Source: Coprinopsis marcescibilis (lineage: Eukaryota; Basidiomycota; Agaricomycetes; Agaricales; Psathyrellaceae). From it: a stretch of DNA of 14,756 nucleotides. Below the pieces are notes generated by a model. It made no database searches. It saw only the letters and a program-made list of their open reading frames with translations, and had not been told where the DNA came from. Position numbers and translations under genes: made by a program. Every line of letters starts with the position of its first letter. Positions within the stretch are counted from its first letter, which is position 1. Location of the stretch: NCBI GenBank assembly GCA_004369085.1, contig ML210573.1:1-14756 (forward strand). Reading direction: 5' to 3'. This document shows, in pieces, positions 1-14,756 of this stretch.

Positions 1-545
1 CGTGTTTGGCATAGGCTTCTGCTGCCCTCGAGCGAAAGTCGAGCACAACCCTTCAACTCTTCGCTCACTTTCTTCAGAACTTCTCTCAAACTGATCAAAG
101 AACAGACCTTGACTGCCTGGCTCAGATAATCCTGCTGTCTAAGCTCCCCTAGAGATAGGATGGTTTCCGCTCCCTGGCCTGCCGAGCAATGCCGCTCCTC
201 GGAGTGTTCCGATCACCATCACCCGCGTTCAGATCCAGTTCCACTTCTGACCGATTTGCCACCTCTTGAGTGTGGCGGGAGCGAGTTCAACGAAGTTCAA
301 CATTAAACAAGTTGGTTGCTGAGCAAGTGCTGATTCGACGGAGTCGACGCGCTTGATGCTCGCTGATGGGATCAGTGACTCGGAGTTCGGGATTACCTCA
401 AACTCACTGCGAATTATAAATTTGCACCGAGTTTGCTCTCGAATACGTGGTCAATGGTTAACGAGTATATCAGGCTGGCAGGAGAGCATGTCTCTAGAGG
501 TAACAGATGAAGAAGCTGCGGAGAGCTACTACTGGGACATATAAA
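1..545. other. left-edge region without a supported gene
   Basis: No open frame here shows codon bias, a recognisable domain or credible splice sites. The longest plus-strand frame (353-544, 63 codons) is Ser/Arg-rich and matches nothing I know. The right part is presumably the 3' flank of the leftward F-box-like gene that ends at 546. An exon of a gene beginning outside the window cannot be excluded. Confidence 0.5.
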
Positions 546-2150
546 TTAGAATCCAAGCCTTTTATTAGACCCTCTGAGCTGAACGACGATTCCAAGGGTA
601 TGGAGCTGCTTCTTGCAATCCAAAAATTCTCTAGAGTTCTGAGCAAACTGACCGACCAGAAAGACATGAAGCTTCTTTTCCTTCAAGCTCACTTGATTAC
701 CCATGCCATGTCCTTCTTCTTTTGCCCTCTCATTCCGCCTTCGGAAGAACTGAGAAATGAGGGGAAGATCCGGGAGAGAGACTCGGTCAAAGGATAGATG
801 GGCAATGTTCGGGAGGAGGAACGTGATGTCGTTCGTCTTCTCCAGCAGCGATAGGACCCGGCAATTTGGGAGGCTGAGGAATGTGAGGCCCGGGTTCAGG
901 GACACCAAGTGAGCGAGTGTATGAGGATCTGATGCTGCGAAACCAGGGGATTTGGCGAGGGCAAGGACTGCTATGTTTGGGCTGCGTCGCATAAATGGGA
1001 GAATCGGTGTTGCATCTAGTGGTGGGGCGCCTTCAACTGCGAGGCGGGTGGCAGCAGGAAAGTTAAAGTACTGCAAGCATTCCAATGCGCAGTGGAGTGT
1101 GAGGTAGGAAATCTTTGGGTGGGTTGTCATCTGATCAGTACCTTGGAAGTGGTCTGAATCTGCGTATACTGTGGTAGCCGGACTTCTCGTGATCTTCAAG
1201 ACGTTTAGGGAGGGGAGCCCTTTGATAACTGCTAAGGCTTCGTGGGGTATGTGGATAGAAGGGGGTGCGAAGAATGTTATCTCGAGGGTCTTGACTTTGG
1301 GATGTGTGATAATGGCTCCGGGCTCTACGTCAGCTAGTAGTCCCATGTCCCATCCCAGTCGTAGTGTCTCTAAACTGGGAAGCGCCTGCGCAAACCACTC
1401 ATTGCCACAGGACCAGATCCCCGAGAAAGGGTTGAGACCGTCTGCTGGCAAGGTGAGGCGCAGTGATCGCACGGAGGCCCACGGACTATAGATTTCGGGA
1501 TTGCTCAGCTCTTGGGAGAGGGGCGGAAGAATGAGGTGAGCTTCAGATTGGGGGAAGATGAACTCAAGGGTCTGCCATCGCATGTCGGCCGTCGAAGCTG
1601 TAAACAGGATTGATTTAGCCAAGCGGTCGACACTTTCGGAGTATTCTTCGAGCCGGGGACTGCGTCCGTCAACAACACAGAGAGTTAAAGGGGTATTGGG
1701 ACCGGCACGTTGAAACCAGTGGTAAAGCGTATGCTGGGATAGCGGATCTGCTGTGGGTGCCTCGACTTCCTCTGCGCTAAACTTGATCATTAAGCGAGAC
1801 CACAGACATGGGGTCGAGAAGGCAACAATCCTCCATAGTCTGCAGATTGATCGAAATCGGCGAAATTCGAGACGATCCTGTCGAGAAAAAGGTACATGCG
1901 ATGGTGGTAAGGCCGCTTTGAGGATCTCGGCGATGATTTCTGCAGGAAGAAGGCGACTGGACGATGTGATGATTAGATATTCGTTACGGGTCTCAGATAG
2001 CTGGGAGTGCTTGAGCTGAAGGGCTTTCATCTGCTCGTTCAGGATTGAGAGCTCCAGGTTCACCTTTCTCAGCCACTCTTTGCTGTAAACAACCAAACTC
2101 TCGTCGGGGCGATCATTCGTCGATAGAAACTTGACCAGCTCGGGCTTCAT
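546..2150 (-). CDS. F-box-like domain protein with LRR-like C-terminal region
   Basis: This is a single uninterrupted frame of 534 codons on the minus strand. Residues 24-58 look like a short amphipathic coiled coil. Residues 64-121 form an F-box-like domain: LLPAEIIAEIL, then a run ending RSICRLWRIVAFSTPCLWSRL, the W-R-x-x-A-x-x-T-P-x-L-W-S pattern very common in Agaricomycete F-box proteins. The remaining 400 residues contain repeated leucine-rich strands such as VRSLRLTLP, SLETLRLGW, KVKTLEITF and SLNVLKITR, suggesting an irregular leucine-rich solenoid that would bind a target. In this family the F-box contacts Skp1 and the protein acts as substrate adaptor of an SCF ubiquitin ligase; that role and any substrate are inferred. 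Lack of introns is unlike the other genes here but common in this expanded family. The start at 2150 is the most upstream ATG in frame; Met41 is an alternative. Confidence 0.82.
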   Translation of the reverse strand: MKPELVKFLSTNDRPDESLVVYSKEWLRKVNLELSILNEQMKALQLKHSQLSETRNEYLIITSSSRLLPAEIIAEILKAALPPSHVPFSRQDRLEFRRFRSICRLWRIVAFSTPCLWSRLMIKFSAEEVEAPTADPLSQHTLYHWFQRAGPNTPLTLCVVDGRSPRLEEYSESVDRLAKSILFTASTADMRWQTLEFIFPQSEAHLILPPLSQELSNPEIYSPWASVRSLRLTLPADGLNPFSGIWSCGNEWFAQALPSLETLRLGWDMGLLADVEPGAIITHPKVKTLEITFFAPPSIHIPHEALAVIKGLPSLNVLKITRSPATTVYADSDHFQGTDQMTTHPKISYLTLHCALECLQYFNFPAATRLAVEGAPPLDATPILPFMRRSPNIAVLALAKSPGFAASDPHTLAHLVSLNPGLTFLSLPNCRVLSLLEKTNDITFLLPNIAHLSFDRVSLPDLPLISQFFRRRNERAKEEGHGMGNQVSLKEKKLHVFLVGQFAQNSREFLDCKKQLHTLGIVVQLRGSNKRLGF

Positions 2151-2177
2151 TATGAGGTTGGTGGTAGCTTGAGCGCC

Positions 2178-2184
2178 TTATATA
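2178..2184 (-). promoter_or_regulatory. TATA-like element close to the F-box-like gene start
   Basis: The minus strand reads TATATAA 28-34 nt upstream of the ATG at 2150. If it is a real TATA box, transcription would begin almost at that ATG, leaving no room for a leader and favouring a start further down (Met41). It may equally be a chance AT-rich word. Confidence 0.25.
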
Positions 2185-2878
2185 ACGGGAGGTAGATGTA
2201 TGTGAGAAGGAAGAGGAAGAGCTGGAGACTGTGCCAACAATACTGTGATAGCGCCGAATCGATGCCCGGTGTTTCAAGTTGCCCAGCGCCTCGAGTGTGA
2301 CGGCATCATTCACCAGGCTCGCGATTTACTGATGAGACAGCCTGGGTCCTCATTTACTGATTAAGTGACCCAAGCAGTGGGTCGTCGGGCTTGTATGTCA
2401 GGTGAGATTAGTAGTGCCATTGGATGTGGAGTAACTGACACACCCTCCCTGACTGAAATTTGCGTCAACACAAGTCGATTTTCGTTTTCACGAATGCACG
2501 GCATCTGTGTCATCGCCCTCGAGTGCACGTAAGATTAAAATCCAGCCATGACATGCGGTCACCACTACTACTGGCTACTAACGGTCCAATTTAGGTCTTC
2601 AGGAGGACCTAGCCAACATTGAGCCAACAGGCAACCAGCAGATAGGGGCATTTTTGATTGGTGAGGTAATAACGTTGAGCACAAAGCTTGCTTGGAGCCT
2701 TGGACTTGTCAGTCTTGATTTGTCAAATGGCTTGTCCTCGAACGGCGACCACCAGCGTGAGCCGTTTCTCCAATCCTACGACATAATGCAATGGAAATTC
2801 AGATTTCTACTGTAGCGCAAGGGCATGTGAATCAACAACTTCTTTACGAAGTTTAAACTCGAAAGTTTGTGATTCTTA

Positions 2879-2950
2879 TTTGATTCGCACCTCTTTAGTA
2901 GCGCAGAGAACGTGGCACCGACTGCCTGTGGTTTGATTCGGACGTCTTTA
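2879..2950. repeat. imperfect 19-nt direct repeat upstream of the MYND gene
   Basis: Two copies lie at 2879-2897 and 2932-2950. Both begin TTTGATTCG and end in TCTTTA; they differ at 2 of 19 positions, both C/G changes. Start-to-start spacing is 53 nt. They sit 120-190 nt before the ATG at 3070, so they could be paired factor-binding sites. Confidence 0.5.
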
Positions 2951-2983
2951 CTTTTGTACGGTGACTACAAGTTCTGTCAGGGG

Positions 2984-2990
2984 TATAATA
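2984..2990 (+). promoter_or_regulatory. candidate TATA box of the N-terminal MYND gene
   Basis: TATAATA lies 80-86 nt before the ATG at 3070, a spacing that allows a leader of about 50 nt. It is downstream of the 19-nt direct repeat. The call rests on motif and distance only. Confidence 0.35.
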
Positions 2991-3069
2991 AGGTGTGTCT
3001 GTATGATTAAGCCCTGTCATCTCGCTATCGTGCTGAAGATTTGGTCAAAGCTCAGAAAGTCACAACGAA

Positions 3070-4614
3070 ATGGCCTCTTCGTCGAAACCAAAGTGGAAAG
3101 TCCTCCTCCCAATCGAAAACCTTGACCAGTGTCATTATTGCCGAAAAAAGGTGAAATCTAGACTTTGCTCTTCATGCATTGAGGTTAGTTTATGATCCAT
3201 GTTCCAGCTTCAGCCTCTAATCTCAATTCACAGGTCGCATACTGTGGAAGAGAATGTCAATCGGCGGATTGGAAGAACCACAAGGCAGCTTGCCGTACGT
3301 CGCCTAGCTATCTTTTACTCGTCTACTGAAAGCTAATTTAACACCCCAGTGAGGTCTCAGACGGGCAAACTGGACTTGGACTCCTTTTTCCCAATTTTCG
3401 CTTGCTGTATTCGCGAGACGCACGCTATCGCTCAGTCCATGTTCGACCACCCTGCCCTTTCTCGCGACATTATCAACAGCTTTGAGCAACAACGCGAGCT
3501 ACGTCCACTTGAAGGTGCCCTCGTATTCTCCCGTCGAATCGATCTCGGCCCAAAATACGACGAGAAAAAAGCCAAACACGTCGAGTCGCTTTCAAGGGAC
3601 AATCGGGCGATCCAATGGTGGCCGAAAGCCTCAAAACCAACGAAGGCGCTGGAATTGCTCGAGAAGGTCGAATCAGAACACGGAATCCTCTCCAGCGTAA
3701 TCCCTGCTGCATTTGCGCTTCTCGCTGCCAACTTCATCGACGATGGAACCAGCCAATCAGCAGCTCCCCACCGGCCTCACCTCGTGGCGGGAAAGTACCC
3801 CATTGCAGATTTCGGCATCGCCAAGGGTGTCTTCAGGACGCCGTTCCTCGAGAAGGTGCGCTATCGACTCGTTCCCGAAAACGTCGAAATCCAGTTCTCG
3901 AATCCGGACGATCATTATTGGATTTATTTCACGACTGTCCAAGGTGTCACCGCGATTCTCGATTGCAATTGCTACATCTACAATTGGGACGGACTTGCGG
4001 AGTGTACCAACTTTTGGTCGACGGAGGACAACGCGCCTCCGTGTTTCTTCCCTGCGCGGTGGACGGGTACTATGATGAATTGTTTGACGAATATTGGGTA
4101 CGAGGAGCGGGCAAGGTTCTCTGTTCTGCGCGACCCTGCGTTGCAGGAAGCCGCCGCGTCCCTTCGCACGTACAAGAATAACGAAGAGCTCATGGTTCCT
4201 GCGAAGGTGCTGCTAGAGTTCTTTGACCTCGTCAGTGGAGGCAGGCCAACCTTGGATTACGAGAAGAAGTCGCTCCTTCGTGCGTTCGAACGCAACTACA
4301 AGATGGTGCGCAACAGGATCGAGACGAAAGCGTACCTCAAGTACCCCAAAAGGGCGATTCAGATGTTCAATCCTGGTTCAGAGATTGAGGAGTCGGGCAA
4401 GATGATGGTTGAGAAGGATATTCTCGTGCATGGGCCAGATTATTTCAAGGACATGATGAAGGTTTTCAACAAGATTCAGAAGGAGCTGCCGAGTGAGTTT
4501 GCAGGTGTTTCGGACACGCAAAAATCGATGGAGTTGATGGGGCGTCTGAGAGAGAGACAGGAGGAAAAGAAGAAAGGCAAAGGGAAGAAAAAGGGAAAGG
4601 GAAAGAAGATTTAA
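3070..4614 (+). CDS. MYND zinc-finger protein (N-terminal finger)
   Basis: Three exons: 3070-3183, 3234-3294 and 3350-4614, giving 479 aa. Introns are 3184-3233 (GTTAGT..CAG, 50 nt) and 3295-3349 (GTACGT..CAG, 55 nt). Exons 1 and 2 supply a complete MYND finger: C21-x2-C24, C33-x2-C36, YC42-x3-C46-Q, then W51, H54 and C58. The last exon codes about 420 aa that I do not recognise. It contains Trp/Tyr-rich segments (HYWIYFTTVQGVTAILDCN), and the tail is a Lys/Gly run (EEKKKGKGKKKGKGKK) that could be a nuclear or nucleic-acid-binding tail. MYND fingers generally mediate protein-protein contacts with proline-rich peptides. No SET domain is visible, so a SMYD-type methyltransferase is not supported. 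Agaricomycetes have many such orphan MYND proteins; the function is unknown. Confidence 0.85.
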
Positions 4615-4949
4615 TCTTCAAGGACTACAAACGTTCGATGATGTACCACTAGTATCTCCAGCTTTCTTATTGCTCCATTTCTTGCGTAAATCTCAATTTT
4701 TTTGTTATGTGTGCTTCAAGACCTCTTCCATCGTGTTTATGCAGGTCTACAGACCTCTTTCTGCCGTCAGACAGAGGCGGAACCAGGAGGAAGGGTGGAA
4801 CGAGACAATTGGAGTGGGTTACATAATGTTTAGGGCAGGGCCAATCGCGCCTGTCTCGGTTACTAGTTTAGTTGCCCTGAGGACAAAGCTGATTGGGCTG
4901 GGCACTGCTTTTCCAATATCCCTTGACCTGAACCTCCATCTACCTCGAC
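4615..4949. other. spacer between the two MYND genes
   Basis: This 335-nt stretch is the 3' flank of one MYND gene and the promoter/leader of the next. The segment just before the ATG at 4950 is pyrimidine-rich, as is common upstream of fungal start codons. A plus-strand frame running 4670-5068 has no codon bias and overlaps the next gene in another frame, so I do not call it. Confidence 0.5.
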
Positions 4950-6459
4950 ATGCCCAAACGACAGCGACATTATTCCATATTCTCGCCACCCAGTCTCTCA
5001 ATGTCAGAGCTCGTGAAGACAACCCTGGACCACGATTCAACCGACATGCTCATCGAAAAGTGGCTTGAGCATCGCAGTAACGCGCACGACGCCTACCATG
5101 AATGGTTCAGGGACATTCGCGAGCGGCAGCTTCACCACCGCGCGAGCTCGCATACGAAGCAGATTATAGCTTGGAATAAGGGGGAATTCGTTCCGGAGAA
5201 CATCTTCTGTCGGACGGTCGACACCGGCAGGCTGATTCCACTGGATCGAACATGGACCACCCATGTCTATCATCACCACTCGATGTCGGAGCGCAAGCTT
5301 TCGATGCTGCCAGTGGTATTTACAATGGTGCGCATATATTCTTCATTATATCCTCTCCCAACCTTTACGGGCATATCTTTACCAATGGGGATCTTGGGAT
5401 TTAAACTTCTGTTATCGCATCTCTGCGTGGAATCATGCCCGTCCATATCATGTGTCTAACACCCTCCAACCTCCTTTCTTCAGTTACCCGAACTAATGCT
5501 TCTTCGCGGGATGCATGACACAGGATGCGACGAGATCTTCATAATAGTAACAGACCTCAAACGGCAGGAGATGGACGATGTCACGGAATACTTCAAGCTC
5601 GTCTGCAGATACTGCTTTGGCTGCCCCTGCAAACCGAGTATCGAACGCAAGATCCAACACGAACGTATGTCTCCCACCCTTCCGATTCACCTGTTCGATC
5701 CCCCGCCCAACCCCTAATCCATACAATCTTTATCTCCTTTTATTTTGCAAATCGCGTGTTTCAAGGACCTCTGACTCACAGAAGCACTCTATTTTAGACA
5801 TGCGATTAAGCCATACACTCCTACGGCAACGACGAACGCCATGTTTTCCACAAATCGACCTCACGCTCCGCGCAATCCTTTACGAAAAGCGGCCCCGCTT
5901 CCTCGTCCTCTTCTCACACCAAACGACCTCATACTCCCAAATCTTCTTCACACATCCCTCATACGTGCCCGACGAGGAGATTTTCTACGACTATCCCACC
6001 GGGTGCCCAAACCCCTGCTGCACAGACGACTGCGAGATGATCCGGTTCCCTCGACGCGGGTTAGAAACCGCTCCTGTCCTTCAAATCAAACTCGGTGCGA
6101 AGGAAGGCAGGAGGAAGCGCATCAAAGTCCGGCCTAAAGAGATGTGCAATTGGATTGATTGTGATATTTGCTTTGGGGAGGAGGTACCTCGGTCCTCTTC
6201 TTCGTCTTCTGCCGATTCCTCGTCCTCACGCTCTAGCAGCGGTGGGTCGAGCTGCAGCGATGGGTCGGACGATGGGAATATTACCATCACCACCACCACA
6301 TCCACCACCACCTCCCCGCCACCGACAGACTCTACGGTGACAACCAAAAAAATCAACTTTGGACAGGTTTGCAGCAAATGCAAGCTCGTTAAATACTGCT
6401 CGCCGGAACATCAGCGGATGGATTGGGAGGAGCATAAGCGAATGTGTGTGCGGCACTAG
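4950..6459 (+). CDS. MYND zinc-finger protein (C-terminal, split finger)
   Basis: Proposed exons 4950-5327, 5484-5664 and 5798-6459 give 406 aa. Introns are 5328-5483 (GTGCGC..CAG, 156 nt, branch CTAAC near 5455, no other AG inside) and 5665-5797 (GTATGT..TAG, 133 nt). Both are longer than the roughly 50-nt introns of the neighbours. The N-terminal 300 aa are unrecognised, with a Cys-rich patch CRYCFGCPC and later GCPNPCC. The C-terminus carries the ligands of a MYND finger: C308-x2-C311, C378-x2-C381, YC387-x3-H391-Q, W396, H399 and C403. A Ser/Thr/Pro-rich insert of about 60 residues separates the first two Cys pairs. His replaces the usual sixth Cys. The start may instead be Met17 (4998). 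The beginning of exon 3 is uncertain because another frame is open there. Function unknown; protein-protein binding is inferred from the finger. Confidence 0.7.
6283..6317 (+). repeat. ACC/CAC trinucleotide run coding Thr
   Basis: A short ACC-type triplet tract codes the Thr-rich part of the linker inside the second MYND finger. It is in frame with the gene and preceded by a TCN/AGC tract coding serines from about 6193. Such runs vary in length easily by slippage. Confidence 0.7.
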
Positions 6460-7013
6460 GGATTAGACAGCGCATCAAGCGTGTTGAATCGTTGCATGTG
6501 GGTAGCGTCATTATGGGTCAGTGGTTGTATAGTTGCTATGGTTTCTTTTTTTCCCTTGCTCTTCTCGTCGATGCGCCGCCGCTTTTTGTGCGCGCCCGCC
6601 CGTCGCATCCACAAGGATGTGATGGGCTCTCTACCACCTCTTTCCAGTTTTGCATCCAGGTCCAGTGCTTATCACTTCACTTATAGGACGATCAAAGACG
6701 CGATCGTCCTCTGCTGTACTCTTATCCTTCCTACCATACTGCAAGCCTGTATTAGTGGTGTACTTTAGTGATTTACTATACTTCCCAATCACGTTTTACT
6801 TGGGGTGCCGAGGTTTTGGCAAGATTATATGTTACATTTGATTGAAATCAATAGCTCGATACAGGTATAGGTGCACAGACGATGATAGACGTGAGGGAGA
6901 GCATAAAAAAACATACTACATGAATATAATACAGACAGAGACCAAGAAGTCCGAGAAAGACCGACACACCATACGTCTAAATATCAGAGGTGAGAGGGCT
7001 AGGCGTTGAACGC
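6460..7013. other. convergent 3' intergenic region
   Basis: This 554-nt stretch separates the stop codons of the rightward MYND gene and the leftward R1 gene, so it should contain both 3' UTRs and polyadenylation sites. It is AT-rich between about 6760 and 6960. A perfect 9-bp hairpin lies at 6685-6710 (listed separately). Open frames here are short and unconvincing. Confidence 0.6.
6685..6710. repeat. 9-bp perfect inverted repeat in a 3' region
   Basis: AGGACGATC (6685-6693) pairs perfectly with GATCGTCCT (6702-6710) across an 8-nt loop. It lies about 225 nt after the MYND stop codon and 300 nt after the R1 stop. It could fold in either 3' UTR; its role is unknown. Confidence 0.55.
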
Positions 7014-10000
7014 TTAACCAGAGCACATCACGCAAGCATCCTTGTTCTCGAGAGAGCACATCAGCTTGGCCTCTTCCAACTCCCGTTGGTGTTTTCGCTC
7101 GAGAGCGGCGGCAAACTCGGGATCAGCTTCAGCAGCAGCTCTGGTCTTCTCATCCAGCGACATGCTAGCGAGGCTGTTGGTAACGCTTTCCGCTGTTGAT
7201 GGCGAAAGAGCTGGGGTAGGAGCAACCTGGGTGATGGGGGAAGGGCTGATGGGGGAAGCCACAGCATTGCCGTTAGTGCGTGCCGCGGGAACGGGGACCT
7301 GACGCGCAGGAGAGCTGACGGGCTTGGCCCCCTGCAGCTGTTGCTCCTTGGCGGTCTTAAGCATGCCCTGGTCGACCGTGAACTGGATGGCTTGAGCAGC
7401 TGGTCGTGTACGGAGATAGTACATGCCGGTCTTCAGGCCCTTCTTCCAACCGTAGAAGTGCATGCTGGTAAGTTGACCAATGGTCGGCGAGGATAGGTGG
7501 ACGTTCAAGCTCTGGCTCTGGCAAATGAATGCACCACGGTCGGCAGCAAGGTCAATGACCTTCTTCTGACTGATTTCCCAGACGGTCTTGTAGATGGCCT
7601 TGACATCGGCAGGGATAGTAGGAATGTTTTGGACAGAGCCGTTGTGGGCGATGATCAGGTTCTTCATGTTGTCGTCCCAAAGACCAAGGTCAACGAGTTC
7701 GCGGAGAAGCCATGGGCAGACGACCTGGAATTCACCGGCAAGCACGCGGCGAGTGTAAATGTTGCTGTCACCCCGAAACAATTAGCTAGAGAAAGGAGAA
7801 CTGAAATCAAAGCACATACCTGGTATATGGCTCAAAGCACTCATTGAAGCCCAAAATCTGACTCGTAGATGCGGTAGGCATGGGAGCGAGCAATAACGAG
7901 TTCCTCAAACCTGTCTTGGCAATCTGGGCTTTCAGTGAAGCCCAATCCCAGAGATCGCTTGGGGCGACTCCCCAAAGGTCATACTGTAGTTGACCTTGTT
8001 GAGCGGGACTACCTTCCCAGGTTTCATATGGGCCCTCGACAGCAGCAAGCTCAGAGCTAGCTTCAAGTGCGCCATGGTAGATGGTCTCGAAGATCTTGAT
8101 GTTCAACTCCTTGGCAGCCTGAGAGTCAAATGGCATGCGCAGGGCCATGAATGCATCGGCAAGACCTTGCACACCGATACCAATAGGCCTGTGGCGCATG
8201 TTCGAGCGGCGAGCTTCAGGGACAGGGTAGTAGTTGACGTCGATGATACGGTTCAAGTTTCGGGTCACAACTTTGACAACTTCGTGGAGCTTCTTGAAAT
8301 TGTAAACTCCGTTGTTGATGAAGGTAGGGAGTGCGAGGGAGGCAAGGTTGCAAACGGCAGTCTCCTCCGGGGAGGAATATTGGATGATCTCGGTGCAGAG
8401 GTTGGAGGACTTGATGGTGCCAAGGTTCTTTTGGTTTGATTTGGCTGTGAGAATGCGATGAGAAATGGGGCTGCGGTAAGATGGCATGGGGATACATACC
8501 ATTGGCATGATCTTTGTAAACCATGAAAGGGCCGCCGGTCTCGATCTGAGCTTCCAAGATGGCGTACCAGAGCTTTTGAGCGTTCATTGTCTTGCGGGCA
8601 CGACCTTCGCGTTCGTAGCGTTCGTATAATTCCTCGAACTCAGCCCCATGGACTTCATGGAGACCTGGCGCCTCGTTGGGGCAGAACAGGGACCACTGAC
8701 CGTCAGATTCAACACGCTTCATGCTGGAGAAAAGGATTAGAGAATATAAGGGTCAAATATGGAAGGAGCCTACAAAAGATCAGGTATCCAGAGGGCGTAG
8801 AATAAATCACGGGCACGGTTTTCTTCCTTTCCGTGGTTCTTCCTCAGGTCCAAGAATTCAAAGACGTCCGCATGCCAGGGTTCGATGTAGATGGCAAACG
8901 CTCCTGGACGCTTGTTGCCACCTTGGTCGACATACCGCGCAGTTGCATCGTAAGCGCGAAGCATGGGAACAATCCCGTTGGAATAACCGTTGGTGCCAGC
9001 AATGTAGGACCTACAAAAGGTATGAGTGGAAAGCGCATACATTTTGAAAGGGATACTAACCCGGTCGAACGGATACAGTGAATGTTGAGACCGATACCTC
9101 CGGCAGTCTTGCTGATCATGGCACATTGCTTGAGAGTATCATAGATTCCCTCGATGGAATCATCCTTCATGCAAACAAGGAAGCAGGAGCTGAGTTGGGG
9201 ATGAGGGGTTCCGGCGTTGAAGAGAGTTGGCGAAGCATGAGTAAAGTATCGCTCCGACATAAGGTTGTAGGTTTCAATGACTCGCTCAATGTCGCGCCCG
9301 TGGATACCAACAGCAACACGCATGATCATGTGCTGGGGTCGCTCGGCCACTCGGCCGTTAATTCGCAGAAGGTACGACCGCTCCAATGTCTTGAATCCGA
9401 AGCTATAACAGATTGAGTACAGACTGTGGCGGGATGAACCAGGTTACTGACAAGTTATAGTTGAAATCGCGGTTGTAGATGATGGCAGAGTCGAGGGTCT
9501 CTGCATTATCGCGGATGACCTCCCAGGTATCTTGCGAGATCATGCCGGAGGGCTTGCCATTCTTTGGGTTCACTGCGGTGCGATATAAGCACACCATAGG
9601 GGACTATGATAGCATCGGGGGACATACCGTATTCATAGAGGTCTTTAACCACTTGGGAAAAGTTCTTCTTTGTCTCCTTGTGGAGGTTGGAAATGGCGAT
9701 GCGAGCGGCGAGAACAGCATAATCAGGATGTTTGGTTGTAAGATATGCGGCTGTTTCGGCTGCAAGGTTCTGTGGAGTGCATGCATTGGCGTGTTGCTCG
9801 ATATATAAGGGAATATACACGTACATCGAGCTCAACCGTTGTCACCCCGTGGTAGACCCCGACGACGACTTTCTGCGCGATCCTAATGGGTAATGACGCG
9901 TTAGAGGCTATCAAGCATAAATTGTTAGTACTTACTCGATGGGATCCACGAAATTCAAGTCTAAACCATAGCACAATTTGTTGATTCGGGCGGTGATCTG

Positions 10001-10228
10001 ATAGCATCGCGGTTAGCATAAGCCGCGACGATAAGCTGCATTCCAGCCATACCTTGTCAAATTGGACGCGTTCCTTGCGACTATGGGACGCGTATAAAGT
10101 TAAATTAGCATTCCTAGACGCGGTTCAACGCGCAGGACGTACCCATCTGCGAAGCGACGCGATGATCAGACTCATGAATGGCTACGACGGCGTGAAAAAC
10201 GCGTACCTCGTTTGAAAACGTAAGTCAT
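7014..10228 (-). CDS. RNR1: ribonucleoside-diphosphate reductase large subunit (R1, class Ia)
   Basis: R1 reduces ribonucleoside diphosphates to dNDPs together with the R2 radical subunit, in the cytosol. Twelve exons on the minus strand: 10228-10207, 10146-10143, 10080-10053, 9997-9936, 9882-9825, 9769-9628, 9572-9452, 9402-9061, 9010-8774, 8723-8500, 8444-7820 and 7764-7014. They total 2616 nt, 871 aa, close to yeast Rnr1 (888 aa). All introns are GT..AG, 49-62 nt. The N-terminal ATP-cone (about 1-92) contains KRDGR and GVTTVELD. Catalytic residues are all present: C219 (SSCFL), N428/C430/E432 (NLCTEI) and C445 (CNLASLALP). Y737-Y738 (GMYYLRT) serve radical transfer, and C866-x2-C869 at the extreme C-terminus regenerates the active site. 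An Ala/Pro/Ser-rich linker of about 90 residues precedes that tail. Five introns crowd the first 460 nt, and exon 2 is only 4 nt. The identification is secure; exon ends come from protein conservation. Confidence 0.96.
10088..10093. promoter_or_regulatory. intragenic ACGCGT (MCB-type) sites at the RNR1 5' end
   Basis: Perfect ACGCGT palindromes occur at 9896-9901 (intron 4), 10066-10071 (exon 3), 10088-10093 (intron 2) and 10199-10204 (intron 1). The coordinates given are for one of the four. Together with the two upstream sites they form a six-site cluster. In yeasts this hexamer is the MluI cell-cycle box bound by MBF. Function inside introns is inference. Confidence 0.5.
10143..10146 (-). 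other. RNR1: 4-nt microexon (exon 2) of RNR1
   Basis: Exon 1 ends CGA-G and exon 3 begins T-CGC-AAG, so the invariant KRDGRKE of the ATP-cone needs exactly four nucleotides, ATGG. These are found at 10146-10143, directly after CGCAG and directly before the donor GTACGT. Upstream intron 10206-10147 (60 nt) and downstream intron 10142-10081 (62 nt) each have a branch-like CTGAT or CTAAT. The exon completes codon Asp8 and starts codon Gly9. Skipping it shifts the frame. Confidence 0.88.
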
Positions 10229-10399
10229 TGCTGATAGATGTACACTGCTGCTGCCTAGCGCAACACAGAACTGTCGAGATAAATGCCCTGGGTAGGGGAA
10301 GGAAGGAAGATGGTGGTTCAAACTGAAGAGCAGAAACCCTCGCCAAGCAAGAAATATTTGCCTGACTAATCGTTTAATGTTTGGCTCTGCTTGACCATA

Positions 10400-10422
10400 T
10401 GGTTTAAGCGGCGCTTAAACCA
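10400..10422. repeat. 23-nt near-perfect palindrome upstream of RNR1
   Basis: The arm TGGTTTAAGCG (10400-10410) and its exact complement CGCTTAAACCA (10412-10422) flank a single G at 10411. It lies 172-194 nt upstream of the RNR1 start codon. The symmetry suggests a binding site for a dimeric regulator; no known factor is assigned. Confidence 0.6.
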
Positions 10423-10586
10423 CAAATCAACGAGGGTTTCGTAAACTTTAAAGCTTTTTTGTCATCTCCCTTCATGCTGACATAGCGAGGAAGTACCATT
10501 CGATCAAGAACAGTTTGTAGGGCACTTACCGTCAGATTCTGCGGTGAGAGACTACAAGTTGTGCCTCCGAAACCTGTTTGAATCAT

Positions 10587-10600
10587 GGGTTAGGGTTTGA
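10587..10600 (-). promoter_or_regulatory. AACCCT-box-like element upstream of RNR1
   Basis: The minus strand reads TCAAACCCTAACCC, resembling the AACCCT box of fission yeast histone promoters (about ATCAMAACCCTAACCCT, quoted from memory). Its plus-strand form contains TTAGGG, the word bound by TRF/Tbf1/Teb1-type Myb factors. It shares its last base with an MCB site. Confidence 0.4.
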
Positions 10601-10619
10601 CGCGTCCTTAATTACGCGT
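10600..10619. promoter_or_regulatory. paired MCB (ACGCGT) sites upstream of RNR1
   Basis: ACGCGT occurs at 10600-10605 and 10614-10619, about 370-390 nt upstream of the RNR1 ATG. In budding and fission yeast this hexamer is bound by MBF and drives G1/S transcription, with R1 genes (RNR1, cdc22) as classic targets. Use of the same element in this basidiomycete is inferred. Confidence 0.6.
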
Positions 10620-11114
10620 CCGATCGTGCACCCTTGGCAACAGTTTTACTGAACGAAATAACGAGTGTCGGCTGCGGTATCAGTATCTGCACTTGCCTAT
10701 TATATGGGCCAAATCAGCATAAGATACTAGTGAGCACTTAGCCTTATTTGCTTTGGGCTATCCAACAATAATCACTATTCATCAGCTTGGTTAACGAGAA
10801 TGATATCGTTGCTGTTTTGAAAGCTTGAACGAAAACATCGGAATCTGTTCAGTTAACCAATCTTCTTGCTGAGCGTTGAGCGCCGGTACCTCAGTTCGCT
10901 CAACTCGTGCGAAATTCTTGTAAGCACGCTATTTGCTCGCTAGATTGGAATGCGGGAGTCAGTCCTTCTTTATAAAGCCTGCCCTTGAATAGCTACGGGT
11001 TCCTTGGTGCTCAAGCACTCCTCTCTTCCCATGTGGATACTTGGTCGGAATGGGCAGTGCATTGATCATCGAAGTTGTCGCCGGCTTGATTGTCCCCGGT
11101 GGCGTGAGGAGCGT

Positions 11115-11121
11115 TATAAAA
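11115..11121 (+). promoter_or_regulatory. candidate TATA box of the membrane-protein gene
   Basis: TATAAAA is followed by AGC and lies 399 nt before the ATG at 11520. A second TATAAAG lies at 10971-10977. If 11115 is used, the leader would be about 370 nt and would include upstream ATGs from 11186. Confidence 0.35.
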
Positions 11122-11185
11122 GCTGGTGCACCGTAGCCATAGCGCTGAGGCGACTGGTCACTACCACCTCGTAAAAAAAAAACTA

Positions 11186-11269
11186 ATGTCTGAACTAATG
11201 CCCTTCCAAATCGCGAATAGAATTGCTCAGAGTGAAGGCTCGGAGCTGGACCACAGCGTCAACCGATAA
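11186..11269 (+). other. possible upstream open reading frame in the leader
   Basis: ATG at 11186 opens a 27-codon frame ending in TAA at 11267-11269, about 70 nt after the TATAAAA box and 250 nt before the main start. A second in-frame ATG is at 11198. It could damp translation of the membrane protein if the leader really covers it. There is no coding evidence beyond position. Confidence 0.2.
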
Positions 11270-11519
11270 TTGGGCAAAGTGCACTTTTACGGATCTCCTG
11301 GCCCTTCTTTCATTCATCTTTGATCGGTCTTTGATTGCGTGACAGATTGGGGGCAGTGAAACAAATAGTAAGTAAGTACTTATGTACATACTTACGTCGT
11401 GGTATCTCCCTTAATTCCTACCCACGCCCGAAGCCCTTCACCTGCTGGCCTCCAGCGCCCGAAAACGTTGCCGTCTGCGACGGCATGCCAACCATCCTTG
11501 ACCACTAACTATCATCAGG

Positions 11520-13341
11520 ATGCCATCTTATACCGCTGTGTTTGAAGACACATCACCATTTTTCATATATGACGGCCAGTGGAGAGCAGGGACATCGAGG
11601 GACGACGATTTTGCTGATCAGTACGTCTATGCATTCTCTTGACGGAGGGTTCCATGAAGCGCCGCCTTTGCTGACTGAAATTTACCACTAGATACTCCGA
11701 AAGCAGCTTCACATTAACAGAACGGACAGGATCCACATTCTCTTTCACATTCTACGGGACTGGGGTGGGGATTTATGGCGCCAGGAGGGGGAACCACGGT
11801 TTTTACCAAGTAACAGTTGACGGGTCAACTGTGCTATCGCAGAGCGGTAGAGCAGATCCATTCGAATTCAACGCAACCCTATATTCTGCGACGCTCACAA
11901 AAGGATTCCATCGGGTTCAACTGCGCAACACAGACAATTCATTCCGGGACATTGACTATGTGAGTCCCTTTCTGAAGCTCTCCAATCTTTAAGCCAGATT
12001 TGACTGGCTTCCTGCGCCTATAGGTCTCTTGGGAAGCTAGCGTTGGCCAAGACAACGAACCTCTCATCGTTAACGTGATTCAAGACTCCCATCCCGCCTG
12101 GACGTACACTCCAGAACTGGCTTGGACGACACAGCCGCCTGATGTAGCCGCCTTTTCTGGTGGGAGCGGACGGTAAACTTACCCCTTGTATTCTGGTAGC
12201 CTTTCTGATAGATGCATGGCAGTGGAACAAATCAAGTTGGGGCAACAGCAAGCTTGACTTTCACAGTACGTACCATTTACTCTTCCGGGCTTCCGCTTCT
12301 AACACCACCGGTTAGGGTTCGTCACGCCTGCTTAACGAGATATTACCCTGGGTTTAATCAATCGTATAGGAGACGCCATCGCCATATATGGTCCATCAGG
12401 TCCCAATTGCGCCTCTCAATACACCGTTTCAGTGAACACGCTTCCAGGAGGACAAACATTCCGCGCAGAGAAGCAGTTCTTCAGAGCTCGGCAGCTAATG
12501 TATTATGCGGCCAACCTGGGTCCTGGTACTCATGTTATCAACGTAACGCTTGCAGGGCTATCAAACGGACAGCCGCTGCAAATGCTCTCCCTCGACTACG
12601 CGGAAATATACACCACACCCTCTCTAGGCGGAAGGTGAGTAAAATCTCCGGCCCTTCCTTCACTTTCGGCTCTGAAGTATTCGTTTCCCAGCTTCTCGGC
12701 TATAGGCGGCTCATCAAGGTGCGTAGATTTATATCAAAACGTTAGGAGGTCTATACTTACACACCGCGATACCCCAGGTCTTCTTCAGACCAGTCGGTAG
12801 GTCTATTCGTCGGGCTTGGTCTCACTGCGGCTCTTTCCGTTCTGTCTCTCGCCCTCCTCGCCTATATTTTCTATCTTTTCAAAATCGGCCGGATCCGCAA
12901 GGCTACCCGGAGTGACTTGGACCAGTACGTGCCAGCCGCTGCCATGAGTCCCGCCAATGTTCCCCAATACTATGGCGCGGAACCGCTATCATTGCCGCCC
13001 GTCGTATCGCAACCTTCAATGCAGTTTCAATCGCACCCCCAATATGATCGCGATTCGCACTACCCAACTTCGTTCCCACAACCAAGTAGAAGTACTGGTC
13101 TGACTGATCATTCCCACGATCGTTCTCGTGGGCAATCAAGTTCTGATGCGCTCAGCGGGAATGGTACTTTCATGACCACCAGCTCTAACGTGAGTTTGCG
13201 ATGTTTTCAAAGTTGTGGAAATAAGTATTCTAATTGAAACATGAATAGCCTATTATTTCAACGTATAGCAAAGGTCAAAGACAGCCTTCGCGGCCGATTT
13301 CAGAGGCACCTCCCCCAGCATACAACGTTGCCACTCCTTAA
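11520..13341 (+). CDS. single-pass membrane protein with two galactose-binding-like ectodomains
   Basis: Nine exons: 11520-11620, 11692-11959, 12024-12172, 12223-12265, 12316, 12370-12634, 12692-12718, 12778-13189 and 13249-13341. They total 1359 nt, 452 aa. Two tandem beta-rich domains (about 1-123 and 124-275) share a motif: GTGVGIYGARRGNHGFYQV in the first and GDAIAIYGPSGPNCASQYTV in the second. A short Ser/Gly-rich linker leads to one transmembrane helix (292-318). A basic stop-transfer segment follows (KIGRIRKATR), then a disordered, Gln/Pro/Ser-rich cytosolic tail ending in PPPAY. This layout is common in Agaricomycetes, where such proteins are usually annotated only as hypothetical transmembrane proteins. 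No cleavable signal peptide is seen, so the helix probably serves as membrane signal. A cell-surface sensing or wall-contact role is inference. The ATG at 11520 opens the first domain directly. The 1-nt exon is the uncertain point of the model. Confidence 0.83.
12316..12316 (+). other. putative single-nucleotide exon
   Basis: Exon 4 ends TTC-ACA in phase 0 before the strong donor GTACGT (12266). The next strong exon starts GA-GAC-GCC after TATAG (12369), so one nucleotide is missing. Between them lies an ordinary 50-nt intron (12266-12315, branch CTAAC at 12299, ending GGTTAG), then G12316, then a 53-nt intron beginning GTTCGT (12317-12369). Joining gives ACA-GGA-GAC, that is T-G188-D, matching the glycine at the same place in domain 1. 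The alternative is donor GTACCA (12270) with one 100-nt intron, giving Val-Arg in place of Gly. Confidence 0.55.
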
Positions 13342-14290
13342 CCGTTGCACGTGTTGTTCACATTCTTTGGCTGCATGTTTATTTGACTTTTGACGTCGAT
13401 TCCGTGGACATCGGACACTTTCACTATGTTTTTTTTTGTACAGACCATCTGTCCCAATACATCAACTCACAAAACATTGGGCTCATGTCGCACCATCATG
13501 CCACATACTTAAGAAGCGACTTTCCCTTCGAACCACGAGGCTTCTCCCGTAGATCCAAGTACCCTCGCTGGTCCGTGGAAACGAGCTGATCTCCTTCAAA
13601 CCCGGATTCGAAGTATCCCACGACACTTACAGCATGTAGCAATGTAACAGAGGGTACAGGCACGCTAAGCCTGAGCAGCAGCGTCAACGTCGCTCGAATT
13701 TCACTGAAAACTTAGGAGGCACATCTATGTGTCTTCGCCAAACCATCGAACAATAAACGCCCACTTGATCCATATCCGTTTGCTGATAGTCGGCGTTTCT
13801 GGCGTCGGATTCTTTAGCCTGTCGATCTATAGTTGCGGACAAATAGCTGAACAGGTTTTTTTTAGCTCGTACAGCCTTGAGCCAATAGGAAAGGCCACGG
13901 CTGCGTGGGCTGTTCGGAAAGATAAGAGCCGTCGTAGTATCACTGCATACTGTGCAGATGAATGTCTCCATAGAAGCCTTAAGTCGATGGCATACATATA
14001 ATGTTTTACACAATAAGCCTTCGGAGAGGACTTTTCTGTGCGCTTTCCTGACATAAATGCAATTACATGTTCAAAATCTCAAGTCAACATGTCCACAGTT
14101 CATATCAACAGTGAGCACTCATCAAATAAGTGGGGCTAGTTGGTTACCAATATGCTTCTTGCTCGATTAGAACTGAAGCATCGATGTCAGAATGCTCTCA
14201 ATCTTTTTAGTCGCGACTCTCTAAGGCATGTTGTGGACTTCTCGGGAGACCCTTAAAATATGGGCGCCCGAAGTACGCGTGGTTAGTAAA
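13342..14290. other. region without a supported gene
   Basis: This is the 3' flank of the membrane-protein gene followed by sequence with only short open frames. The longest is 13684-14013 on the minus strand (109 codons), which has no recognisable domain or codon bias. No tRNA cloverleaf or transposon end was found. Confidence 0.5.
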
Positions 14291-14653
14291 ATGGAGAAGC
14301 CCAGTGTTATGACTACTACAGAGCCACACGATCATCATCGTCCTGAACTAGACTCCGGGCTGCGGACTCTGAGGAAGCGTAATTCCAACACAACAAGTAA
14401 GTACACCACCATTTTAAAATGTTGTCACCATGATGTGTGAGTTTGATGTCCGGGGACCTTGCCGACTGATGTTCCGATGACCGCCGTGTGACAACAGTCA
14501 GACCTCAACCAAATTGATCTCCCGGTGACCTTCACCACGACATCCCTCAAAGCTCGCCGCTGGATGTCGCTCAATCTCCGACACCCGAGGGCAACAAAGA
14601 AAGTGGTGTATTACATTCTTGAATACAGGGCCGGTTATAAACCAGCAAAATGA
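14291..14653 (+). CDS. doubtful two-exon hypothetical protein
   Basis: ATG at 14291 runs to a perfect donor GTAAGT (14397). Joining to 14502 after a CAG (intron of 105 nt) keeps the frame open to TGA at 14651-14653, giving 85 aa. The product begins MEKPSVMTTTEPHDHHRPEL, is rich in basic and polar residues, and is not recognised. The intron is longer than most here, and another AG four nt upstream (14496-14497) gives a stop. I list it only because the start, splice sites and frame are mutually compatible. Confidence 0.18.
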
Positions 14654-14756
14654 AGGAGATCATTGTTTAGATTAGATTGACAAGAAATTTGAGGGGACAG
14701 AAGCCCGTTTGCATGGTCTGTACAACATGGAGTTGCACTTCAGCGCGAAGTTGTCG

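What the first reader, a model, noticed from the sequence alone, without database searches (positions are those of the whole stretch)
12266..12369. A single-nucleotide exon in the membrane-protein gene
Seen: the 104 nt between two clearly coding exons read as intron (50 nt, GTACGT..CTAAC..TAG), one G, intron (53 nt, GTTCGT..TAG). Both sizes match the gene's other introns (50-71 nt). The single G repairs the frame and creates G188 in TGDAIAIYG. This aligns position by position with GTGVGIYG of the protein's own first domain. Removing the first intron creates CACAG|GTTCGT, a good donor context, so ordered splicing could bypass the size limit on exon recognition. One-nucleotide exons are exceptionally rare; one is known in Arabidopsis APC11. 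Inference: it is spliced this way in vivo.
Basis: partly seen in the sequence, partly recalled or inferred. Interest (0 to 1): 0.88.

Follow-up and report, generated by a model that had tools for sequence, protein, structure and literature searches.

The report
One-nucleotide exon shared by paralogous genes
A mushroom membrane-protein gene appears to contain a coding exon only one letter long, and eight sister genes in the same genome carry the same one-letter exon at the same spot, which annotation often gets wrong.

Summary
Window 12266-12369 of Coprinopsis marcescibilis reads as intron (50 nt), one G (12316), intron (53 nt). Of 15 canonical in-frame parses enumerated, only this one restores the conserved F-x-G-D motif. 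Paralogs decide the matter. Of 14 family loci found in the genome, 9 have the same intron-G-intron at the same codon, and in all 9 it is the only enumerated parse giving F-x-G[DEH]. Two paralogs keep only the first intron, then read GGN; two have no intron there; one is degenerate. A spliced aligner given transcript-like relatives chose the 1-nt exon in 81 of 81 runs on the nine loci with splice-site scores, 62 of 81 without. The deposited protein (Val-Arg, one 100-nt intron) is very probably wrong. In other fungi, annotated proteins are intact at this junction in 25 of 81 and 13 of 36 cases but usually at three other junctions, while transcript-like sequences all show F-x-G (24 of 24, 21 of 21), so the exon is probably old. 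Splicing order is unproven. One-nucleotide exons are known from plant APC11 and VPS55 and Fusarium CYP621A; this is a new member, by my searches the first in Basidiomycota.

The parts
11520..11620 (+). exon 1 (101 nt), ATG start
   Evidence: gene model; same junction recovered by spliced alignment of a transcript-like relative
11692..11959 (+). exon 2 (268 nt), first domain with FYGTGVGIYG
12024..12172 (+). exon 3 (149 nt; 149 nt in 12 of 14 loci in the best runs)
12223..12265 (+). exon 4 (43 nt; also 43 nt in all nine 1-nt-exon loci), ends ...TTC ACA
12266..12315 (+). intron 4a, 50 nt, phase 0, GTACGT...TTAG
12299..12303 (+). CTAAC, putative branch site of intron 4a, A 13 nt before the intron end
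12316..12316 (+). single-nucleotide exon, G, first base of the Gly188 codon
12314..12318 (+). AGGGT core (acceptor, exon, donor), present in all nine loci
12317..12369 (+). intron 4b, 53 nt, phase 1, GTTCGT...TATAG
12354..12358 (+). TTAAT, weak putative branch site of intron 4b
   Evidence: loose YTNAY motif only
12270..12369 (+). 100-nt single intron implied by the deposited protein (P0001, FTVRDAIAIYG); donor shifted by 4 nt; judged wrong
12370..12634 (+). exon 6 (265 nt), second domain; GA completes Gly188, GAC is Asp189
12692..12718 (+). exon 7, 27-nt microexon in the linker before the transmembrane helix; borders uncertain
   Evidence: recovered with query P0007, placed differently with P0006
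12778..13189 (+). exon 8, transmembrane helix and tail
13249..13341 (+). exon 9, ...PPPAYNVATP stop

Best explanation
The gene is spliced with an exon of one nucleotide (G12316) between two short canonical GT-AG introns. The G plus the first two bases of the next exon make the glycine of a conserved beta-hairpin turn (F-x-G-D/E). Shown by sequence: the parse, its uniqueness among the enumerated canonical parses, and its presence in nine divergent paralogs. Inferred: that the spliceosome removes the two introns one at a time by intron definition, since the acceptor of one and the donor of the other abut on one base and can hardly be engaged together. Removing intron 4a first leaves CACAG|GTTCGT; the resulting donor is (C/A)AG|GT in 6 of the 9 loci. 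This order is the likelier but is not shown. The exon is ancestral in the family; intron 4b was later lost exactly in L004 and probably in L010.
For: Only enumerated canonical parse giving F-T-G-D in the window gene and F-x-G[DEH] in 9 of 9 loci. Spliced alignment with 9 transcript-like relatives chose the 1-nt exon at the site in 81 of 81 runs on the nine loci with splice-site scores and 62 of 81 without; elsewhere a 1-nt exon was used 3 times in 153 scored runs, at residues 269, 272 and 282 in the variable linker. L004 (intron 4a only, then GGC GAC) sits in a supported group with the two-intron genes L006, L007 and L009 (100/98), so intron 4b behaves as a separate, losable intron. No blastn alignment crosses these introns even between the closest pair L001/L002, yet AGGGT is kept. 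CTRAY branch-like motifs occur in 6 of 9 introns 4a and 5 of 9 introns 4b against about 1.4 and 1.3 expected; the looser YTNAY in 8 and 9 against 5.5 and 4.9. Transcript-like relatives: F-x-G in 24 of 24 and 21 of 21. In the AlphaFold model of paralog P0002 (mean pLDDT 75.7; 96 for residues 181-190) Gly186-Asp187 is the two-residue gap between strands 179-185 and 188-196, where an extra residue would be expected to disturb the hairpin.
Against: No RNA read of this gene was seen. The same mRNA could in principle come from one intron with a non-canonical end (GT...TA, 12266-12368, or TA...AG, 12267-12369). Without splice-site scores 19 of 81 runs prefer another parse, among them all 9 on L007. 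Donors of intron 4b are weak at +3 to +6. The score gain from allowing the 1-nt exon is modest (6 to 12 units in the best run of each locus). Four of the 7 deposited proteins, the window gene's own included, have read-in residues instead.
Confidence: 0.94

Rival explanations
1. One 100-nt intron, 12270-12369, with the donor 4 nt downstream; the protein reads F-T-V-R-D-A-I (the deposited model P0001).
For: In frame with canonical ends; used in the deposited protein; the same +4 donor with an acceptor at the end of the interval is in frame in 8 of the 9 loci, not L011.
Against: It replaces a conserved Gly by Val-x and lengthens a hairpin turn; a second GT 4 nt on is built into any GTNNGT donor, so a +4 shift is a generic annotation escape; it leaves AGGGT in all nine intervals unexplained; transcript-like relatives do not show it (0 of 24 and 0 of 21).
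Confidence: 0.03
2. One long intron of 103 nt with a non-canonical end (GT...TA at 12266-12368 or TA...AG at 12267-12369), which would give the same mRNA as the 1-nt exon.
For: Gives the identical mature sequence, so ordinary RNA-seq cannot separate it; no call excludes it for this gene alone.
Against: Needs non-canonical ends in nine genes although canonical ones are present; does not explain the conserved AGGGT and the branch-like motifs 49-66 nt after the donor or the exact absence of the second intron in L004 and L010.
Confidence: 0.02
3. A nested stwintron that is removed entirely, with no exonic base between the two introns.
For: Two adjoining short introns needing consecutive splicing, as in fungal twin introns (PMC12403724, PMC9024468; listing and abstract openings only).
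Against: Removing all 104 nt is not among the in-frame parses, and each of the 15 enumerated in-frame parses keeps exonic bases in the interval; the [D1,2] arrangement, exon-G[GT...AG]T, is not present.
Confidence: 0.01

Closest known systems
Arabidopsis APC11 single-nucleotide exon (PMC4674806, parts 1-2 of 3 read) and plant APC11/VPS55 (PMC8831610, passages read)
   Same: One coding nucleotide between two GT-AG introns, needed for frame; missed by annotation; conserved among relatives; absent from some copies or lineages that lost the introns.
   Different: Plants, base A in APC11; few copies per genome; RT-PCR and mutants available. Here G, nine copies in one genome, introns of 49-68 nt, no RNA from this gene seen.
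Fusarium CYP621A one-nucleotide exon (PMC12940212, parts 1-2 of 3 read)
   Same: Fungal nuclear gene; core AGGGT; supplies one base of a conserved glycine codon; most annotations wrong.
   Different: Ascomycete P450 orthologs, middle base of the Gly codon; unrelated protein; RNA reads in two species. Here a basidiomycete membrane-protein family, first base of the Gly codon, many paralogs.
[D1,2] stwintrons of Hypoxylaceae (listing and abstract openings)
   Same: Two short introns needing consecutive splicing; the first event makes or improves the donor for the second.
   Different: Stwintrons leave no exonic base between the introns; here one base stays.
Mitochondrial single-nucleotide exons (Ophiostoma rnl group II introns, PMC12308204, passages read; placozoan cox1, PMC5436844, listing only)
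   Same: Exon of one base.
   Different: Organellar; the Ophiostoma case involves group II introns, not the spliceosome.

Membership tests
nuclear single-nucleotide exon (APC11/VPS55/CYP621A kind) | one base flanked by AG and GT, each neighbour a workable GT-AG intron | tested here: met
   12314-12318 AGGGT; introns 50 and 53 nt
nuclear single-nucleotide exon (APC11/VPS55/CYP621A kind) | the base is required for frame and for a conserved residue | tested here: met
   only enumerated parse giving F-x-G-D in this gene and F-x-G[DEH] in 9 of 9 loci
nuclear single-nucleotide exon (APC11/VPS55/CYP621A kind) | conserved in related genes | tested here: met
   9 of 14 family loci of the same genome; DNA of other species was not available
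nuclear single-nucleotide exon (APC11/VPS55/CYP621A kind) | cDNA of the gene contains the base | not testable with these tools
   no reads of this gene; transcript-like relatives show F-x-G in 24 of 24 and 21 of 21
nuclear single-nucleotide exon (APC11/VPS55/CYP621A kind) | changing the base changes the mRNA by that base | not testable with these tools
   needs a minigene experiment
[D1,2] stwintron | internal intron splits the outer donor between bases 1 and 2 and everything is removed | tested here: not met
   no exon-G[GT..AG]T at the start of the interval; full removal is not among the in-frame parses
CE2_N (PF17996) domain | score above the curated cut-off | tested here: inconclusive
   closest paralog P0002 27.3 against 27.9 (one stretch, first domain); relatives P0014 30.3 and P0003 35.6 (two stretches each); the window protein itself was not scanned

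The most novel reading that the evidence does not exclude
The 1-nt exon is an ancient, near-fixed feature of this membrane-protein family across Agaricales and Boletales, present in many genes of many species and mis-modelled in most annotated genomes, so a single-base exon has been spliced faithfully since before the two orders split and lost only now and then by exact loss of the second intron.
Probability: 0.6. Interest if true: 0.75.

Novelty: new member of a known kind. Interest (0 to 1): 0.64.

Why it matters
[quoted passage not shown] It also points to a specific, repeated annotation error: at this codon 56 of 81 and 23 of 36 annotated relatives are not intact. It would extend nuclear one-base exons from plants and one ascomycete P450 to Basidiomycota and to a multigene family.

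Tried and rejected
Assembly error: rejected, since nine loci on six contigs share the arrangement. Full-excision twin intron: rejected by frame. Deposited 100-nt intron: disfavoured (see rivals). Ordered splicing from donor strength: GTRNG in 9 of 9 introns 4a and 1 of 9 introns 4b (Fisher 4e-4), GTRNGT 8 and 1 (3e-3), GTNNG 9 and 5; but U1 duplex energies average -3.9 (4a), -4.9 (4b before removal of 4a) and -5.3 (4b after), p 0.20 and 0.42; so not claimed. Codon choice before the site: 7 of the 7 codons that could end in A or G end in A, p 0.017 from family codon usage, with related sequences treated as independent: suggestive only. Cross-species DNA: the viral-contig scan and the genome-contig scan found no relative; metagenome scans have a cap of zero, so none was made. 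Weak extra genome matches: C53, C133 and C64 were fetched and gave no 1-nt exon and low scores; two on C2 and one on C1 (E 0.005-0.007) were not fetched. L008 is a degenerate copy with stop codons and gave no 1-nt parse. The automatic classes are crude (P0032 fell in F.V+ by a chance match), so the junction counts are used.

Full report
What was checked. The window is contig C402 of a 36.3-Mb assembly and matches the deposited Coprinopsis marcescibilis protein FA15DRAFT_605781 (P0001, 99% identity, contig of 14,756 bases). My model of the gene runs from 11520 to 13341 on the + strand in nine exons: a 452-residue protein with two similar domains and one transmembrane segment. An AlphaFold model of the closest paralog P0002 (mean pLDDT 75.7) shows two strand-rich parts and helix 287-315. 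Many of the 50 PDB matches listed by Foldseek are carbohydrate-active enzymes or carbohydrate-binding modules, for example CBM36 7ay3 (TM-score by target 0.64), but the list is mixed and scores by query are low. The family's function is not established; a lectin-like cell-surface role is inference.

The interval. 12266-12315 and 12317-12369 are both GT-AG introns of the size of the gene's other introns, and the G between them is the first base of the Gly188 codon. With introns of at least 35 nt, 15 canonical in-frame, stop-free parses exist; only one gives F-T-G-D. Full retention is out of frame, and full excision of 12266-12369 is not among the in-frame parses.

Paralogs. A search of the same genome with exon 6 gave 14 loci (the tool calls such counts lower bounds). 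Two further queries gave the same 14 and only weak extras. Nine loci (L001, L002, L003, L005, L006, L007, L009, L011, L014; the other eight 76 to 35% identical to the window gene in exon 6) have an intron of 49-66 nt, G, and an intron of 53-68 nt at the same codon, and in each this is the only enumerated parse with F-x-G[DEH]. L004 and L010 have one intron, at the position of the first, followed by GGC GAC and GGA GAC. L012 and L013 have no intron here. L008 is degenerate with stop codons. The closest pair, L001 and L002, gives blastn alignments on both sides but none across these introns, so the shared AGGGT is not recent copying.

Unbiased parse. I wrote a protein-to-genome spliced aligner that allows any exon length and ran nine transcript-like relatives against 17 loci. 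On the nine loci it put the 1-nt exon at the site in 81 of 81 runs with splice-site scores; elsewhere it used a 1-nt exon 3 times in 153 scored runs, at residues 269, 272 and 282 in the variable linker. Without splice-site scores the site was chosen in 62 of 81 runs: 7, 6, 7, 9, 7, 0, 9, 9 and 8 of 9 for L001, L002, L003, L005, L006, L007, L009, L011 and L014. So protein similarity alone is not always enough.

Chance. Dinucleotide shuffles of each interval give AGNGT in a usable place in 1.8 to 12% and AGGGT in 0.15 to 4% of cases. Nine of nine real intervals have it, at the base that the protein needs; the nine are related and were chosen for this layout.

History. In a maximum-likelihood tree of 23 proteins (L008 left out), L004, with one intron, lies in a supported group (100/98) with L006, L007 and L009, which have two; the fork inside the group is unresolved. 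Loss of the second intron in L004 is the simplest reading. L011 groups with a C. cinerea protein (98/95), and the L001 group lies near another C. cinerea protein, so the arrangement should predate the split of the two species. The place of L014 is unsure (long branch, 62/56).

Other species. Rows from small lgn or jgi contigs with an uninterrupted reading frame I call transcript-like; that label is my inference. At this junction 25 of 81 annotated proteins are intact, against 73 of 81, 81 of 85 and 78 of 82 at three other intron junctions; a fourth, the linker junction LGG|S, is also poor, 33 of 58. Transcript-like rows are intact at the site in 24 of 24, eight of which are near copies of one another, and at the four other junctions in 16 of 18, 23 of 25, 24 of 24 and 17 of 23. 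In a second set, mostly Mycena and with five rows shared, the annotated figures are 13 of 36 against 32 of 35, 37 of 37 and 36 of 37, and the transcript-like ones at the site 21 of 21. A frequent error is F-x-V-x, as expected when a predictor uses the second GT of a GTNNGT donor to mend the frame; it occurs in Agaricales and Boletales rows (the orders are recalled, not looked up). This is what a widespread 1-nt exon would produce, but it is indirect, and some intact annotated rows, such as those of Tulasnella, may simply have no intron here.

Mechanism. Acceptor and donor abut on one base, so both introns can hardly be engaged together; removal one after the other by intron definition, as proposed for APC11 (PMC4674806, read), is the likely route. 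Evidence for 4a first is mixed: donor bases favour it, U1 duplex energies do not. It is not claimed as shown.

Literature. Nuclear one-base exons found here: APC11 (PMC4674806), APC11 and VPS55 across plants (PMC8831610), and CYP621A in Fusarium (PMC12940212), whose authors call theirs the first in a fungal gene. In the searches no listed title or abstract opening reports a one-base exon in a basidiomycete (searches listed nothing; one search listed 15 of 185,390). Three of the nine papers were checked by passage and report none; the shortest exon given for Phanerochaete P450 genes is 6 bp. The library holds open-licence papers only, so absence there is not proof.

Noticed in passing
window 7014-9841, - strand: Exons that look like a ribonucleotide reductase large chain; Pfam Ribonuc_red_lgN and lgC match 8844-9443; the rest was read by eye.
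   Followed up: partly
window 546-2177, - strand: Uninterrupted 543-residue reading frame with a sub-threshold F-box-like match.
   Followed up: partly
window 5551-6459, + strand: Reading frame ending in a MYND zinc finger (PF01753, E 3.6e-10).
   Followed up: partly
window 3337-4614, + strand: 425-residue reading frame with a lysine-rich tail and no Pfam match at E 0.01.
   Followed up: no
window 12692-12718: 27-nt microexon in the same gene, in the linker before the transmembrane helix; its borders vary with the query, and the junction before it is often not intact in annotated relatives (33 of 58 intact).
   Followed up: partly
L008 (G000:C109:26920-30183): Degenerate family member with in-frame stop codons and no clear splice pattern at this site.
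   Followed up: partly
L003, L005, L008 on C109; L004, L006, L007 on C81; L002, L009, L010 on C18; L012, L013, L014 on C138: Twelve of the 14 family members lie in four groups of three within about 6 to 35 kb.
   Followed up: no
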